Shown piece after piece: positions 1 to 64,000 of a stretch of DNA of 64,000 nucleotides. The DNA is from Bacteroidota bacterium (GTDB lineage Bacteria > Bacteroidota > Ignavibacteria > UBA10030 > UBA8401): the NCBI GenBank assembly GCA_035506275.1, contig DATJPT010000002.1:1-64000 (forward strand), in the 5' to 3' direction. The notes under the pieces are model-generated. The model was given only the letters and a program-made list of their open reading frames with translations. It ran no database searches and was not told where the DNA came from. The first letter of the stretch is position 1; each line of letters begins with the position of its first letter. Both the position numbers and the translations under genes were made by a program.

Positions 1-468
1 GAAGGCATTTCGGTAATTGACTCCGCTTGAATTTGTCCATGCGCCGTTGTAATACTGCTTATAGCCGTTTTGGAAATCACTTCCCGCACCAACATAACAT
101 TGATAAATATTCGGATGTCCTGGCGTTGGTGTCCATGTCCTTCCTCTCAAGTCGCCATAAAAAATCGGCCTTGGTCCTGACCCATACGCTCCGATCACTA
201 TGGGGTTTGCCCACGTGCCGATCAAGGTATCAAATATCCCGCCTTCAAAGACATCTCCGCGCTTGAAAAGAACAGAATCACCTGGATTTAACTTTGCATA
301 TTCCGCCCGCATCGGCGTAAGCCACGGTTGGGCTTGAGTCCCCGGGTTTGCATCATTGCCCGCTGCGGCAACATAGTACGTCGTCTGAGCATTTGCAAGA
401 CCGCCTCCTGGCTGGACGAGCGGAATGGCGATCAATATCGAAAGAAAGATGTAGAATATTTGCTTCAT
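1..468 (-). CDS. Secreted right-handed beta-helix-type protein, N-terminal part (runs off window)
   Basis: The reading frame is open from an ATG at 468 to the window edge, 156 codons, so the 3' part is missing. It starts with a signal peptide (charged MKQ, then a hydrophobic stretch, cleavage likely near ANAQ at residues 30-33). The mature part begins TTYYVAAAGNDANPGT, followed by QPW and a GDSVLFKRGD segment. This opening is typical of secreted parallel beta-helix (pectate-lyase-like, DUF1565-type) proteins. A GGAGGG ribosome binding site lies about nine bases before the ATG. It is on the same strand as, and downstream of, the exopolysaccharide genes, so it may be a surface-polysaccharide lyase or a cell-surface protein; the fold is fairly certain, the substrate is unknown. 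Confidence 0.72.
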   Translation of the reverse strand, partial: MKQIFYIFLSILIAIPLVQPGGGLANAQTTYYVAAAGNDANPGTQAQPWLTPMRAEYAKLNPGDSVLFKRGDVFEGGIFDTLIGTWANPIVIGAYGSGPRPIFYGDLRGRTWTPTPGHPNIYQCYVGAGSDFQNGYKQYYNGAWTNSSGVNYRNAF

Positions 469-734
469 TTCTTTAGCCCTCCGGCAAAAAAGCAGTACAA
501 TTCCCTTCAACGAGGCTGAACGGGAAACCAATTCTGAATTTCTCTAAAAAATAATCCCCGCAGATGGAGTAAAGTATTTGGTATGCCCGCGAGGGGATGC
601 ATCGAGATTCTGGATATCGGGTGAATGACAGTGCAAACGGGGTGGGTAAAGATCCTGCACCATGATAACAATAAATCTCTGATCGGCTGTCCGATCCTTC
701 ACGAGAGCCTTTTCTCTCCTCACACGGACAGAAT

Positions 735-1250
735 TCAGCCATCATTACTGCGGATAAGTTCCAGAAGCTCTGACGGCACCTGAAACGAAACAGACTGCTG
801 CACTGCGGCAATTGGCACAATCACGCGTGAGCCTCCGTTCACTCTGTTTATGATTCCCTCTACCCCAATCAACGGTCCGCTGATGATCCTGACCCTTTCA
901 CCGACTTCGAGATACGATTCGCGCTGGACTGCTTTTGATCCGCCGACCACCCGCCGAAGCCAGTCTATTTGCAAATCGGGAACTCGCGACGGCTTGCTCT
1001 GGATGCCGACAAACCGGATAACTCCGTTTGTCCTCAGGATTGTCTCTCTGTCCCGCAAATCGGTTCTGACGAAAAGATATCCCCGGAAGAGGGGCTCCGT
1101 CACCTTTTTCTTCCGGTCGCTCCATACGTGCACCTCTTCGATCAACGGGAGGAATTGTTCGATCTTTTTTTTCTCCAGTTCGATGGCCACTTTTTTTTCG
1201 TACCTGCTACGCAGGTAGAGGGCATACCATTGAGGTGCCACGACTGACAT
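735..1250 (-). CDS. NusG/UpxY-like specialised transcription antitermination factor
   Basis: A 171-residue protein with an N-terminal NGN domain (residues 5-100, opening QWYALYLRSRYEKKV) and a C-terminal KOW motif (residues 116-132, VGERVRIISGPLIGVEG). This layout and length match NusG paralogues such as UpxY of Bacteroides and RfaH/LoaP, which let RNA polymerase read through long polysaccharide operons. The ATG start gives the intact NGN opening. It lies between an SLBB export gene upstream and a beta-helix gene downstream, as expected for a polysaccharide-linked regulator. In Bacteroides capsule loci UpxY is usually promoter-proximal; here it follows the chain-length and export genes, so its target may be the transcript running off the left edge. 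It could be the housekeeping nusG only if secE/rpl genes were adjacent, which they are not. Confidence 0.88.
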   Translation of the reverse strand: MSVVAPQWYALYLRSRYEKKVAIELEKKKIEQFLPLIEEVHVWSDRKKKVTEPLFRGYLFVRTDLRDRETILRTNGVIRFVGIQSKPSRVPDLQIDWLRRVVGGSKAVQRESYLEVGERVRIISGPLIGVEGIINRVNGGSRVIVPIAAVQQSVSFQVPSELLELIRSNDG

Positions 1251-1282
1251 TCTTAAAAATAATCTCGTTTTTTGTAAAAGTC

Positions 1283-1556
1283 GTTTCCCCTGAGCGAATC
1301 ACGATATTCTTTATTGGGGTTGAGGCGAAGCGCGTTGCTTCGTCCTTCGATGCGTCCCGCATTCGCGGGGCTTACTCGGGATGAACCTGCTTTTTGCTAG
1401 GCTTTACAAAACAAGGGACGTTCACCCTGAGCGAGTCACGATGTCTTCTATCGGGGCGAGTCGAAGGGCCTTACTTTGCCCTTCGATGCGTCCCGCATTC
1501 GAGGGACTTACTCAGGATGAATCTGCGTTCCGTTAAGCTTTACAAAAAGAGTGGTT
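1283..1556. repeat. Two imperfect tandem copies of a ~137-bp intergenic repeat
   Basis: The 384-bp gap between the antiterminator and the SLBB gene is filled by two diverged copies, about 1283-1420 and 1419-1556. Both carry a CCTGAGCGA(A/G)TCACGAT block, a CCTTCGATGCGTCCCGCATTC block, a GACTTACTC(A/G)GGATGA-like block and a final CTTTACAAAA block. The CGTCCCGC...GCGGG part can pair with itself. No convincing coding sequence is present. Related blocks recur in other gaps of this window. Confidence 0.7.
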
Positions 1557-1634
1557 CATCCCCTCAGAGAGGGCTCTTTTGGAGGCTGGCTTTGCCGGTA
1601 CACTGGCGAGAAACAACGCCTCGAGTTCCTGATA

Positions 1635-2144
1635 TTACTTCTTCGAATAGTTAAGAACCTGAGTGACGGCTATCGTTACCGCCGAGACCTCCACGACCAC
1701 CTCGAAGGCATCTCTGAACTTCGCCCAGCCGGTGCGATTCACCATAATGAAATCCCCCGGCATTAGCTGCAGCTCTTCTTGTTTCACCGATGAAAGGTCT
1801 TCCAGGTCGACGTGAAACTCGCGTCGTGTAACTTTCTCTCCTTTTCCGTCGATCCGGATGATGGTCACTTTACTCAACGATCCGTCGGGCGTCGGTCCAC
1901 CGGCCAACGCGATCAAATTGATCAGGTCTATCGAGCTCGCGATTTCGTACCTGCCCGGTCTCTGCACGAATCCTATCACGTTCACGATGAGCGTAAGGTC
2001 GTTGGGGCGGGCAAAATAGTAGTTCGTGCTCGTCTCCCCCGCCGACGTTGCTGAAAGAAAGGAGCTGGGATTGATCTGTGCATCCGCGTCTGTCAGACAC
2101 AACATCAGACATGCGGCAAAAACAATGCTGCAATATTTTCTCAT
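1635..2144 (-). CDS. Short SLBB-domain polysaccharide export protein
   Basis: A 169-residue secreted protein. The ATG at 2144 is preferred over an upstream TTG because it gives a compact signal peptide (MRKYCSIVFAACLMLCL, then ADAQ). The mature part has one SLBB-type segment (about residues 48-120: VNVIGFVQRPGRYEI followed by LINLIALAGG and a late LMPGDFIMV). Wza-type export lipoproteins are usually more than twice this long and carry an N-terminal Poly_export domain, which is absent here. It lies between a Wzc-like protein and a UpxY-like factor, so a role in polysaccharide export across the outer membrane is likely; it may be an accessory or reduced export protein. The C-terminus has a hydrophobic segment (EVSAVTIAVTQVLNY). 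Confidence 0.78.
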   Translation of the reverse strand: MRKYCSIVFAACLMLCLTDADAQINPSSFLSATSAGETSTNYYFARPNDLTLIVNVIGFVQRPGRYEIASSIDLINLIALAGGPTPDGSLSKVTIIRIDGKGEKVTRREFHVDLEDLSSVKQEELQLMPGDFIMVNRTGWAKFRDAFEVVVEVSAVTIAVTQVLNYSKK

Positions 2145-2197
2145 GGTGTTGTTAACCTTCAAGTTTAATAGAAGCTATCTCAAAAATACGTCATTTC

Positions 2198-2300
2198 ATC
2201 CTTCGATGCGTCCCGCTAACGCGGGACTTACTCAGGATGAGCCTACTATTTGTTCACCCTGAGCAAGTGAGCGGAGCGAACGCGTCGAAGGACAGACAGT
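2198..2300. repeat. Dispersed intergenic repeat in the gap between the SLBB and wzc-like genes
   Basis: The 361-bp gap at 2145-2505 contains another copy of the CCTTCGATGCGTCCCGC...GCGGGACTTACTCAGGATGA block (2198-2240), followed by a CACCCTGAGCAAGTGAGCG...CGTCGAAGGAC block (2255-2292). The CGTCCCGC/GCGGGAC halves form a hairpin. The rest of the gap shows no gene. Confidence 0.65.
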
Positions 2301-2505
2301 CCCGAGGGCATCCCTCTGGGAGAATGGTCGGCAAAAATTCGTTTTTAAGAAAGCTTTTAGTGTCTCGGTTTCAATTTTAAAGTCAATCCAACGAAAATTC
2401 TAACGGAACTACTTCGGATGCCGAATCCAGCTTGGTCGCACTGGATGCCAGGATTTGCATGTATGTCGTTAATTCTCTGCAGCAACCAGAGTATGATACG
2501 CTGCC

Positions 2506-4869
2506 TCACGTGTGGGATTCCAGCGGCCGGTTCGTTCTTTTTTTTGACTTTTTCCTCTTCCCGTTGGAACCGTAGTATCCTGATTCATAACCATAGTAGC
2601 CGTTCGGGTGGCCGTACGCATACGAGCCGAAAGAAGAGCGTATATCAAAGTTATTCAGAACCACACCGAGCAATCTTGCGTCGAAGCTGTGAAGCAGCTC
2701 GACAGCGGACATCAGGGCATTGGCCCTCGTCATCCCGGCAGATGCAACGATCACAACGCCTTCTGCTTCTTTTGCCAGCACGGCTGCATCCGTCACAGCC
2801 AGCAGCGGCGGTGCGTCGGCAAGAATGATGTCGTACTCCTGTTTCATCATTCCGATGAATTCCTTCATTTTGTTTGAACCAAGAAGCTCGGAAGGATTGT
2901 CCGGAAGCTCTCCGGAAGCGATGATATCGAGGTTCTCCAGAACTCCCCGCTGGCGCACATCCTCAAGACCCGCTTCCCCGGAAAGAAAGCCGGCGAGCCC
3001 GCGCTCGTTTGTAAGCCCGAAGAACTCATGGATCGTCGGACGCCGTAGGTCTCCGTTCACGAGCAAAATTTTCTTGTCCGCCTGAGCAAGCGAGATGGCA
3101 AGGTTGCACGCCGTCGTCGTTTTCCCTTCTCCGGGAATCGCGCTCGTCATCATGATGCATCGGGGGAAATTGTCCTGTTGGGTTGCAAGCACATTGGTCC
3201 GCAGATGCCTGTATGATTCTGCAATCGGTCCGAACGGCCGGTAAAAAGAGACCAGATGTATATCGAGCGGAGATTGCGCCGTACTGTCCCTGGTATCTTC
3301 AACGATCCTTTTTATTTCGTAGTTCATCCGGCTGATCGTCGAGAGCGGGACAAACCCGTGGCGCTTCAGGTCTTCCGGTGTTCGTATGCGGACGTCGGCA
3401 AACGCCCATACGAACGTGACGAAGACTCCGAGGGTCAGGCCAACAACAAACCCGAAAATAAGATAGACACGAAGACGCGTCCCCACGGGCGTCAGCGGCA
3501 CCACGGCCGGGTCGACAATGTTTACGTACCCGAATTCTGATTTTTCCTGTATCGACGTTTCGTTATACTTTTCTTCGACGAGCAAATAGAGTTTTTCATT
3601 GCTCATCTTCGCGCGCTGCAATCGAGCCAGATCCATGCTCTTCTTCGGGATCTGATTGAATTTTTTTTCATAGTCCTGGATCACGCCGTCGAGCGCGCTT
3701 TTTCGCGCGTCGAGGGCCTGAAGTTCGATGCTCTGCTCGATGATCCTCTGCTTTGCCTCGGCAAGAAACGACCCGCTTCCTCCTCCGGATGTCCCCCCCG
3801 TGCCGGGGAGGACGGACTTGAGGAATTGGTCCGTGCGGCCGGCGAGCGTCTTTTTCAGGGAGGCTATCTGCTGGTCGATCTCCTTCAATTTGTCGGAATA
3901 AAGTTTCTGATCGGCGACACCGGGGTTCTGCGCGGTCACGATATCGCGCTGCACTTCAAGCTTCGCTATCTGCTCCTGCAAAAGAGCGATGTAGCTGTCG
4001 TTCGATTCTTCGATCGCTCTGGCAGAGCTTTGTCCAAGCTTTTCAAATTCTTCCTTATACGAAGCGAGCGTTTTCAGCCTTGAACTTTTCTCTACTTCGA
4101 TGGCGTCCCGTTGAGCCTCAAGCGCCGTTAGTTGGTCTACAACTTTGGTCCCCTCTGCATCGAGGGAAACGACGCCGGAAGAACGCATGTAGTCCTGCAG
4201 GTTGTTTTCAGCTGAATCGAGCAATGCTTTCCTTGATTCAAGTTGTGACTGCAGAAACTCGCGGATCGCGGTGGTCCGGAGACGGCTTGCCTGGAGGTTT
4301 TGCGTGGTGTAAATTTCGGTGTACACGTTCGCGATCAGCGCCGCTTCCACGGGATCCCCGCTCACTGCCGTGATCTTGACAATATCGGTTTCATGGATCG
4401 GAGAAAAATCGACAGCTCCCTCCAATCGTTCCGAAACTTCTTCGACTGTCGCCAGGGAGTCTCTGCCCCCCGCCGACCTCAAAATAGGTATGATCTTCGT
4501 TTTTTTGTCATTGATGTATTTTTGAGAAAGGAGTGCTTCGGCAACGGCCTGGATGGTGGACCGGGATTTCAATATCTCGATCTCGTTCGAAATCTTGGTT
4601 GCGGCGGTCGCTCCCGTCAAATCGAGCATCGGATTTGCCTTATCGCTAGCTTTCGTCTCGATCAAAACGAGAGAGCTTGCTTCAAACTTGGGTTTTGTGT
4701 CGTTAGAATACAGGAAAGCGAGGCCGGTTGCCACGCACACCGAGACCAGAATGATCCACTTCCCTCGGAGTAGAATTGCCAAATATTCCCACAAAGGTGA
4801 CACGAGCGAATCTGCCTGGTGTCGTCCGTTGCCCTTGTCATTACTTTGCGGTTCCCGGTAAGAATTCAT
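2506..4869 (-). CDS. Wzc-like polysaccharide co-polymerase and tyrosine autokinase
   Basis: A 787-residue inner-membrane protein with the full Wzz plus BY-kinase layout. A Wzz domain starts near residue 25 with a first membrane helix at 38-55. A long coiled-coil periplasmic region follows (about 195-440). A second helix lies at 466-490. The cytoplasmic kinase has Walker A (GEGKTT, 580-585), Walker A' (LLVNGD, D607) and Walker B (IILADAP, D685). A C-terminal tyrosine cluster (750-766) is the usual autophosphorylation site. Such proteins set chain length and drive Wzy-dependent polysaccharide export with an outer-membrane SLBB protein, encoded next. The ATG at 4869 has an AGGA-like ribosome binding site. 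A matching low-molecular-weight tyrosine phosphatase is not in the window. Confidence 0.93.
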   Translation of the reverse strand: MNSYREPQSNDKGNGRHQADSLVSPLWEYLAILLRGKWIILVSVCVATGLAFLYSNDTKPKFEASSLVLIETKASDKANPMLDLTGATAATKISNEIEILKSRSTIQAVAEALLSQKYINDKKTKIIPILRSAGGRDSLATVEEVSERLEGAVDFSPIHETDIVKITAVSGDPVEAALIANVYTEIYTTQNLQASRLRTTAIREFLQSQLESRKALLDSAENNLQDYMRSSGVVSLDAEGTKVVDQLTALEAQRDAIEVEKSSRLKTLASYKEEFEKLGQSSARAIEESNDSYIALLQEQIAKLEVQRDIVTAQNPGVADQKLYSDKLKEIDQQIASLKKTLAGRTDQFLKSVLPGTGGTSGGGSGSFLAEAKQRIIEQSIELQALDARKSALDGVIQDYEKKFNQIPKKSMDLARLQRAKMSNEKLYLLVEEKYNETSIQEKSEFGYVNIVDPAVVPLTPVGTRLRVYLIFGFVVGLTLGVFVTFVWAFADVRIRTPEDLKRHGFVPLSTISRMNYEIKRIVEDTRDSTAQSPLDIHLVSFYRPFGPIAESYRHLRTNVLATQQDNFPRCIMMTSAIPGEGKTTTACNLAISLAQADKKILLVNGDLRRPTIHEFFGLTNERGLAGFLSGEAGLEDVRQRGVLENLDIIASGELPDNPSELLGSNKMKEFIGMMKQEYDIILADAPPLLAVTDAAVLAKEAEGVVIVASAGMTRANALMSAVELLHSFDARLLGVVLNNFDIRSSFGSYAYGHPNGYYGYESGYYGSNGKRKKSKKRTNRPLESHT

Positions 4870-4970
4870 CTGATGATCCTATTCGTAAGCATCTGCTGCG
4901 GTCTGAGGAGTTTATAAAAAATGAGGCTGTGTGCGGCTAAAACGGAACAATCTATGCGATCTCTTTATTA

Positions 4971-5524
4971 TGTCACCCTCCGCGGAGCGAAGGGGCTGGA
5001 TTGCACGGGAGATTGTGCCGCAATTTTCGTTTTTGATTTGCCCCCTGCTGTCCAGATTCTTCACTCCGTCCCGCTATCGCGGGACTTCGTTCAGAATGAC
5101 AATGACGTTGAATTGTCTGTCAGAATAAAAATCCCAATTCTCGTGTCACCCTCCGCGGAGCGAAGGGGCTGGATTGCATGGGGGATTTGTGTCACGCAAT
5201 TTTCGTTTTTGATTTGCACCCCTGCTGTCCAGATTCTTCACTCCGTCCCGCCATAGCGGGACTCTGTTCAGAATGACAATGACGTTGCGTTGTTTGTCAG
5301 AATAAAAATCCCATTTCTCGTGTCACCCTGAGCGGAGCGAAGGGGCTGGATTGCGCGGGGGATTGTGCCGCAATTTTCGTCTTTGATTTGCACCCCTGCT
5401 GTCCAGATTCTTCACTCCGTCCCGCTATCGCGGGACTCCGTTCAGAATGACAATGGCGTTACATTGTTTGTCAGAATGAAAATCCCGTTTCTCGTATCCC
5501 CCTGAACGGAGCGAAGAATGACAA
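4971..5524. repeat. Three tandem ~175-bp repeats plus a partial fourth
   Basis: The 676-bp gap upstream of the wzc-like gene holds copies at 4971-5143 (173 bp), 5144-5320 (177 bp) and 5321-5494 (174 bp), then a 30-bp start of a fourth. Each begins TGTCACCCT(C/G) with GCGGAGCGAAGGGGCTGG close behind, continues through GCTGTCCAGATTCTTCACTC and a CGTCCCGC(T/C)AT(C/A)GCGGGAC palindrome, and ends TCAGAAT(A/G)AAAATCCC. Short open frames inside are repeat shadows. The copies differ by scattered substitutions and small indels. Function unknown. Confidence 0.88.
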
Positions 5525-5545
5525 TTACACTTTTTTTGTGTGGGG

Positions 5546-7033
5546 TTACTTCAACAGCAGCATCTTCTTCAGCTCAGTCCTGCCGTTCGACTCCAGCCGC
5601 GAAAAATATATTCCGCTCGCAAAGCGCGAGCCATCGAACGTTGCCTGGTTATACTGTCCGGCTTTCGCGATTCCATCGAACAGCGTCGCCACCAGCTGTC
5701 CGATCGCATTGTATACATTCAACGTTGCACGTCCGTCCGCCGGCACCGTGAACTGGATATTTGTCGACGGGTTGAACGGGTTCGGATAATTCTGCGACAT
5801 CCCGAAAACCCTCGGCGCTCCGCCTATGGACACTTCGATCTCACGTGAATAGCTGAACGCACCGTTATGGTCGGTTTGCTTTAACCGGTACGAATAGGTA
5901 CCTGCGGTCCCGACGTTGTCCTTAAAAGAATACGAATGAGGGACGTTGCTTGTGCCCGCGCCAGAGACCGAGCCGACCTTTGTCCACTGCTGCGTGCCCG
6001 CTGATCGCCGTTGTATATCAAATCCAGCGTTGTTGATTTCCGTTGCCGTCTTCCATTGCAGCTCAATCGTTGACCCGGTGTAGGAAGCGGAGAATGCTGC
6101 CAATTCAACAGGGAGGTCCACAGGGAGGTCGTGTTGGTACAAGCCCCCCGTCATTCCCGCATAAAGAAACGAACCTTGGACAGCCAAAGCATTAACAGGT
6201 GAGCTTTCTGGTAATCCATCACTCGAGTCAACCCAGCTTGTTCCATTGTCGGTGGATTTGTAAACTAAGTATGACGAAACATAAATATCTGTGCCGGAAA
6301 CGGCCAAAGAATTCATCGGCAGAAACAGCAATGTCAACCCTGAGTCGGCCGGCTGCCAATTCGCACCGTTGTTGGTAGAAAGGAATACACCGCTGTCGGT
6401 TGCGGCAAAGAGATTAGAACCCAAAACTGCTAAGCAATTCACGCTAGCGAATAATCCCGTAGTGGCCGGTGTCCAAGTGGTCCCGTTGTCGGTCGACAGA
6501 ATAACTCCCTCTCCATAGGAAGCTGCAAAAAGGTTTGTTCCGCTTTGGACAAAAGAAGAAATATTAGAACTTACTACTCCAGAAGTGACAGCTGTCCAGT
6601 CATCTCCGTTGTCGGTGGAAAGATATATGTGCCCCGTTTCGCCCCCTGCCAAAATGTTCGTTCCGCTGACTCCAAGGGAATTATCAAATAGATCAGTAAT
6701 TCCATTATTGACAGCGGTCCAAGTGCTGCCATTGTCGGTAGAACGATACACTCCTGCTCCGGCAAGCAATGCAAAGAGGGTAGTGCCATTTACAGCAAAG
6801 GAATAGACAGGGGCACTTACTAAACCGTTATTCACCCCTGTCCAGCTTGTGCCATTATCGGTCGAGAGAAACACACCGCTGTCTGTTCCCGCAAAGAGGT
6901 TTGACCCGTTTACGGCAAATGAATACACCTTCCCTTCATTAATGAGGGTATCGGGAATCCACTGCGCTCGTGAAGAATGGACGCCAAGGAGCAAGAAGGA
7001 TGCTATCGCAAGTATTCGTATCGCACGTTTCAT
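5546..7033 (-). CDS. Secreted beta-propeller (Asp-box-like) protein with T9SS sorting domain
   Basis: A 495-residue exported protein. The ATG at 7033 is chosen over one 27 bases upstream because it starts a clean signal peptide (MKRAIRILAIASFLLLG, cleavage near SRAQ) and has a GAGG ribosome binding site. About seven repeats of roughly 40 residues follow, each containing STDNG(T/S)(S/T)W and then a GVNNGL or ATTGL element. These resemble BNR/Asp-box repeats of sialidase-like propellers. No sialidase catalytic residues are apparent. From about residue 300 a fibronectin-like segment leads to a type A T9SS sorting domain (NYPNPFNPSTNIQF ... ASGIYFSRLES ... KKMLLLK). Such proteins are exported through T9SS and anchored or released at the surface. 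Ligand unknown. Confidence 0.85.
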   Translation of the reverse strand: MKRAIRILAIASFLLLGVHSSRAQWIPDTLINEGKVYSFAVNGSNLFAGTDSGVFLSTDNGTSWTGVNNGLVSAPVYSFAVNGTTLFALLAGAGVYRSTDNGSTWTAVNNGITDLFDNSLGVSGTNILAGGETGHIYLSTDNGDDWTAVTSGVVSSNISSFVQSGTNLFAASYGEGVILSTDNGTTWTPATTGLFASVNCLAVLGSNLFAATDSGVFLSTNNGANWQPADSGLTLLFLPMNSLAVSGTDIYVSSYLVYKSTDNGTSWVDSSDGLPESSPVNALAVQGSFLYAGMTGGLYQHDLPVDLPVELAAFSASYTGSTIELQWKTATEINNAGFDIQRRSAGTQQWTKVGSVSGAGTSNVPHSYSFKDNVGTAGTYSYRLKQTDHNGAFSYSREIEVSIGGAPRVFGMSQNYPNPFNPSTNIQFTVPADGRATLNVYNAIGQLVATLFDGIAKAGQYNQATFDGSRFASGIYFSRLESNGRTELKKMLLLK

Positions 7034-7173
7034 AGATAAACCTCGTTTAATTGTGAACATTGGTTGATTGATAGTCTATCGGCACAGGTGACTGATTTTG
7101 CAGCACTTTATTAAATGTGATATTCTTCCCCTTTACTCGCCGTGTCCTGCCTCACTTTTCTCCTGATGACCGC

Positions 7174-8304
7174 CTACGGCAACGCCCGGTCGCTCTTCGA
7201 GAGTCCCCCAAAAGAGGCCAGAAGCGTGAACCGGAGCGTTCCGCCGACGGGATCGTCCTTCTCCGACGCCGCGATATAGCTGAAATCAAATTCGTACGAC
7301 TCCACCCGCACGCCGACGCCGAAGGTGAAAAACTTACGGTTGCCGTAGGCGGGGTCCTCATAAAAATAACCCGTCCGGAAGGCAAAAAGTTTCGGAGCCC
7401 CGTACCAGTACTCGAAACCCAGCCCAGTGTCGAATTGACGGAATTCTTCGCCGATCGTCCTCCCCGTCCAGGAAGTGAAGAAGGCTTTATAGAATACGTC
7501 CGAACCGCTGTCCGTGTCATTGACCAGCAGCTTGTTGAAATCGGCGATGAAGGTCGCGTCGTTGTACTGGTTCTTGAAAAGCTTCAGCGCAAGTCCGAGA
7601 CGAAGGTTCATCGGAATTGGATCCGCGAGCGAGGCATCGCCGTACGTCAGCTTCGGCCCGATGTTCGAGAGGTTGAACCCCAAACTCAGCCTGTCGCCGA
7701 GGTTGTGATTCACCAGGGGAATGACGAGGGACTGAGGATGGTAGAGCATGCCGACGTCGAAGCTCCCTCCGGTCGCGATCCCGTTTCCCTGTCCGTCAGG
7801 CGAACCGAACGGCGAAATGGCGCTGTGAATGATCCTGAGGTTGAAGCCGATGCCGAGTACATTTGAAAGCTTCGTCGAATAGCCGAGTACAAAAGCCAGT
7901 TCGTAACTCTTGAATGTCTCAAGGACGGTCGCGTCGTTCAGCGTCCGCCCGATCTCCCCCTGGTTGAGATACGTGAATGCCGCAGATACGGTTCCGTCCA
8001 GCTGCCTGACGTCCTGCTTGTACACCATGTTCGCGATCCAAACATCGCCGAGGTCGAGTGCAGGCTGCCAGTCTGAATAATTGATCGATGCCTCGGAGCC
8101 TGATTGAAACGCATACCCCGCCGGATTCCAATATGTCGCCCACGCATCGTCGGCCAGGGCGACACCCGCCTCTCCCATACCGCTGGCGCGCGAGTCGGGA
8201 GCGATCATCAGAAACGGGACGGCTGTTGTGGTCACTTGCGCGGGGAGTGTCCGGAAAATGCCCGCTGCTGATATTGCAAAGAGAAGCATCGTGCTTCGTC
8301 TCAT
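7174..8304 (-). CDS. porV: PorV/PorQ-family (UPF0164) outer-membrane protein, likely T9SS component
   Basis: A 376-residue exported outer-membrane barrel. The ATG at 8304 gives a good signal peptide (MRRSTMLLFAISAAG ... LPAQ); an upstream in-frame extension lacks one. Just after cleavage comes APDSRASGMGEAGVALADD and then ATYWNPAG, the hallmark opening of the PorV/PorQ family. The rest alternates beta strands and ends in LRFTLLASFGG. PorV shuttles sorting-domain cargo from the T9SS translocon to the attachment complex, which fits the four CTD-bearing proteins in this window, one of them the next gene downstream. Many paralogues exist per genome in this group, so it may be a generic family member rather than PorV itself. 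Confidence 0.8.
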   Translation of the reverse strand: MRRSTMLLFAISAAGIFRTLPAQVTTTAVPFLMIAPDSRASGMGEAGVALADDAWATYWNPAGYAFQSGSEASINYSDWQPALDLGDVWIANMVYKQDVRQLDGTVSAAFTYLNQGEIGRTLNDATVLETFKSYELAFVLGYSTKLSNVLGIGFNLRIIHSAISPFGSPDGQGNGIATGGSFDVGMLYHPQSLVIPLVNHNLGDRLSLGFNLSNIGPKLTYGDASLADPIPMNLRLGLALKLFKNQYNDATFIADFNKLLVNDTDSGSDVFYKAFFTSWTGRTIGEEFRQFDTGLGFEYWYGAPKLFAFRTGYFYEDPAYGNRKFFTFGVGVRVESYEFDFSYIAASEKDDPVGGTLRFTLLASFGGLSKSDRALP

Positions 8305-8721
8305 ATTTCCGATACCCTTTCGAAGAAACCAACGATGAGCATTCCCGGCCAGATACCTGAACCAAAGTGCGATTGCGGGAGCTGCAAATCCGCACCGCAT
8401 TCCGCTCTGACCGACATTTTATTCATTTCTGCTCTTCCGACTTCTCACAGCTCCGCCCTTTGAGTCACATTTATGCAACCCACATGGGACAATAATCCTT
8501 TTCCCCCAACTGCACGATACAGATCAACACAGGGGGTAGTAAACTTAACTATCTAACATTTCTGGTGGATAGCGAAAATGTAGTGATTTATCTCTTTAAA
8601 GTAAATCTACAAAACAACATAGAGCAGGAATAACCCCATTTTGGATTGGTCCCATTATTTGAGTATATTTTTCAGACAACTATCCCTTTTCATAGCATTG
8701 GTTTCGGCCCGGCCTGCTCCT
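8305..8721. other. Divergent intergenic region, promoter-bearing
   Basis: About 417 bp between the divergent PorV-like (minus) and PAP2 (plus) genes. It should hold promoters for both. The part from about 8500 to 8660 is clearly richer in A and T than the flanking genes. A longer version of the PAP2 frame begins at a TTG at 8641. No repeat, RNA gene or conserved element was recognised. Confidence 0.5.
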
Positions 8722-9552
8722 ATGATCCGCCGCCTTGCATATTTAGCCCTCTTTTCATCCCTTGCGAATTTCAACCTGGCCGCACAGGATTCCGCGGCGG
8801 CCATGTCCCTCGACCGGATCGTAATCAACGATGCTAAAATCGCACTAGAGGACGGTCTTTCTTACTGGTCGGCACCGGCGCATTTTTCCGGCCGGGATTG
8901 GATCATTGCCGGGGGAGCTGCCGGGGGGCTCATTGGCCTGGTCTCCGCTGACAGCCATCTCGCCAGCATGTTCAGCATCCAGACAGATGATCAACTGCCG
9001 AATTCTCCATGGGAGATTCCAACCTATTACGGTGAGTTCCCCTACGCGGGGATTTTTTCTGCAGGGGTTTATACAGCAGGTCTCTTTTCAGGGGAGAAAA
9101 ACATTCGAGTCACCGGGCGGCTCCTTCTCGAAAGTCTGCTCTTCTCCGGTTCAGCGGTCATCGTCCTTCGGTACGTCACGGCTAGAACCGGCCCGGGACC
9201 TGGCGGCAATTCGCACGACTTCAAGGCATTCCGTTGGGACGCTGAACGGCAATCCTTCCCTTCGGGGCACAGTGTGGCAGCGTTCGCGATGTCGACGGTA
9301 CTCGCCGAACAGATCAACAATCCTTTTGCATCGATCGGGCTATACGGCATGGCTGCGCTGACCGCCTATTCACGCGTGCGCTTCACCCAGCACTGGACAT
9401 CCGACGTAGCGGCAGGCAGTGCGCTGGGAATTGCGACCGGTCTCTATGTTATTTCAAGAGAACGAGAGCGCGAAGGACGAGGCGGCGCCAACGGCGGGCT
9501 GTCCATCATGCCGACGGCCAACGGTCTTTGTGTGCAGTATTCATTCCGGTAG
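8722..9552 (+). CDS. PAP2-superfamily membrane-associated phosphatase
   Basis: A 276-residue protein from the ATG at 8722, which opens with a signal peptide (MIRRLAYLALFSSL, cleavage near LAAQ). Conserved PAP2 motifs are present: a divergent first motif (TARTGPGPGG in place of the usual K-x6-RP), PSGH (in SFPSGHSVAAFA) and SRx5Hx3D (SRVRFTQHWTSD). Hydrophobic stretches around them suit a membrane enzyme with a periplasmic active site. Relatives hydrolyse undecaprenyl pyrophosphate, phosphatidate or lipid A phosphates. The weak first motif leaves the substrate open. It converges on the flxA gene with a 49-bp gap and has no evident partner nearby. Confidence 0.82.
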   Translation: MIRRLAYLALFSSLANFNLAAQDSAAAMSLDRIVINDAKIALEDGLSYWSAPAHFSGRDWIIAGGAAGGLIGLVSADSHLASMFSIQTDDQLPNSPWEIPTYYGEFPYAGIFSAGVYTAGLFSGEKNIRVTGRLLLESLLFSGSAVIVLRYVTARTGPGPGGNSHDFKAFRWDAERQSFPSGHSVAAFAMSTVLAEQINNPFASIGLYGMAALTAYSRVRFTQHWTSDVAAGSALGIATGLYVISREREREGRGGANGGLSIMPTANGLCVQYSFR

Positions 9553-9601
9553 CCGTCATCCCCTTTTTTCGCAGCCGGATTCGGTTTACCTCATCTCTCA
9601 A

Positions 9602-10441
9602 TTAATATTCTGGCGGGAGTTTCCGGAGCTGCTCGTACGTAAACACCGGTCCGTCTTTACAGACATACACTGACCCGACTGTACAATGTCCGCATTTCCC
9701 TACACCGCATTTCATTCTATTCTCTAACGTCGTAAAGACCGTTTGCGGTGCGAAACCCAATCGTTCCAGTACCGGAAACGTGAACTTTATCATGATCGGG
9801 GGACCGCAAACAACGGCGATCGTCTTCTCGCTTGACGGAGCCAAATCCTCTAAGACCTTCGGGACGAATCCAACCTTGCCTTTCCATGCGGGATTTTCTC
9901 CCCCCGGATCGACCGTTGTCACGAGCGTCATGTCGGATCGTTTTCCCCATTCGTCCAATTCGTGCTTATACACAAGGTCGGCAACGGAACGAGCGCCGTA
10001 GACAACGGTGACGTTGTTGAACCATTCGCGCAGGTCGAGCGCGTTCCAGATAACGCAACGCATCGGCGGCAGCGCAATACCTCCCGCAACAAATAACAGG
10101 TTCTTTCCCTTCCACTCTTCAAGAGGGAAGATGTTTCCATAGGGGCCACGGAACCCGATAATGTCCCCCTCTTCTTTTCGGGCGAGCACGGAGGTCACGC
10201 GGCCGGCTTGGCGGAAGGTGCACTCAATGTATTCTTTGCGCGTCGGCGATGATGCGATACAGAAGGTCGATTCGCCTTCCCCGAAGACGGAATACTCGCC
10301 GAATTGTCCTGCGTTGAAGGTGAACTGTTCACGATCGGCATCATTCTTAAATTTCAGACGGAACGTTCTGACGCCCGGCGCCTCTTCGGTGACCTTTTCG
10401 ATCCGCATCAAATACGGATTGTACGTATTGTTTGAAGACAT
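9602..10441 (-). CDS. flxA: FlxA-like FAD/NAD(P)H oxidoreductase subunit
   Basis: A 279-residue flavoprotein of the ferredoxin-NADP reductase type. An FAD-binding barrel (residues 8-100, with FCIASSP) is followed by a nucleotide-binding domain (GGIALPPMR at about 120-128; VVCGPPIMIK near 210). A C-terminal cluster of four cysteines (C245, C250, C253, C261 in CGVGKCGHC ... C) fits a [2Fe-2S] centre. This is the architecture of FlxA, sulfhydrogenase gamma and dihydroorotate dehydrogenase electron-transfer subunits. It is the last gene of the hdr-flx run, 71 bp after flxB. The predicted role is to take electrons from NADH or NADPH and pass them through FlxB, FlxC and FlxD to HdrA. It could also belong to a hydrogenase-type complex, but no hydrogenase large subunit is present. 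Confidence 0.85.
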   Translation of the reverse strand: MSSNNTYNPYLMRIEKVTEEAPGVRTFRLKFKNDADREQFTFNAGQFGEYSVFGEGESTFCIASSPTRKEYIECTFRQAGRVTSVLARKEEGDIIGFRGPYGNIFPLEEWKGKNLLFVAGGIALPPMRCVIWNALDLREWFNNVTVVYGARSVADLVYKHELDEWGKRSDMTLVTTVDPGGENPAWKGKVGFVPKVLEDLAPSSEKTIAVVCGPPIMIKFTFPVLERLGFAPQTVFTTLENRMKCGVGKCGHCTVGSVYVCKDGPVFTYEQLRKLPPEY

Positions 10442-10512
10442 ATTTCGATTCCGGCTTTTACTGAACCGCTATCGCAATTTCTCCCGCCCCTCAACAAACG
10501 AAACCCGGAGCA

Positions 10513-11535
10513 TCACACCGTTTCGATCGCGGCGGCAACATCAAGGAGCTGTTCTTTCAGGTTCATATCTGCGGGACACGCACGCGAGCATCGTCCGCAG
10601 CCGACACAACCGGGTAATTCATACTGCTGCGGCTGGTAGCAAAACTTATGCATCACCCGCTGCCGCCAGCGGTCGCTTTGGACGGGACGCGGATTGTGCC
10701 CGGACGTGTGCAGCGTGAACAGCGCGAACGCGCAAGAATCCCAGCAGCGCGCACGATCGCCTTTCTTTGCCGTCCCCTCATCCTGGATGTCGAAGCACGA
10801 ACACATCGGGCATACGAACGCGCACGCGCCGCATCCAATACAGCGCAAGGAAGCTTCGTACCAGATCGCATTCCCGAAACCCCCCGCGAGCTTTTGGGAA
10901 AGCTCATGATGCGAAAATGCCCTTTCAACCTTTGCTAAGTATATTTCTTTCCCGATGGGCGCGGGCTCTGCGAACAGATCGTTGTGCGATGCAATCAGAG
11001 CAGCCCCTTTTTCCGAGCCGGATTCGACGAAATAGCAGCCGTTTTCGACCGGCGTCAAGAGAATATCGCTTCCTGTTGCGTCCCCGGGCGAACTGCTCGC
11101 AGACGTGCAGAAGCAATCGGCATCAGCTTTTGTGCAGCTCACGCTGATGACGGTCAGTGCGTTCATTCGTTGAGCGACAAATACATCGGAAATATCGCGG
11201 GCGAAGAAATCGGCGAGCCGCTGCAGCGCCGAAGCGTCGCAGGGACGGGAACCGAAAAGCACGCATTCGGGCACCGGCACCGCTGCGTAATCCTTCACGC
11301 GTACCTCGCCGTCTTCGAAATCGTACGAGATAAGCCTCTGATATTTCGGAAAGAGCAGTTCCTTTGGCGATTCCGTTGTCTGGGTGAAGTCAAACACCAC
11401 GGCGTTCACATCCGTAACAGGAGCGAAAAAAACTTTCTCCCCCTTGCGCTGCGGCGCGTAGAGTTTCTTGCCGGATGCAGTGATCGCATCAAGAAGTGTC
11501 AGCAAGTTTTCATGGGAGAGTGAGTATGTATCCAT
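10513..11535 (-). CDS. flxB: FlxB-like iron-sulfur protein (sulfhydrogenase beta type)
   Basis: A 340-residue cytoplasmic protein with two C-terminal [4Fe-4S] motifs, C232-C235-C238-C242 (CIGCGACAFVC) and C310-C313-C316-C320 (CVGCGRCSRAC). The N-terminal 200 residues resemble the beta subunit of sulfhydrogenases and AsrA-like proteins, with additional cysteines (SRPCD at about 99, CFC at 141-143). The ATG at 11535 is chosen because the longer frame would run into flxC by 77 bases; this start leaves a 16-bp gap. Position between flxC and flxA supports an electron-wiring role in the Flx module. Confidence 0.82.
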   Translation of the reverse strand: MDTYSLSHENLLTLLDAITASGKKLYAPQRKGEKVFFAPVTDVNAVVFDFTQTTESPKELLFPKYQRLISYDFEDGEVRVKDYAAVPVPECVLFGSRPCDASALQRLADFFARDISDVFVAQRMNALTVISVSCTKADADCFCTSASSSPGDATGSDILLTPVENGCYFVESGSEKGAALIASHNDLFAEPAPIGKEIYLAKVERAFSHHELSQKLAGGFGNAIWYEASLRCIGCGACAFVCPMCSCFDIQDEGTAKKGDRARCWDSCAFALFTLHTSGHNPRPVQSDRWRQRVMHKFCYQPQQYELPGCVGCGRCSRACPADMNLKEQLLDVAAAIETV

Positions 11536-11551
11536 ACGATTGCTTGAGGCG

Positions 11552-12352
11552 TTACAGGATAAATGCTTCTTTATCTTCCGCGCGGAACGACGATAACGCG
11601 GCCGGCGCGTTGCATTGCGTTCCGGCATGCTGGCCGAATTCCCGCTCGACGATGCGTGTCGCTTCGATCGTCAGGAGTGCTATCGGAATCCCGACCGGGC
11701 ATGCGATGGTGCACGAACCGCATTGCACACACCGCCCTGCAAGATGCATCGCGCGATTGATGTGCCATTCAAAATTCCCGATCGCGTTCGCTGCGACGTC
11801 CACCCACTGCGGCTGGTTGCAGTCCGTGATGCAGCGGTCGCAGTAGCACAACGGGCATGATGAACGGCATGCGTAACACTTGAAGCATCGCGATAATTCA
11901 TCCTGCCAAAACGCGAACCGCTTTTCGACGGACATCGCAGCGAGCGTTTCGATCTCTTTCTTCACGGGGGGCGGAAATACCACCGGATGGGCTGCGGCAT
12001 ACTTTTCGAGCGAGGCATTGTCCGTCAATTCAATCACTGCGGCATCTTCAATAGCGAGGAGCACAAGGTCGCTGCTTTTGATCTGCCGCTCAGCGATCAA
12101 TTGGATAATCGACCGTACCACCGCGGGGGTGGTGACGACGGCCGGCGTTCCCATTCTTTTGATTTCAGGCTTAAGGAGATAGACGGCAAGATTTTGCCGG
12201 CATCGTTGATCCCACACGAGCTGCGGCACATCCTCAGCGGTTCGAATGAAAACGGGGCGCACCCTGTTGCCGCTTCCATTCCCGTAGCCGACGATCACGT
12301 TCGCTCTTCCGGATTCTAAGAGCTCTTTCGCTTTCTCATGTAAGGCTTGCAT
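11552..12352 (-). CDS. flxC: FlxC-like iron-sulfur protein
   Basis: A 266-residue protein from the ATG at 12352; a TTG 48 bases upstream is less likely. The first half resembles coenzyme-F420-hydrogenase-beta-like or FdhB-like proteins (VIVGYGNGSGNRVRPVF near residue 20). The second half is cysteine-rich: a CFKCYACRSSCPLCYCDRC region and then CVQCGSCTIACP, enough for at least two [4Fe-4S] clusters. It lies between flxD and flxB. In characterised FlxABCD-HdrABC systems of sulfate reducers the corresponding subunit carries electrons within the Flx module. Exact subunit equivalence is inferred from order and cysteine pattern. Confidence 0.76.
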   Translation of the reverse strand: MQALHEKAKELLESGRANVIVGYGNGSGNRVRPVFIRTAEDVPQLVWDQRCRQNLAVYLLKPEIKRMGTPAVVTTPAVVRSIIQLIAERQIKSSDLVLLAIEDAAVIELTDNASLEKYAAAHPVVFPPPVKKEIETLAAMSVEKRFAFWQDELSRCFKCYACRSSCPLCYCDRCITDCNQPQWVDVAANAIGNFEWHINRAMHLAGRCVQCGSCTIACPVGIPIALLTIEATRIVEREFGQHAGTQCNAPAALSSFRAEDKEAFIL

Positions 12353-12392
12353 AGATTTTCTCTGACCGGATTGGATCGATTCCGCCCGCTGA

Positions 12393-12827
12393 TCATGCAA
12401 CTTCTTTGGTCATCCTCTGAAATGCCGCCGCCGGTCCAAGCTCGCGGACTTCAGCGACGGCAGCGTTCACGACCTCCGCCCACTTTGCCCCTTCAGCGGC
12501 AGAAACCCACGAGAATTTCACGCGGCGCATATCCACGCCCATATACTCCATCATCTGCCGGAAAACGATCCATCGGCGCCGCGCGTGAAAGTTTCCCGAA
12601 GTGTAGTGGCAATCGTTCGGATGGCAGCCGGACACGATGATGCCGTCCGCACCCTGAGCGAATGCTTTGAGCAAGAGATTATAGTCGATACGGCCCGTGC
12701 ATGGGAACCGCACAATGCGGACATTCGTCGCGTACTTGATGCGGCTCGTACCGGTCAAGTCAGCGCCGGCATACGTGCACCAGTTGCAGACGAACGCGAC
12801 AACCTTAGGCTCGAACGGCGGTTCCAT
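12393..12827 (-). CDS. flxD: MvhD/FlxD-like [2Fe-2S] linker subunit
   Basis: A 144-residue protein of the methyl-viologen-reducing hydrogenase delta family. It opens with KVVAFVCNWCTYAGADL and contains the conserved cysteines C14, C17, C43, C68 and C73 (GCHPNDCHY). In methanogens MvhD joins the hydrogenase to HdrA and carries a [2Fe-2S] cluster; FlxD is its NAD(P)H-linked counterpart. The true start is the ATG at 12827, whose first base is also the last base of the hdrA stop codon (TAATG), so translation is probably coupled. The longer open frame upstream is a shadow of hdrA. Confidence 0.9.
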   Translation of the reverse strand: MEPPFEPKVVAFVCNWCTYAGADLTGTSRIKYATNVRIVRFPCTGRIDYNLLLKAFAQGADGIIVSGCHPNDCHYTSGNFHARRRWIVFRQMMEYMGVDMRRVKFSWVSAAEGAKWAEVVNAAVAEVRELGPAAAFQRMTKEVA

Positions 12828-14824
12828 TAGGCTAACAACTCCATGACTTCTGCATATACTTGTTCGTTGCTGTAGCCCTGCAGGTCGATCGACTTTGACC
12901 GGCAGAACGCCACGCACGTGCCGCATCCCTGGCATAACCCGGAATTGACTTTCGCAACCGTCTTCATGAGTTTTCCTTCCCGCGTTCTTATTTCTTCCTG
13001 CTCGATTGCATTGTACGGACATGCCGTTTGGCACGTAAAGCATCCGATACATGTTGAGAACACCGGCGGCGCCGCGCGATTCACAACGGCGATCACCGGC
13101 TCGCGCGTCAATTCGTCGGCGGAGAACAACCCGAGCACCTTGCTTGCAGCGGCGGAGGCCTGGCCGACGGAGTCGGGAATGTCCTTCGGCGCCTGGCACG
13201 CTCCGGCAAGAAATATTCCGGCCGTATTCGTCTCCACCGGACGCAGTTTAGGATGCGCTTCCGAGAAGAAATGATGCGCATCATAGCTGACGTGCAGTTT
13301 TTGCGCAAGCTCCTCCGCCCCTTCGTTCGCAACACCCGCCGTTGCGAGCACGACCATGTCAGCTTCAATCTCCACCGGCTCCCCACCGAGCAGCGTATCG
13401 GCGCCGCGCACAATCAGCTTGCCCTCCCGTTCATAGATCCGCGATACACGCCCGCGGATGTAGTTCACATCGTCTTCCTCAATCGCTCTGCGCACGAACT
13501 CGTCATACCCCTTGCCCCCGGCCCGAATATCCATATAAAAGACGTACGCATTGCCGTCGTGAACTTTGTGCTTATAGAGCATCGCGTGCTTGGCAGTGTA
13601 CATGCAGCAGATCTTCGAGCAATACTCGATCCCTTTCGCCGGATCGCGCGAACCCGCACATGCGATGAAGACAATCGTTTTCGGCACCGTGCCGTCGGAC
13701 GGGCGACGCGGTTCACCCAGCGTCGGACCCGAAGCGGAAAGGAGCCGCTCGAACTGCAAACCGGTCAGGACATCCTTGTATTTGCCGTATCCGTATTCGG
13801 GGAAGAAGGATGTTTCTTTGATAGTGAAGCCGGTGGCAACGACGACGGAACCGACGTCCACCTCGATGAATTCATCCTGCTGTTCGAACCGGATCGCATC
13901 CGCCGGGCATTTGGTCTTGCAGAACTTGCACTTCCCGTTCTTGAAATACGTGCAGCGAGAGCGGTCGATGACGGGCTTGTTCGGAACGGCTTGCGGGAAG
14001 GGGATGTAGATCGCACTGCGCACGCCGAGTCCCGTATTGAACTCGCTCGGAATTTTTTTGATCGGACATGCCGTCACACATTCACCGCAGCCGGTGCACG
14101 CCTTCTCGTCGATGCTTTTTGCCTTCTTGCGGATCCGCGCTGTGAAGTTGCCGATGAAGCCGGTGAGGCTTTCTACCTCTGCATACGTGTAGAGCGTAAT
14201 GTTCGGATGCTGCGCGACTTCCACCATGCGCGGTGTGAGAATGCACTGGGAGCAGTCGAGGGTGGGGAACGTCTCCGAGAGCTGAGACATATGTCCGCCG
14301 ATCGACGGATCGTCTTCCACCAGCACCACTTTTTGCCCTGCGTTGGCAATATCGAGTGCGGCCTGGATCCCTGCAATACCTCCCCCGATCACGAGCGCGG
14401 TTTTTGTAACGGGGACTTTGATCGGATACAGCGGCTTATCCCGCTTTGCTTTTTCGACCATCATCGCAACAAGATCGGCGGCTTTCTCGGTCGTCGCATC
14501 TCCTCTGGCATGCACCCAGGAGCAGTGTTCGCGCAGGTTCGCCATCTCGCAGAGGAACGGGTTCAATCCTGCTTCGGCGCATGTCCTGCGGAATGTCGGT
14601 TCGTGCATGCGGGGTGAACACGCAGCCACGACAACGCCGGTAAGGTTCTTTTCCTTGATCGCCTGGCGGATAAGGTTCTGCCCGGGGTCGGAACACATAT
14701 ACTTATAGTCCACGCTCTGTACGACACCCGGCATGCGCGCAACCGTCTTCGCCACTTTTTCACAATCGACGGTCGCGCTGATGTTCTCGCCGCAATGACA
14801 GATAAAAACTCCGATTCGTGACAT
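12827..14824 (-). CDS. hdrA: HdrA-like flavoprotein, electron-bifurcating core subunit
   Basis: A 665-residue protein. The ATG at 14824 gives the typical HdrA opening (MSRIGVFICHCGENIS). An FAD-binding Rossmann segment (VIGGGIAGIQAALDIA, about 145-160) is followed by a [4Fe-4S] motif (CTGCGECVTACP), a second cysteine group (CKFCKTKC) and, near the C-terminus, two ferredoxin motifs (CIGCFTCQTACP, CQGCGTCVAFC). HdrA carries the flavin where electron bifurcation takes place in heterodisulfide reductase complexes. It follows hdrB by 17 bp and overlaps flxD by one base. The organism has no visible methanogenesis genes, so the acceptor is probably another disulfide or thiol system, as proposed for bacterial Hdr-Flx. 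Confidence 0.94.
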   Translation of the reverse strand: MSRIGVFICHCGENISATVDCEKVAKTVARMPGVVQSVDYKYMCSDPGQNLIRQAIKEKNLTGVVVAACSPRMHEPTFRRTCAEAGLNPFLCEMANLREHCSWVHARGDATTEKAADLVAMMVEKAKRDKPLYPIKVPVTKTALVIGGGIAGIQAALDIANAGQKVVLVEDDPSIGGHMSQLSETFPTLDCSQCILTPRMVEVAQHPNITLYTYAEVESLTGFIGNFTARIRKKAKSIDEKACTGCGECVTACPIKKIPSEFNTGLGVRSAIYIPFPQAVPNKPVIDRSRCTYFKNGKCKFCKTKCPADAIRFEQQDEFIEVDVGSVVVATGFTIKETSFFPEYGYGKYKDVLTGLQFERLLSASGPTLGEPRRPSDGTVPKTIVFIACAGSRDPAKGIEYCSKICCMYTAKHAMLYKHKVHDGNAYVFYMDIRAGGKGYDEFVRRAIEEDDVNYIRGRVSRIYEREGKLIVRGADTLLGGEPVEIEADMVVLATAGVANEGAEELAQKLHVSYDAHHFFSEAHPKLRPVETNTAGIFLAGACQAPKDIPDSVGQASAAASKVLGLFSADELTREPVIAVVNRAAPPVFSTCIGCFTCQTACPYNAIEQEEIRTREGKLMKTVAKVNSGLCQGCGTCVAFCRSKSIDLQGYSNEQVYAEVMELLA

Positions 14825-14841
14825 CGCCTGACCTGATCTTC

Positions 14842-15741
14842 CTACGACACCCCCGCTGGTGTGCGGGCGGGTACATTGTGTTGAGCTTTGCTCTTGCCTT
14901 CCAGTCGAACCGGAACAAAATGCCGCTGTAATCCCAACGCCTGCGCATCGAGACCGAGGGCAATGCCGATTGCCTGTGTGACGTAGAGGATGGGAACGCC
15001 GAATTTCTTCCCCGTCGCACGCTCTATTTCTTTCCGGCGCATGTCGAGGTTGGAATGGCACATCGGACATGCAACGATCACCGCTTCAGCGCCCCGCGCG
15101 GCGGCATCCTCCAGAATTCTTCCCCCGAGATCCCCGACAATGTCTGTCCGTGTGATTGAAAAGCTCGCACCGCAGCATTCCGTTTTCATCGCCCAGTCGA
15201 GCGGCGTCGCGCCGATCCGCCTCATGAGGTCATCCATCTCCGTCGGGTCTTCCATCCGCGCGTGATGGACGACGCTCGCCGGGCGAACTAGGAGGCATCC
15301 GTAATAGCAGACAACCTTATGAGAAAAAGTTTTCGGGAATGATGCTGCCACCTCGGCCGTGAGTACCTGATTGAGCACCTCTAGAATATTGCGCACTGCC
15401 GTCGTACCGGCATACGGCATGTTGATCGCATCAGCAACATCCGCGCGCGCGCGGGCATCGCCGGCAAGTTCTGTTTTTGCCGAGGCAAGCCGATTAAAAC
15501 ACGCTGCGCACGGAACCAACAACTCCATCATTGTTTGTGCTTCTGCCTGAGCAAGGACCCTCGCCGGCAAAGCGAGCGACAGCGAGTGATCGAGCGAATG
15601 CGCTGAACTTGCACCGCAGCAATTCCATCCTTCAACTTCGTGCAGCTCCAAACCCAGTCTCGGCGCAATCGCGCGGAGCGACTCAGCGTATTCACGCGAG
15701 GAGCCTTCGAACGAACAGCCGGGGTAAAGTCCGATTTTCAT
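14842..15741 (-). CDS. hdrB: HdrB-like subunit with two CCG domains
   Basis: A 299-residue protein. It has two cysteine-rich CCG-type domains: C9, C41-C42, C78 and C81 in the first, C145 or C149, C189-C190, C225 and C228 in the second. In methanogenic HdrB these bind the two non-cubane [4Fe-4S] clusters that reduce the heterodisulfide. Both sets look complete, so the disulfide-reducing site should be functional. The ATG at 15741 overlaps the hdrC stop in an ATGA arrangement (15738-15741), a sign of translational coupling. An upstream extension of the frame overlaps hdrC and is not used. Confidence 0.93.
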   Translation of the reverse strand: MKIGLYPGCSFEGSSREYAESLRAIAPRLGLELHEVEGWNCCGASSAHSLDHSLSLALPARVLAQAEAQTMMELLVPCAACFNRLASAKTELAGDARARADVADAINMPYAGTTAVRNILEVLNQVLTAEVAASFPKTFSHKVVCYYGCLLVRPASVVHHARMEDPTEMDDLMRRIGATPLDWAMKTECCGASFSITRTDIVGDLGGRILEDAAARGAEAVIVACPMCHSNLDMRRKEIERATGKKFGVPILYVTQAIGIALGLDAQALGLQRHFVPVRLEGKSKAQHNVPARTPAGVS

Positions 15742-16310
15742 GCAGCGTGCTCCTTCTTCCTTTGCCCGGCGGAGAAAACCTGGCTGACGAGCTTTCTGTG
15801 AAATGAAGGAATGAGCGAAAGTTTTCCCTTCATCAGCATCACCGGAGCGAGGACAACATCCTGCCAGAGATGAAGGGTGCGCACCTTGTATTCTGCGATC
15901 AACCCAATTTCCCACAATCTGCCAAAACGCTTGATTGTATTCAGGAAGGAGGTGTGGAATGCAACAATATCTCTGGCGCGGGGATGAACGAGATTGAGAC
16001 GGAGCGACTCTGCACGGAGAACATCCATCGCTTTCGGAAGGTCTACTTCCATCGGACAACGGGCAACGCATGTTTGACAGGCGAGGCAGAGCCATATGGC
16101 ATAGCTGCCCAGTACTTTGCGTTCCGCTTCCGCTGTCCTGGTTTGCAACAACCGCAGGACGACGCTCGGCGTCAAATCCATGTGGTCTGCCGCGGGACAT
16201 CCCGCAGAGCATTTGCCGCATTGGTAGCAGCGTTGTACCGATATACCAGAAGTACGAACGAGATGATCAGCGAGAGTTGTAGCTCCCCCCTGGAGCGGAG
16301 CGGCAAGCAT
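15738..16310 (-). CDS. hdrC: HdrC-like iron-sulfur subunit
   Basis: A 190-residue protein with two ferredoxin-type [4Fe-4S] motifs, C28-C31-C34-C38 (CYQCGKCSAGCP) and C75-C78-C81-C85 (CLACQTCVARCP). HdrC relays electrons from HdrA to HdrB. The length matches the family. The ATG at 16310 has a GGGAG ribosome binding site and is the first gene of the seven-gene run, so the operon promoter should lie in the large upstream gap. The C-terminal part has a basic and hydrophobic character (VVLAPVMLMKGKLSLIP), as in many bacterial HdrC proteins. Confidence 0.93.
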   Translation of the reverse strand: MLAAPLQGGATTLADHLVRTSGISVQRCYQCGKCSAGCPAADHMDLTPSVVLRLLQTRTAEAERKVLGSYAIWLCLACQTCVARCPMEVDLPKAMDVLRAESLRLNLVHPRARDIVAFHTSFLNTIKRFGRLWEIGLIAEYKVRTLHLWQDVVLAPVMLMKGKLSLIPSFHRKLVSQVFSAGQRKKEHAA

Positions 16311-16862
16311 TAGTTTCTCCCGAATAGAAACGCGTGAAGCGTTCTTCGCGGAGGGAAGGTGAAAGCAGTCAATTCATGGCCGGTGCCATACCCTAACACA
16401 CAACTACGGCAGCAGCCAAGAGTCCGACAGTAGAATTGGGATGTGTCCGTTCTGACTCGTTACAGCCACGGGGAAGAGCAATTTCTTTCTTGATAATGCG
16501 AGCATCTCAATCTCATAAACTGAAAGAACCGGACAACGGGGAACATGTACTGATGACTCCTTTCACATCGTCCTCTGCATAGATAACCGCTACAATATAT
16601 GAAGAAAAAAATAAATTAGAAGCCATTTCAAAAAATTAATTTAGACTGACGCTCCGCCCGAAGGGATGCCTTTGCCAGACGCGTCCGCATTTTGGGGACT
16701 TGCTTCCCAAAAGGACAGCGGTTACTGCAAAGAGGAGAAAGAATCGCTGGAGGAGATAAAGGATAAGCGGGGAATCGGGTCTGCCCTTCAAGTCAACGTT
16801 CCGCTTTCAACGGAACAGGTTCGCTCAGGGTGAACGAGCTTTTATTACAACTCAAAGAAACA

Positions 16863-16909
16863 CTTCGTCCTGAGCGAGTGGCGCGGCGTCATCGCGCCAC
16901 GAGACGAAG
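16863..16909. repeat. Nested-hairpin repeat element
   Basis: Outer arms CTTCGTC (16863-16869) and GACGAAG (16903-16909) enclose an inner perfect 8-bp stem GTGGCGCG (16878-16885) / CGCGCCAC (16893-16900). The arm between them reads CTGAGCGAG. An inverted copy of the same arrangement with a different inner stem (GTGCCGC / GCGGCGC) lies near 62751-62790. It is intergenic and non-coding. Confidence 0.75.
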
Positions 16910-17198
16910 GACATCCTGTTCACAAAGGTCTCTTTCGGGGAGTAAGTGAACCTCGCCGAGTCGAGTCTTCGACCGCCCGAAGAGCGGGAGAGCGCATCGT
17001 CAACGACTGTGTCTCCCATAGTTCCGTTGAGCCTGCTTATACGTGAATTCTCCTGCTTCAACTTCTCCTACCCCCCCAGCTTGAAGCCTAGACTGTTGTC
17101 CCCTTGAGTCCGCCGTAACCTCTTATTTGTTCCTTGTCCTTCCATCGGTCTTCTCCATTTGTGTCAACCTGTTTTAGGACGACTCACCTCCAGAAAGA

Positions 17199-17230
17199 AA
17201 AAAGGCCGGGATGAATGTCCCGGCCTTTTT
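17199..17230 (-). terminator. Strong intrinsic terminator downstream of the CE15 gene
   Basis: A perfect 13-bp inverted repeat, AAAAAGGCCGGGA (17199-17211) and TCCCGGCCTTTTT (17218-17230), with a 6-base loop. On the minus strand it is followed by a T-rich run and begins about 30 bases past the CE15 stop codon. A/T runs on both sides could let it work in both directions. Confidence 0.9.
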
Positions 17231-17258
17231 ATTTTCGAGGAAAATCTAATGAACAGTA

Positions 17259-18629
17259 TTACTTGAAATACCGCTCGGCGAATTTTATGAATGTCGGCCA
17301 GTTGGGGCCGGTGGTGTGCCCGCCGCTGTGCTGTCGGAATGCGACCTCTCCGTCGATGAGCGTGGTCTCCATGGGCGGCATTGCGGCAACTCCGAGGCCT
17401 TTCTTCCCGAGCAGTTCATAGACCGGACCGGCATACACGCCGGCGAGGAACATCCCTTTGTCGTCCACCCAATTCCCTTCGACAGCCGGCGATCCGCAGC
17501 TGATAAAGACGGGACGCGGAGCGCACAAAGCGACCAGCTCATGGGAATCGACCGGCAGATCGTTCGGGGTGAGCGGACCGGCGTATTTCAGAAAATTTCC
17601 CGCCATCCAGTGATACTCGCCGGACGACGCGACATTCTCCACTTCCTCGCCGAAATTGCGCCGGTGGAGTTTCGCCCCGCCTTCGCCGGACGATCCGATG
17701 AAACCGATCGCGAACCGCTGGTCATAGGCCATCGTGACGAGAGCCGCCTTCCCGTACCGCGAGAGCCCTTCGATCCCCACTTTCTTCGCGTCCACCGACT
17801 TATCGGTCTCGAAATAGTCGAGCGCTCTGCTCGCCCCCCACGCCCATGCACGCAGCGCTCCCCAATCATCCAGCTTGCGCGGCTCCCCCTTGTTGACGAG
17901 TCCGATGATGCCGCTTGTCAATCCGGCTCCGTTGTCGGCCTGATAACTTGTTGGAACGATTACCGCGTATCCCCACCCTTTTGCAAGGAGCTGCTGCTGC
18001 CAGGTCGGCCCTGCCGGGGCGGCAGCGCCGGGAGGCGGGGAAGGAAATTTGAACCCCGGCGGGAAGACGAAGCCGAATTCCATGATGACCGGCACCGGCC
18101 CGGCCGCGTGCTCGGGGAGCGTGAGCGTTAACTGAATGTCGACGGTAAGAAGCGGATACGAAGAATTATCGACATGGCCGACGAGTTTCTTTGTGATGAC
18201 AGGGAACGTACCGTTGGAATCGTGCGTCACACTCGCGACTTCCCACCTGACCGCGGGAAGTACTGCCGGCTCCCTGCCGTAAACTTCCCGGTCAAAATCC
18301 TCGACGATCTCGGGACGCCTCTTCTTCCACCACATCTCCGCAGTGGTGACTCTTGCTCCGTCCTTAAGGAGCAATGGATCGGGGAGCGAGGTGTACGTCG
18401 TCGCTTTTGATTCGTCCGAGTTCGCCGCGTTCGGCGCTTTGGGATTTCCCGAAGGACCCGGACGAAGTGAATCGATGTGGAGCAGATCGAGAAGCCGCCG
18501 GTGGTCTTGCTCGGCGGTCAGTCGGACAATAGGAGCATACGCGGACGAATCGATCGGGCGATCCGCCTGCGCGTCGGCACAGAATGCAAATGTAATCTGC
18601 GCCGCCGCTGCGATAATGATGAGGCGCAT
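17259..18629 (-). CDS. CE15 glucuronoyl esterase (secreted)
   Basis: A 456-residue alpha/beta hydrolase. The ATG at 18629 starts a signal peptide (MRLIIIAAAAQITFAF, cleavage near ADAQ); the longer frame begins at a TTG. The nucleophile is Ser290 in GLSRYGKAA, close to the family signature GCSRxGK. A catalytic acid is likely in SSGEGG (about 316), and the histidine in HSGGHTTGP (about 438) completes the triad. Glucuronoyl esterases cleave the ester between glucuronic acid on xylan and lignin. The gene is next to a GH30 enzyme on the same strand, which supports action on glucuronoxylan. It has no T9SS tail, unlike its neighbour, so it may be periplasmic or released by another route. Confidence 0.85.
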   Translation of the reverse strand: MRLIIIAAAAQITFAFCADAQADRPIDSSAYAPIVRLTAEQDHRRLLDLLHIDSLRPGPSGNPKAPNAANSDESKATTYTSLPDPLLLKDGARVTTAEMWWKKRRPEIVEDFDREVYGREPAVLPAVRWEVASVTHDSNGTFPVITKKLVGHVDNSSYPLLTVDIQLTLTLPEHAAGPVPVIMEFGFVFPPGFKFPSPPPGAAAPAGPTWQQQLLAKGWGYAVIVPTSYQADNGAGLTSGIIGLVNKGEPRKLDDWGALRAWAWGASRALDYFETDKSVDAKKVGIEGLSRYGKAALVTMAYDQRFAIGFIGSSGEGGAKLHRRNFGEEVENVASSGEYHWMAGNFLKYAGPLTPNDLPVDSHELVALCAPRPVFISCGSPAVEGNWVDDKGMFLAGVYAGPVYELLGKKGLGVAAMPPMETTLIDGEVAFRQHSGGHTTGPNWPTFIKFAERYFK

Positions 18630-18751
18630 AAGTTTGGTGGGATATGAAATGTTATAGCCAGGCCGGTTCAAAATATTGACTCGTTATGCGAAGAGAATTC
18701 AATGATCGGTTTTTAATTTGACAATTAAGAGACTGATGCTCAATAAGCAAG

Positions 18752-18824
18752 TTCCCTTCGCGGGGATGCGACGTGCTGCGCGCTCCCTTTGGGGAGCACG
18801 TGAACGGAGCGAACGCGACGAAGG
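18752..18824. repeat. Dispersed repeat fragment between CE15 and GH30 genes
   Basis: A short segment with a hairpin (ACGTGCTGC...CTCCC / GGGGAGCACGT around 18771-18802) followed by GAACGGAGCGAACGCGACGAAGG. It belongs to the same CGAAGG-type repeat family as the elements near 2280, 16863 and 62751. The gap is 236 bp and shows no gene. Confidence 0.5.
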
Positions 18825-18865
18825 CGTACACAAATTCGCTTTTGAGGTTGCTTCCCGTCACGTTC

Positions 18866-20398
18866 TCACTTCATCAACACCATCTTTTTCACGTCGTGAA
18901 AGTTCCCGGCGGTCAGTTCGTAGAAATAGAGTCCGCTCGAGAAATTACCGCCATCCCACCGCACAGAATGAGATCCGGGCGACTCCTGCTCGTTCACCAG
19001 TTTCGCCACTTCCCTCCCGAGTTCGTCATATATTTTTACAGTAACGAAACTGTTAGCTGTCAATTGATAGCTGATGATTGTGGCCGGGTTGAACGGGTTC
19101 GGATAATTTTGGCCCAAGCTCGGACTGAGTGGAATCTGGGGATGATCCTTCACGGCGGTGATTGAATTTGCGACAAATGTCGTGACGCTCGACGCCGGAA
19201 TCGAAGCCGAGAAGCTCCCGTTCGGGCAGGCGATGCCGGATCCCTGGCTGCAATTTACCATCTGGGAGGTCGTATACGGCGTGAAGGTCGTATTGACGCC
19301 GGGAGAGCTTTGGAATGAAAAACTCTGCGACACCGCCGACGTGCTCATGTTCACCGCGGCGATGACGATCTGTGTACCATTCGTGTACGCAGTGACATAG
19401 ACCAGACTTCGCGCGGATGTCGTACTGTAGACCCGACGGAATCCGGGGCGAACGTACCGCGAAAACTGCGACATCACGTAGCCGCGCTTCGTCACGTTGC
19501 CGCTTTCGTCGATCGGTCCGTAGTACCGAACGATGTACCACCAGACATACGCATTCATGCCGGCGGTCATGCAGTCGTGAATCTGCTTGCCGGTGGCGAG
19601 AACTGCCGACCATGAGGTGTCGGTGCTCAGATATTCCGTCATCCAGAGTTCCTTCCCTTTGCTCGTCGCAAGGGGATACGGTCCCGGGATTGCGCCGTAG
19701 AGGTGTCCTCCGATGATCGATACCTGCGCAGCCGCCGCGGAATCGTTGAGCGTCGAATCGGAGAAGGCGTGATTGAAGCCCTCCGACTCCGGCATGATGA
19801 TCCTCGTCCCGATCGCGGACCCGTTGTTCCTGAGGAAGTTCATGAACTGCGTCGCGTTCCAGAAGCATGATTCGTACGTCACGTTCGCGTCGGGTTCGTT
19901 CTGCACCGAAACCGCATACAGCGGAACGCCGTTCGTCCCCATGTAATTGATGTACGATTCCAGGTATGCCGCGAACGATGCATACGACGTATCGCTCAGT
20001 TGGCCGCCGACAATATTGTTGTTCGTTTTCATTGCGGCGGGAGGCGACCAGGGGGTCGCAAAGATGTTCGCTCCCATAGAGCTTGCAAGCCGCGCTGTCG
20101 CAACGCTCAGGGGAAAATCGCTCGGCGAGCTTGGAAGGCGGAGCCGCAAAAGAGAAAACCCAAGCTGTCCCTGGCCTGTGCCGAACGCGGTCTGCACTTC
20201 TGCCGTGTCCATATCAGGGCGCCACGGCAGGATGTTCGCCGCGCCGAATCCTCGTATCGTCTGCAGGCTGCTGTCCAAATAGACCGTGGTGCTTTGAGCA
20301 GAGACGCGGGAGAAACATGAAACGCTGCAAAGGATGAGCACAGATGCCATCCTCATCAGCCCAAGCAAATATTCCTGTTGATGCTTTTGATAATTCAT
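18866..20398 (-). CDS. GH30 endo-xylanase (probably GH30_8 glucuronoxylanase) with T9SS sorting domain
   Basis: A 510-residue secreted glycosidase. After a signal peptide (cleavage near RVSAQ, residue 35) comes the GH30 opening TIRGFGAANI. The acid/base is E168 in SVQNEPD and the nucleophile is E255 in LWMTEYL. The segment VWWYIVRYYGPI (285-296) resembles the GH30_8 region whose arginine (here R291) contacts the glucuronic acid side group. A small beta domain follows, and residues from about 430 form a T9SS sorting domain (NYPNPFNPATIISY ... GLYFYELTAG ... KKMVLMK). Predicted to cut xylan next to methylglucuronate branches outside the cell. The neighbouring CE15 esterase targets the same branch. 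Subfamily assignment is from motif resemblance only. Confidence 0.88.
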   Translation of the reverse strand: MNYQKHQQEYLLGLMRMASVLILCSVSCFSRVSAQSTTVYLDSSLQTIRGFGAANILPWRPDMDTAEVQTAFGTGQGQLGFSLLRLRLPSSPSDFPLSVATARLASSMGANIFATPWSPPAAMKTNNNIVGGQLSDTSYASFAAYLESYINYMGTNGVPLYAVSVQNEPDANVTYESCFWNATQFMNFLRNNGSAIGTRIIMPESEGFNHAFSDSTLNDSAAAAQVSIIGGHLYGAIPGPYPLATSKGKELWMTEYLSTDTSWSAVLATGKQIHDCMTAGMNAYVWWYIVRYYGPIDESGNVTKRGYVMSQFSRYVRPGFRRVYSTTSARSLVYVTAYTNGTQIVIAAVNMSTSAVSQSFSFQSSPGVNTTFTPYTTSQMVNCSQGSGIACPNGSFSASIPASSVTTFVANSITAVKDHPQIPLSPSLGQNYPNPFNPATIISYQLTANSFVTVKIYDELGREVAKLVNEQESPGSHSVRWDGGNFSSGLYFYELTAGNFHDVKKMVLMK

Positions 20399-20442
20399 AA
20401 CAGTCTCTTTTTGGCAATGACAAATGTCGAATGAAGCGATGC

Positions 20443-20850
20443 CTATTGCTTTGCACTCTTGAATGATTTGGTAAGAATTTTTTTGAGAACTGATGTATCG
20501 ACGTCTTCAAGGGACTTGATATATAAACATCCCTTGCCGGTTTTGAATTTCCCGAGCGAGGCGAGTTCCCGGCTCAGCGGGGCGAGGCCGCCGTGGAGGT
20601 AGAGCGCAATATTCTGCTTCCTCGGAGAAAAGCCGACGATCACGGTATCTCCTTCCCTTCCGCTCTCATAGACGTAGTGATGGGTGCCGAAACCGATGAT
20701 CGCGCTCCCCCACATCACCGGCTTGAGTTTCGAGATCGATTCCATCATTGCGATGAGCGAGTCGCAATCATCCCGGACCTGCCGGTCGGCGATCTTTTTC
20801 AGAAAAGCATCGACGCCCGCCGCCATCGGCTTCGTTTTATTCTCAGCCAT
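20443..20850 (-). CDS. DUF1801 (YdhG-like) protein
   Basis: A 135-residue soluble protein matching the DUF1801 pattern: a helical start with VDAFLKKIADRQVRDDCD, the central KPVMWGSAIIGFG, the IVGFSPRKQNIALYL strand pair and the C-terminal GKGCLYIKSLEDVD. Full family length. An AGGGAG ribosome binding site precedes the ATG at 20850. The biochemical function of the family is not established; a frataxin-like fold has been described for members. It is likely monocistronic, 44 bp upstream of the GH30 start on the same strand, so read-through into GH30 is possible. Confidence 0.85.
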   Translation of the reverse strand: MAENKTKPMAAGVDAFLKKIADRQVRDDCDSLIAMMESISKLKPVMWGSAIIGFGTHHYVYESGREGDTVIVGFSPRKQNIALYLHGGLAPLSRELASLGKFKTGKGCLYIKSLEDVDTSVLKKILTKSFKSAKQ

Positions 20851-21109
20851 TTGCTCCCTCTCTGAAGTAGTGCTGCTCTTAGTGCGTCTGAACGGATATA
20901 CCTAGTTACCAAAATATTATAACTTTCGCAAGTTGGAATAAATCACGATCTTTGCGGGGGGAACGATTCCGGGAAACGTTAAGACCGGCGGTGTCGCTTC
21001 CATCCGCAGTACTCCTGGAGGAGCGCGCGCCATACGGATGCCAAAATTGCGATGCCTTCGGAAATGCCGCCCGGACCATTCCACGCCAAAACTTTAGGGA
21101 GGGAAAACA

Positions 21110-21811
21110 ATGAAACCTTTCATGATCCTTATCTTGACGGCGGGCTTGTGCAGCTCCTTGCCCGGACAGATCGAGGTCGGAGTCTGGACCGACAAACCGA
21201 TCTACAATTACGGCGACACCGTCGCGGTGACCGTGACCGCATTCAATCCGCAGGCGGACACGATCACCCTGACCTTCGGATCCGCGTGCCAGACATCCTT
21301 CGTGATCGATACCTTTTATTTGTCACGGTACATGGCATGCGCCCAGATCATCACCTCGAGAGTCATTCCGCCGCACAGCGCGGTTAGATGGGATCCGATG
21401 GATTATCCCTGTCCGTGCAGAGTCTCCCCCCTCCCCGTCGGCTCACACGCGGTGATAGGAGAAGTGGTCGAGCACGGGAGGTCCGATACGTTGCTGATAT
21501 TCGTTACGCAGCCGGTCACGCCGGTGAACGGCGGCAGCGTCCCCCCGGGGAATTTCCTTCTGATGCAGAACTATCCGAACCCCTTTAACGGCAGCACAAC
21601 GATCCCGTTCACGGTCGTAAAAGCCGGTACGATAGCGATCACCATATATAACAACCTCGGCCAAAAACTTCGCACGGTGCTCAACGACTACAAGGATGCG
21701 GGGACCTACACCGTTACAGCGAACCTCAACGATTTTCCGTCGGGATTATACTGGTGCCGCCTTGAGTCGGAAGGAAAAAGTCAAACCACAAGGCTGATCC
21801 TGGCGAAATGA
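21110..21811 (+). CDS. Secreted BsuPI-like domain protein with T9SS sorting domain
   Basis: A 233-residue exported protein. A short signal peptide (MKPFMILILTAGL, cleavage near LPGQ) is followed by a single immunoglobulin-like domain (residues 20-130) with YNYGDTVAVTVTAFNPQAD and a cysteine pair region (YPCPCRVSPL). This resembles the BsuPI family, named for an intracellular proteinase inhibitor of Bacillus, though many members are extracellular. Residues from 150 are a T9SS sorting domain (NYPNPFNGSTTIPF ... SGLYWCRLES ... TRLILAK). An AGGGAGG ribosome binding site lies before the ATG. Protease inhibition is a guess; surface location is well supported. Confidence 0.78.
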   Translation: MKPFMILILTAGLCSSLPGQIEVGVWTDKPIYNYGDTVAVTVTAFNPQADTITLTFGSACQTSFVIDTFYLSRYMACAQIITSRVIPPHSAVRWDPMDYPCPCRVSPLPVGSHAVIGEVVEHGRSDTLLIFVTQPVTPVNGGSVPPGNFLLMQNYPNPFNGSTTIPFTVVKAGTIAITIYNNLGQKLRTVLNDYKDAGTYTVTANLNDFPSGLYWCRLESEGKSQTTRLILAK

Positions 21812-21959
21812 GTGACGAGGAGGATCGGCGGGGATAATGCCGGCGGGAAAAGCATCCGTCTCCCGAGAGGTGTCACCTCCGAGCTCTTCACAAAGGGGTG
21901 CGTTACAGGTTGTGATGAAGTGAGGGATGAGGCTCCCTAGACAGGTGGAGAGTCTGGGA

Positions 21960-22493
21960 TCACTTTGGCTTTGTCGTATCTGCAGAACTGCCGAGCTCCG
22001 TTCTCAGGCCATACTCATCATACACTTCCCAGAATTCGACAATTTTTCCTCCGCCGAATCGACAGACAAGAATTTCGTCCGCATTGATTTTTCGTCCGGT
22101 CGCGGGAATGCCGAAAAAGGCCGCAGCATGCGTTCCTTCGAACGGCACATGAGCCGCAACCCGGTCTCCTTCGGCGATCAGATAATCGATCCGGAAGTGA
22201 AATCCTTCAAACGCCATTCTCCATCGATGGATGATCTCCTTTGCTCTTTCGGGGGGAGAAGGAAAGTCCTTGCCGCGGTAGTGGCCGATCGCCTGCGGAG
22301 CGATCAGCTGGTCGCAGACGTCGAGGTTCCCCTGGTTCCACCCCTCTTCAAGGAAGCGGAGCATAATTTTTTTATTCGCATCGGCAGAAGTATCAACCGG
22401 CGCTGTGGAGATTGTTTGCGCCTTTGTGCTGGGTGAATTCAATAACAACAGAAGGAGAAAGAAGACAAGAGGGACAACTTTGCGCGAGATCAT
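21960..22493 (-). CDS. SnoaL-like ester-cyclase-fold protein, exported
   Basis: A 177-residue protein with a strong signal peptide (VVPLVFFLLLLLLNSPSTKAQ) and a SnoaL-type cone fold: NQGNLDVCDQLI, then the IHRWRMAFEGFHFRIDYLIAEGD region and a VPFEGTHAAAFFGIPATGRK segment with the usual G(T/I)...GIPxTG(R/K) pattern. Ribosome binding site GGAG. Members of this family have many roles, from polyketide cyclases to uncharacterised environmental proteins, so no substrate is assigned. The exported form is somewhat unusual for the family. No operon partner is evident. Confidence 0.8.
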   Translation of the reverse strand: MISRKVVPLVFFLLLLLLNSPSTKAQTISTAPVDTSADANKKIMLRFLEEGWNQGNLDVCDQLIAPQAIGHYRGKDFPSPPERAKEIIHRWRMAFEGFHFRIDYLIAEGDRVAAHVPFEGTHAAAFFGIPATGRKINADEILVCRFGGGKIVEFWEVYDEYGLRTELGSSADTTKPK

Positions 22494-22829
22494 AACGGGC
22501 GCTCCATATGTTATGGATCAAAAGTCCATTGAGGTGCAAACTTTTTTGCCGGGCTTGCCAGCATTATACCAATGCGCACAATATCAATGAGTGCGGCTTG
22601 ACCTTCATCATCCATGAACAGAGACGAGGTTCTCTTAGGAGGATCCGGAGAGCGAGCAAGAGATCTTCCCTTCACCCTGCGTCATCCGGATGTCCTCACG
22701 TAGTTAACAATTTGCCGCCATTTTAGCAAGGGGGGAGACGATCGGCGCCAGAAGAGATCCCGGCCTTTGAACACAGCCCAAAATTTCCTACCTTTACTCC
22801 CGATTCCTGTTCACGAAAGATAGCACCTG
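22494..22829. other. Intergenic region without recognised gene
   Basis: A 336-bp gap between the divergent SnoaL-like and DedA genes. It should contain both promoters. No repeat copy, hairpin or RNA gene was recognised. Confidence 0.4.
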
Positions 22830-23414
22830 ATGGAAATTGTCTACCACTGGATAGCGCAGTACGGCTACGCCGCTCTTTTCGGCGGCATGATGCTCGGGAT
22901 CGTTGGTCTCCCCGTTCCGGACGAAACGCTCTTGACATACGCCGGCTATTTAGTATCGAATCACACCCTCCTTCTTCATTACACGCTGCTCGCAGCATAT
23001 CTCGGAAGCATGTCGGGAATTTCCGTCAGCTATGAGCTCGGCCGCTGGTTCGGTTACCCGCTCATTGAAAAGTACGGCCGTTATCTCCTCATCACACACG
23101 ATGAGCTTGAACGGGCAAACGAATGGTACAGGCGCTTCGGGAAATGGTCGCTGCCGGTCGGATACTTTATTCCGGGGGTCCGGCATTTCACGGCCTTCGT
23201 TGCGGGCGTCTCCGGGCTCCGCTACCGCACGTTCGGTCTTTTCGCGTATTCGGGGGCGGTCGTCTGGGCATCGACCTTCGTCCTGCTCGGAAAATACGTC
23301 GGGAGCAACTGGGAAACGGCCGTCACGAATGTCCGCAGCCATATTTTCACCGCTTCGCTCATCGCCTTTCTGCTCGGAGCGTCCCTCCTTCTTCTTCGCT
23401 GGTTTCGGAAATAA
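22830..23414 (+). CDS. DedA-family (SNARE-associated) membrane protein
   Basis: A 194-residue integral membrane protein. Family features are the GLPVPDETLLTYAGYL segment (residues 26-41), the amphipathic re-entrant region before YELGRWFGYPLIEKYG, and the RFGKWSLPVGYFIPGVRHFTAFVAGVSG segment with its conserved arginine and glycine pattern. Several hydrophobic helices lie at the C-terminus. DedA proteins are polyprenyl-phosphate or phospholipid flippase-type transporters needed for envelope integrity. Its length and motifs are complete. It stands alone, with large gaps on either side. Confidence 0.9.
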   Translation: MEIVYHWIAQYGYAALFGGMMLGIVGLPVPDETLLTYAGYLVSNHTLLLHYTLLAAYLGSMSGISVSYELGRWFGYPLIEKYGRYLLITHDELERANEWYRRFGKWSLPVGYFIPGVRHFTAFVAGVSGLRYRTFGLFAYSGAVVWASTFVLLGKYVGSNWETAVTNVRSHIFTASLIAFLLGASLLLLRWFRK

Positions 23415-23913
23415 TAAGCTTTGAAACGGATGAAGTGCAAGTTTGTCCCAGGCCACATTCACATCCCCCTGCCTTGTTTTGAACCGGGGCAATATATATA
23501 TTGGTAACGATTTAGGAGACGCACATCCGAAGGGGCTTAACGGCACGGAACCGGCATCGTTGCGAAGACTGTGCAGCACTGAATCGATTCCCTTTCACAT
23601 TGATCTCGAAGCATTACGTGGCCTTTCTCAATTGCAATTGTTGGCGATCGGTTCAGTTGTGTGCAGATACGCCGTTGTATGAGAGAATTCAGGATCGTTG
23701 TGAGCGGGTAAAATGAGGAAAAAATCTCACGTATTTCATTCTCCCTTCGTTTTACATCCATCCCTTATTCTGCCCCCTCTCAGCAGGGGTTCTGTTATCG
23801 CCGACGATAGTGCCTTTGCACGAACTTCCGTTGTGCCCGGCGTGTGGTGGAAAAGGATTCCTTCCGGCTGCACAATCACAAATTCCATATTGATCTGAAG
23901 GGGAGCTCAGCTC
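23415..23913. other. Intergenic region without recognised gene
   Basis: 499 bp between the DedA gene and the giant repeat protein. Short frames on both strands lack ribosome binding sites and recognisable domains. It probably holds the promoter of the large secreted protein. No repeat copy was seen. Confidence 0.4.
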
Positions 23914-26900
23914 GTGACCCGAGACAAGCACATATCATCCCTTCGGAAAAGTTTTTCGTCATCCCTCCTCATCCCGCTGCTCATTGTTGCACTGAGCGGG
24001 ACAGCGGCTGCGCAAAGCACATTCAGCGGCACGGGCAACTGGAGCAGCGCAGGGAACTGGAGTGCCGGAGTGCCGACCAGCGCAGTCGCCGCGACGATCG
24101 CCTCCGGTGCGAACTGTACGGTCGATGTCGCAGCACAATGCGCATCGTTAACTTTCGCTGCGATCAATGCGAACAGCGTTGTGACGATAAACGGATCGAA
24201 TTCCATTTCTATTACGGGTGCATTGACGATGCCGAGGCCGGCAACTGGCTCCACCGGAACCGTGAACATCGGCACCGGAAGCATTACGTGCGGCTCCATT
24301 GCCCTCTCTGCTACTACAGCTGCCAGGAAGGATGTTATCAATATTAGTACAGGAACCCTTACGGTTTCTGGTAATATTACTTCCGGGGGGGCCGGTTGTC
24401 AGATCGTATTTTCCGGAGCTGGGACCTTGAATGCCGGCGGCACTTTTATGAGCGGAACCGCAGGGACCTTCACGTGCTCTTCGAGCACTGTTAATTTCGA
24501 TGGCGCTGCACAGGCAATCGCTCCCTTTGCATACACGTTTAACAATGTTACGCTTTCCGGAAGCGGGGCGAAGACACTGACGAATGCAACCATCAACGGC
24601 AATCTGGTCTTAAGCAGCGGATCAACCGTAACGGTAACGACCGCAGCTGCTTTGACGGTCGGCGGCAATCTCACTGTAGGAGATGGCACCACCTTTACCG
24701 CGGGAGCCTATGCATTGACTGTGAGCGGAACTACCACGGTCGGCAGCGGAAGCGGATCAACCGCAACGTTAACAACAAATTCCGCAACGGGGACGAAAAC
24801 TTTCACGGGCGCTGTAACAATCAATAGTAATGGCGTTTTATCGGAGTCTGCGGCTGCGCAACTTTCATTCGGCAATGATGTAACGATCACCGGCACGTTA
24901 ACAGAGAGTGGAGCCGCCGTTGTCGGTATCGCCGGGAGTCTCACGAATAACGGAACATACAATGCAAGCACCGGGGTCCATACCTTCAGCGGTGCAACGA
25001 AAACCATCAGCGGCTCATCAACAACTTCCATCCCCAGCGTTACTGTCAGCGGTTCATACACCAACAATGGAACGTTGACGATCAACACCGCGCTTGCAGG
25101 AGCCACCGGGACATTATCGAACACCAGTACATTAAACCTTGGCGGGTCATGTTCGATCGGTTCGACATCCGGCGGCTTGAGTAATTCGGGCACTCTCGCC
25201 GTGAGCGGCTCGGGCAATTTTACGACCTTACTCGCAGGCTTCACCAACACCGGCACAATCAATCTCAACGGGTCGGGTACGATTGCCGGTATGACAAACA
25301 ACGCCGGGGGCATCGTGAACCTTACGACCTCGGGCACGATCACGAGTTTCAACAACGCAACCTCCACAAGCACGCTTAACATCAGCGATCTTGCCGTCCC
25401 TACGTTTACCACGCTCACGGTCAGCGCTGCCGGCAACACGGTCAATTACAGCGGTGCGGGGGCGCAAACAGTGAAGGATGTTGCTTACAGCAATCTTACA
25501 ATATCCGGTTCGGGAACAAAGACATGGACTGAGACGGCAGCCAGGGTCATGGGGGGGAATCTCACGATCGGTGATGGAACGACACTGAGCGTTGCCGGAG
25601 CCTTTGCATTTACCGTGAGCGGAACGACAACCATAGGCACCGGAACAAGCGGCACATTGAGCATCACCAATGCCACAGGCACAAAAACATTTACCGGCGC
25701 CGTAACGATCAATGCCGGCGGAGCAATAACAGAGACAGCGGCTGCCCAACTTTCATTTGGCAACAATGTAACGATCACCGGCACGTTAACGGAGAATGGA
25801 GCCGCCGTTGTTGGTATCGCCGGGAGTCTCGCGAATAACGGAACATACAATGCCAGCACCGGGGTCCATACCTTCAGCGGTGCAACAAAAACCATCGGCG
25901 GCTCATCAACAACTTCCATCCCCAGTGTAACTGTGACCGGTTCATACACCAACAATGGGATATTAACCGTCACAACGGCGCTTGCGGGAGGAGGCACCCT
26001 GGCCAACGGGGCAACAGGCGCCTTGAACATCAATTTCGCGGGGGCGTTGACATTCACAGGGAGCCTGAACCAAACCGCCGGAACGGTTAATTACGAATTT
26101 GCCGGGGCGCAAACAGTCTACGCTGCCACGTATTACAATCTCACACTTTCAGGCAGCGGAGCGAAAACCATCGGGGTTGTTACAGTCAATAATATTCTTG
26201 ATATGGCAGGAACTGCAACAGCATCGGCAGCTCCGACGTACGGCGCGGCGGCGACCTTGCAGTACGACGAGACAGCGACCGCCGGGCCGGAATGGATCAC
26301 ACCGTTTGTCGCAACGGGGGGGGTGATCATCAACAGCGGAACAGTAACACTGGCAGCCGCAAAAGTCATTGGCAACAACACAAGTGTCCCCTTGAACATT
26401 GTCAGCGGAGCTACACTTACTCCCGGAACCAATCTCTTGACGTTTGACGGAGATTTCATCAATGCCGGCACATTAACAAGCGGCTCGGGGGGAGTCACAA
26501 TAGCGGGGACAACATCGGCACAAAGTATCGCTGGATTCACAACGACGGGTACAGTGTCGATGACGAAGACCTCCGGCACGGCAACATTGACGGGCAATGT
26601 GAACGGCGGGGCCTTTACGATGAGCGGTGCAGGCGGAACCCTTGACCTGGGTGCGGGATTCACCCATACTTTTACGGGCGCCTGGACAATGACCAACGGT
26701 TCGCTTCTCGGCAATTCGAGCACGCTGAATATCGCCGGCGCCACGTCCTACACGGCGGGAACCTTCACGCCCGGCACGAGCACGGTCAACTACAACGGAA
26801 CCGGCGCCCAGACGATCATCGCATTCAGCTATAACAATTTAACGATCAGCGGTGCGAGGACGACGAACAACGTTACGCTGGCAAATTCCGGGACCATCGG

Positions 26901-28854
26901 CATTGCCGGCACATTCAATCCGACGGCGACTTTTACGGGTGGAGGGTATGTTGTCACCGGCAGCACGATCGATTACAACGGAACAGGCGCACAGTCTATC
27001 GCCGCGTTCAACTACAACAATCTCACCGTCAGCCAGCCGCGCACGGTGAACAACGTCACCTTCGCAAGTTCCGGCACGATCGGCGTCGCCGGCACATTCA
27101 ATCCATCGGCAACTTTTACGAGCGGCGGGTTTGTCAACACAGGAAGTACGGTCGACTACAACGGAACTGGCGCGCAATCGGTCGTTGCTTTCAGCTACAA
27201 CAATTTAAGCATCAGCCAGGCAAGGACAACCAATTCCGTGACGTTGGCGAGTTCGGGTACAATTTATATCGCGGGTGCATTTAACCCGACAGCAACGTTC
27301 ACCACCGGCTCATACATCAACGCCGGCAGTACTGTCGAGTACAACGGGACCGGCGCACAGAGCATCGCCGCCTTCTCGTACAACAATCTTGAGCTGACGA
27401 ACGGAAGCCCCAGCGCCAAGACTTTTTCGGGCACCGACAGCGTTGCCGGGAACCTCCAGATCGATGCAGGGGCTGCGGGAGCCGGCGGCTCTGCCACGAT
27501 CGTGCTGACCGGAAGCTGGACAAACAACGGCTCATTCTCGGCGGGAACATCAACGGTGGTCCTGGGAGGTGTCCCGGCGATGTCGATCTCCGGCACGACG
27601 ACCTTCAACGCGCTCACCGTCAATAAGCAGGATTCGGCCGCCGCCATTTCACTCAGCAGCAACATCAGCGTCGGCACGCTGACGATGACGATGGGGACGA
27701 TGCAGACGGGGGCGAATTCGGTCACCATCACCGGCTCGCGGACGGGGAGCGCCTTGATCATCGGAACGGTTACGCGGACGCAATCATTTTCTCTCTCGAC
27801 ACCGTACGCTTTCGAAGGACCGAACACTCTCATCACCTTTACCTCCGGCTCGACACCATCGTCGGTGACGGTGACTGTAACGCAGTCCGCACCGCCGAGC
27901 CCGACGATGCTCGCCGTGAACAGGACCGTCGTCCTTTCAAACACAGGCGGGAGCTTCACCGCGACACTGCGGCTTCATTATGAAAACCCCGAGACGAACA
28001 GCCTCAACGAAACACTGCTGAAGCTCTGGTACGATTCGAGCAGCACGTGGGTGAACGAAGGGGCAACGGCGCACGACAGCGTCAACAACTATGTCGAGCT
28101 TTCGGGAGTGACTTCGTTCGGGACGTGGGGGATCGGAGCGAGCGCATCTTCGAACGCCGTGCTCGACAACAACGGCGGCAGCACCATTGCGGGGGACACG
28201 CTCACCTACACGATCACTGCCGTCAATCCGTTCCTGATCACGAAATCGGGCATCAACGTCAGCGATGCGCTGTCGTCGCACTTTATCCTCGTGCCGGGGA
28301 CGATCAGCAACGGCGGGTCGATCTCCGGACAGACATTGAGCGGCACAGACCTTGAAGGGGGAACGATCACCTGGTCCGCATTCTCGCTCGCCGCCGGCGG
28401 GTCGACCACGAGGACCTTCGAGCTCCGTTCGGACTCCACGATCTCGACGACACAGACAATCGCCAACGCCGCTCAGATCAATTTTGGCGGCGGAAATGTT
28501 GAAAGCGTCTCGGCCTCTGTTGCAATCTCGAATCTTCCAACCATCACGATTGCAAATTCGGTTGATAATAGCAGTCCCGTGCCCGGGGATATCCTGACGT
28601 ACACGTTATCCGTCACGAATGGCGGCACGGCCAATGCCACCAACATCACGTTGAACAGCGCGATCCCGAACAACACAACGTTCAGCAGCAACAGCTACGG
28701 CACGGGGATGGGAGTCGAAGTCGACGGCGTTCCGAAGACCAACGCATCGGACGGCGACAATGTCACCGTCAGCGGCGGGTCAATCACCGTCACCATCACC
28801 TCGCTGACACCGGGGACAACAACGCATATCACGTTCAAGACAGTGGTGATCTGA
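23914..28854 (+). CDS. Giant secreted repeat protein with C-terminal DUF11 domains
   Basis: A 1646-residue protein starting at a GTG with an AAGGGGAG ribosome binding site; the start gives a signal peptide (SSSLLIPLLIVALSG, cleavage near TAAAQ). The mature protein is rich in Thr, Ser, Gly, Asn and Ala, with almost no Cys, and looks like a stack of short beta repeats. Two internal repeat groups are visible, a duplicated block at about residues 310-395 and 606-690, and a 61-residue unit repeated four times from residue 956. From about residue 1413 there are two DUF11-like domains (GDTLTYTITAVNP; GDILTYTLSVTNGG). The chain ends in TTHITFKTVVI without the T9SS tail seen on neighbours. Likely a surface adhesin or matrix protein. 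Confidence 0.82.
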   Translation: MTRDKHISSLRKSFSSSLLIPLLIVALSGTAAAQSTFSGTGNWSSAGNWSAGVPTSAVAATIASGANCTVDVAAQCASLTFAAINANSVVTINGSNSISITGALTMPRPATGSTGTVNIGTGSITCGSIALSATTAARKDVINISTGTLTVSGNITSGGAGCQIVFSGAGTLNAGGTFMSGTAGTFTCSSSTVNFDGAAQAIAPFAYTFNNVTLSGSGAKTLTNATINGNLVLSSGSTVTVTTAAALTVGGNLTVGDGTTFTAGAYALTVSGTTTVGSGSGSTATLTTNSATGTKTFTGAVTINSNGVLSESAAAQLSFGNDVTITGTLTESGAAVVGIAGSLTNNGTYNASTGVHTFSGATKTISGSSTTSIPSVTVSGSYTNNGTLTINTALAGATGTLSNTSTLNLGGSCSIGSTSGGLSNSGTLAVSGSGNFTTLLAGFTNTGTINLNGSGTIAGMTNNAGGIVNLTTSGTITSFNNATSTSTLNISDLAVPTFTTLTVSAAGNTVNYSGAGAQTVKDVAYSNLTISGSGTKTWTETAARVMGGNLTIGDGTTLSVAGAFAFTVSGTTTIGTGTSGTLSITNATGTKTFTGAVTINAGGAITETAAAQLSFGNNVTITGTLTENGAAVVGIAGSLANNGTYNASTGVHTFSGATKTIGGSSTTSIPSVTVTGSYTNNGILTVTTALAGGGTLANGATGALNINFAGALTFTGSLNQTAGTVNYEFAGAQTVYAATYYNLTLSGSGAKTIGVVTVNNILDMAGTATASAAPTYGAAATLQYDETATAGPEWITPFVATGGVIINSGTVTLAAAKVIGNNTSVPLNIVSGATLTPGTNLLTFDGDFINAGTLTSGSGGVTIAGTTSAQSIAGFTTTGTVSMTKTSGTATLTGNVNGGAFTMSGAGGTLDLGAGFTHTFTGAWTMTNGSLLGNSSTLNIAGATSYTAGTFTPGTSTVNYNGTGAQTIIAFSYNNLTISGARTTNNVTLANSGTIGIAGTFNPTATFTGGGYVVTGSTIDYNGTGAQSIAAFNYNNLTVSQPRTVNNVTFASSGTIGVAGTFNPSATFTSGGFVNTGSTVDYNGTGAQSVVAFSYNNLSISQARTTNSVTLASSGTIYIAGAFNPTATFTTGSYINAGSTVEYNGTGAQSIAAFSYNNLELTNGSPSAKTFSGTDSVAGNLQIDAGAAGAGGSATIVLTGSWTNNGSFSAGTSTVVLGGVPAMSISGTTTFNALTVNKQDSAAAISLSSNISVGTLTMTMGTMQTGANSVTITGSRTGSALIIGTVTRTQSFSLSTPYAFEGPNTLITFTSGSTPSSVTVTVTQSAPPSPTMLAVNRTVVLSNTGGSFTATLRLHYENPETNSLNETLLKLWYDSSSTWVNEGATAHDSVNNYVELSGVTSFGTWGIGASASSNAVLDNNGGSTIAGDTLTYTITAVNPFLITKSGINVSDALSSHFILVPGTISNGGSISGQTLSGTDLEGGTITWSAFSLAAGGSTTRTFELRSDSTISTTQTIANAAQINFGGGNVESVSASVAISNLPTITIANSVDNSSPVPGDILTYTLSVTNGGTANATNITLNSAIPNNTTFSSNSYGTGMGVEVDGVPKTNASDGDNVTVSGGSITVTITSLTPGTTTHITFKTVVI
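24841..25963 (+). repeat. Duplicated ~235-bp block inside the giant protein gene
   Basis: The segment 24841-25075 is repeated at 25729-25963, an offset of exactly 888 bp (296 codons). Third-codon positions are largely conserved, for example across GGGGTCCATACCTTCAGCGG and GGCTCATCAACAACTTCCAT. The copies therefore arose recently or are kept alike by recombination. Confidence 0.85.
26779..27510 (+). repeat. Four 183-bp tandem repeats inside the giant protein gene
   Basis: Units begin at 26779, 26962, 27145 and 27328, exactly 183 bp (61 codons) apart. Each starts ST(V/I)xYNGTGAQ, continues AFxYNNL, and the first three carry GTIxIAG(T/A)FNP(T/S)ATF; the fourth diverges after its first third. 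The exact spacing is typical of adhesin repeat units that change copy number by recombination. Confidence 0.9.
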
Positions 28855-28931
28855 GCGCGGCATTTCAGCGGTGCCAGAGTGAACCTACTCCCTAAACACA
28901 ATTCAATAGACGGTACTCTTACAGTTTCTCA

Positions 28932-28956
28932 CGATCCCGATCTCCGGCTGGGATCG
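28932..28956. repeat. Hairpin repeat downstream of the giant protein gene
   Basis: CGATCCC (28932-28938) and GGGATCG (28950-28956) form a perfect 7-bp stem around GATCTCCGGCT. The layout matches the GTTCCCAATCTCCGATTGGGAAC hairpins near 38.8-39.0 kb with diverged arms. There is no T run, so it is not a clear intrinsic terminator. Confidence 0.5.
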
Positions 28957-29072
28957 GAGTAACTATCTTCCGCCGAAAGACCCCGCTATCGCCGTTTTGC
29001 ATTTTTATCTGAAATGCCGTAGTTTTGTTTGAGAAGCAAACGTCTCATCATCCCCATACGTACGCTCATTCT

Positions 29073-29540
29073 ATGGCAGTTCTCAAGGCGGCATCATATT
29101 CTGGACAGAGATTTTCTTCGTTGAGATTTGTTCTTGTTTTCTTTTTATTGATGATGGCTCTTTGCGATTGCGGGTGCAATCGTCCCTCAAGCGATTCGGT
29201 CCCTCCGGGCGCCTATGCCTATACAAGTTACGATACCGGCGGTACGGTGTTGGTGCGAGGGTGGCTTAAATTTGCCGTAGCGGATTCAACCTCTCTCTCC
29301 GGTGAATGGCACTTCGCACCGGTCGGAACTCCGGAGCGGATCGGTCCGCAGACTGGCGACGGGAATCTTGTCGGCGGTGTGAACGGCGAAAAGATCTGGA
29401 TCGAGCTGAACCCGAAGGTAAGGAACAACAATCTTCAGCTGAACGGAACGCTCGCGAAGGGGAGATTGGCCGGACAATGGACATGGATAAGCAATGACGG
29501 AATGGCAAACCAGGGGACATTCTCAGCTGAGCAGAAATAA
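29073..29540 (+). CDS. Probable small exported lipoprotein
   Basis: A 155-residue protein from the ATG at 29073; an upstream TTG is less likely. A hydrophobic segment (FVLVFFLLMMAL) leads directly into a cysteine cluster (CDCGC), which could supply a lipobox cysteine. The mature part is a compact beta domain with GWLKFAVADSTSLSGEWHF, a VGGVNGEKIWIELNP segment and NNLQLNGTLAKGRLAGQWTW. This pattern resembles small beta-barrel lipoproteins in which a substituted structure is compared with a wild-type one, but I do not recognise a named family. It precedes the PH-like gene by 24 bp on the same strand and may share its transcript. Confidence 0.65.
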   Translation: MAVLKAASYSGQRFSSLRFVLVFFLLMMALCDCGCNRPSSDSVPPGAYAYTSYDTGGTVLVRGWLKFAVADSTSLSGEWHFAPVGTPERIGPQTGDGNLVGGVNGEKIWIELNPKVRNNNLQLNGTLAKGRLAGQWTWISNDGMANQGTFSAEQK

Positions 29541-29564
29541 TTCAATTTAGAAAGAGCAGCCTCC

Positions 29565-30119
29565 ATGCAGATCGAAGATCAACAGGCAATGTCACCCTAC
29601 TTGCAGCCGAACGAATCGCTACAATGGACCGGACGTCCGCCGGGGGGATTGCTCTTCAGGAGATCGGATGCCGTCATGGTCCCGTTCAGTCTGGCATGGG
29701 GAGGGTTTGCGGTGTACTGGGAAGTCATGGCTTACAACAGCGGCGCCCCCCCTTTCTTTCTTCTGTTCGGAGGCATTTTTGTTGTCGTCGGCCTCTACAT
29801 CACGGTCGGACGGTTCGTCGCCGACCTGATGATCCGGCAAAAAACCGTTTACGCCGTCACGACGGAACGGGCGCTCATCCTGTCGGGGCTCTTCGGCAGA
29901 ACTGTACGCTCCATCAATTTGAAACTCCAGATAGATATCTCGCTTGAACAGCGGGAGAACGGGCGCGGAACGATCACCTTCGGCAGCGCATTCCCTGTCC
30001 GCACATTCTTTGCAACGAGCGGCTGGCCGGGATACGGACGTTCCGTCGTGCCCTGCTTCGAGCTCATTGAAAATGTCGCGAGCGTTTATCAGTTGATCGA
30101 AACCATCCGGAACAAGTAG
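29565..30119 (+). CDS. PH-domain-like (bPH) membrane protein
   Basis: A 184-residue protein. After an N-terminal YLQPNESLQWTGRP motif it has two membrane helices (about residues 34-52 and 63-82) and then a beta-rich segment with TVYAVTTERALILSG, typical of bacterial PH-like domains of the YdbS/DUF type. The C-terminal half (KLQIDISLEQRENGRGTITFG) continues the PH fold. Function is unknown; such proteins may sense membrane lipids or assist envelope processes. It lies 36 bp before the Bax-inhibitor gene on the same strand, so co-transcription is likely. Confidence 0.78.
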   Translation: MQIEDQQAMSPYLQPNESLQWTGRPPGGLLFRRSDAVMVPFSLAWGGFAVYWEVMAYNSGAPPFFLLFGGIFVVVGLYITVGRFVADLMIRQKTVYAVTTERALILSGLFGRTVRSINLKLQIDISLEQRENGRGTITFGSAFPVRTFFATSGWPGYGRSVVPCFELIENVASVYQLIETIRNK

Positions 30120-30155
30120 GATCGCAGAAATCATTCACCAAAAGAGGAGTTCACT

Positions 30156-30908
30156 ATGGCATTGTTCAAATCCGGCAATCCGGCCTTGAAGCAGGAAACA
30201 TTTTCCGGCTTTGCAGAGTCCGCCAACGCCGAGAACGTGATGACGCTGCAGGGGACGGTGAATAAGACCGGTTTGCTGTTGTTGACCGTTTTCATCCCGG
30301 CAATGTTCGTGTGGGACCGGTTCGGGGCCGCGGAGGATTTCGGCGCGATCGCTCCGTTTTTTCTTATCGGCATTTTGGGGGGGACCATTACCGGATTCGT
30401 GCTGGTGTTCAACAAGCACCTCGCACAGTACCTTTCGCTCCTCTATGCCGCCTTCGAAGGACTGGTCCTCGGCGGATTGTCGGCGATGATGGAAGCCCGC
30501 TATCCCGGCATCGTGATCGAGGCGCTCCTTCTCACGTTCGGAATTTTTTGGTGCCTGCTGCTGATCTACAAGTTCGAGATCATCAAACCGTCGGAAAATT
30601 TCAGGCTCATCGTCGCTTCGGCAACAGGGGGCATCGCGTTCTATTATTTCATCAGCATTGTCCTGTCGTTCTTCGGCATTGCGGTCCCCCTGGTCAACGA
30701 CAATTCCCTGTTCGGCATCCTCTTCAGCGTGTTCGTCGTCATCGTTGCGGCGATGAACCTGGTGGTCGATTTTGATTTCATCGAACAGGGGGCGGCGAAC
30801 GGGGCTCCGAAATACATGGAATGGTACGGAGCGTTCGGTCTCATGGTGACGCTCATCTGGCTCTATGTGGAAATTCTCAGGCTTCTGGCAAAGTCAAGAC
30901 GGAGATAA
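30156..30908 (+). CDS. Bax inhibitor-1/YccA-like multi-pass membrane protein
   Basis: A 250-residue protein with seven predicted membrane helices. An N-terminal cytoplasmic segment with MTLQGTVNKTG precedes the first helix; the NKHLAQYLSLLYAAFEGLVLGG segment and the late aspartate-containing DFDFIEQG region are characteristic of the YccA/TMBIM family. A GAGGAG ribosome binding site lies before the ATG. Bacterial members have been reported to act as pH-sensitive calcium leak channels or to modulate FtsH. The gene is complete and sits in a short run of plus-strand genes. Confidence 0.9.
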   Translation: MALFKSGNPALKQETFSGFAESANAENVMTLQGTVNKTGLLLLTVFIPAMFVWDRFGAAEDFGAIAPFFLIGILGGTITGFVLVFNKHLAQYLSLLYAAFEGLVLGGLSAMMEARYPGIVIEALLLTFGIFWCLLLIYKFEIIKPSENFRLIVASATGGIAFYYFISIVLSFFGIAVPLVNDNSLFGILFSVFVVIVAAMNLVVDFDFIEQGAANGAPKYMEWYGAFGLMVTLIWLYVEILRLLAKSRRR

Positions 30909-30956
30909 TCTCCGTCAATTTCTTTGGAATCCCCTAAAACGGAAAGGTCTTCTTCC

Positions 30957-31331
30957 ATGCCGGTCCATTACCGATACGATGAGAACATTGTCATCGTAGA
31001 ACCTGTGGGGGAATACTCGACGGAAGAACTTCGCGCCGCCGTGCTTAATGCCTTTACCGATGCGCACTGTCCTGCGTCATGCTGCCTCTTGATCAACATC
31101 GGTCAGTCGCGAAGCATCTACAACCGGAGCACTTCGGAGATCAACATCATGGCCCGCTTTCTCGCATCGCAAAGCAAGCGTTTCAACGACCGGGTTGCCT
31201 TCGCCGCTTCGGATGACGCGCAGTTCGGGCTTTTGCGGATGGGTTCGATAGGAGCAGAGGAAAAGGGAATTCAGTTCGGGGTCTTTCGTTCGATCGATGA
31301 AGCGAGGAAATGGCTCCTCTCTGTGAATTAA
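30957..31331 (+). CDS. STAS/SpoIIAA-like small protein
   Basis: A 124-residue protein from the ATG at 30957, which has an AAAGG ribosome binding site; a TTG 33 bases upstream would only add a polar tail. The sequence alternates strands and helices as in the STAS-like SpoIIAA family: YDENIVIVEPVGEYSTEELRAAV, then CLLINIGQSRSI, a VAFAASDDAQFGLLRMG segment and a final FRSIDEARKWL. The last motif is typical of DUF3478/SpoIIAA-like proteins. It may bind a small ligand or a protein partner. No anti-sigma kinase or sigma factor is nearby. Confidence 0.7.
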   Translation: MPVHYRYDENIVIVEPVGEYSTEELRAAVLNAFTDAHCPASCCLLINIGQSRSIYNRSTSEINIMARFLASQSKRFNDRVAFAASDDAQFGLLRMGSIGAEEKGIQFGVFRSIDEARKWLLSVN

Positions 31332-31348
31332 CGAGGGAAAGATCTTTT

Positions 31349-31639
31349 ATGAGCGGATGGGAGAATGTCCTGATCGCGGAAGCCGGCGGCGCTGCCGTGT
31401 GATTCACGGCTTCTCTCTTCGACGTCAATATCTTGAAGAAGACGGAGCCGCGGCACCGTCCCCTCTGCGCCCGGCTCATCGCCACCGATCAGATCACACT
31501 CCTCCCTTACGTCGCTTCGGGCATCGTTGTTTTCGCGTCGGGTTTCAACGGACTCTATTGGATGGGCCTCGCCATGATCGCTTCGTTCCCCATGGCGGCG
31601 CTCGATGCGTGGGTTTTGCTGGCGGAAATCAATAGGTAG
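31349..31639 (+). pseudogene. Small membrane protein gene interrupted by an in-frame TGA
   Basis: An ATG at 31349 with a GAGGG ribosome binding site opens a frame that stops at a TGA at 31400-31402 after 17 codons, then continues in the same frame to a TAG at 31639 for a total of 96 sense codons. The sequence on both sides makes one sensible protein: MSGWENVLIAEAGGAAV, then the TGA, then FTASLFDVNILKK and two hydrophobic segments (LLPYVASGIVVFASG, GLAMIASFPMAAL). A single G-to-A change would turn TGG (Trp) into TGA. Nonsense mutation, sequencing error and recoding are all possible. A TTG at 31433 could allow a shortened product. No family recognised. Confidence 0.6.
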
Positions 31640-31697
31640 GTCTTAACAGGAATGGTCTTCCGACCGTTCTTGCAAAATAAAGTTTCCCTCGTTCCAA

Positions 31698-34115
31698 TCA
31701 GTTCTCTTCTTCGAACTCCGTCTCTTTCTCTTTCGCCTTCTTCGACGTACCGCCGAAATGGTACGTGAGTCCCAGGTAAATCACCCGCGAATCCCGTGCG
31801 GAGAATGTCGTCTGCGTGAGCGACGGAGTGTCCATCTCGGTCTTCCGCGTGAGCGTCTTAAACGCGTCCCAGACGGTGGCGGTAAGCGTGAGCTGCTCTC
31901 CGATCAGGTTCTGGTGGAAGCCGAAGTTCACGACATACATCGGCTGGTTCTCTCCCTGCGGGGTAAGCTGGCGTGAACGGTACCAGGAGTTAACCTGAAG
32001 GGTCGACCCTTTCGCGAGGGCAAAATTCAGGTTCAGGTTGCCGCTCAAGGTTGTGGTCGATTTTTTTTCGCCGAAGCCAAGGTTGGTGGCGTCGATCTCC
32101 TCGTAGAAGGCGTCGGTGCTGCTGTTAATGGTGACAACATCCCACAGGCTCCCGGAAACGACGAGCTCGACTCCCCCCGATCGGTCGCTCGAGAGGTTCG
32201 CGCGCGTCGTAAGGACGGTCGAGTCGTTGAGCGCTTCGGTGAGCGAGGTGAATTTGTTATGCCGGTCGCGGTAAAAAACGCTCGGAAGGATCGAGATCTT
32301 CTCCTCCTGGATCTGGTAGCCGAGCTCGACAGAGTGAATGAACTCCGGCTTCAGACCCGGGTTTCCGGCGTAAACGTTCCTCGGGTCCCGGTATTCCGGA
32401 AACGGGTTCATGTCCTCGCCGCGGGGACGGTTTGCGCGCAGGCTGTAGTTGAGCTGCAGCTCATCGAACTCCCCCAACTTGTACGCCAGGTGAAGGGTCG
32501 GATAGAGCTTTGAATAATCGTTCGGGACAACGGTCCCGGTGGTCACAAGGTCGGAGGTGATGAGCACCCGCTCCCCCCGCAAACCGGCTAGAGCGCTCAA
32601 GCGGCCGAACGTGCTGCCGTAGGTCACATAGAGGGCATGGATCTGTTCGCGGTACGTGAAGAAATTCGTTTCCGCTGTGTCTTCGAGGAATGCCTGCGAC
32701 AACGTGTCGAACGTGGAAGCGTAGAAATTGAATTCGTCGTCGTCAAACCTTCCTTCGTACCCGGCATCGAGCGTGGAGTGGTCGGCCAGCACATGATGAT
32801 ACTCAAGAGTGAGGAGTTCCCGCCGGTCGTGCTCCTGGATGAGGGTGTTGTCGCGCTCGAGTTCCCCTTCTGGCGTCCGGTACGTGTTCGTAAAGTGATT
32901 ATCCTCCTGGTCGAACAGCCGGTTGCCGCTGAACTCGGCGCGCAACGTATGATCTTCGCCGTCGAAGTCGTGCTCGTAAAAGGCAGCGTAGCCGGCGGAG
33001 CCGGTCTCATCGAAATCGGTGCGGGCGCGGTCGTAATCATCGATCACGGAGAGGGTGCTGTCCAGGTGCGTTTCCGTGGTCACATCGTGGCTCGTGTAGC
33101 TCCGGTAACGGTAATTGCCCGAGACGCCGGCATACTCCGATTCGTTGAAGTGGTTTTCTGCTCCGAAGGTCGCGAACTGGGAAAGGGGACGGTTTGCGGA
33201 GGTCCCGTTCTCGTTGAAGAAATTCGACGTTCCGGTCGAGTCCACCTGCCGCCGCGAAAGCGTGCCGATCCCGTTCCGGTCATCCTGGCGGATCGAGTAA
33301 CTCCCGAAGACATTCAATCCCCCCAGGCTGTAGTTGTCGCTCGTGCTGAAATTGGAGCGCCAGTCGTTCCCGACGTTCGCCGTCACGCTTCCGTTCATGC
33401 CCAGTGCGGCGTCTTTCTTCAGGACGATGTTGATGATCCCGGCGGTCCCTTCCGGGGTGAATCTGGCCGAGGGGTTGGTGATCACTTCGATCCGTTCGAC
33501 GGCATTTGCGGGGATCTGCTGAAGCGCGTCGGCAGTATTGCCGCCGAGGAGGGGGGACGGCTTGCCGTTCAGCAGGATCTGGACGTCCGCAGAACCCCGC
33601 AGGCTGACGTTGCCGTCGACGTCGACCTGCACGGAAGGGACATTCTGGAGGAGATCGCTTACCGATCCGCTCTTGCTCATCACGTCCTGCTGGACGTTAT
33701 AGATTTTCCGGTCGATCGTCGAGTTGATCGTTGACTTCTGGGCCGTCACGGTCACTTCCCCCAGGCTGACCGCCGTTTCCCGCAAGGAGATGGTGCCGGC
33801 GTTAAAATCTTTTTGATTCTCGGTGAGGGTGAATTTTGAGGATTGTTTTTCTTCGTATCCGAGCAGCGTGAATTTCAGGATGAATGTTCCGGGCGGAACA
33901 TTCATGATCGAAAATTTTCCCTTTTCATCCGTCGTGGTCCCGGTGACCAGTGTGCTGTCCGGGATCTTGACCACAATAACATTGACAAACTCGAGCGGCT
34001 TCTTAGCCGGTTCAACAACTACAATTCCGTGAATGCCTCCGGCGCCGTGATTCTGCGCAACAAGAGTCAACGACAACAACAGGAAGAGCGACGCTTCGAT
34101 AAGACAATTTCTCAA
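31698..34115 (-). CDS. TonB-linked outer-membrane receptor with carboxypeptidase-regulatory-like domain
   Basis: An 805-residue exported protein. The only plausible start is a TTG at 34115 with a GGAGAG site about ten bases upstream; it opens a signal peptide (LFLLLSLTLVAQ). A carboxypeptidase-regulatory-like beta sandwich (about residues 27-110) is followed by a TonB plug (GEVTVTAQKS near 125, LLQNVPSVQVDVDGNVSLRG and VERIEVITNPSARF) and a 22-strand-type barrel of the outer-membrane protein beta-barrel family (OMP_b-brl_3) with a terminal aromatic strand (RVIYLGLTYHFGG). Predicted to import a substrate, perhaps a peptide or oligosaccharide. No SusD partner is adjacent. The last residues are a charged EKETEFEEEN tail, unusual for a barrel end. 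Confidence 0.88.
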   Translation of the reverse strand: MRNCLIEASLFLLLSLTLVAQNHGAGGIHGIVVVEPAKKPLEFVNVIVVKIPDSTLVTGTTTDEKGKFSIMNVPPGTFILKFTLLGYEEKQSSKFTLTENQKDFNAGTISLRETAVSLGEVTVTAQKSTINSTIDRKIYNVQQDVMSKSGSVSDLLQNVPSVQVDVDGNVSLRGSADVQILLNGKPSPLLGGNTADALQQIPANAVERIEVITNPSARFTPEGTAGIINIVLKKDAALGMNGSVTANVGNDWRSNFSTSDNYSLGGLNVFGSYSIRQDDRNGIGTLSRRQVDSTGTSNFFNENGTSANRPLSQFATFGAENHFNESEYAGVSGNYRYRSYTSHDVTTETHLDSTLSVIDDYDRARTDFDETGSAGYAAFYEHDFDGEDHTLRAEFSGNRLFDQEDNHFTNTYRTPEGELERDNTLIQEHDRRELLTLEYHHVLADHSTLDAGYEGRFDDDEFNFYASTFDTLSQAFLEDTAETNFFTYREQIHALYVTYGSTFGRLSALAGLRGERVLITSDLVTTGTVVPNDYSKLYPTLHLAYKLGEFDELQLNYSLRANRPRGEDMNPFPEYRDPRNVYAGNPGLKPEFIHSVELGYQIQEEKISILPSVFYRDRHNKFTSLTEALNDSTVLTTRANLSSDRSGGVELVVSGSLWDVVTINSSTDAFYEEIDATNLGFGEKKSTTTLSGNLNLNFALAKGSTLQVNSWYRSRQLTPQGENQPMYVVNFGFHQNLIGEQLTLTATVWDAFKTLTRKTEMDTPSLTQTTFSARDSRVIYLGLTYHFGGTSKKAKEKETEFEEEN

Positions 34116-34384
34116 TTAAATTTCTCTCCGGCAGTATTCCGTATCGTGGCAATAAAATTCCAACGGCTTCATTCATCGATCCGCCGGCGACCGACGTAAC
34201 GAATCGTATCATGCTATGTTTCTCCATAGCTTCTCCCGCTGGAAAATGCGTTTAAAATATCGGGGTAAAACGGCAGATAGTCAAACCTTGTGCCCGGCTC
34301 CCGTTCCCGGCGTCTCATCCCAACGGGAACCTTCGGATGAGGAGCGGTCTTACCCTGGACCCTCGCACCCTCGCGGCACAGTTG

Positions 34385-34849
34385 TCAGCACATGATCCTT
34401 CCCAAAAAAAGATTGCCGTGCATTGCCGCGATGATCGGGATATCGGCCAGACACGAAATCAGAATTCCCACTGCACGCCACCGTCGATCGACCGCCGATC
34501 CTCCGAGAACGAATCCACCAACATTCCGCGAATGCCGAAAAATGATCATCGCAACGATCGACCACTCGATCCAGCGAACCGGAATGTACACCAGAAAGTA
34601 CGCAAGAAATTCTCCCCCTAGCATATTTGAATCAAAAAGAAAAATGAACTGGATCGTTAACAAATAGATACCGGCGCCAAACACCAGCCCGAGCATTGAA
34701 CGGAAGAGTCCAAGACCGAGCGACGGCCCATCGAGACTCCCTTCGGGCGGTTTCGGCTCCCCTTCCCTTTTCCCGAGCCCGACGCGGCACCACCAGACAT
34801 AGGCGGCGAACTTAACCAGAAGATATATGATGATCGTCTGAATATTCAC
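34385..34849 (-). CDS. Uncharacterised multi-pass membrane protein
   Basis: A 154-residue protein starting at GTG (34849). It has an N-terminal hydrophobic helix (IIIYLLVKFAAYVWW), a polar proline/glycine loop (GEPKPPEGSLDGPSLGLG) and three further helices (MLGLVFGAGIYLLTIQFIF, FLAYFLVYIPV, AVGILISCLADIPII). The loop and aromatic pattern recall small, unnamed membrane proteins of environmental Bacteroidota and Ignavibacteriota. No ribosome binding site is obvious. The gene stands alone between the receptor and the DUF362 gene. I do not recognise a family. Confidence 0.65.
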   Translation of the reverse strand: MNIQTIIIYLLVKFAAYVWWCRVGLGKREGEPKPPEGSLDGPSLGLGLFRSMLGLVFGAGIYLLTIQFIFLFDSNMLGGEFLAYFLVYIPVRWIEWSIVAMIIFRHSRNVGGFVLGGSAVDRRWRAVGILISCLADIPIIAAMHGNLFLGRIMC

Positions 34850-35139
34850 TTGGACGTCCGGGGCTTCTTTTTCCTATCAACGATGAGGAGACACATTAAG
34901 GTTCCTTCGAGAGCGGCTCATGGACGTCACGACGGGCGCAGGTTTGTGCGCCACGTTCCGGAGGAGGGAGATTTTGAGTGAAAGGGATAACGCCGCGAGA
35001 AAGCCCCCCCACGATATGATCATGAGCCCTGCAGGTTCAGGGTATCAATGACAACTCGGCCAAAGGAAAGGGGCATAAATCACTTCCTTCCTCATCCGCC
35101 GGATTCCCGCATCATGAACAATATGATCTCTGAACCGCG

Positions 35140-37140
35140 CTATTTGAGAAACACCATTTTCTTTTCTTCCACAAACCGCTTGCTGGGGTCAGCGACCGGT
35201 ACCGCTTCGATGCGATAAAGATAAAGACCGGAGGCGACGCGGGCGTTCCAGATTCTTTCGTAGCTGCCGGTGCTCAGTTCTTCGTTCGCCAATTCGGCCA
35301 CTCTTTGTCCGAGCAGATTGTAGACCGACAGACGGACACGGCTTCGTGTTGCGATGTCGAACCTGATCGTCGTGGAGGGATTGAACGGGTTCGGAAAATT
35401 TTGAGAGAGCGAATATCCTGCCGGGACATTCGCTTCCGGAACCGCGGTCGTCGAACTCTTGATCTGCACCAGCTCGATCCCTTCATTGAGTCCAAGATTC
35501 CTTGAATACTGCTTGTCGGTCGAATTGTTCCAGTGCTCGTGCACGCCGAGGCTTTGCAGGCGAACGCCGTCCCCGTTCGGAGCGTAGAACGTCCCCGACG
35601 GAGGATCGTCCGCTTGCGCCGCTTCATGCAGATAATTGTCGACAGCGCCGTAGATCGTGGTGTCGTGCGGATTGACAGCCGCTTCGGCGCGGATGAAATC
35701 GAGCCCGACCGATTCGATGGCGACGTTGTCCTGGGACATAAAAAGACTCGACATCCATCCGTTGTTGAACGGCGCCGTGATCCACCGGCTGTTTTGAGAA
35801 ATCATATCTCCTTCGGTCTGCCCGGCGTAGAGCCCCTCGATCATGAAAAGGACCGTCTTTGCGCCGAGGTCTTTGTGCCCCATCAGGTCGACGAGAGCAT
35901 TGTATGTTCCCATGTGCCGCCCATAGAACGTCCACTCAGCGCTCCCCGGGATAATAATATCGTGCACTGCAATGTACGGATGAACGCCGGCCGCGTGGGG
36001 GGCATAGACGTATGGCGTCCCCGTGGTATCGTCGACGCTGAGCGAGCCGAAATGATTCTTCGCGCAGAACGTGACACCGGCGTACCGATGCCCCTTGAAG
36101 CTGGCAAGGTTGACGATGTACGCCGCGCGGGTGACGGCGGTCGTAAGATGCGCCGGGTTCCCTCCTCCCAGCTCGATGTTCAGTTTTTCAGACCAGTGAA
36201 TGATCGTGGTGTCGCGGACGTACTGTTCCCTCCCGTTCATGGCCGTCCATCCCATGAAATGCACATGCGGAAATTCGGCGTGGCACTTGGAATAAATCGC
36301 ATCGGGGACATACCTGATAACGTCGTAGACAGTGATGTCGCTGTCGGCGACTCCCGCCTTATAGACGAGTTGCCGAAGGAGGCTGAGTACCGACTGGGGC
36401 GATGTGAATGATGCGTTCCCCGGCGGGTACTCCGGCGAGACCATATTCAGGTCTATTTTCACCGCGATTTTTTCGCCGGGGGTATATCCGATATTCCCCT
36501 TCCCGTGTTTTGCGTTAAAATATTTGAAGAGTGCGGTCCACGAAGCGCTGTCGGTCGGCGATTCCGTAAGCGCACGGAGAGACTTGGAGAACATCGAATC
36601 GACGTTGAGCTGGTGAGTATTGTTGTCCGACCACCAGTTTCCGGTGATGCCGTTCCACGTCGCTGCAGCAGGATCCCTCGCCCAAACGACACGTCCCGGA
36701 AAGATCCCCTGCCCCGTTCCTATCGGAGAGTTCGGCGAATCGATCGGCACGAAGAGCGAGTCGTTCATCGTGTGCGCTTGAGTCTCCGTGTCCGTCCTCA
36801 GGAGCGTAAACAATGCGGCTCCGAGCGCCATAAAGGCCATAGCCGACCCGAGGAGGTATTTTGAATTCCGAAAATACCGGCGGGATCTTTCGAACGAAAA
36901 GACGGTGATCAGCATGCTGGCGATGTAGGCGATGAAACCGCTGGCGATCGGCGCAGCGACCTTCATGCAAGGATATTCCGCACGGCTTGGCTTCGGGATG
37001 ATGCGGATCAGCATCCACACTAGGGAAAGGAAGCCGACGATCGGCAGGAAGAGCTTTCCCAGAATACCATTGCTTTTCCTGTGACCCTGTTGATGCATGG
37101 ATTGGTGGTGAGGACTATCGGTAGAATTCGATGTGGTCAT
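35140..37140 (-). CDS. DUF362-domain protein with N-terminal membrane helices and T9SS sorting domain
   Basis: A 666-residue protein from the ATG at 37140, which has an AGGGAG site seven bases upstream; an upstream in-frame extension is not needed. Residues 28-46, 60-80 and 94-114 are hydrophobic helices. The main domain (about 215-550) matches DUF362: GEKIAVKIDLNMV, DSDITVYDVIRYVPD, YIVNLASFKGHRYAGVTFCAKNHFG and a late NVAIESVGLDFI. The C-terminus is a T9SS sorting domain (NFPNPFNPSTTIRF ... SGLYLYRIEA ... EKKMVFLK). DUF362 proteins are often linked to iron-sulfur or redox proteins but the reaction is unknown; no ferredoxin motif is present here. Three membrane helices before a T9SS tail are unexpected, because T9SS cargo normally carries a cleavable signal peptide. 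Confidence 0.8.
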   Translation of the reverse strand: MTTSNSTDSPHHQSMHQQGHRKSNGILGKLFLPIVGFLSLVWMLIRIIPKPSRAEYPCMKVAAPIASGFIAYIASMLITVFSFERSRRYFRNSKYLLGSAMAFMALGAALFTLLRTDTETQAHTMNDSLFVPIDSPNSPIGTGQGIFPGRVVWARDPAAATWNGITGNWWSDNNTHQLNVDSMFSKSLRALTESPTDSASWTALFKYFNAKHGKGNIGYTPGEKIAVKIDLNMVSPEYPPGNASFTSPQSVLSLLRQLVYKAGVADSDITVYDVIRYVPDAIYSKCHAEFPHVHFMGWTAMNGREQYVRDTTIIHWSEKLNIELGGGNPAHLTTAVTRAAYIVNLASFKGHRYAGVTFCAKNHFGSLSVDDTTGTPYVYAPHAAGVHPYIAVHDIIIPGSAEWTFYGRHMGTYNALVDLMGHKDLGAKTVLFMIEGLYAGQTEGDMISQNSRWITAPFNNGWMSSLFMSQDNVAIESVGLDFIRAEAAVNPHDTTIYGAVDNYLHEAAQADDPPSGTFYAPNGDGVRLQSLGVHEHWNNSTDKQYSRNLGLNEGIELVQIKSSTTAVPEANVPAGYSLSQNFPNPFNPSTTIRFDIATRSRVRLSVYNLLGQRVAELANEELSTGSYERIWNARVASGLYLYRIEAVPVADPSKRFVEEKKMVFLK

Positions 37141-37795
37141 CAATGCTCCCTTTCTGAATGGCGTGTGCCCGTCCTCTTTCGAAGGATATTCCCGGGCTGC
37201 GAGAAATGTTCCAACTGAAAAAATATACTGTCCTGAAAAATGCACAACAATTATGCCTCTAAATCCGCGCAACAGAGCGGAAAATTGGCACCAGCTTATT
37301 GAAAGTGGGAAGCAGTCAATACCGGTTTTCTTTAGTATGGAAAATTCCAACAGGAACCAGTTTCAAGAACCATGTGAGGCGCCCAAGCGGCAAGACTGCA
37401 CGGGGCGCTGGTCATTCTGAGGAGTGAAGCGGCGAAAAACCGTGTCGATGCTGCTTCGTACCCCCAGGTCCTTCGAACGGTACAAACTACGAATGCGAAG
37501 GGGCAGTGTCATGCTTCCTTCGTCGTCACAAGAAACGCCCCTGCGCGGGACGGTACGGACCCGCCGCTTGTTATTCTCGTTCGCAATCTCTGACAGGGAA
37601 CTGAGTTTGTTTGAGAGGTCAATATTTTCAGGGGGACAATAGATTAAGCAGGCCGCTCCCAAACTGAGATTGGGAGCGAGAGTGGACATTCTCAAACCCT
37701 GGCGTTGCCTGAATGGGTCCAATCTTGATTCTCCTCGCAATAACTCATACATTCGTTCACACAACGTTCCCTTTTTTAATCATTCCCAAAAAGCA
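37141..37795. other. 655-bp intergenic region with repeat-like sequence
   Basis: Divergent gap between the DUF362 gene and the Gfo/Idh gene. The left 200 bp are relatively A/T-rich and suit promoters. From about 37399 to 37545 there is repeat-like sequence (ATTCTGAGGAGTGAAGCGGC and TCCTTCGAACGGTAC), and a hairpin lies at 37654-37678. A 133-residue frame on the minus strand reads through these repeats and is rejected as a gene. Confidence 0.55.
37654..37678. repeat. CTCCCAA/TTGGGAG hairpin repeat
   Basis: CGCTCCCAA (37654-37662) and TTGGGAGCG (37670-37678) form a perfect 9-bp stem with a 7-base loop. It is a member of the GTTCCCA hairpin family seen three times near 38.8-39.0 kb. Confidence 0.65.
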
Positions 37796-38788
37796 ATGGC
37801 AAACAGAAAAATCAAATGGGGGATCTTGAGCACAGGATGGATCGCTCACAAATTCGCGACCGCCCTCAAAGTTGCAGAGAATTGTGAGACCTATGCGGTC
37901 GGGTCGAGAACTGCCGATGCGGCAAAAAAATTCGCCCGCGAGTTCAACATCCCGCACGCATACGGGAGCTACGAAGAGCTGGTGAGCGACCCCAACGTTG
38001 ACGTTGTCTATATCGCCACCCCGCACAATCTCCATTTGGAGAACACGTTCCTCGCCCTCGATCACAATAAGAATGTCCTCTGCGAAAAGCCGATGGGGGT
38101 CAACCGCAAAGAAGCGGCGGCGATGATCGCGAGGGCGAAAGAGAAAGATCTTTTCTTGATGGAAGCGATGTGGAGCCGTTTTCTTCCGAACATCATCAAG
38201 ACGAAAGAGCTGGTCGACTCGGGGGAGATCGGGAAAGTGAAACTGCTGACGGCGTTTTTCTCCGTAAAATCGGAGAACGGGCCGGAACACAGGCACTATA
38301 ATCTGGAGCTTTGCGGCGGGACGATCCTGGATACGGGGATCTACAACATTTTTCTTTCGCTCCTTCTCCTCGGCAAGCCGAAATCCATTTCCGCAATTGC
38401 CGGGTTGGGCGAGCAAGGGGGAGACAATTCAGCCAGCTATACCTTCAAATACGACAAGGATACACTTGCGGTCATGTATTCTTCCTTTCTCGCCGACCCG
38501 GCGGTCGTCGCCGAAATTCACGGCGATAAGGGAAAAATATTCCTCGAGCATCTCTGGTTCTGTCCCGGAAAAGTGAAAGTGACCTACAACGGCGGGAAGG
38601 AAAAGATCTTTGATTTCCCGGTGAGAGGAAACGGCTACGAGTATGAAGCGGAAGAAGTGGCGAAGTGCCTGCTTGAAGGGAAAAAAGAGAGCAGCCTGAT
38701 GAGCTGGAACGACAGCCTTCAATTAGTGGAAATGCTCGACGCGGTCAGAAAAGAGTGCGGAGTGGTGTACCCTAAGCACGATCTGTAA
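37796..38788 (+). CDS. Gfo/Idh/MocA-family NAD(P)-dependent sugar oxidoreductase
   Basis: A 330-residue protein from the ATG at 37796; the longer frame starts in repeat sequence. The N-terminal Rossmann fold begins IKWGILSTGWIAHKFA with the GxxxxG pattern (G9, G14), the conserved EKP triplet is at 97-99 (CEKPMGVN), and the C-terminal domain has the LELCGGTILDTGIY segment typical of substrate binding. The family includes trans-1,2-dihydrobenzene-1,2-diol dehydrogenase-like, glucose-fructose and scyllo-inositol dehydrogenase-like enzymes that interconvert sugar hydroxyl and keto groups. Substrate is undetermined. The gene is convergent with the metallophosphoesterase, with three hairpin repeats between them. 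Confidence 0.9.
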   Translation: MANRKIKWGILSTGWIAHKFATALKVAENCETYAVGSRTADAAKKFAREFNIPHAYGSYEELVSDPNVDVVYIATPHNLHLENTFLALDHNKNVLCEKPMGVNRKEAAAMIARAKEKDLFLMEAMWSRFLPNIIKTKELVDSGEIGKVKLLTAFFSVKSENGPEHRHYNLELCGGTILDTGIYNIFLSLLLLGKPKSISAIAGLGEQGGDNSASYTFKYDKDTLAVMYSSFLADPAVVAEIHGDKGKIFLEHLWFCPGKVKVTYNGGKEKIFDFPVRGNGYEYEAEEVAKCLLEGKKESSLMSWNDSLQLVEMLDAVRKECGVVYPKHDL

Positions 38789-38816
38789 GAGGAGTCCACC
38801 GAACCTGTCATCTCAC

Positions 38817-39049
38817 CTCGTTCCCAATCTCCGATTGGGAACGAGAAGAACAATTACATCCCGTACATCAGCCGGTACCCGAGTTCGCGGGGCAAGCCGG
38901 CGTCTCTCCTCGTTCCCAAACTCTGTTTGGGAACGACCATGCGTTGATGGACGACCTCAACCCCCGTTCCCAATCTCCGATTGGGAACGAGAAGAACAAT
39001 TACATCCCGTACATCAGCCGGTACCCGAGTTCGCGGGGCAAGCCGGCGT
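38817..39049. repeat. Two 85-bp direct repeats and three GTTCCCA hairpins between convergent genes
   Basis: Identical 85-bp segments lie at 38819-38903 and 38965-39049. Each begins with a CGTTCCCAATC-TCC-GATTGGGAACG hairpin (11-bp stem, 13 bp in the first copy) and continues into sequence that, in the second copy, encodes the C-terminus of the metallophosphoesterase (stop at 39000). Between them is a third hairpin, CGTTCCCAAAC-TCT-GTTTGGGAACG (38911-38935), whose arms differ from the others by paired changes that keep the stem. The hairpins could stop transcription from either gene. Confidence 0.88.
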
Positions 39050-39701
39050 TCAAAATTTTCTCCGCCGCGCTTTGAATATCATAAACCGCGCGCACCAGTT
39101 CGTACTCCCATTTAACCGAATCGAAGATCCCGAACGCCAGCATCGGATTCCCGTCCCTCGGCTGGCCGACGCTGCCGACGTTGACGAGCTGCTTTTCGCT
39201 CCGCACGACCGATCTCGACCTTCCATGCGCCGAGAATATTCCGGGAACGTGCGTGTGTCCGATAAAACAGATCTTCTCTTCGCAACTGCGGATCGCTTCG
39301 ACAGCATCGTCGGCGTTGATGATGTAATCCCATAGCTCCGGCGAGCGGGGAGAAGAATGGACAAACTGCACATCCTCTTTCTTCACGTTCATCGGCCTCG
39401 ACGACAGGAACGAACGGTTCTCCTCCGTCAGTTGCTGCGCGGTCCATTCGATCGCTTTCTGTGCGATGGGGTTGAAATCGTGAGGCCCGCCGGGGTCCAG
39501 CGCCGCCTCGTCATGATTCCCCAGGACGATCGCAGAGCAGGTGCGTCGAACAGCGTCGACGCATTCGTTCGGGTTCGCTCCGTATCCGACAACGTCGCCG
39601 AGGCAGATGACCTCATCGACGTGCCTTTCTTCGATGATGCCCAGCGCTTTCGTCAGAGCTTCGAGATTTCCGTGGATATCCGATATGATCGCGTACTTCA
39701 T
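39000..39701 (-). CDS. Calcineurin-like metallophosphoesterase
   Basis: A 233-residue soluble enzyme. Metal-binding motifs are complete: D8-x-H10 (ISDIHGN), GDVVGYGANP (D36), GNHD (N62, H63) and C-terminal GHTH. The proteins most like this are small YfcE-type phosphodiesterases and diadenosine-tetraphosphatase-like phosphatases with unknown natural substrates. It lies 94 bp after the last kinase gene on the same strand, so it could be the final gene of the kinase array transcript, but the functional link is untested. Its last 16 codons lie inside a direct repeat that is duplicated just downstream. Confidence 0.9.
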   Translation of the reverse strand: MKYAIISDIHGNLEALTKALGIIEERHVDEVICLGDVVGYGANPNECVDAVRRTCSAIVLGNHDEAALDPGGPHDFNPIAQKAIEWTAQQLTEENRSFLSSRPMNVKKEDVQFVHSSPRSPELWDYIINADDAVEAIRSCEEKICFIGHTHVPGIFSAHGRSRSVVRSEKQLVNVGSVGQPRDGNPMLAFGIFDSVKWEYELVRAVYDIQSAAEKILNAGLPRELGYRLMYGM

Positions 39702-39795
39702 GATCTCATTTGTTCAATGAATCAACGGTCGGCGAACTATGCACTGGCAGGCGAAGCAAACGCGGAATCGCATAGCCTCTCCGTCCGGCCGCATG

Positions 39796-42483
<2,688 letters not shown>

Positions 42484-42492
42484 TAATGTACT

Positions 42493-45159
42493 TTACCTTT
42501 TGTCCTTAAAGTCTTCAAACCAGTTTTCCACCATAATCAGATTGGGCCGGTTGGACTCTCCCAGCCTTTTTACGGCGATAATGTTTTTTCCGTCCCTGGT
42601 CACTGTGTAGAAGAATGAGTACGCCAATGCCAGTTGAACATGGACAGCATCCGCTGAAAATAGCTTCTCAGGATTTTCTGCCCGAAAACCAGGACTGGTC
42701 TTCACTTTGGCTGACATGAGTTCGTTCGACTTTGGAGTTACAAAAAATATCTCGTTGCGAACCCATTGAGGATACAACCCTCCTTCAATCGAAATCTGCC
42801 ACTGCTGTTGGGCATTTGGGAAGTCGGTAACATAGACTTCCCACTGGCCACTTTTATCCGATTGGAATGCCACAAATCGTCCATCAGGCGACATATAGGG
42901 GCAATCCTCATTGAACCTAGATTCGAAGAGCCGTTTCTGAGAACTGTCCCTGCCCAATTCCAGATACCAGAGATCATTATGTGTTCGAGGCTGGGATTCC
43001 GATCGCGTGAACAAGATGAATCTTCCATCAGCAGACCAATACGATGAACTTCCCCATTGATTCGCGCCCATCAGAAGTTTTGCGGATGTATGTCCGTTAA
43101 CCCCTTGAACGTAGATTCGTGATGAATCGAAGAACCCTGATTGAAAAACGATTTCCTTGCCGCTGGGAGACCAACTTGGCCTCCATGTTTCCGGGATGTC
43201 GAACGACAATTGAGACTTGGTTCCTTTCGCTACGTCATGCAGCCAAATATCGTATTTTCCATTTCCTTCCGAACTCATGGTCGCGACTGTTTGACCATCC
43301 GGAGAAACCGCCGGAGAATGAATATCTGATTGAGTCTGGCCTATCGTTTTTAGAAACTGGCCGGCGCGGGAAAGCAGGACCAATTGAGCACCAATGACGG
43401 AGTTGCCCACGTCAACATAGGACAACATCCCGTTTTCAGTCACACTTATTCGGTCTGCATTCACATTCCTGACAACTAAAAAAGGATTGCCGGTAATTTT
43501 CAGGGAAGAGAGGTCAAATGGAATTGCCCAGATGTCCGGAACAGAGCTGCTAAGGGTGGAAAGTGGAAAAAGAATATGCCCGCTGTTTGAATAGACAGGC
43601 CTGCCGATAGAACTCTCCGGAGGTCCGCTGTAAATGGTCGTACGTTTGTCCCCCGTTTGTATGAGAATTTCGCCCCTGCCGTTAACCACATTATCGCTGA
43701 GAAGGATGGTCTTGCCGTCGGGTAATCCTAATACGTGGGTCAAATTTCCCCTGATCGTAGACAGAAGGGGGTCTCCGCCATACATTGGTTTTAACTCACC
43801 TCCGGAAGAAGGCACGTTTAATAACATGTTGCTTCCTTTGTTATCCCAAGTTGTCACTACGATAGAATCATCAATTCCCCAGAATCTTGGATAATAATTG
43901 CCTTCTGTTTTGACGATCAATTCATTTCCGGTACCATTGATCGAGATCTTTCTTAGTTGATATTTAGATGTCTCGAAGCCGGCAAAATATGCAATATATT
44001 CGCTGTTGGGAGACCAGAGTATATTTGTAATGGTACCATCGTTCTTAATTTCTATCGGATCGATTTTATCAAGACGGCGAATCCAGAGTTTCTCTCCCTT
44101 AGAATAGGCTATCTTCTTTCCATCCGGAGATAAGACGCACCAATCATATTCGTAAGGCCATTGGAATTTTCGAACTTCCTTCGATGATTCTTTATGGATA
44201 TTCCACCCGATGATCAGCGAGAATATTGCCAGAAGGACAAAGGACGCTCCCAGAATCAACGGTCTATAAAAATTGCCTCGTGTTGAGTTTTGTGTTCCTG
44301 AATCGATTTTACTGCCGCGGCCGATACCAATACTGCTTGTCCTTTGTCTCCCCGAATCCCTCTTGAGTTTTCTCAGATCTCTAACTATTTCTTTTGCCGA
44401 TTGAAACCGTTCATCCGGTTCTTTCGCGAGGCACTCCTCCAAAAGAGCATCAACTTCGGGGGGAAGTCCCGGCTTTACTGTGGATGGCGGTGCCGGGTCA
44501 ACATTGACGATCTCATACAGTATCGCGGTCTCGTGAACCCCTTTGAACGGTGATGCCCCGGTAAGCATTTCGTAAAAAATTACGCCGAAAGAAAAGATAT
44601 CCGTGCGATAATCTGTTTCGTGCCCCTGCACCTGCTCGGGGGACATATATCCAACCGTACCAACGACGCTTCCTTCTTTGGTCAATCTGGATGCGCCTTG
44701 CAGTTTCGCCAGGCCAAAATCCATGACCTGCACGATGCCGTCTTTGCGAATCATGATATTTTCAGGCTTGATGTCCCGATGAACGACTCCTTTTTCGTGG
44801 GCGGCGGCAAGTCCTTCGGCGATCTGAATTGCATAATCGATCGCCTGTTTATGCGAGAACGTTCCTTTCTTCTCCTGAAGAGTCTGCCCGTCAACGAATT
44901 CCATCACAATAAACATCTGACCATCGTGTTCCTGGATATCGATAATGGAGCAGACGTTCGGATGATTGAGAGCGGCGGCCGATTTTGCTTCCTGGACAAA
45001 TCTCGCTTTGTCCTGCTCCGATGCGGCAAGATGCGCCGGAAGAAATTTCAGCGCGACGAACCGGTCGAGCTTCGTGTCCTGGGCTTTATAGACGACGCCC
45101 ATGCCCCCCTCGCCCAATTTCTCGAGGATCGTATAGTGCGATATAGTTTGTCCGATCAT
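42493..45159 (-). CDS. Kinase K6: Ser/Thr kinase with membrane helix and PD40 propeller
   Basis: An 888-residue protein of the same plan as K7. Kinase domain 1-265: glycine loop at 16, K38, HRDIKPEN with H127 and D129, DFG at D147, MSPEQ near 172. One membrane helix (about 300-319). The C-terminal PD40 propeller (331-870) has LSPDGKKIAYSKG, SPNSEYIAYFAG and SPSGKEIVFQSG. Two points are unusual: the first ~230 bp nearly match K7 at the DNA level, while the propeller part (about 42.5-44.3 kb) is visibly richer in A and T than every neighbouring kinase. This suggests a composite gene with a recently exchanged or converted kinase half. It lies seven bases after K5 and nine before K7, so co-translation is likely. 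Confidence 0.95.
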   Translation of the reverse strand: MIGQTISHYTILEKLGEGGMGVVYKAQDTKLDRFVALKFLPAHLAASEQDKARFVQEAKSAAALNHPNVCSIIDIQEHDGQMFIVMEFVDGQTLQEKKGTFSHKQAIDYAIQIAEGLAAAHEKGVVHRDIKPENIMIRKDGIVQVMDFGLAKLQGASRLTKEGSVVGTVGYMSPEQVQGHETDYRTDIFSFGVIFYEMLTGASPFKGVHETAILYEIVNVDPAPPSTVKPGLPPEVDALLEECLAKEPDERFQSAKEIVRDLRKLKRDSGRQRTSSIGIGRGSKIDSGTQNSTRGNFYRPLILGASFVLLAIFSLIIGWNIHKESSKEVRKFQWPYEYDWCVLSPDGKKIAYSKGEKLWIRRLDKIDPIEIKNDGTITNILWSPNSEYIAYFAGFETSKYQLRKISINGTGNELIVKTEGNYYPRFWGIDDSIVVTTWDNKGSNMLLNVPSSGGELKPMYGGDPLLSTIRGNLTHVLGLPDGKTILLSDNVVNGRGEILIQTGDKRTTIYSGPPESSIGRPVYSNSGHILFPLSTLSSSVPDIWAIPFDLSSLKITGNPFLVVRNVNADRISVTENGMLSYVDVGNSVIGAQLVLLSRAGQFLKTIGQTQSDIHSPAVSPDGQTVATMSSEGNGKYDIWLHDVAKGTKSQLSFDIPETWRPSWSPSGKEIVFQSGFFDSSRIYVQGVNGHTSAKLLMGANQWGSSSYWSADGRFILFTRSESQPRTHNDLWYLELGRDSSQKRLFESRFNEDCPYMSPDGRFVAFQSDKSGQWEVYVTDFPNAQQQWQISIEGGLYPQWVRNEIFFVTPKSNELMSAKVKTSPGFRAENPEKLFSADAVHVQLALAYSFFYTVTRDGKNIIAVKRLGESNRPNLIMVENWFEDFKDKR

Positions 45160-45166
45160 CGCTGGT

Positions 45167-47275
45167 TCACCTCATTTCTCCGACAAGCGCGGTGTACTCC
45201 GGATCGTTTCTCAGCGAAACGAGATCCGGGTCGGCTTTGACCCATTCCTTCATATTTTTGTATCCGCTTCGAATCGCATTTGTAAGACACGCGAGCGCTT
45301 CTTTCGTATCCCCCAGCACCGCGTAGGTGCAGGCGCAGTTGTACTGCGCAAGCCCGTCGGTCGGGTCAAGCTCGGTGATCCGCTTGAGAATGGCGTACGC
45401 TTTTTCCTTCTCGCCGAAGTGGGCGTACGCCCCGACGATCCTGCTGAGCACGATGATGTCGTCCGGATTGACCCCGAGCTTCCGCTCGCCGACTTCGATC
45501 ATTTTTCGCATCGCGTTCTCCGACGACTGCGTGTCGTGTTTTCTTAAATGCGTCATGTAGGTGTGCATCCATGGTTCTTCGCTGTACGGCTTCAGCTCTG
45601 CACACTTCTGATAGTGACCGAGGGCCTCGTCGTAGCTCCCGGTGACGTCCGAAAGCGCCCCCAGCCAGCGGTACGCGTCATAAAAATCGGGCTTTTGCCG
45701 GATCACGTCCTGCCATATCCGCTTCGCCTCGTCAAAGTGCTTCTGATGGTAGTAGACCATCCCGATCCCGAAGGAAGCTTCAACCGAATCGCGGTCGAGG
45801 TCGAGCGCCTTTTGATTGTTCTCGATCGTCTTCCCGAGCCATTTCGGGTCGCCGTCATACCATGCATACATGTACGAGCATGCTTCGCCGAGCGCGGAGT
45901 AAGCGGAAGAGAACTTTTGGTCGATCGAAATTGCGTTCTGAAACATCTGGATCGCCGCCTCAGTGTTCTTTTTGCCGCGGCGAAAGACAAATTCCTTCCC
46001 CCTCAGATAGAGGTCGTAAGCCCGCAGGTCGTCCGTCGGCTTCTTCTCCAGCGATTCCTTCTCTGATGTTGTAAGAGAAATTTTAAGCGCTTCGGCGATC
46101 TTCTGTGCAACTTCCGTCTGCACATCGAAGATATCCTCAAGGAGCCGGTCGTACCGGTCGGCCCAAAGATGGAAGCCGTTGCGGACGTCGATCAGCTGCG
46201 CCGTGATCCGCATCTTGTTCCCGGATTTGCGCACGCTCCCTTCCAGCATGTAATTGACGCGGAGCGTCTGCCCGATGAGCCGCGAATTGATCTCCTTGCC
46301 GCGGAATGCCAGCATATCCGTCCGGGAGACGACCTTCAGATGCTTGATCTTCGACAGGTCTGTGATGATATCCTCTGTCATTCCGGCACAGAAATATTCA
46401 CTCTCCTTCTCAGAGCTCATGTTCTCGAAGTAAAGAACCGCGATGGATTTTTCTTCTTCCTCTGCCGGAACCGCGCTCGGCGTTTGCCGAAGATGCTCGA
46501 TCACGTCCGATGCGGCCGATGTCCGTTTGCTCTGGTCCTTTTGAAGCAGTCCGGTGATGACGGAGGCAACGTTCGACCCGATGTCCGGGCGCTTCGTGTT
46601 TGCCGGAGGAGGGTCCACGTTCAGGACCTCGTACATCATCGCCGCCTGGTGATCGGCCTGGAATGGAAGCGCTCCCGTGGCGATCTCATACAGCACGACG
46701 CCGAATGCCCAGAGATCGGTCCGTCGGTCGACATCCATTCCCTGGATCTGCTCGGGCGACATGTAGGCGAATGTCCCGACGGCGGTGCCGGCGTTCGTCA
46801 GCATCGGCCCCTCGCGAAGCTTCGCCACCCCAAAATCCATGATCTTGACCCTCCCGTTCCCCGTCACCATGATGTTCTCGGATTTGATGTCGCGGTGAAC
46901 CACTCCTTGTTCGTGTGCCGCCGCGAGTCCTTCGGCGATCTGAATTCCGTACTCGATCACCTGCTTTGGCGTCAGCGTCCCTTTCTTTTCGCGCAGCGTC
47001 TCTCCGTCGACAAATTCCATCACGATGAAGAGCTGGCCGCCGTGTTCCTGGATGTCGTGGATCGTGCAGATGTTCGGATGATTAAGGGCAGAGGCAGCCT
47101 TCGCTTCCTGGATGAACCGTGCTTTATTTTCGTCCGATGCCGCAAGATGGGCGGGAAGGAATTTCAGTGCGACAAAGCGGTCGAGTTTGGTGTCCCGGGC
47201 CTTAAACACCACACCCATGCCCCCTTCACCAAGCTTCTCAACGATATGGTACTGTGAAATCGTCTCCCCGAGCAT
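45167..47275 (-). CDS. Kinase K5: soluble Ser/Thr kinase with TolB-like and TPR domains
   Basis: A 702-residue protein. Kinase domain 1-265: glycine loop at 16, K38, HRDIKSEN (H127, D129), DFG at D147, MSPEQ near 172. No membrane helix is seen after it. Residues 285-410 form the TolB-like domain common in these kinases and in adenylate-cyclase-type regulators (IAVLYFENMSSEKESEYFCAGMTEDI is its start, split here into IAVLYFENMSSEK and SEYFCAGMTEDI; later NYMLEGSVRKSG and DIFDVQTEVAQKIAEAL). Residues 425-690 are TPR repeats ending ADPDLVSLRNDPEYTALVGE, a tail shared with K4. The start is MLGETIS rather than MIGQTIS. Probably cytoplasmic, sensing protein partners through TPRs. Confidence 0.94.
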   Translation of the reverse strand: MLGETISQYHIVEKLGEGGMGVVFKARDTKLDRFVALKFLPAHLAASDENKARFIQEAKAASALNHPNICTIHDIQEHGGQLFIVMEFVDGETLREKKGTLTPKQVIEYGIQIAEGLAAAHEQGVVHRDIKSENIMVTGNGRVKIMDFGVAKLREGPMLTNAGTAVGTFAYMSPEQIQGMDVDRRTDLWAFGVVLYEIATGALPFQADHQAAMMYEVLNVDPPPANTKRPDIGSNVASVITGLLQKDQSKRTSAASDVIEHLRQTPSAVPAEEEEKSIAVLYFENMSSEKESEYFCAGMTEDIITDLSKIKHLKVVSRTDMLAFRGKEINSRLIGQTLRVNYMLEGSVRKSGNKMRITAQLIDVRNGFHLWADRYDRLLEDIFDVQTEVAQKIAEALKISLTTSEKESLEKKPTDDLRAYDLYLRGKEFVFRRGKKNTEAAIQMFQNAISIDQKFSSAYSALGEACSYMYAWYDGDPKWLGKTIENNQKALDLDRDSVEASFGIGMVYYHQKHFDEAKRIWQDVIRQKPDFYDAYRWLGALSDVTGSYDEALGHYQKCAELKPYSEEPWMHTYMTHLRKHDTQSSENAMRKMIEVGERKLGVNPDDIIVLSRIVGAYAHFGEKEKAYAILKRITELDPTDGLAQYNCACTYAVLGDTKEALACLTNAIRSGYKNMKEWVKADPDLVSLRNDPEYTALVGEMR

Positions 47276-47278
47276 CGG

Positions 47279-49408
47279 CTATTTTCCCTTCATCATCTCG
47301 ATATATTCCGGCTCGTTGCGGAGGCTGTCGAGGTCGGGGTCGCGCTTGGTCCACTCGTGGAATCCGTATCCCGACGCAAGCGCCTTCTTGAGCGTCTGGA
47401 GCGCCAGCGCCTTTTCGTTGATGTTGGCGTAAAAACAGGCCGCGTTGTAGAACATCAGCGGGTCGTTCGGGCTCAGGTCGATAGCGCGGGCGGCTTTGAC
47501 CTTTCCTTCCTCGATGCGTCCGCTCCGCACAAGCGCAAGGGCGAAGAAGATATGTGCCCGGGCATCGTCGGGGTGAAGTGTCAGGTACCTCGGGAACATC
47601 ACCAGCGATTCGTCGAGCCACTTCTTGACGTTGTCATTCTCCCCGAGCCGGACATAGCAGAGGACGAGGTCTCCGTACGCGGCGTAGAAATCGGCGTTGA
47701 GTTCGACAACCTTCAGGAAGAGGTCGATAGCTTCCCGGGTGCGGTCGGTCGTGACATACGTCCGCCCAAGAGTCCAATACGCCGTGTGGTTCGAGGGATT
47801 AAGCTCGATGGCCTTCAGGCTTGTCTCGAGGGCTTCTGCGGTCGACTTTTTATGCAGGTAGACAAGTCCCAGCGCGGAGTAGGCCTCGGAAAGCGACGGG
47901 TCGTACATCAGCGCCTTGAGCCCGGCCTCCATGGCCTTGTCGAGCAGCGTCTCGTTCCGGTCGAACTGCTGGTACAAATGCGCGTATGCCTCGCTCAGGC
48001 CGGCATAGGCATCGGCATAGCGCGCGTCGTATTCGATGGCCTTCTGAAAAAGCTCGACGGCGATCTGCACGCCGTTCTTCGTGAACCGGTACATCGAATC
48101 GCGCGCGCGGAGGTTGCAGTCGAACGCCTGCGCGTTCAGCGTCGGACGCTTCGTCAGCACGATCTGTTCCTTCGGCGTCAGCTTCACCATCAGCGCGTCG
48201 ACGATCTGTTTTGAGACCTGCTCCTGGATGTCGAAAACATCCGAGAGCTTTCCTTTGTACGTCTCGGCCCACAACTGCGCGTCGGCTTCGACGTCGACCA
48301 GCTCGACCGCGATGCGGAGGTTGTCCTGGAATTTCCGGACGCTTCCGGCCAGAATGTACCGTGTGCCGAGCTCCCGCCCGATCGCCTTGACGTCCTTCGT
48401 TGTCGTTTTGTACTGCATCGATGTCGTCCTCGGCACTACGCGGATATCCTTCAGCCGCGACAGATTGATGATGAGCTCCTCCGTGAGGCCGTCGCTGAAG
48501 TAATCGCTTTCCTTGTCCGGGCTGATGTTGCCGAACGGCAGGACCGCGATCGCCTTCGTCTGCGGTTGTGAGGCGGAACTGTCGACCGCGCGCAGCGTCT
48601 CCTGCAGCGACTGGAGGACCTCATCCATCGACTGATACCGCTGCGTTCTTCCCTTCGCCAGCATTTTTTTGAGGAGAGCATCGACCTGGTGGGGAATTTT
48701 TCTATCCATGAGGCTTGGCACCGGCGGATCTTCGTTGACGATCAGATAAAGGAGCCCTGCTTCGTGCTCGGACTTAAAGGGAAGGTCGGCCGTGAGAAGT
48801 TCGTAGAGAACGACGCCGAGCGACCAGATGTCCGACCGCTGATCGGCCGATTCCCCCTGCGCCTGTTCGGGGGCCATGTACGACAGCGTTCCCAGTGAGG
48901 TGCCGGTCCTCGTCAGCCCGGAGCTGCTCTTGAGCTTCGCGATGCCGAAATCCATGATCTTCAGCTTCCCGTCGTGCGCGAGCATCACGTTCTCGGGCTT
49001 GATGTCGCGGTGAACGATGTTCTTTCCGTGCGCTGCTTTGAGCCCCTGTGCGATCTGGGAAGCCCACTCGAGCGCCTGATGGACCGGGACGCCGGTCCCG
49101 CTCGTGAGGTTCGAAAGGTATCTTTTCAGCGTCGTTCCGTCGAGATACTCCATCACAAGAAACATCCCGTCGTCCTGTTCGTCGATCTCGTACACGTTAA
49201 GGATGTTCGGGTGATTGAGAGCGGCGGTAGCCTTCGCTTCCTGCAAAAACCGCGCCTTGCTGTCGGCGGAAGCGGAGAGATGGCCGGGGAGAAATTTTAT
49301 CGCCACCAGCCGGTCGAGCTTCAAATCCTGGGCTTTGTAGACAACGCCCATACCGCCTTCGCCGAGTTTTTCAAGGATCTTATAGTGTGAAATTGTCTGA
49401 CCGATCAT
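47279..49408 (-). CDS. Kinase K4: soluble Ser/Thr kinase with TolB-like and TPR domains
   Basis: A 709-residue protein. Kinase domain 1-270: glycine loop at 16, K38 (in VAIK), HRDIKPEN with H133 and D135, DFG at D153 (MDFGIAKL), MAPEQ near 178. No membrane helix. A TolB-like domain (about 287-410: IAVLPFGNISPDKESDYFSDG, given here as IAVLPFGNISPDK and SDYFSDGLTEEL) is followed by seven or so TPR repeats (about 430-690), the last running into RDPDLDSLRNEPEYIEMM. The stop codon is three bases before the K5 start, an arrangement that favours coupled translation. K4 and K5 are the only two kinases of the array without a membrane helix. Confidence 0.94.
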   Translation of the reverse strand: MIGQTISHYKILEKLGEGGMGVVYKAQDLKLDRLVAIKFLPGHLSASADSKARFLQEAKATAALNHPNILNVYEIDEQDDGMFLVMEYLDGTTLKRYLSNLTSGTGVPVHQALEWASQIAQGLKAAHGKNIVHRDIKPENVMLAHDGKLKIMDFGIAKLKSSSGLTRTGTSLGTLSYMAPEQAQGESADQRSDIWSLGVVLYELLTADLPFKSEHEAGLLYLIVNEDPPVPSLMDRKIPHQVDALLKKMLAKGRTQRYQSMDEVLQSLQETLRAVDSSASQPQTKAIAVLPFGNISPDKESDYFSDGLTEELIINLSRLKDIRVVPRTTSMQYKTTTKDVKAIGRELGTRYILAGSVRKFQDNLRIAVELVDVEADAQLWAETYKGKLSDVFDIQEQVSKQIVDALMVKLTPKEQIVLTKRPTLNAQAFDCNLRARDSMYRFTKNGVQIAVELFQKAIEYDARYADAYAGLSEAYAHLYQQFDRNETLLDKAMEAGLKALMYDPSLSEAYSALGLVYLHKKSTAEALETSLKAIELNPSNHTAYWTLGRTYVTTDRTREAIDLFLKVVELNADFYAAYGDLVLCYVRLGENDNVKKWLDESLVMFPRYLTLHPDDARAHIFFALALVRSGRIEEGKVKAARAIDLSPNDPLMFYNAACFYANINEKALALQTLKKALASGYGFHEWTKRDPDLDSLRNEPEYIEMMKGK

Positions 49409-49432
49409 GCTTGCATCCTGCCTTAAAAGTTA

Positions 49433-52096
49433 TCAGAGATTGGTATTTATCAACGATTGAAATTTTTTATTCTCCTTGAGGGAATTCCACCGCGGATCGA
49501 TCTTCAGCAGCGCTCCCGAGAGCTCGCACGGGATCGAGAGGAGCCGTTCGAGGGACTGGACGGCCAGGTCCTGCTCGCCGGTCATCGCATAAATACGCGC
49601 GAGGTCCATCAGCCGGTACGAACCGCGCCATGCTTCCTTTTCGATCGGAAGAAGCTCAAGGCCGTGCTTTCCCTCGCGAAGCGCATCTTCCTTTCGGCCG
49701 AGTCCTGCGTAAACGATGCCGAGCGAGCCGTACAGGCGCTCGTCCGCGGGATGTGCTTTGATCTCCCGTTCCAGATGGACACGGGCGCTGTCAAAATAAT
49801 TCCTTGCTGCGGATCCGTTGCCGCGGAGCTCTTCAAGCTCGGCGCGAAGCAGCGATGAAGGAAGATACTGGAATTGATCGTTCACGATGACGTCGGCGCT
49901 CTCGTGGTTGAGGGCAGACCTGGCCGCTTCATAATTGCCGCCGACGACTTCCACCTCGTATGTCATGTCGGCAAGGAAGTATTCCGTCCCGCTGTCTTTC
50001 CCCTGGCGCCGGCAATCTTCGACGATCCGGCGCGCCTCGTTCACGTCCCCTTTCCAGAGGAGAAAATTTCTCGCCCTTTCCCAATACACTGCCGAGACAT
50101 CCGGCGTGAGCTCGATCGACTTCTCATAATTAAGGTCGGCATCCTGATAATCGCGAAGAAGCGTCTGCGTCTCCCCGAGCTGCCGGAACAGATCCGACCC
50201 GCGCGGGTTGCCCACGATCGCTTTCTTGAACGACTCAATCGACCCCGCCATATCTCCCTGGCGGCGCAGTACCGCAGCGATGCCGTAATAGATGTTCGAA
50301 TTGCTCGGCCGGTACTTGAGTGCAAGAGAAAATTCATCGAGCGCGCTTTTATAGTCCAGTTTGGCATGGTAGTAGTACCATCCCATCGCCTCGTGGGCTT
50401 CAGAGAGTTCCGGCGCCAACGTCATTGCCTTTTCAGCCGCCGCACGCGACTTCTCGACCCGGCTTTCGGTCCGGTCGTAGAAGAACCAGTACATGTTGGA
50501 ATGGACGTACGAGAGCTTGGCGTATGCCGCAGCGAACGAAGGGTCGAGCCGGATCGCACGCTCGAATAATTTGACGGCGATCTCAAAATCGGATCTCGAG
50601 ACCGTCCGGTCCGAATACTGCGTCGCCTGCAGGTAGTAGTCGTACGCTTCCGAGTTCTCGGTGAGCGACGTTTCCAGCGAGGTCTTCTCCGTCTTCGCCA
50701 GGGCAACGTCCAGCGCGCCGGCAACTCTGCTCGCGATGTCGGATTGCAGCTTGAACGCGCTCGAAAGAACGGATTCCATCGATTCTGACCATGTCTGCGT
50801 CCCGTCCTCTACTTTGATGAGCGTCGGGCTGACCCGCACGTGCGTCTCGCCGTCAAAGTCTTCCCAGCGGACGGTCCCCTGCAAAATATAATTGACGCCG
50901 AGCTCTTCGCCGATCTGTTTCAGGGATTTTGTCGTCTTCCTGTACTGCGCTGCGCTCGACCTCGCGATGACGCTCAGTCCCGAAAGCCCCGACAGCCGGC
51001 TCGTGACCTCGTCGGTCATGCCGTCAACAAAATAATCTTTGTCGCTCGGGCCGAGGTTCTCGAACGGAATGACCGCGATGATCTTCTTGTCGCTGTTCCT
51101 TCCGATGTTTGACACCACGACATCCTTCAGAAGGAAGAATGCAGCCGCGAGGACGGCGGCTCCGCCGGCCCACATCAATATTTTCTTTGACGGTATTTTC
51201 CGCCCAGGCTTTTCCGGCGGCGGAAGAACGTTCGCTGGCTTCCCGCCGGGGAGGGACACCAGCTGCGTGCGATTGACTCTGGTCGATTCTTTTTTCAGGC
51301 GCCGAAGGTCGACAATGATCTCGGACATCGATTGGTAGCGGTCCTCCGGGTCTTTCTCGAGGGATTTATTCAGGATGTGGAGCAGCTCCGGCGGAATATC
51401 CTGCCGGTATTTCGACGCTTCCTCCGGCTCCTCGTTGACGATGGAATACATCATCGCCGCTTCGTGCTCTCCGCGGAACGGGGTTCTGCCGGCGGTCATC
51501 TCGAAGAGGACGACGCCGAACGAGAAGATGTCCGACCGGACATCGGCTTCGACTCCCTGGATCTGCTCCGGCGACATGTAGGCGAGCGTGCCGATGGTGC
51601 TCGAAGTTTTGGTCAGCTTCAACGATCCCTTCAGCTTCGCGAGGCCAAAATCCATGATCTTGATCTGATCCTTCGAGTTGATCATGATATTTTCGGATTT
51701 GATGTCGCGGTGGATGATCCCCTTGCTGTGCGCTTCCTGCAGCGCTTCGGCGATCTGGATCCCATACTCGACGACCTGCTTGATCGTCAGCTGCGAGGCG
51801 GCGGCTTTCTCGCGCAGCGTGACGCCGTCGACCAGCTCCATCTCGATATATTGCTGGCCGTTGTACTCGTCGATCCCGTAAATGGTGCAGACGTTCGGAT
51901 GATTCAGCGCCGACGCCGATTTCGCTTCCTGGATGAAGCGTGATTTTTCCTGCTCGGAGCCGGAAATATGAGCCGGGAGAAATTTGAGCGCAACAAAGCG
52001 GTCGAGTTTCAAGTCCTGGGCTTTATAGACGACGCCCATCCCCCCCTCGCCGAGCTTCTCGAGTATTTTATAGTGCGAAATGGACTGGCCGATCAT
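49433..52096 (-). CDS. Kinase K3: membrane Ser/Thr kinase with TolB-like and TPR domains
   Basis: An 887-residue protein. Kinase domain 1-265: glycine loop at 16, K38, HRDIKSEN (H129, D131), DFG at D149, MSPEQ near 174. A linker with basic and proline residues leads to a membrane helix at about 305-323. The external part opens with a TolB-like domain (IAVIPFENLGPSDKDYFVDG region, 340-470; NYILQGTVRW) and continues as TPR repeats (about 490-870). Its activation segment is close to that of K2 (LKGSLKLTKTSSTIGTLAY versus LKGSLKLTRTSSTVGTLAY), so these two kinase domains are close relatives although their sensor domains differ. The 135-bp gap upstream, the largest in the array, may hold an internal promoter. 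Confidence 0.95.
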   Translation of the reverse strand: MIGQSISHYKILEKLGEGGMGVVYKAQDLKLDRFVALKFLPAHISGSEQEKSRFIQEAKSASALNHPNVCTIYGIDEYNGQQYIEMELVDGVTLREKAAASQLTIKQVVEYGIQIAEALQEAHSKGIIHRDIKSENIMINSKDQIKIMDFGLAKLKGSLKLTKTSSTIGTLAYMSPEQIQGVEADVRSDIFSFGVVLFEMTAGRTPFRGEHEAAMMYSIVNEEPEEASKYRQDIPPELLHILNKSLEKDPEDRYQSMSEIIVDLRRLKKESTRVNRTQLVSLPGGKPANVLPPPEKPGRKIPSKKILMWAGGAAVLAAAFFLLKDVVVSNIGRNSDKKIIAVIPFENLGPSDKDYFVDGMTDEVTSRLSGLSGLSVIARSSAAQYRKTTKSLKQIGEELGVNYILQGTVRWEDFDGETHVRVSPTLIKVEDGTQTWSESMESVLSSAFKLQSDIASRVAGALDVALAKTEKTSLETSLTENSEAYDYYLQATQYSDRTVSRSDFEIAVKLFERAIRLDPSFAAAYAKLSYVHSNMYWFFYDRTESRVEKSRAAAEKAMTLAPELSEAHEAMGWYYYHAKLDYKSALDEFSLALKYRPSNSNIYYGIAAVLRRQGDMAGSIESFKKAIVGNPRGSDLFRQLGETQTLLRDYQDADLNYEKSIELTPDVSAVYWERARNFLLWKGDVNEARRIVEDCRRQGKDSGTEYFLADMTYEVEVVGGNYEAARSALNHESADVIVNDQFQYLPSSLLRAELEELRGNGSAARNYFDSARVHLEREIKAHPADERLYGSLGIVYAGLGRKEDALREGKHGLELLPIEKEAWRGSYRLMDLARIYAMTGEQDLAVQSLERLLSIPCELSGALLKIDPRWNSLKENKKFQSLINTNL

Positions 52097-52231
52097 GAGA
52101 TATCCGGGGAATAAATTCAGAAGCTTCCTTCACACAAAGACGCACGTGCGCAAAAAATACGATAAGAAACCTGGCTGCGCTACGAATTGCGAAGCCATCC
52201 CATCGGGATTTGCGTGAGACAGTTTTGCTGG

Positions 52232-54886
<2,655 letters not shown>

Positions 54887-54898
54887 CCTGCTGTCCGG

Positions 54899-57583
54899 TT
54901 ATTTATTTTCGACGAGATTCTTCCAGTTGAACATGAGCGACCCGCTTTTCAGCGTTTGCGTGTTCAACGTTCGGGTGATGAGGACCTCTTTGCCGTCCCT
55001 TGAAATGTCGTAGAGACTTGTCTGAAAGCCGGCGTCGATCTTGAACACGAGCTTCGACTGGCCGACGGCGATCTCGTTCCCCGAAACGGACACCGGTGCA
55101 ACATAAATTTGGTGGTCGTTGATGCTGTAGATGATCTCCCTGCCGTTGGTAAGCCACCTCGGCGAGCCTCCCCCGTTGGTCGATACCTGCCACTTGCTCG
55201 GCGAGCCGTCCGTCGGCCGGATGTAGACTTCGTATTTTCCCGTCTCATCGGACTGGTAGACAAACCATTTCCCGTCGGGCGAAAATGTCCCGAGCCATTC
55301 GTTGAACTCGGAGGTCAGGAGGGGGGTAAATTTTTTCCCCCCCATATCATAGACGCCAATGTCCCATTTCTGCGGCCCCTGGGTGTTGATGGAAAGGAGG
55401 AGCTTTTTTCCGTCGCGCGAAACGTCGGTGACATACGAGCTGTACTTCGAGCTGTACACCAGCTCCTCATCGCCGGTGCCGTTGCTGTTCTTCGCGTAGA
55501 TATTGAACACGCCGGACGCATTGGAACTGAAATACACCTTGCTGTCGTCCGGCGACCATACCGGGACGATCTCCGTTCCCTTGTCGAACGTCAGCCGCGT
55601 GTCCGCATTCCGATCGATGTCGTGGATCCAGAGGTCCGTGTTCTTCGAGGATTCATCCAGCGCATCGGTGGCGATGTATCTTCCGTTGGTGGAGAACGAC
55701 GCCCACGTTGTCGGCACTTTGGATTGGATCGTGCGCTGCACGGCGCCGTTCGAGTTATAGACGACCATCTCGTTGTCTGATTTCGACATGCCGAGGTACG
55801 CCAGCCGGTTGTTTCTCGAAAGAGAAAAAGCCCCTTTGCTCCTGACACGCGCATAGAGAAGGTTTTCGAGGATCGGAATCGGCTCGCCCGTCACTTCGCC
55901 GGCCCCTTCGTCGAAGCGCTGCGCCAGCAGCGAATTCTGTTTATAATACATCACCCAGCCTTTGTTGTAGACCACATTGCTCGAAGCGTGGATTACAATT
56001 TTGGTTTTCGGGTCATTCAAAGAACCGATCCGGACATGGTCGGCATCCTCCTCAAGGGAAGGCTTGCTTGTCTGGACAGTATAAAAGAAATGATTCCCGT
56101 CCGGAAGAAAAACGGGCCATCGGTGGTTCACCTCGAACTCGGTCGAGTCCAGCGTTGTCACCTGTTTCGGCGTACCTCCTGCGGAAGGAACCTGAAAAAG
56201 AGGACCGTCGGGACCGGGGGCAAAAACAATGATGCCCTCTTTGTCCCATGTTCCTCCCCGCCCCCCCGATGATTCGCACACGGTCAGCACCGGCCCCCCT
56301 TTTGCATCTATTTTTTTGAGCTTTCCCTCGGCAAAGAAAGCCACCATCCTGCTGTCGTACGACCAAAACGGATAGTAGGCGTTATCAGTGCCGGACAAAA
56401 GAAGCGGGGTGGGGGAGTCGAGAGGGCGAACCCAGAGGTGGTCTTTTCCCATTGAGTCGACCGCAACAAACGCGATCATCGTTCCGTCGGGAGAAATTTC
56501 CAAGTGTCCTCCGTACGACGAATTGAAAATATTGGACGCGGGGGCTTCGAACGAGAGCCGGATCAATTCGGGGGGGGCGGCGCCAGCGAGAAAATACCAC
56601 GCGAGCGCCCCGGCCAGTACCGCGGAAACCGACAGCGCCGCGATCATCCAGGGATCGACCGAAAACTTTTTTTTCTGAGGAAGCGCTTCGAACTCGACCG
56701 TCTGCGGGGCGACCCTCGAACCCGAAGCGATCTGGCTTTTCCGGACCGCCAGGACTCTGCTCGCAGTCTGTCTGCTCGATTCCCTCTTTAATTTCCGGAG
56801 GTCTTTGACAATTTCTTTTGCCGATTGGTACCGTTCATCCGGCTCTTTCGCAAGGCATTCGAGCAGGATCGCATCGAGGTCGGGGGGCAGCTCCGGTTTC
56901 AAGATCGAGATCGGTTCCGGGTCGACGTTGACGATCTCATAGATGATCGCCGTCTCGTGCATTCCTTTGAACGGCGATTGCCCGGAGATCAATTCATACA
57001 GTAAGACGCCGAACGAGAATATGTCCGTCCGATGATCGACGTTGAACCCCTGGACTTGTTCCGGCGACATGTATCCGACGGTGCCGACGGTGTTTCCCTC
57101 GCGCGTCAGGCGGGAAACGCCCTGCAATTTCGCCAGACCGAAATCCATGATCTGCACAAGCCCGTCCTTCCTGAGCATGACGTTTTCCGGCTTGATGTCC
57201 CGGTGGACGATCCCTTTTTCATGGGCGGCGGCGAGCCCCTCGGCGATCTGGATGCCGATGTCGACCGATTGTTTGAGCGAGATGTTGCTTTTCCGGTCGC
57301 GCAGCGTTTCCCCTTCGATGAATTCCATTGCGATGAAGAGCTGTCCCTCATGTTCGCCGACATCGTAAATTGTGCAGATGTTCGGATGATTCAGCGTCGC
57401 GGCGGCCTTCGCTTCCTGGATGAACCGCTGCCTGTCCGATTCCGACGAAGCGACTTTCGCGCTGAGAAATTTCAGCGCAACAAAACGATCGAGCTTCGTA
57501 TCCTTCGCCTTATAGACGACCCCCATGCCCCCCTCGCCCAGCTGCTCAAGGATCTCGTACTGAAGAATAGTTTTACCGATCAC
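54899..57583 (-). CDS. Kinase K1: membrane Ser/Thr kinase with PD40 propeller, first gene of the array
   Basis: An 894-residue protein starting at GTG (57583) with a GGAG site about eight bases upstream. Kinase domain 1-265: glycine loop at 16, K38, HRDIKPEN (H127, D129), DFG at D147, MSPEQ near 172. One membrane helix at about 311-333. PD40 propeller from about 345 with ISPDGTMIAFVAVD, SPDDSKVYFSSNASG, FSPDGKWFVYQSDETG and a final ISRDGKEVLITRT. By position it is the first kinase of the run; regulation of the whole array probably lies in the 320-bp gap upstream or further up at the phosphatase gene. A short remnant of another kinase start lies in that gap. Confidence 0.95.
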   Translation of the reverse strand: MIGKTILQYEILEQLGEGGMGVVYKAKDTKLDRFVALKFLSAKVASSESDRQRFIQEAKAAATLNHPNICTIYDVGEHEGQLFIAMEFIEGETLRDRKSNISLKQSVDIGIQIAEGLAAAHEKGIVHRDIKPENVMLRKDGLVQIMDFGLAKLQGVSRLTREGNTVGTVGYMSPEQVQGFNVDHRTDIFSFGVLLYELISGQSPFKGMHETAIIYEIVNVDPEPISILKPELPPDLDAILLECLAKEPDERYQSAKEIVKDLRKLKRESSRQTASRVLAVRKSQIASGSRVAPQTVEFEALPQKKKFSVDPWMIAALSVSAVLAGALAWYFLAGAAPPELIRLSFEAPASNIFNSSYGGHLEISPDGTMIAFVAVDSMGKDHLWVRPLDSPTPLLLSGTDNAYYPFWSYDSRMVAFFAEGKLKKIDAKGGPVLTVCESSGGRGGTWDKEGIIVFAPGPDGPLFQVPSAGGTPKQVTTLDSTEFEVNHRWPVFLPDGNHFFYTVQTSKPSLEEDADHVRIGSLNDPKTKIVIHASSNVVYNKGWVMYYKQNSLLAQRFDEGAGEVTGEPIPILENLLYARVRSKGAFSLSRNNRLAYLGMSKSDNEMVVYNSNGAVQRTIQSKVPTTWASFSTNGRYIATDALDESSKNTDLWIHDIDRNADTRLTFDKGTEIVPVWSPDDSKVYFSSNASGVFNIYAKNSNGTGDEELVYSSKYSSYVTDVSRDGKKLLLSINTQGPQKWDIGVYDMGGKKFTPLLTSEFNEWLGTFSPDGKWFVYQSDETGKYEVYIRPTDGSPSKWQVSTNGGGSPRWLTNGREIIYSINDHQIYVAPVSVSGNEIAVGQSKLVFKIDAGFQTSLYDISRDGKEVLITRTLNTQTLKSGSLMFNWKNLVENK

Positions 57584-57903
57584 TCTTCACACTCCTTCCC
57601 TTCCCGCCAAAAAGCGGCGGGATCCGCAAGTTCACTTTCGCTCGCTGCCCCAGGCTCGCGGGTGATTTTGGAACTTCACCCAGCTGCTCAGGGATCTCGT
57701 ACTGAAAGATTGTTTGACCTATCATTCATTTCTCCAAAGAGGAAAAGGTTCCGAAGCGGCTCACGTACGGCATTCGCAGTTCGGACATTTGCCAAAGGCA
57801 TCACTTCGTGACCTGCCTGACCCATCATGAGGAGAGGCGAGAATGCCAGTCCTGCGCGTAGGATCTCTAAGCTGGGTCACCCCCAAATGCGCCGGTCATC
57901 CCG
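57584..57903. other. Intergenic region before K1
   Basis: 320 bp between the ABM-like gene and K1. It contains the kinase-start remnant at 57675-57725 with its own ribosome binding site, and the K1 ribosome binding site. A 51-codon frame that begins at the remnant ends at 57570, inside the K1 start region. Sequence from about 57726 to 57903 shows no gene. A promoter for the array may be here. Confidence 0.6.
57675..57725 (-). pseudogene. Remnant of a kinase gene start
   Basis: The 17 codons read MIGQTIFQYEIPEQLGE, matching the shared start of the array kinases, nearest K1 (MIGKTILQYEILEQLGE). In DNA 42 of 51 positions equal K1, with many of the differences silent. A GGAG ribosome binding site lies six bases before the ATG. 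After the glutamate the match to kinases ends abruptly; the frame runs on for 34 unrelated codons. It may be a relic of an eighth kinase or a partial duplication, and could still be translated as a leader peptide. Confidence 0.75.
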
Positions 57904-58650
57904 TTATTTGACGAACCATTCGGCCGTGAGACAACGGTACGCCGCCGATCTCACATCTTCGCTGGAAGCCAATGTGTGGGGGCCGCTTCCGTGAGCGATC
58001 TGCTGACGGACAAACGAGGGCAAAATCTTATAGACCGATTCGAGCAATTGATCCACCGAAGTGATTCCCGACGCCGACCCGAGGTCGACGGTTTCATCCC
58101 AGAACGAAACGATATGGAATTTATGATGCTCACGGACGAGGACGAGGTCGATGAACCCTTTGTGCGCCTCGTACTTCGGGTGGATGTCCGACGCGAATTT
58201 CGTTTCGAACGCGCTGCTTTGATCTTCCCTGACCGTGACCTCAAGGATGTGCGCGGCGAACGGCTTCGCTTTCAGCCGGCTGATGTTGTCGGAGCCGGCG
58301 ACCGAATCGTCGAAGCGCTCCACCGTCGGTTCGACCTTGACCGGCGTATATTCAAGCGAAAGATTCTCCGAAAGCTCGAGTTTCCACTCGGTCGATTCGG
58401 CGAAGAACGGACGGAGCTCGTCGACCAGCTTCCGGTACAGTCCGCTTTCTTCGTACTCGTTCGATTCCTTCCGCGAATTCCAGATCGTCAACGAAATACA
58501 CTCCTGCGCATTTTGCGTGTTCTGGAGGAGCGACGCGAACGCGCATCCGGGCGTCGAGCGGAGCGCGGAGAGGATCGAGTCGGCGTAGACCTGTGCATTG
58601 CGTTCCGATTCTTCAGCGCGGATTATATGTGTGACCATTCGCAGAAACAT
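57904..58650 (-). CDS. Two-domain ABM-like (dimeric alpha-beta barrel) protein
   Basis: A protein of about 248 residues with two repeated ferredoxin-like alpha-beta domains of the antibiotic-biosynthesis-monooxygenase (ABM) type. The first (about 1-85) has VTHIIRAEESERNAQVYADSI split across a helix, then GCAFASLLQN and SLTIWNSRKESNEYEESGLY. The second (about 130-215) has AHILEVTVREDQSSAFE and DLVLVREHHKFHIVSFW. Such domains often bind small quinone-like or haem ligands, or act as dimeric stability modules. The start is uncertain: ATG at 58650, ATG at 58638 and a TTG upstream are all in frame and none has a clear ribosome binding site. It lies between the phosphatase and the kinase array on the same strand. 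Confidence 0.7.
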   Translation of the reverse strand: MFLRMVTHIIRAEESERNAQVYADSILSALRSTPGCAFASLLQNTQNAQECISLTIWNSRKESNEYEESGLYRKLVDELRPFFAESTEWKLELSENLSLEYTPVKVEPTVERFDDSVAGSDNISRLKAKPFAAHILEVTVREDQSSAFETKFASDIHPKYEAHKGFIDLVLVREHHKFHIVSFWDETVDLGSASGITSVDQLLESVYKILPSFVRQQIAHGSGPHTLASSEDVRSAAYRCLTAEWFVK

Positions 58651-58695
58651 CGCTGCACCGTGCAAAGTGATGAGCTGCCGTGATGCGAAATGAAA

Positions 58696-59994
58696 TTACA
58701 TCACCCGTTTGATGACCATGATCGTAATATCGTCCGACTGCGGGTGAGCGCCGGCATGTTTTCGCACTTCTTTTACCACCGCATCGGCGATCTCTTCCGC
58801 AGTTCTGTTCTTCTGTTCGAGCAGCAGGGCCTGCAGGCGCTCTTCGCCGAATTGCTCCTGATTGCTGTTCATCGCCTCGCTCACGCCGTCCGATTGGACG
58901 ACGAGAAGATCGCCGGCATGCATGTCGATGCGCTCATCTTCGTACGCCGCCTGTTCAATGAGGCCGATCATGAGGCCCCCCGTTTTCAACCGCTGGATGG
59001 TATTGTCGCTCCTGATCAGAAACGGCCAGTCGTGCCCTGCGTTCGAATAATGAATGTAGTGCTGCTGGATGTCGATGATGCCGTAAAAAAGCGTTGCAAA
59101 TTTTTCGGGGCTCGTGCTCTCGAACAGAAGCTTGTTGGACCGGAGGAGGCATTCCGACGGAATCTGCGACACGAGCGTCTGCCCGCGAAGCGTCGCCTGA
59201 AGGTTTGCCATGAGGAGCGAGGCGGGCAATCCCTTTCCGGAAACGTCTCCCAGGCAGAGGGCGGTTCGTCCGTCGCTCTTGGGAATGAAGTCGAAATAAT
59301 CGCCGCCGATCGATTGCGCGGCGATCGTGCGCGCAAAAATATCGTAGCCGTGGAGTCCCGGATTGCTCCGCGGAAGAAGGTCCCGCTGGATCTTCGCCGC
59401 AAGGCCGACCTCCTGCTGCATTTTTATGTAGAGCTTTTCTTCCTCGATGAGCCGCGCGTTCTCGACGACCTGCGCGGATTGCGCGGCGATGATGGCGAGA
59501 AGACGCTGGTCGTCGGCGTTGAACGACTGCCCGTCCTTCTTATTATAGACGGTGAGCACCCCGCGCAGTTCGGATTTGACGATCAGCGGAACGCACAGGA
59601 GCGTTTTGATATTGCCGTCCCACTGCACTCCGCGGAACCGGGCATCGTTCGCCGGGTCGTCGACGCTCAGCGGCTTCTTGTTCAGATGCATCCACCCGAT
59701 CAATGCCTGGTGCATGTGGAACGCCGGAGCTCCCGCGGACGAGACCATCGTGCGGATCAGCGTCTTCATCGACTTCTGCTCGTCCTCCACAAGCGTCACG
59801 ACCCCCTGCTCGGCGTTGACGGCCCGAAGCGATTTCCGTATCAGCGTCTGCATGATCTCTTCGGCGTTCAGCGAGCCGCTGATCGCACGGGCAATGTCGT
59901 TGAGGATCGACAGCTCTTCGACGGCCCGGCGCAGCCGGCGCACTTCGTCCTGCAGTACATCTGCCGATTGAGGGGGAACCGGTTTATCAGCCAT
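58696..59994 (-). CDS. GAF-domain PP2C (SpoIIE/RsbU-type) serine phosphatase
   Basis: A 432-residue soluble protein. A short coiled coil (about 12-30) is followed by a GAF domain (40-178) and a PP2C/SpoIIE phosphatase domain (195-432). Metal-binding acidic residues are present: the GGDYFD region (D232), GDVSGKG (D250), SDG (D369) and the C-terminal SDDITIMVI (D421, D422). The helical linker with AAKIQRDLLPRS is the usual RsbU-type switch. Such enzymes remove phosphate from Ser or Thr, often of STAS-type antagonists, in response to GAF ligands. Being transcribed just before seven Ser/Thr kinases, it is the obvious candidate to reverse their action. No STAS or anti-sigma gene is adjacent. Confidence 0.92.
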   Translation of the reverse strand: MADKPVPPQSADVLQDEVRRLRRAVEELSILNDIARAISGSLNAEEIMQTLIRKSLRAVNAEQGVVTLVEDEQKSMKTLIRTMVSSAGAPAFHMHQALIGWMHLNKKPLSVDDPANDARFRGVQWDGNIKTLLCVPLIVKSELRGVLTVYNKKDGQSFNADDQRLLAIIAAQSAQVVENARLIEEEKLYIKMQQEVGLAAKIQRDLLPRSNPGLHGYDIFARTIAAQSIGGDYFDFIPKSDGRTALCLGDVSGKGLPASLLMANLQATLRGQTLVSQIPSECLLRSNKLLFESTSPEKFATLFYGIIDIQQHYIHYSNAGHDWPFLIRSDNTIQRLKTGGLMIGLIEQAAYEDERIDMHAGDLLVVQSDGVSEAMNSNQEQFGEERLQALLLEQKNRTAEEIADAVVKEVRKHAGAHPQSDDITIMVIKRVM

Positions 59995-60545
59995 GAAGAA
60001 GGTTTTCGGTAACGATGACCTGTGATCTCAAAAAAGCGATTTCGTCCGGCGTCCCGGCGAAGCGCTGTGCGCTAGAGATGAAGCAATTGGAAAATTTCGT
60101 GCGGACAATCAATATTTAAAAAATCCTGCAAAGAGGTTTCCAAAGCGGCCATTCATGCCTTTGGACTTATCGGGGGCTGCTGCACGCGGACCTACTACCG
60201 CATCACGTCGGCGGAATGCAACGCCGGAGAGAGAACGTTCCAGCTTCCGCGTCAAATTAATTTCTGCAATATGATTGTTGCGCGAACTTCTATTCGCGCA
60301 GATGAACTTATTCTTTTCAGAAGGAACGGCAATTGCCTGAAGATGGGATGAGCCGATTACGAGGATCCATTCTTCGTAATCGTGTTACGGCTCATTTCAA
60401 AAGTACTCTTTCCGGAGGGGATTGTCAAGGATTTGAGATGGTTTTGATTGGACTGCAAAGAGGAGAGTCATCGCGGAATCGGGATATCGCCGGTCCCGGC
60501 AAGAATGATGAAAAATTATACAATCGGCGAACGATTTCAGGCAAC
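59995..60545. other. Intergenic region without recognised gene
   Basis: 551 bp between the GH172-like gene and the phosphatase, both on the minus strand. It should contain the promoter of the phosphatase-ABM-kinase run. Plus-strand frames here extend into the GH172 gene and are shadows. No repeat copy was recognised. Confidence 0.45.
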
Positions 60546-62501
60546 TTACTTCCTCCTCGATGTGCTGTAGAGAACTGCGTCTTCCGGGTCGGCAATGCGG
60601 GCGAAGCAGCCAAATCCGCCGAGGTTATTCTCGACCTTCAACAAAAGCGTGTTCCACCCTTTTTCAAAGAGCGCTATTACCGTGTCTTGATCAGGGATCG
60701 CGGGCCTGTTCTTAATGAACCGGTAAATCGGCTCCCCATTGAGGGTCACCTTCACGCCGTCGTCGCTCCCTATCAGCAGCGGCAACGTTTGCGCGCGCGG
60801 CGAGTAAACATACGTTAGCGCATAGCCGACCGTCAGGTCGGAAGGATGGAATGTGCTCAAGTCCAGCAATCCATTTTTGCCGCACTTCGTCAGGCGCCAA
60901 CGAACTTCCTGTCCGTTTGCCCCCCGATACTTTTTTTTCAGATCGATTTCTTGTTCAGGCGGATAGACCACATCGATCCCGATTCGACCGTGCAGCGAGT
61001 CCTGCGGATTGGGAAATGGTCCGCACACATACCATGCCGGGACGTAACTTCGATATGGCTTCATGACGAAAGCATCGAGGCCGACGGCATATCCCGTCGA
61101 GGCCGGATCCTTTCCCTTCAGCGTGAACTCCAAGGCGATCTCCCCGCGAAGCGGACGGAGGTTTTTCAGGGTAAGTTTTCCACCGGGAACGATCGTCTCA
61201 TTATATCCTTTCACGATCGTTCTGACGACTCCCGCCGACGAAAGGGCGACATCGCCATACGATGGCCCCTTTGTGCAATAGACATCGACATCATACCTTC
61301 CTTCTTTTGCGGGAAGACGAAGAGTAAAGCTGTCCCCTTTCTTATGCCCTTCGACCTTCAATTGTCTGAACCCGCTCCAATCGGCTCCGTACGCCGACAT
61401 CTCCTCGACGGAAGAAGCCAGCGATGTTTGCTGGGGAGTCAGCGATTCGGCTTCGAGCGCGCCGTTCGGGACCTGGACCCTGAGAGGTATGCGGAGTCCG
61501 GCAGAAAGCATCGGCGCAAAAGACCGATGCGGCTCTTTCTGATACCAGTATGCTGTGCTGCTGTAATCTGCGATCTCTGTGTTCTGCGTACCGTGTTCGA
61601 TGAGAGCGCGAATCGATTTCTTAAACGGAATGCAGTCGAGAATGTGAAAACGGTACGCGGCGATCCGTCCTAGCGAATCGTCTTTGAGGATCAATCCATG
61701 GTACGGAGCGCTGTATTCTCCCTGATTGAAATACCATCCGCTGTTGAAATAATCTTCTGTCCCGGTCCCCTTGATCGACGCCTCCTTTTCGCCGTCAACG
61801 AAGATCATCTCATCCCCTTCAAGGAAACTGAGGCCGCCGTCGTAGCTCTGCATGTTCAGGTTAATTCCGACAAGGTGTCCTTCCCCTTCTGCTTCAAGAA
61901 CGGTATAATAATGGGACGGGTCCGTTCTGATCTCGCGGTGCCACGTCGCATGAAAATAGGCGACCGTCGAGTCCAGCGGCGCGGACAACTGATGGTAGTC
62001 GATGTGATAATAAAAATTGGGGATCGCCTGTCCTGTTTCGTTCACCGCTTCCACCCGCGCAGAAACATTGAACGGCATGGGGAAATAGCAGTAGTATCCG
62101 CCGCTCGACATTCCGATGAACGGCGTAAGGTATTGCTTGTACTGAAATCCGGTTCCGAAAAAGTCGCCGATCGGCACTTCGACCGACGGATCTTTTTCCC
62201 CGTCCCAATACATCCGGAGCACGATGTGACGCAGAAAATATTTGTCGGAGGATGAGATCGTCGTCCAGAACATCGTGATGACGCCGGGCCCTTTGATGTT
62301 TGCAAGCTCTGCCGCTGCTCCTGCGGGAATGGTGATGAAATCGTCGTTTCCCCCGGTCGTATCGCTGCTCGAAATTTGAATCAGTTTTCCCGATTTGAGA
62401 TACGGCAGGCGGGACGGTGAAAGGAGATTGTCCAGCATGGATTGGCCGGTTGCAATGGAGGCTGCAAATAAAAGAATCAGAAACGGGCGCATGAATTTCA
62501 T
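60546..62501 (-). CDS. GH172-type (DUF2961) glycoside hydrolase, secreted
   Basis: A 651-residue exported protein. A signal peptide (MKFMRPFLILLFAASIATG) precedes the DUF2961 core: VITMFWTTISSSD, the CDD-rich GEKDPSVEVPIGDFFG, and the GTGTEDYFNSGWYF segment whose glutamate is a likely catalytic residue. Known GH172 enzymes act on difructose anhydrides or D-arabinan/fructan-like substrates. After the core there are two further beta domains (about 380-500 and 520-651), the last with LIGSDDGVKVTLNGEPIYR, a carbohydrate-binding-like fold. Ribosome binding site GGAG. Its neighbour upstream on the same strand is a GH31 enzyme, so both may act on one glycan. No T9SS tail. Confidence 0.85.
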   Translation of the reverse strand: MKFMRPFLILLFAASIATGQSMLDNLLSPSRLPYLKSGKLIQISSSDTTGGNDDFITIPAGAAAELANIKGPGVITMFWTTISSSDKYFLRHIVLRMYWDGEKDPSVEVPIGDFFGTGFQYKQYLTPFIGMSSGGYYCYFPMPFNVSARVEAVNETGQAIPNFYYHIDYHQLSAPLDSTVAYFHATWHREIRTDPSHYYTVLEAEGEGHLVGINLNMQSYDGGLSFLEGDEMIFVDGEKEASIKGTGTEDYFNSGWYFNQGEYSAPYHGLILKDDSLGRIAAYRFHILDCIPFKKSIRALIEHGTQNTEIADYSSTAYWYQKEPHRSFAPMLSAGLRIPLRVQVPNGALEAESLTPQQTSLASSVEEMSAYGADWSGFRQLKVEGHKKGDSFTLRLPAKEGRYDVDVYCTKGPSYGDVALSSAGVVRTIVKGYNETIVPGGKLTLKNLRPLRGEIALEFTLKGKDPASTGYAVGLDAFVMKPYRSYVPAWYVCGPFPNPQDSLHGRIGIDVVYPPEQEIDLKKKYRGANGQEVRWRLTKCGKNGLLDLSTFHPSDLTVGYALTYVYSPRAQTLPLLIGSDDGVKVTLNGEPIYRFIKNRPAIPDQDTVIALFEKGWNTLLLKVENNLGGFGCFARIADPEDAVLYSTSRRK

Positions 62502-62877
62502 TGGAAAAGTCTCCAGAAGAATAACGGTTTTATCTAAGGCAGATTAAAGGCCTGTCCTTTCTTTGGTGCAAAAGAAAGCTTGCGGAATCGTCTCAAAGGT
62601 CCGAAGGACCCCTTCGGAGGATCCATTCGGGAAACCGCCAGCTTGTTCACCCTCTACGAGGCCGCAGACCTGAGCAAGTAACACCGACAAAGTCGGTGGA
62701 ACGTGTCTGGCTAAGCTATCCCTTTGGGAGAAAGGCGTGCTGCCATGTCCTTCGTCTCGTGCCGCTTTGCGGCGCTCGCTCAGGATGAACCGGTGGTTTG
62801 TTCACCTCAAGCAGAACCCCCGAACGAATGACATTGCCAGGCGCGTTCGGAGAGTCCTTCGCGATGCCTGACTCGCG
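62502..62877. repeat. Intergenic region with dispersed repeat elements
   Basis: 376 bp between the GH31 and GH172 genes. From about 62600 to 62810 it contains repeat blocks: GTTCACCCTCTACGAGG, CTATCCCTTTGGGAG and, at about 62751-62790, CTTCGTCTCGTGCCGC-TTT-GCGGCGCTCGCTCAGGATG given as two arms, which is the inverse of the nested hairpin at 16863-16909 with a different inner stem. No gene was seen. Confidence 0.65.
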
Positions 62878-64000
62878 CTATCGCAGAACGACTTCGAACT
62901 TCTTTCGTATGTCCTTCGGGGGGACTGTTATCTCAATGTCACCGGTACTTACGTCGCGATGCCACATTTCTGTCTTTGCTTTGTTCCTCAATGCATGGCC
63001 GTCAACGATAACGTCGTGCGGTTCGGGAAATCCGTGAAGCCGGAATATGTACGCCCTTCGTGCCGGCTGCCGATCATAGCTCCCCGAAGCCGCCCCGACG
63101 ATGATGCGGTATCCATCTCCTTCCTTCCCCGAACTGGAGATCGGGGTCCATGAGTATCTCCCCTGCAAATATTGAAGAGATAACCCGTCATCTTCATATA
63201 AATTGAAGTGTCCAGAATCCGGACCGAAGACTTGAACGATGAGGGTGTCCAGCGGCCGTTCATCGCCGTAGCGCATCTCTTTCTGCATCGGGATGACCGA
63301 GCCTGATTTTACGAAAAGGGGGAGCTCATTCACATCATACGATCGTTTGACGACCACTCCTCCCTCGATTTCTCTTCCGTCGGAGTACCGGATCCATTTC
63401 CCCGGCGGAAGATAGGTTGCTGCGATGTTGTTCGAATCGACAACCGGCGACACGAGAAAGTTATCGCCGAAGAAATATTCATCCGGATGCAGATACGCTT
63501 CCGGCGCTTCCGGATATTCAAGATAGAGGGGACGCATCAGCGGAAGTCCGTCGTCATGGGCTGCTCTCGCATACGTGTAGATGTACGGCAGGAGCTGCTC
63601 GCGCAGATTGAAATATCTTTGCGCGACGTCGATTCCCGTTTGACCGTACATCCAGGGCATGCGCAGGTTTCCGTTGGCAGGATTCTCATAAGCGCCGTGC
63701 AGACGCATCACCGGACTGAATGCACCGAATTCCAGCCACCGGCAATAGAGTCCGACGCCCAACGTATCCGCATGAAAACCGCCGATATCGTTTGAAACGT
63801 ACGGTATCAGCATGTTGCCGCCTCGCGCAGAGAACCCGACCTGAAACGCCAGCATCGGCCATTCCGAGTACGTGTCGCCGGTGTGAAACGCCGGGTAGCG
63901 CTGACTCCCCCATCCCGCATATCTGCTCAGGATCAGGCTCCGCTTCCCTGTGAGCTCCTGGGTAAAATCATAATAGAGTTTGTTCGTCCAGAGTTGATCA
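62878..64000 (-). CDS. GH31-family alpha-glycosidase, C-terminal part (runs off window)
   Basis: The frame is open to the window edge, giving 373 residues without a start; the internal ATG at 63855 is not the real beginning. The partial sequence has the GH31 features SLILSRYAGWGSQRYPAFHTGD, given as SLILSRYAG and GSQRYPAFHTGDTYSEW, and YVSNDIGGFH, where the aspartate is the likely acid/base. The nucleophile region lies outside the window. After the barrel come the usual proximal and distal beta domains (YFFGDNFLVSPVV, TYLPPGKWIRYSDG, SGSVIPMQKE). GH31 includes alpha-glucosidases and alpha-xylosidases; the specificity cannot be told from this part. It is upstream of the GH172 gene on the same strand. 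Confidence 0.9.
   Translation of the reverse strand, partial: DQLWTNKLYYDFTQELTGKRSLILSRYAGWGSQRYPAFHTGDTYSEWPMLAFQVGFSARGGNMLIPYVSNDIGGFHADTLGVGLYCRWLEFGAFSPVMRLHGAYENPANGNLRMPWMYGQTGIDVAQRYFNLREQLLPYIYTYARAAHDDGLPLMRPLYLEYPEAPEAYLHPDEYFFGDNFLVSPVVDSNNIAATYLPPGKWIRYSDGREIEGGVVVKRSYDVNELPLFVKSGSVIPMQKEMRYGDERPLDTLIVQVFGPDSGHFNLYEDDGLSLQYLQGRYSWTPISSSGKEGDGYRIIVGAASGSYDRQPARRAYIFRLHGFPEPHDVIVDGHALRNKAKTEMWHRDVSTGDIEITVPPKDIRKKFEVVLR

Follow-up and report, generated by a model that had tools for sequence, protein, structure and literature searches.

A dispersed family of REP-like hairpins, its candidate partner RAYT and a duplicated gene end in a Bacteroidota genome

Three hairpins in the gap between two convergent genes are most probably (we put it at about 85%) REPs, non-autonomous elements that the HUH/Y1-type RAYT (REP-associated tyrosine transposase) of the same genome copies or moves in the form of single-stranded hairpins. 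We assign the hairpins and the RAYT to a REP/RAYT system because they combine a dispersed extragenic family, paired changes in the stem, inverted pairs, a RAYT flanked by hairpins and a recurrence of this partnership in other bacteria, with no such hairpin at 16 distant RAYTs. REPs, REPINs and RAYTs are of a known kind, as described in several papers (PMC2817692, PMC3116915, PMC8266576, PMC3733652, PMC6006769).

The window, i.e. the whole stretch of 64,000 nucleotides that was analysed, corresponds to bases 1-64000 of contig C2 in a genome of 3.7 Mb and 20 contigs. The trio of hairpins has a total span of 171 bp and a single shared orientation, and lies between an oxidoreductase and a metallophosphoesterase gene (Table 1). 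Each hairpin has a perfect 11-bp core stem and a 3-nt loop; hairpin B, in the middle, differs from hairpin A by one swapped base pair (T-A to A-T; AATC/GATT versus AAAC/GTTT) and one changed loop base. Coordinates and alignment thus agree with the preliminary description of this DNA, which had reported three hairpins in 171 bp with 11-bp stems and a paired change in the middle one. Folded as single DNA strands, the hairpins gave z = -5.9 to -7.3 relative to shuffled sequences (two hairpins on both strands and the third on one strand). An Rfam scan of positions 38500-39400 returned nothing above the gathering score of a family, with two weak matches at E-values of 1 and 3. The likely start of the oxidoreductase gene is 37796 and not the TTG at 37670; the inverted REP pair in Table 1 is upstream of this likely start and, therefore, REPs are present on both sides of the gene.

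Table 1. Locations of hairpins, repeats and genes. Contig C2 holds the window; R1 is the covariance model of the hairpin family.
Feature	Contig	Position	Strand	Details
REP hairpin A, first copy	C2	38819..38843	+	apex AATCTCCGATT; 51.1 bits with model R1, itself built using this copy
REP hairpin B	C2	38911..38935	+	apex AAACTCTGTTT; one base pair exchanged relative to A
REP hairpin A, second copy	C2	38965..38989	+	identical to first copy of A
Left copy of 88-bp direct repeat	C2	38816..38903	+	87/88 identical to right copy; 38857-38903 is the spare metallophosphoesterase gene end
58-bp segment with hairpin B	C2	38904..38961	+	separates the two 88-bp repeat copies
Right copy of 88-bp direct repeat	C2	38962..39049	+	carries native metallophosphoesterase gene end
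Metallophosphoesterase gene (Metallophos_2)	C2	39000..39701	-	
GFO/IDH/MocA-type oxidoreductase gene	C2	37796..38788	+	start picked by codon-usage caller
REPIN (inverted REP pair) 5' of oxidoreductase gene	C2	37566..37690		37566-37612 (+, 24.7 bits), 37644-37690 (-, 47.5 bits)
Single REP in another gap of the window	C2	28920..28966	+	30.5 bits with model R1
RAYT	C6	345430-345969 (L009:2931-3470)	-	NF047646, 101.4 bits, cut-off 80
IS200/IS605-type TnpA, complete	C13			NF033573, 70.3 bits

A dispersed hairpin family and the RAYT of the same genome

The motif is not confined to the window locus, so the first of the two refuting conditions set in the preliminary description does not hold. Searches of the genome with the pattern CGTTCCCAA-N7-TTGGGAACG, allowing up to 3 mismatches, identified 67 sites versus none for the reversed pattern, and the exact motif GTTCCCA...TGGGAAC was found at 15 sites, again with no site for the reversed control. 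The covariance model R1, built from 58 pattern sites, identified at least 98 sites at E-values up to 1, at least 90 of them at 20 bits or more; 150 of the 1120 candidates were scored, and the counts are thus lower bounds. We read 58 of the 67 pattern sites individually, including six that lacked a clear loop orientation and were oriented by their foot. All 58 are intergenic with respect to predicted genes, although 71% of the DNA analysed and 83% of the window is called coding. Genes were called with a custom codon-usage script that missed the RAYT gene, and because this gave wrong contexts, the six sites of the RAYT cluster were dropped from the context count. The remaining 52 sites lie between divergent genes (13), genes in the same direction (27) or convergent genes (4), or at the edges of the stretches (8).

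Inverted arrangement prevails among neighbouring hairpins. From the 98 sites, each taken on one strand, 37 neighbouring pairs within 130 bp were obtained, and 26 of these, spaced 36-78 bp, are inverted with outward-pointing feet, which is the arrangement of a REPIN or BIME; eight others are direct (six and two) and three are inverted the opposite way. The window trio itself is not an inverted pair. When one two-hairpin locus was used as a query, 16 other places in the genome matched across both hairpins at 70-90% identity, and there were further partial matches. The two-hairpin part of this query had no match in a genome of the same genus (G001), where no pattern sites were found at up to 2 mismatches. 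Being short, multicopy, dispersed and extragenic, these palindromes have the general properties of REPs. In a separate genome, G033, 72 pattern sites were found at up to 2 mismatches, those listed being CGTTCCCACGCTCTGCGTGGGAACG or near it, and its single RAYT has the same hairpin in its flanks (L081).

Two matches to Y1 transposases were found in the source genome, on contigs C6 and C13. The first is the only RAYT found there, and it answers the suggestion in the preliminary description that such a gene be looked for: six family hairpins surround it, two to one side (C6:345343 and 345386) and four to the other (346010, 346053, 346106 and 346195). Four of the six have an ACG/CGT apex, a minority type genome-wide (9 of 58), and the remaining two resemble one each of the two window types. 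The resident RAYT has the motifs HHLH and YIHTNP, the consensus of its clade being ENHLH, WQ and YIHNNP in proteins of 177-181 amino acids. Residues H61, H63 and Y139 are invariant across eight aligned RAYT proteins, and it is on this motif that the HUH/Y naming is based. A profile of the clade matched E. coli TnpAREP (4ER8) at an E-value of 3.3e-7, and the single PHROGs family matched by the RAYT is one of unknown function. The proposal that the hairpin is a mobile or expanding element, which the RAYT would probably spread, is well supported by its dispersal, its extragenic position, the hairpins flanking the RAYT and the recurrent partnership documented below.

Studied RAYTs read the foot and the palindrome in single-stranded DNA and cleave at a nearby CT, according to one report (PMC8266576). 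The resident RAYT, or a close relative that has been lost, probably cuts and joins the present REPs beside their CT[CG]G foot. By analogy, it would bind the hairpin in single-stranded form, guided by the foot, and would then cut and rejoin the strand nearby.

RAYT loci of other bacteria and known REP systems

A first set of RAYT loci comprised the source locus and 29 from relatives, and was split at 45% identity, a threshold chosen in this analysis. CCCA-type hairpins were present within 400 bp at all 14 loci with RAYTs of 45% identity or more and at none of the 16 below it, where 10 loci had other hairpins and six had none. Two additional hairpin types were seen at low identity: an unrelated TTCTTCGACAGT-N3-ACTGTCGAAGAA hairpin, together with shorter kin of this hairpin, at RAYTs of 34-38% identity (L092, L093, L094, L096), and a third type, mostly GTCAGG...CCTGAC, beside RAYTs at 35-39% identity (L097, L098, L100, L101).

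A second set comprised the best 80 of 275 relatives from genome_contigs, with RAYTs 49-68% identical; since at least seven loci are common to both sets, they are not fully independent. A perfect-stem TCCCA/CCCCA hairpin was found within 300 bp of the RAYT at 70 of these 80 loci (58 upstream, 62 downstream and 50 both), and no TTCCCA-type hairpin was found within that distance at the other 10. The arrangement that defines a REPtron, a RAYT flanked by REPs of the same family, is therefore seen in the source genome and in 70 of the 80 relatives. Hairpins are strongly concentrated at the transposase, with 152 in 46.8 kb near the RAYT gene versus 13 in 232 kb beyond 800 bp. When the feet of the nearest hairpins were counted at 81 loci (the 80 relatives and the source locus), CT[CG]G lay distal to the gene in 42 of the 58 upstream hairpins and in 46 of the 62 downstream ones; eight upstream and 12 downstream hairpins had it on the gene-proximal side, and three had both.

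The loci carry the names of 15 phyla (five have no phylum), several of these labels being single metagenome bins that are possibly mis-binned. Phyla with four or more loci are cyanobacteria, planctomycetes, Pseudomonadota, Ignavibacteriota and Campylobacterota. On the tree of RAYTs the apex letters form clusters, with 24 changes (counting "none" as a state) versus a shuffled mean of 42.6 and no shuffle out of 200 as low; the tree is a quick one of 81 rows, 10 of them without an apex label, and is also sorted by phylum. The CCCAA-type apex of the source genome is common to its four nearest RAYTs, all ignavibacterial, and to three others. Four or more hairpin sites were found in 19 genomes, and in 12 of these a full-length RAYT at 48% identity or above is missing. 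This counts against the RAYT model, as do the 10 RAYT loci that lack the hairpin and the minority apex type around the resident RAYT. In one of the 12 genomes, G036, a fragment of a RAYT lies next to a hairpin (C45:34811-34915 and 34952-34976), which fits decay.

The literature describes two REP super-families, defined by the tags GTAG and CGTC. With GTAG REPs and their RAYTs (BIMEs, REPINs, REPtrons) the present family shares multicopy extragenic palindromes, inverted pairs and a transposase gene framed by palindromes. The likeness extends to the proteins, where the present clade matches TnpAREP 4ER8 and the resident RAYT matches NF047646. The hairpins differ, however, in their TTCCCA...TGGGAA core and in a consensus foot of CT[CG]G, which departs from the 5' GT[AG]G foot by which that super-family is recognised.

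TnpAREP subclass 2.6, which is RAYT group 5, is also similar as described (PMC6006769): its proteins have a mean length of 179 amino acids and the motifs NH[LIV]H, WQ and YIH[QN]NP, its hairpins are termed atypical and lack a GTAG foot, and the flanking structures have copies elsewhere in the genome. According to the same text, members of subclass 2.6 are mostly from Bacteroidetes and have weaker secondary structure, whereas the present hairpins are strong and occur in many phyla. Judged by description, with motifs and length fitted by eye, the present RAYT clade may belong to this subclass.

The CGTC REPs, which include neisserial dRS3, ATTCCC(N8)GGGAAT, have the same TTCCC...GGGAA core, and their tag is often CCTC, close to the CCTCG foot that is frequent here; unlike the present family, they are reported to have no dedicated transposase (PMC3733652, PMC3898611). 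A [CT]GTC foot was seen in none of the hairpins at the 81 RAYT loci scanned, and the A before TTCCC that an 8-9 bp CGTC stem starting with A-T pairs would have was present in 6 of 58 and 4 of 62 cases. By foot, stem base and possession of a RAYT, the family thus falls outside the CGTC super-family.

It is a speculative and rather improbable extension that the CT[CG]G-TTCCCA hairpins and their RAYT clade constitute a third, phylum-crossing REP super-family, a transposase-bearing sister of CGTC/dRS3 as suggested by the TTCCC...GGGAA core and the CCTC-like foot. If true, it would point to the transposase lineage that CGTC repeats reportedly lack. Among the matches listed in a literature search by hairpin sequence words (title and start of abstract), there was no paper on bacterial repeats. 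Whatever its rank, the family is a widespread hairpin with a foot other than GTAG that is tied to a well-defined clade of RAYTs with members in cyanobacteria, planctomycetes, purple sulfur bacteria and Ignavibacteria. Its natural enzyme-substrate pairs, with compensated stem variation, offer a way to learn how RAYTs read foot, stem and apex.

Paired changes in the stem and the duplicated gene end

The preliminary description saw the hairpin as an element selected for structure and proposed an alignment of copies in search of covariation. Across the alignment of 58 copies, 89.7% of the cells are paired, and 52 cells are changed on both sides, compared with 19.1 +- 4.0 in shuffled alignments (none of 500 as high) and 2-9 in slid controls. 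The covariation score was also raised, at 0.238 versus 0.110 for shuffles, none of 500 being as high. Paired changes are thus in excess on these two measures, and the second refuting condition of the preliminary description, a lack of such excess, does not hold either. Two other measures, the counts of doubly changed pairs and of pair types, show no excess (192 and 189 of 500 shuffles as high). The double changes cluster in pairs 3/23, 10/16 and 11/15 and mark subfamilies, and therefore represent few events.

Selection for structure may explain this excess, but repair of quasi-palindromes could produce the same changes. In that case the hairpins would still be REPs, and their paired changes would come from arm-to-arm correction during replication and not from structural selection. 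We consider this somewhat unlikely; such correction could also add to the paired changes. Concentration of the changes in the three subfamily-defining pairs is what a few copied correction events would give. On the other hand, the stem is kept in RAYT-flanking hairpins of many phyla despite differing apex letters (CG, GG, GT, A-), and the clustering of these letters on the RAYT tree is expected of a protein that reads the stem; because that tree is also sorted by phylum, the clustering is not decisive.

The 88-bp duplication that includes the metallophosphoesterase end is real. The two copies are identical over 85 bp (38819-38903 and 38965-39049) and extend to 88 bp with one mismatch from 38816 and 38962. 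The right copy contains the stop codon and the final 47 coding nucleotides of the gene, i.e. 15 codons and 2 nt. The left copy aligned by tblastn to residues 218-233 of the metallophosphoesterase at 93.75%. Orthologues from six relatives, 59-71% identical, end in a similar peptide, and the right copy is therefore taken as the native gene end. The spare gene end does not occur at the orthologues of these six relatives, at any of the 22 loci taken from other genomes or at the paralogue in the same genome. A search of the genome with the 58-bp segment gave, the hairpin excepted, no further match at E-values up to 10.

The loci of five of the six orthologues also lack a TTCCCA-type hairpin. The closest orthologue (G011, L103) has one TTCCCA...TGGGAA hairpin, TTCCCATCAATTGGGAA, located 24 nt past the last codon versus 16 nt in the window; with a 6-7-bp stem, a 5-nt loop and no CT[CG]G foot, it could be a REP in decay, a terminator or a chance occurrence. 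The oxidoreductase gene was not found beside any of the six orthologues in loci of up to 1.5 kb on each side, and with this synteny lost, no true empty site is readable in these relatives. For another REPIN locus in the same-genus genome G001, just one flanking gene was found. Neither an intermediate arrangement nor a precise empty site was found among the six orthologue loci and this G001 locus.

The preliminary description attributed the duplication to recombination at the hairpins. The anatomy fits this proposal, and recombination itself would be the step deduced from it. In a history to which we give roughly even chances, the ancestral order was oxidoreductase, B, A and gene end, and the near-identical hairpins then served as sites of recombination or template switching. 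Such an event would yield a 146-bp repeat arranged head to tail and leave the gene end in a spare copy. The repeat would be closed where the left gene-end copy meets B, and two template switches at hairpins in one pass would suffice. The first hairpin has a 5' flank resembling that of B (TCTC, one base, CCTCG) and the apex and right flank of A. It therefore looks like a B/A recombinant, which is weak evidence from sequence likeness that is partly the REP foot itself.

Alternatively, the second gene end could have arisen through misassembly or by an ordinary tandem duplication independent of the hairpins, which we regard as unlikely. Its absence from the orthologues of the six relatives would suit a recent event or an error, but a simple mis-join would hardly create copies that differ by one base with a single-copy segment of 58 bp between them, and one boundary of the repeat is 3 bp away from a hairpin. 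With recombination at the hairpins, the window locus may be a small example of REP-driven rearrangement of host gene ends. A direct array was observed in a relative, G021, where three like hairpins (TGTTCCCAAACTCTGTTTGGGAACG) share one orientation at distances of 195 and 175 bp (contig C154, 24242-24636).

Terminators and a second transposase as alternatives

Strong stems between convergent genes would also suit transcription terminators or mRNA-stabilising stems at gene ends, acting here as a two-way terminator, and the hairpin beside the G011 orthologue could be a terminator retained at the same place. This is nevertheless very unlikely to be what the family is. The stems have no T-run after them, and neither terminators nor sigma-70 promoters were found at 38700-39100. 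Convergent context accounts for 4 of the 52 sites, against 13 divergent and 27 same-direction ones, and RAYT genes have this hairpin upstream as well as downstream. A terminator role could be secondary to the REP nature of the hairpins.

That the IS200-type TnpA on C13 moves the hairpins instead of the RAYT is scarcely credible: it is complete and two hairpins lie about 0.9-1.0 kb away (C13:46961 and 47016), but a tandem array separates it from them and its other end has no family hairpin in the 6 kb examined (L014), whereas the RAYT has close hairpins on both sides in a pattern repeated in relatives. The array, between the TnpA gene and the two REPs, has a 67-bp unit and 11.6 copies (L014:2616-3396; C13 46115-46895).
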